Source: Candidatus Altarchaeota archaeon
GTDB lineage: Archaea > SpSt-1190
Length of the DNA stretch: 7,541 nucleotides
Assembly: GCA_030590165.1 (NCBI GenBank)
Contig: JAUUZA010000032.1
Location: forward strand, 1 to 7,541
Direction: 5' to 3'
Shown: positions 1-7,541 of the stretch, piece by piece
Layout: each line of letters starts with the position of its first letter
How positions within the stretch are numbered: the first letter of the stretch is position 1
The notes under the pieces: generated by a model
Database searches by the model: none
Told to the model about the DNA's origin: nothing
The model's input: the letters and a program-made list of their open reading frames with translations, nothing else
Translations under genes and position numbers: made by a program

Positions 1-1805
1 TAAAAACTTTAACAGACCAAGTAAAAGCCGGAGGTGTTCTGAAATTTGAAGTAACTATACTCAATATGGGTGGAACCGAAACAGTCGAAGACATAATAAT
101 AAATTATTCAGTCAGGGCTTTAGACGGTTCAGATACTTTAATTACTCTTGAAAGTGAAACTGTCGCGGTTGAAAATTTACTTAGATTTAATAGAGATGTA
201 ACCATACCAAAAAATTCACCAGAAGGTCGATATGTAATTGAAGTTGTGGCCAGTTATTGGTATGGAAGAAAATGGGCTACAAGTTCAGATAGTTTTGAAG
301 TAGATTTTGAACCAGCTCCACTTACTGCATTTAAAGCCGTTGTCAATTGGTGGGTCAGTTGGATAATCTTCTTCATACTTATTCCTAGTGGATTCTTCGG
401 TTTCAAATACTTTAAGAAATGGAGAGCAACAAAGAGTGAAAAACAAAGATATTCACTTCCAATTGATATGAATGAATTACCGAAGAAAGGCGGAAGTTCC
501 GTTAAGATTGGACGCATTGCAGAAACTGATGTAGAAGCTTGGTTTGACCTTGATGACCTTACAACTCACGCAATTGTTGCAGGTGCAACAGGTTCAGGTA
601 AATCTGTTTCTGCACAAGTAATTACTGAAGAAGCATTATTACAAAATAAAGCTGTAGTAGTCTTTGACCCAACTGCACAATGGAGTGGTTTCCTCGCTCC
701 AAATAGAGATAAGAAAATGCTCAAAACTTATCCTGGATTTAATTTAACTGAAGCCGATTCACGTTCATTCAAAGGTTTAATTTTAGAAATTACAGACCCA
801 GCACAAATTGAAAGTATTGACTTCAAACAATGGATTAGACCTGGGGAAATTACAGTATTCACTCTTAACAAACTCACTACTGCACAATTTGATGGTGCAA
901 TCAGAAACGTAATATCTACTTTCTTCAAACAAGTTTGGGAAGAAAGCTCAGAATTAAAAGTTCTAATCATCTTTGACGAAGTCCACAGATTACTCGAGAA
1001 ATACGGCGGTCTAGGTGGATATATTTCACTTGAAAAAGCAGCTCGTGAATTCCGTAAGTGGGGTCTTGGATTGATGGTTATTTCACAGGTATTAAGCGAC
1101 TTCAAAGAAGCAGTTAAAGGTAACGTACTATTTGAAGTCCAAATGCACACTAAAGGTTCAGATATTGAAAGAGTTAGGTCTAAATATGGAGATGACTTTG
1201 CAGCACGCCTTATCCGTCAGGAAATAGGTGTAGGTTTCTTACAAAATCCAAAATATAATAGAGGTAAACCTTGGTTCGTTCAATTTAGACCTTTACTCCA
1301 CAGTCCGCATAAACTTTTGGAAGAAGAACTTGAAACTTATAAGCGTCTAGGTGCTCTTATTTGGGCTATACGGGACAAGCTTAATATCATGAAAGCTAAA
1401 GGAACAAATGTCGGTGATATTGAACTTGAACTTAAACTTGCAGAAGATAAACTTAAGACTGGTGCTTTCCGTATGGCTGAAATCTATCTTGATGGACTCA
1501 AAAAGAGAGTAGGAGTAAGTGGAAAAGCACCAACACCACAAAAAAGTAAGTCATCAAATGAGGAAACATCAGCAGAAGAAACTAAAACTGATGAAACTAA
1601 AGTAGAAGAAACTAAAGTCGGAGAAGATAAACAAACAAAACCAAAGAGGATTTCAAGCAGTAAAAAGAAAAGTAAAGGAAAATCTAAAAAAACAGTGAAG
1701 AAATCACACTCAACTGGAAAAAAGAAAGGAGTTAAACCTAAAAAAACAAAGAAACACAGTGCGAAAAAGAAAATAAAGAAAGGAAAAAAAGGTAAGAAAA
1801 AATGA
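1..1805 (+). CDS. Membrane-anchored HerA/DUF87-type ATPase with extracellular CARDB-like domain (5'-partial)
   Basis: The frame is open from the left edge: the first complete codon is at base 3 and 600 residues are visible (numbered from there). ATG at 66 is internal, because the 21 codons before it complete a beta-sandwich pattern (AGG-x-L-x-F-x-V ... NMG). Order: CARDB-like domain about 1-101, assumed extracellular; one membrane span about 112-134 followed by a Lys/Arg-rich stop-transfer segment; RecA-fold motor with Walker A GATGSGKS at 194-201, FDP at 221-223, Walker B VLIIFDE at 320-326 and a polar ISQ motif at 360-362; helical module about 466-503; acidic stretch 518-541; Lys-rich tail 548-600. 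The P-loop resembles HerA/VirD4-type hexameric pumps, which move DNA or protein. The membrane anchor, ectodomain and absence of an adjacent nurA argue against classical HerA end resection. The substrate is unknown. The signal peptide or first span must lie left of the window. No cysteine is visible. It overlaps the next gene by ATGA. Confidence 0.9.
   Translation, partial: KTLTDQVKAGGVLKFEVTILNMGGTETVEDIIINYSVRALDGSDTLITLESETVAVENLLRFNRDVTIPKNSPEGRYVIEVVASYWYGRKWATSSDSFEVDFEPAPLTAFKAVVNWWVSWIIFFILIPSGFFGFKYFKKWRATKSEKQRYSLPIDMNELPKKGGSSVKIGRIAETDVEAWFDLDDLTTHAIVAGATGSGKSVSAQVITEEALLQNKAVVVFDPTAQWSGFLAPNRDKKMLKTYPGFNLTEADSRSFKGLILEITDPAQIESIDFKQWIRPGEITVFTLNKLTTAQFDGAIRNVISTFFKQVWEESSELKVLIIFDEVHRLLEKYGGLGGYISLEKAAREFRKWGLGLMVISQVLSDFKEAVKGNVLFEVQMHTKGSDIERVRSKYGDDFAARLIRQEIGVGFLQNPKYNRGKPWFVQFRPLLHSPHKLLEEELETYKRLGALIWAIRDKLNIMKAKGTNVGDIELELKLAEDKLKTGAFRMAEIYLDGLKKRVGVSGKAPTPQKSKSSNEETSAEETKTDETKVEETKVGEDKQTKPKRISSSKKKSKGKSKKTVKKSHSTGKKKGVKPKKTKKHSAKKKIKKGKKGKKK
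1578..1622 (+). repeat. Three 15-base tandem repeats encoding an E-T-K pentapeptide
   Basis: Three imperfect 15-base units, each beginning GAAACTAAA (1578, 1593, 1608), encode ETKTD, ETKVE and ETKVG in the acidic linker between the ATPase core and the Lys-rich tail. The period keeps frame, so unit gain or loss would change linker length without breaking the gene. Confidence 0.75.
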
Positions 1806-2515
1806 AAACTAAATTAATACTCTTGTTTTTGTTAATGAATGTATTCGCACTTAGCCTTAGTCATGATGCTGAAGTTTTAATCATCCCAGGAGAAACCCAT
1901 ATAATTAATGTAGTTGCACTCGAAAATAAAAGTATTACTTATGGAATTACTTGTCAATCTGAATTGCAAACTAAGTGTCCCTCTTATATACACTTAATTT
2001 CAGATAAAGAAACCAAAATACCAATTGAAGTTACTGCTAATTTACGCGGTGTTTATCCCTTAGATTTAATAATAAATAATGAAAGGTCAACCATATTCAT
2101 AATTTCAGCCAATCAAACGCGCGTCTTTTATGATAATTTAAAAGCATATGAAAATAATTTTGAAATTCTTAAACTTAAACACGGTGAACATCCTTTAATT
2201 GAAAAAGGGTTTATTTTAGTTGAGAGTGGATGGAACTTATATTATTCAAAAGATTATATGCCAATTAATCAAATTTTTAGTGAATTACAAAGAACGGTGA
2301 ATGAATATTATGAAATTTTAAAACAAAAGAATAATGAAATTGAGTTTGAAGAAACTCAAACTATAAAACTCGGAAACGCACTTTTTCCACTCTTAATTCT
2401 TGGTCTTCTTGCTTTCTTAACTTTCAAAAAGAAAAAAGAAAAAACGAACACCCCAGATATTAATGAAATAAAAAAGCTTGTTATAACTGAATTTGGAGGT
2501 CAGAACAATGGTTAA
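1802..2515 (+). CDS. Small type I membrane protein with signal peptide, unknown family
   Basis: I do not recognise a family for this 237-residue protein. Residues 1-20 look like a signal peptide (MKTK, a Leu-rich core, then SLS-H). Residues 22-150 are mostly short beta-type segments with a close cysteine pair (C51, C59) that could form a disulfide, and with sequons NKS (42) and NQT (104). Residues 152-186 look helical and may form a coiled coil. A membrane span lies at about 190-208, followed by KKKK and a cytosolic tail of about 27 residues containing INEIKKLV. The predicted topology is N-terminus outside, C-terminus inside. The start overlaps the ATPase stop as ATGA, and an AGGT at 1790-1793 gives only a weak ribosome binding site, so translation is probably coupled. 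Its position between the ATPase and the coiled-coil protein suggests a membrane partner of both; this is inference. Confidence 0.85.
   Translation: MKTKLILLFLLMNVFALSLSHDAEVLIIPGETHIINVVALENKSITYGITCQSELQTKCPSYIHLISDKETKIPIEVTANLRGVYPLDLIINNERSTIFIISANQTRVFYDNLKAYENNFEILKLKHGEHPLIEKGFILVESGWNLYYSKDYMPINQIFSELQRTVNEYYEILKQKNNEIEFEETQTIKLGNALFPLLILGLLAFLTFKKKKEKTNTPDINEIKKLVITEFGGQNNG
2495..2500 (+). promoter_or_regulatory. Perfect Shine-Dalgarno GGAGGT that decides the coiled-coil gene start
   Basis: GGAGGT lies seven bases before ATG at 2508 and inside the last codons of the preceding gene. A possible TTG start at 2493 in the same frame overlaps the motif itself and has no upstream ribosome binding site, so ATG 2508 is the better start. 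It is the only strong ribosome binding site I see in the window. Confidence 0.85.
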
Positions 2516-3911
2516 AAAAATAAAAAAAACACCTAAGAAAAAAACCACACGTGGTGGGGAAAGAACAAAAAAACAAACTGTAAAAAAAAGAGCGATTAAA
2601 AAAACAACAAGCAAGAGAGTTAAAACAAAAACTAGAAAAACCCCAGCAAGGAAACCATCAAAGAAGGGAGAAGAAAAGGTGAAAAAGATAATGACTGAAA
2701 CTCCAGACACTGAAGAGGAAACTACACAAGAAGAAACTCAAAAAGAAGAAGGCACCATAGGAGATATAATGAAGGCTGAAGGTTTAGTTACTGAACCAGA
2801 CAGAGAATCAATGTTAAAGTCCCAATCAACACCAAAACTTTCTGAAATTACTATGAAAATAGATCGTATTAGTGGTAAACTTGAATTATTCAAAGGAATG
2901 CTTGATTCATTCAGTGAAAGAATTCTTGATATGAATGAAAGATTAGGGGATACAAGACGAATGGTTTTCGAAAGAGAAAAAACATCTTCAAAAATTGAAA
3001 CTCGTTTTGATAAGGTTGAAACCATAGTAAAAGACTTAGACCCTGAAATAATTGTACTAAGATTTGAAAAATTCAAAGCCTCAATAGATAAACAAAATTC
3101 AAATTTAGAAAGAATTAAAGAACTTCTAACAAATGTTAGTGACCGTTTGAACATTACTGAAAAAAAACTTTCAAAAATAAAAAGTATAGACAATATTGTG
3201 AATGCAGGAAAAATTGTTGAAGAAAAAATTAAAACTATTGAAGACACAAAAAAATATTCAGATAAAATGGCTTCAAAAGTTGAAGCCATGTTTTTAGGAG
3301 TAAATGAAAAAATAAGTGGCCTTACTGAAATTCTAAACAAAATAGATAAAAATGATGTCATACTCCAAGATTCTTTAAAAGATATTGATAAAATTAGGTT
3401 TCAAATAGATGAAGACCTTGTAAAAAAGAAACAAATTGATTCTCTTATAGATTCAGTAAAAGATATTATAGTCGAAGAAGTTGTAGGTATCAATCCTGTT
3501 GCTTTTGATAATTTAAGACGTCGTATATCTTTATTAGAGAATAAAACCAAGACACCCCAAATGTTAGAGGGAGAAAAAAAGAAATTAATACTACTTTCTG
3601 ACCAAATAGAAAGAGACTATCAAATGGGACGTTTAAACAAAGACAGTTATTCTGAAATTAAAAAAAGTATTGAAAAAAAAGTAAATGAAATTGAAATGGT
3701 AAGTGAACGAAAAAGTAAACGAAATAAATCTAATAAACCACCTCAAGTAATTACCACAAAAATTAAAACTAAACTTAGTGAACTTTCAAATGATGAAGAT
3801 AAAGAAAAACCTGAAGATGGAAAAAAAGTAATACGACAGGAAAAAAGAAAAAAGAAAAGGGGACTAACAAAATTAAAAGAAGAATTATTAAAACAAACAA
3901 GAAAAAAATAA
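2508..3911 (+). CDS. Cytosolic coiled-coil protein with Lys-rich ends and a SHOCT-like motif
   Basis: This 467-residue protein has no signal peptide, membrane span or cysteine. Residues 1-60 are extremely Lys/Arg-rich and probably disordered. Residues 63-82 form an acidic Glu/Thr block. Residues 112-350 are long charged helices with heptad-like spacing. Within them, ERLGDTRRMVFEREK (144-158) and SDKMASKVEAMF (251-262) resemble, from memory, recurring segments of uncharacterised archaeal coiled-coil proteins. Residues 366-391 hold a short helical-hairpin motif (Y-x-x-G-x-L, then SEIKK) like SHOCT domains. The C-terminus (439-467) is again basic. It starts inside the end of the preceding gene with an 8-base overlap, so expression is probably coupled to the membrane genes upstream. 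A plausible role is a cytosolic scaffold or linker; basic ends could bind nucleic acid or an acidic partner. Archaellum FlaC/D/E proteins are also coiled-coil but their diagnostic motif is not seen. Confidence 0.85.
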   Translation: MVKKIKKTPKKKTTRGGERTKKQTVKKRAIKKTTSKRVKTKTRKTPARKPSKKGEEKVKKIMTETPDTEEETTQEETQKEEGTIGDIMKAEGLVTEPDRESMLKSQSTPKLSEITMKIDRISGKLELFKGMLDSFSERILDMNERLGDTRRMVFEREKTSSKIETRFDKVETIVKDLDPEIIVLRFEKFKASIDKQNSNLERIKELLTNVSDRLNITEKKLSKIKSIDNIVNAGKIVEEKIKTIEDTKKYSDKMASKVEAMFLGVNEKISGLTEILNKIDKNDVILQDSLKDIDKIRFQIDEDLVKKKQIDSLIDSVKDIIVEEVVGINPVAFDNLRRRISLLENKTKTPQMLEGEKKKLILLSDQIERDYQMGRLNKDSYSEIKKSIEKKVNEIEMVSERKSKRNKSNKPPQVITTKIKTKLSELSNDEDKEKPEDGKKVIRQEKRKKKRGLTKLKEELLKQTRKK

Positions 3912-3927
3912 ATTACTTTAATAATTT
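3902..3927 (-). terminator. Candidate terminator of the minus-strand surface-protein gene
   Basis: Reading the minus strand, the same A/T-only hairpin (3922-3927 with 3910-3915) is followed by seven T's (plus-strand A's 3902-3908), just after the TAA stop at 3915-3913. The T-run is made by the terminal Lys codons of the opposing coiled-coil gene. This gives one shared bidirectional element; stem stability is low. Confidence 0.4.
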
Positions 3928-3930
3928 TTT
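3910..3930 (+). terminator. Candidate terminator of the plus-strand operon
   Basis: An A/T-only inverted repeat pairs 3910-3915 with 3922-3927 around a six-base loop and runs into six T's at 3925-3930. Archaeal termination often needs only a T-run. The stem is weak, and the T-run is also the Lys-Lys codons near the end of the convergent gene. Predicted from sequence only. Confidence 0.4.
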
Positions 3931-6900
3931 CAATTCTTCAAAAGTTTCTCTTGAAAGCATACCCTCTTCATATTGATGCTTCACGGTTTCAAAAACACCT
4001 GATTCTGAACTGCTTTCTTTTGACCTTGCCAAAACATCTTTAATCTTAACTAAAGTTTTCTTTCTATCTTCACCTCTAAACTTCATAAGTTTCCTGACAA
4101 CCAATAAAATAAGAATTGCAAGAGCCATTAAAGAAAAACCAATCACATACCAATTAGAAGGAATATCTGTAATTTGAGGTGCTACAAATGGTCTTGGTCT
4201 TTCAAGTTCAAGTAAATATTTCACTTCTTCCATCACGGTTTCAACATCTGAAATTGTTTTTATAGCATCAACTGTCTTGTCTTCCTCAAGATATAATTCA
4301 GCAATATCTAAAAATTCTCTTGATTTTCTTAAAAGTGAAAGAATCTTTGTAACATCAGAACCTCTTGCTGCTGCAGTTCCCGCCCTATCTTCCAAATCAA
4401 GAAGTTCACTCCTTAAAGAGGTAATTTTTGCACGTAATGCGGCCTCTTGCGTCTTAAAAACAATTATTTTATAAAATTCATATTCCTCAATTTCTTTTGA
4501 TATTATTTTCATTTTAGAAACATAAGTGCGAGCATCGGCATCTAGAGGAACTTCAAATTTAACAACGAGATATCCACTCGACCCTTGACCAAGACTAGGT
4601 AAAGCCCTAACAACTTCAAACCAATCTCTTTCAATATCTTCAAAAAAGACAGTTATATCATTCAAAGGAACATTTCCTGTATTCTTCACTTCAATTGTTA
4701 AATAACCAATTGACCCCCTATTCACTATCATTTCTTCAGGAAATTTATTTGTAATAGTAAGTTCAATAACTGCAGCCTCAACAGGAATTATTATGTCAGG
4801 AATTATTGGTTCTTCCTCTTCCTCAGCTTCAATAACTTTAAATGTTCTATACACTTCTATTGGGGGATTTATTGTTGAATAATTAAGTTTAACATGAAGA
4901 CTATAATCTCCTTCTGCTTGATTTGAATATATGGGTAAATTTCTACTTATTGATATATTTCCTCCTGCTGAAACAAAAACAGCTTCACCTGCAACTTCAG
5001 CAAATTTTGTTCCAGCAGTATTTTCAACCCAATAAGACAAAAAGACATCCTGACTAAAATCACCCATATTCATCAAAAACACATCAAAATCAATATTAGT
5101 GCTGGGGGGTACTTCCGCCTCCAAAGAACTTATCACTACATCAAATGGACCACCATAACTAACTCTAAACGACTGAAGTTTTTGAGTTTGACGCCCACCT
5201 TCTGTAATAACTAAATTTGCTAAATAATATCCAACAGGTGATGCTGCCGCCATTGCATGACTTTTAATATAAATCTTACTTGTATTTGTTGTATTCAAAA
5301 CATTAAATGATGTGGATTCAAAATATATTTCTTGAGCTGGGTCAAATACAGTTAATTTAATTTCATCAGGTTCTTGAAAATCACGGTCAGTGTATACTAA
5401 AACATAAAAATTCATAACAGAATCGGGATACCAAATTAAACTGGTTTCAAAATCTACATTATACATTTCTCGAACTTTAAAAATATATGTTGTGTTATGT
5501 GTAGAAGTTTTATTCACAATTTCATCATAATGTGTTGAATTCACTTCTAAAATATAATCTCCCAAGGGTGCATCACTTGGAATTGTGAATGAAGGGATTT
5601 GTAAAATTGTTCCTTCATATGAAAAATTTTCATGATATCTTAAATCTCCCTGTGAATCAAATAAAGATACTCCTGAAAAAGTTGTAATATATGTTCCTCC
5701 TGTATTAGTTGCATTAAGATATAATGACGCAGTTTCACCCGCAAAATATGTTGAAAAAGGTGTTTCCACTACAACTTTTAATTTTGGGTAAACATACAGT
5801 GAAACATTTTCATATGAAAACAAGCCAAGGTTGTCTTTAGACATTACTTGAAAGGTGTAATTCCCAAAAACCACGTTTGACCCCCATGAACCCGGGTGAT
5901 TTTGAGCAAAAACATACAAATTTCCGTCAAGATCTATTAAACTCATATTAATTTCATCAGTAGTATTATCTGGTTTGAAAACCGTTAAGGTAGTATATTC
6001 TATCCCTGTATTAGATTTATCAGTAACATTTGCTTCAATGTAAACACTATCCAACTCTTCAATAATATATGAGGAAAGAGTTACATTTATTTCAGCAAGT
6101 TCAGCGGGGATTAAATTAAGTGTAATTTGGTCTAAAACAGGTAATGAATCCAAACCAGACATATCATATGTAGCGTTATAATAATCCCTTGCTTCTCCCG
6201 TAACATTCCAAAAAAATGAAATTGGATAATCTTCTTGTTTTTGAATTATAAAATTAGTAATATTCACATATGTAAAATTCACTTCGTCTGGAGAAATTGT
6301 AAAGTTTATTTCAGCATTACCAGTATTATTAATAAAAACATCACAAACTTTTCCTTCATCTAAAGCCATTGGAACTGAACAATTACTTGGAGTAAATTCC
6401 CATGTTCTTGATGTTGGAACTGAAATGTTGAGTGAAATTAAATCAAAACCCCCATTTGTACTTGAAGTATTCAAAGTTCCTGAATAATTTCCAGGGGTGT
6501 ATCCTAAAGGAACCGTAATATTCACTTTTACATCAATCTCTGACCCCAAGGGTAAAACTACTACCACTGGATCTGGGGTCATTGAAAAATCATCAATCCC
6601 CGATTCAGCCATCGTAATCCCTAAAATTTGGATGTTCCCAATATTTCTAAGTGTAAAATTTCCTAAAAGATTATTTTCTCCATGATTAATTGTACCATTA
6701 ACATAATTTTCATCAGTACCAAATAAAGGATTACTTTGAACTTGAACTGTTATTATAGTTGTATTATACGAAATTCCCATCCCTGGATTTATCCAAGAAA
6801 CATTTGCAGTTACATTATATTCACCTGGAATACTTTTTGTGAGCGCCAATTCAAAAGTAGTATTGCATTGACCATCAACTAAAATATTACCACAAGAAAA

Positions 6901-7541
6901 CATATTATTTGTTCTATTCGTTATCCAAAAAGTTTCAGGAAGTTCTAAAGTAATGTTTGTTGAAACTGCTGTTGATGAACCTGAATTTGAAACATTAACA
7001 AAAAGTGAAAAATTCTCATATTCAAACCATCTCATATTCGTTGAATTTATTAAAGAAATATTGGTTGATATGTGAAGAAAAGTTTCCATAATACTTATAC
7101 TCAAATGTAAACTATCATTACCCCCATTAACAGACGTAATATTCAAAGTCCCATTAAATACGCCTCTTTCATGGTCCTCAGCCAGAAAAACTAATATTTC
7201 TACTGACTGATTTTCTCCATTAAAAATTGAAGATATATTATTTGGTGTAAAATTAAAAGTCATTGTTGGAATCCCAGTCAAATTAAAAGTTGTGTTGATA
7301 ACTGGAAAATTACCAATTGAAGACACAGTAAAATTACCAAGTGAATTCCAAACTCCAGGAGTAACTACTTCTATTTTTTCAGTTTCAGGAACATAAAGAA
7401 TTGCGTTTTCCTCAACAGATATATTTAAAGTAAAATTTTGTGAATTAGTTGAATCATCTGAATTTCTCCAAACAACAGTTGAATTCAGGTTTTTTATTCC
7501 AACAGTTTCATTAGCAGAAATTTCAATTTCAAAAAAGTTAA
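3913..7541 (-). CDS. Giant N-sequon-rich surface protein with CARDB/NEW3-type domains and C-terminal membrane anchor (5'-partial)
   Basis: The frame runs off the right edge; 1208 residues are visible, numbered from the first complete codon (7539-7537). GTG at 7326 lies inside a repeated LGNFTV motif and is not a credible start. Domains: repeat A 67-150; beta-sandwich about 165-268 with C216/C225; repeat B 292-373; a related domain about 378-478 with C387/C399; two Ig-like domains about 483-690; a further beta domain about 691-795; CARDB-like 799-902, related to the ATPase ectodomain; acidic-Pro linker 904-921; NEW3-like domain about 924-1029; helical stalk 1030-1112; membrane span about 1129-1150; cytosolic tail ending in a SHOCT-like motif (1186-1208). 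I count 51 Asn-X-Ser/Thr sequons, all before residue 889. It is probably a type I surface or adhesin-like protein embedded in or replacing an S-layer. Ligand unknown. It converges on the operon with one base between stops. Confidence 0.88.
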   Translation of the reverse strand, partial: NFFEIEISANETVGIKNLNSTVVWRNSDDSTNSQNFTLNISVEENAILYVPETEKIEVVTPGVWNSLGNFTVSSIGNFPVINTTFNLTGIPTMTFNFTPNNISSIFNGENQSVEILVFLAEDHERGVFNGTLNITSVNGGNDSLHLSISIMETFLHISTNISLINSTNMRWFEYENFSLFVNVSNSGSSTAVSTNITLELPETFWITNRTNNMFSCGNILVDGQCNTTFELALTKSIPGEYNVTANVSWINPGMGISYNTTIITVQVQSNPLFGTDENYVNGTINHGENNLLGNFTLRNIGNIQILGITMAESGIDDFSMTPDPVVVVLPLGSEIDVKVNITVPLGYTPGNYSGTLNTSSTNGGFDLISLNISVPTSRTWEFTPSNCSVPMALDEGKVCDVFINNTGNAEINFTISPDEVNFTYVNITNFIIQKQEDYPISFFWNVTGEARDYYNATYDMSGLDSLPVLDQITLNLIPAELAEINVTLSSYIIEELDSVYIEANVTDKSNTGIEYTTLTVFKPDNTTDEINMSLIDLDGNLYVFAQNHPGSWGSNVVFGNYTFQVMSKDNLGLFSYENVSLYVYPKLKVVVETPFSTYFAGETASLYLNATNTGGTYITTFSGVSLFDSQGDLRYHENFSYEGTILQIPSFTIPSDAPLGDYILEVNSTHYDEIVNKTSTHNTTYIFKVREMYNVDFETSLIWYPDSVMNFYVLVYTDRDFQEPDEIKLTVFDPAQEIYFESTSFNVLNTTNTSKIYIKSHAMAAASPVGYYLANLVITEGGRQTQKLQSFRVSYGGPFDVVISSLEAEVPPSTNIDFDVFLMNMGDFSQDVFLSYWVENTAGTKFAEVAGEAVFVSAGGNISISRNLPIYSNQAEGDYSLHVKLNYSTINPPIEVYRTFKVIEAEEEEEPIIPDIIIPVEAAVIELTITNKFPEEMIVNRGSIGYLTIEVKNTGNVPLNDITVFFEDIERDWFEVVRALPSLGQGSSGYLVVKFEVPLDADARTYVSKMKIISKEIEEYEFYKIIVFKTQEAALRAKITSLRSELLDLEDRAGTAAARGSDVTKILSLLRKSREFLDIAELYLEEDKTVDAIKTISDVETVMEEVKYLLELERPRPFVAPQITDIPSNWYVIGFSLMALAILILLVVRKLMKFRGEDRKKTLVKIKDVLARSKESSSESGVFETVKHQYEEGMLSRETFEELKKLLK
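6421..6666 (-). repeat. Surface-protein internal repeat B (protein-level)
   Basis: Residues 292-373 repeat the landmarks of unit A: LGNFT, IGN, GI, a VP segment, then GTLN-x-S-S-x-NGG-x-D and IS. The two units are separated by a different cysteine-bearing domain. A third, degenerate relative may lie at about residues 399-477 (NNTGN start, YYNATYDMSG in place of the GTLN segment). Confidence 0.7.
7090..7341 (-). repeat. Surface-protein internal repeat A (protein-level)
   Basis: Residues 67-150 of the surface protein begin LGNFT, then IGN, a GI turn, and end with GTLN-x-x-S-x-NGG-x-D before an IS strand. The same landmarks in the same order recur in repeat B. It is a beta-sandwich unit of the NEW3/CARDB type. 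Similarity is clear at protein level, less so in DNA. Confidence 0.7.

Follow-up and report, generated by a model that had tools for sequence, protein, structure and literature searches.

The locus analyzed here raises the question of what a HerA-like ATPase is doing when it is fused through a membrane segment to an extracellular domain and is encoded together with membrane and coiled-coil proteins. The window, i.e. the whole stretch of DNA under study, corresponds to an entire contig of 7,541 bp (G000:C45) that is cut at both ends and belongs to an archaeal assembly of 0.72 Mb, 88% complete. Its nearest named relatives are Ca. Altiarchaeota DPANNHV_H2.bin.121 (G005, locus L056) and archaeon SpSt-1190 (G001, locus L057).

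Four reading frames occupy the contig, three on the forward strand and one on the reverse strand, and both outermost frames continue past the contig edges. ORF1 (3..1805) overlaps ORF2 (1802..2515) by 4 bases (ATGA at 1802), and ORF2 overlaps ORF3 (2508..3911) by 8 bases, the ATG of ORF3 at 2508 lying inside the last 8 bases of ORF2. The ORF coordinates therefore confirm the three overlapping genes described in an earlier note on this DNA. That gene set was nonetheless incomplete, as it omitted the fourth member of the cassette, a reverse-strand gene (3913..7539) that is convergent with ORF3, terminates one base past it and is referred to below as the companion. The four-gene set is kept in G005, in G001 and in the Aenigmatarchaeota locus L058, which has two small extra ORFs, so this genome is not alone in having such a gene order. 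The locus and genome counts given below rest on metagenome bins; out of 309 matches, the 80 best make up the named loci, and the Heimdallarchaeota loci are probably mis-binned.

The end of a giant surface protein

ORF1 (forward strand) has no start codon within the window and its 5' end is open at the contig edge. Its sequence matches residues 4703-5212 of an ORF of more than 5,258 aa in G005 (73% identity), and the same C-terminal sequence closes giant ORFs of 8,880 aa (G027), 7,934 aa (G023) and 11,259 aa (G055), several other homologues being shorter (about 2,200-3,100 aa). These giant homologues and the open contig edge indicate that an ectodomain of thousands of residues is probably missing from ORF1. 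To judge from sequence, the 600 C-terminal residues encoded in the window almost certainly form the membrane-proximal end of a giant surface protein that carries a cytosolic HerA-class ATPase with intact catalytic motifs. The full architectures of this truncated giant and of the equally truncated companion were taken from their relatives. Most complete giant homologues have an N-terminal hydrophobic segment and a transmembrane (TM) segment just ahead of the motor. Laminin-G or other adhesion domains are a feature of SPEARE ectodomains (see below), but no Pfam domain was found across the 4,702 aa of the G005 giant ectodomain, the giant itself being incomplete; the ectodomain of the G055 giant carries Ig-type and MG2 domains.

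The AlphaFold2 model of ORF1 (a monomer, pLDDT 88) contains an Ig-like beta sandwich, a TM helix, a RecA-type motor and a three-helix region. The beta sandwich is the final extracellular domain (aa 6-101, 18..305), modelled with pLDDT mostly between 75 and 92. The single TM segment (about aa 109-134, 327..404) was recognized from hydropathy and flanking charge; it is followed by a basic cytosolic flank, and the model places a helix at residues 117-147. The three-helix region after the motor (aa 440-503, 1320..1511) is conserved according to both alignments and model, and the protein ends in a lysine-rich tail (1518..1802, 36 Lys of 95) that is absent from most relatives. The topology proposed in the earlier note, an ectodomain connected to a HerA motor by one membrane span, is thus retained. 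What it took for the ectodomain is only the last Ig-like domain of the truncated giant, and ORF1 is not a small ectodomain-ATPase.

The 8,880-aa ORF of G027 (26,643 bp) is BNXNv_0298 of Ca. Nanohalovita haloferacivicina (PMC10266531), and ORF1 is 43% identical to its end over 511 aa. Such giant proteins, which are displayed by tiny archaea, many of them parasitic, were named SPEARE by Hamm et al. in 2019, who took their cytosolic domain for a type III restriction enzyme and already mentioned similar sequences in Altiarchaeales, Aenigmarchaeota, Woesearchaeota and Micrarchaeota (PMC6642349). That original reading can be explained by a ResIII match, which in ORF1 still clears the Pfam cut-off (23.7 bits vs 22.5). 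In 2023 the domain was revised to a VirB4/TraG-like ATPase and secretion 'straws' were proposed (PMC10266531). The SPEARE giants of Nanohaloarchaeota (BNXNv_0298, SVXNc_0300) probably resemble the protein of the window in their giant ectodomain, and the conserved intracellular ATPase domain, the C-terminal TM segment and the inside/outside topology are also present in ORF1. The operon had been taken for undescribed, but its ATPase is the cytosolic end of SPEARE-type giant surface proteins, and the fusion of motor and ectodomain has been known since these 2019 and 2023 publications (PMC6642349, PMC10266531). Unlike the published giants, as far as the accessible parts of those papers describe them, the protein of the window comes from an Altiarchaeota clade and is linked to a coiled-coil protein, a companion of about 1,900 aa and a small type I membrane protein. 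These three partners are not described in the accessible text of PMC6642349 and PMC10266531 or in the other open-licence papers searched, and they are new relative to that literature.

The class of the motor

The motor domain of ORF1 (aa 165-438, 495..1316) was delimited from its DUF87 match (43.8 bits vs a Pfam cut-off of 23.2), its conserved columns and its fold and profile matches to the Sulfolobus solfataricus HerA structure 4d2i. It contains a Walker A motif (GATGSGKS, 582-605), an FDPTAQW signature (663-683), a Walker B motif (IIFDE, 966-980) and an arginine-finger motif (REFRKWG, 1044-1064). The Walker A motif, the glutamate of Walker B and the arginine finger RK(W/F)G are invariant or nearly so among 45 family sequences and align with those of HerA, and FDPTAQW is a signature of the family's own. 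A profile of 45 members compared with solved structures recovered only HerA proteins at E-values up to 1e-3, the best being 4d2i (5e-13), and the same structure tops the VIA-align fold comparison (Z 25.1, 254 residues, 2.8 Å), followed by T. kodakarensis HerA (Z 24.5), VirB4 (Z 23.4) and TrwB (Z 18.6). On the strength of these sequence and model comparisons the motor is assigned to the HerA class, as the earlier note had proposed.

This assignment could suggest an ordinary HerA helicase of DNA repair or anti-phage defense with an accidental membrane domain. ORF1 does share the motor fold, the Walker motifs and the arginine finger with the HerA of the HerA-NurA end-resection pair, and the HerA models of PADLOC match it weakly. 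Nevertheless, in its relatives the motor is fused to a large ectodomain anchored in the membrane, which often has thousands of residues, and no HAS barrel was matched in ORF1 (Pfam scan, E up to 1), where the TM helix sits directly before the motor. NurA was found neither in the window nor in the 88%-complete genome, although the controls worked, which agrees with the earlier claim that the locus does not encode a HerA-NurA repair pair and leads to the rejection of that identity. An anti-phage role was rejected as well, since the other three proteins have no PADLOC match (SIR2, DUF4297 and nuclease partners). The ordinary-helicase explanation is accordingly extremely improbable.

The motor could also be a component of a type IV secretion system that injects effectors through the 'straws' proposed in PMC10266531. 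VirB4 is among the best fold matches, Pfam models of type IV coupling proteins also clear their cut-offs on ORF1, albeit weakly, and the succession of an outside part, a TM segment and a motor resembles the topology of coupling proteins such as TrwB, in which the TM segment likewise precedes the motor. Yet every sequence match to a solved structure is to HerA, the VirB4 N-terminal and all-alpha domains were not recognized in ORF1, and the VirB4 N-terminal domain reported for a second Nanohalovita ATPase was not reproduced at E-values up to 1. No other type IV secretion gene was recognized within the window, and this option seems quite unlikely.

The motor could instead import host DNA at the contact site, an idea that suits the nucleotide dependence of DPANN archaea. 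The best NCBIfam match by E-value is the DNA-import ATPase CedD (1e-11), which, with the weak HerA matches and the HerA-class fold, would be congruent with such scavenging, as would the lysine-rich tails of the window's ORF1 and ORF3. However, the CedD score (44.2 bits) lies far below its cut-off of 600, the lysine tails are no general trait of the family, and the clusters contain neither a nuclease nor Ced genes. DNA scavenging is thus considered very doubtful.

The conserved partners

ORF3 (2508..3911, forward strand) encodes a cytosolic protein of 467 aa that has no TM segment and is predicted to be made up of long helices. Its model starts with a disordered lysine-rich region, followed by a conserved coiled-coil core of three long helices (aa 111-324, 2838..3479), also visible in the alignment, and by a SHOCT-like helical hairpin (aa 350-408, 3555..3731). 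A homologue of ORF3 is found among the next three genes after the ATPase, usually directly adjacent, in 77 of the 87 ATPase loci that extend 800 bp or more downstream, a tally made with a profile built from these same coiled-coil genes. Single-sequence searches with two members of the family returned 76-80 matches, nearly all of them being the ATPase-adjacent gene. The similarity could have been an artefact of coiled-coil composition, but this was rejected: reversed and register-shuffled queries returned no matches and block-shuffled queries 0-4, the latter probably corresponding to fragments of the query's own source and to near-identical copies. A flagellar-accessory (ArlCDE) origin was rejected too, since those families lie outside the 25 Pfam families matched by most members. 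Among 61 genomes, the coiled-coil gene occurs in all 13 that have the ATPase and in one of the 48 others (Fisher p 2e-12). In this lone exception (G004), the coiled-coil gene lies at the edge of its contig, which stops just upstream of it, and the companion is in its expected place. The coiled-coil partner announced in the earlier note is therefore genuinely conserved, and this linkage, together with the conservation of the four-gene set, indicates an arrangement that exceeds chance.

The companion, the main second partner, had been missed. The window holds the last 1,208 residues of this surface glycoprotein (3913..7539, reverse strand), its 5' end being cut by the contig edge. They include 51 N-glycosylation sequons and a single TM segment (aa 1130-1148, 4096..4152; hydropathy 2.63, basic inner flank), followed by a short cytosolic tail that contains a SHOCT-like motif (aa 1177-1208, 3916..4011). 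The G005 orthologue has 1,886 aa (52% identity); full-length orthologues range from about 1,700 to 2,000 aa, the others being pieces cut by contig ends. Companions adjoin the ATPase/coiled-coil pair in Altiarchaeota, Aenigmatarchaeota, Micrarchaeota, Nanohaloarchaea, Woesearchaeota and Jingweiarchaeum, and the repeats in their ectodomains are akin to those found in the giants. The linkage was observed in 27 of the 87 loci, or in 25 of the 69 that extend at least 4 kb downstream. The companion was not found beside every ATPase, and it is absent near the Nanohalovita one. In G003 it is situated near a contig end.

The tails of the companion and of the coiled-coil protein appear to be related. 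A profile made from the companion tail only was compared with 735 ORFs and matched the companions and 42 of the 79 coiled-coil proteins at E-values below 1e-3 (3e-5 for ORF3), the remaining matches being confined to ORFs of the same clusters or duplicate copies of loci. The profile was used because a regular expression for the tail motif was too strict and missed several real tails. As in the SHOCT domain (PF09851), the motif is a short helical hairpin near or at the C-terminus, but it stays under the curated Pfam cut-off: the representative coiled-coil protein scores 12.9 bits against 27, and the best member has an E-value of 0.0011. Since both proteins share this hairpin, they probably come into contact beneath the membrane, and thereby with the motor too; the shared tail is the best sequence evidence for such a contact.

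The distribution of ORF2 (1802..2515, forward strand) is much narrower. This small protein of 237 aa has a signal-like N-terminus, a beta-rich ectodomain, a TM segment at aa 190-208 and a short basic tail, an architecture that agrees with the type I membrane protein described previously. Its homologues were found only in G005, G001 and L058, which form with the window a single clade of the ATPase tree (99% support, in a quick tree without bootstrap). ORF2 is thus a clade-specific addition, present in four out of four members, and not the general partner it had been taken for. An ATPase that occurs widely without its partners, which would have spoken against the proposed operon, is what is seen for the small protein, but almost never for the coiled coil. 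In the same tree, the clade of the window joins the Nanohalovita-type branch, not the main companion-bearing branch, and the presence of the companion requires nine changes. This placement implies that companion presence marks no single clade.

A putative cell-contact machine

The membrane topology, the class of the motor and its conserved partner all support the earlier idea of an envelope machine built on a HerA-class motor. As for its overall nature, a SPEARE-type machine of cell contact is given an even chance of being the right explanation. The coiled-coil protein and the companion of about 1,900 aa likely work with the motor protein: the linkage of the genes is observed, and the complex is suggested by their sequences. 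In such a complex, the two proteins would meet through the shared hairpin under the membrane and reach the motor there, and the small type I protein would join them in the clade of the window.

Relatives of this motor, such as HerA, FtsK and VirB4/VirD4, move DNA or protein through a ring. By analogy, six motor domains could form a ring beneath the membrane, as in HerA and in conjugative coupling proteins, and the TM segment ahead of the motor would place this ring against the membrane. The giant arms and the companion would grip a partner cell or surface, ATP hydrolysis would move a polymer, either protein or DNA, through the ring and across the site of contact, and the coiled-coil rods might act in the cytosol as a gatekeeper or an adaptor for the cargo. 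In five loci the giant is followed by another, shorter copy of the motor protein, so the rings may be mixed and six giant arms would not be required. This combination of hexameric ring, grip and ATP-driven polymer movement falls slightly short of an even chance.

The main rival to polymer transport is a mechanical tether or sensor, in which ATP would serve to pull, stiffen or cluster giant adhesive arms or to signal contact, with no cargo being moved and with the coiled-coil rods and MinD/ParA-like gene products positioning the array. The very long repeat ectodomains held by a single TM segment and the presence of coiled-coil rods under the membrane would be in line with it, and no recognizable channel or effector genes were found in the clusters examined. 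The MinD/ParA-like genes present in several clusters also point in this direction, but they fit the pump as well as the mechanical view. Against the tether stand the known members of the HerA/FtsK/VirB4 class, which move DNA or protein, and the invariance of the motor motifs, which a passive anchor would not need. A purely mechanical role therefore seems rather unlikely. A bolder reading, which returns to polymer transport, can be put forward tentatively: these archaea may possess an undescribed nanomachine for cell contact that differs from both type IV pili and type IV secretion systems. The motor protein with its giant ectodomain, the coiled-coil rod and the companion would form its core, and a HerA ring bearing giant adhesive arms of its own would pump a polymer between host and symbiont.

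The means by which DPANN archaea hold on to their hosts and exploit them are an open question, for which the giant SPEARE proteins are the leading candidates. In published work they figure as solitary giants whose cytosolic domain is disputed. The coiled coil that accompanies nearly all of them, the second conserved surface protein of the giant class and the tail motif they share turn this into a question about a defined complex, open to expression, pull-down and imaging. The cassette would extend this putative machine to Altiarchaeota, and the HerA-class assignment predicts that it would be a hexamer with a central channel.

Size of the giant proteins and terminal tails

One of the SPEARE-type surface proteins that end in a cytosolic HerA-class ATPase is encoded in an Aenigmatarchaeota bin (DRTY-7_1_bin_34; G055:C2:31316-65095, loci L035-L037) by an uninterrupted ORF of 11,259 aa without ambiguous bases. 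Its length exceeds the 9,409 aa quoted for the largest protein in cultivated archaea. The lysine-rich low-complexity stretches at the end of the window's ATPase (1518-1802) and at the start of its coiled-coil protein (2508-2825) are not general across the family. Two Heimdallarchaeota loci (L093 and L114, isolate YT1_048) lie on short contigs, with ATPases that fall inside Aenigmatarchaeota clades, and are probably mis-binned.

Additional ATPases

The window's genome encodes a second HerA-like ATPase (652 aa, L055:8824-10782 on G000:C14) that adjoins argS and ileS, has no NurA beside it and scores far under the NCBIfam HerA cut-offs. Elsewhere, five loci (L041, L097, L119, L127 and L129) carry an additional, shorter TM-anchored ATPase copy immediately after the giant, which suggests mixed rings. 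PMC10266531 reports a VirB4 N-terminal domain (PF03135) in the Nanohalovita copy, BNXNv_0297 (L041:16416-18299, minus strand); PF03135 was not found in this protein at E-values up to 1, and the portion ahead of its TM scores weakly against beta-sandwich models.

Genes neighbouring the clusters

Several clusters of ATPase and coiled-coil partner adjoin paired small secreted or TM-anchored proteins (L038:158-2605, L039, L052) with related C-terminal strands and endings like 'GTYTGTLTVKAV'; neither of the two tested matched Pfam. A MinD/ParA-like ATPase gene lies within or adjoining the cluster in L105 (6739-7530), L145 (10114-10890), L090, L118, L123 and genome G023; such a gene also occurs in or near the cluster in L081 and L133, there on the opposite strand. 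This ATPase could possibly be a positioning factor.
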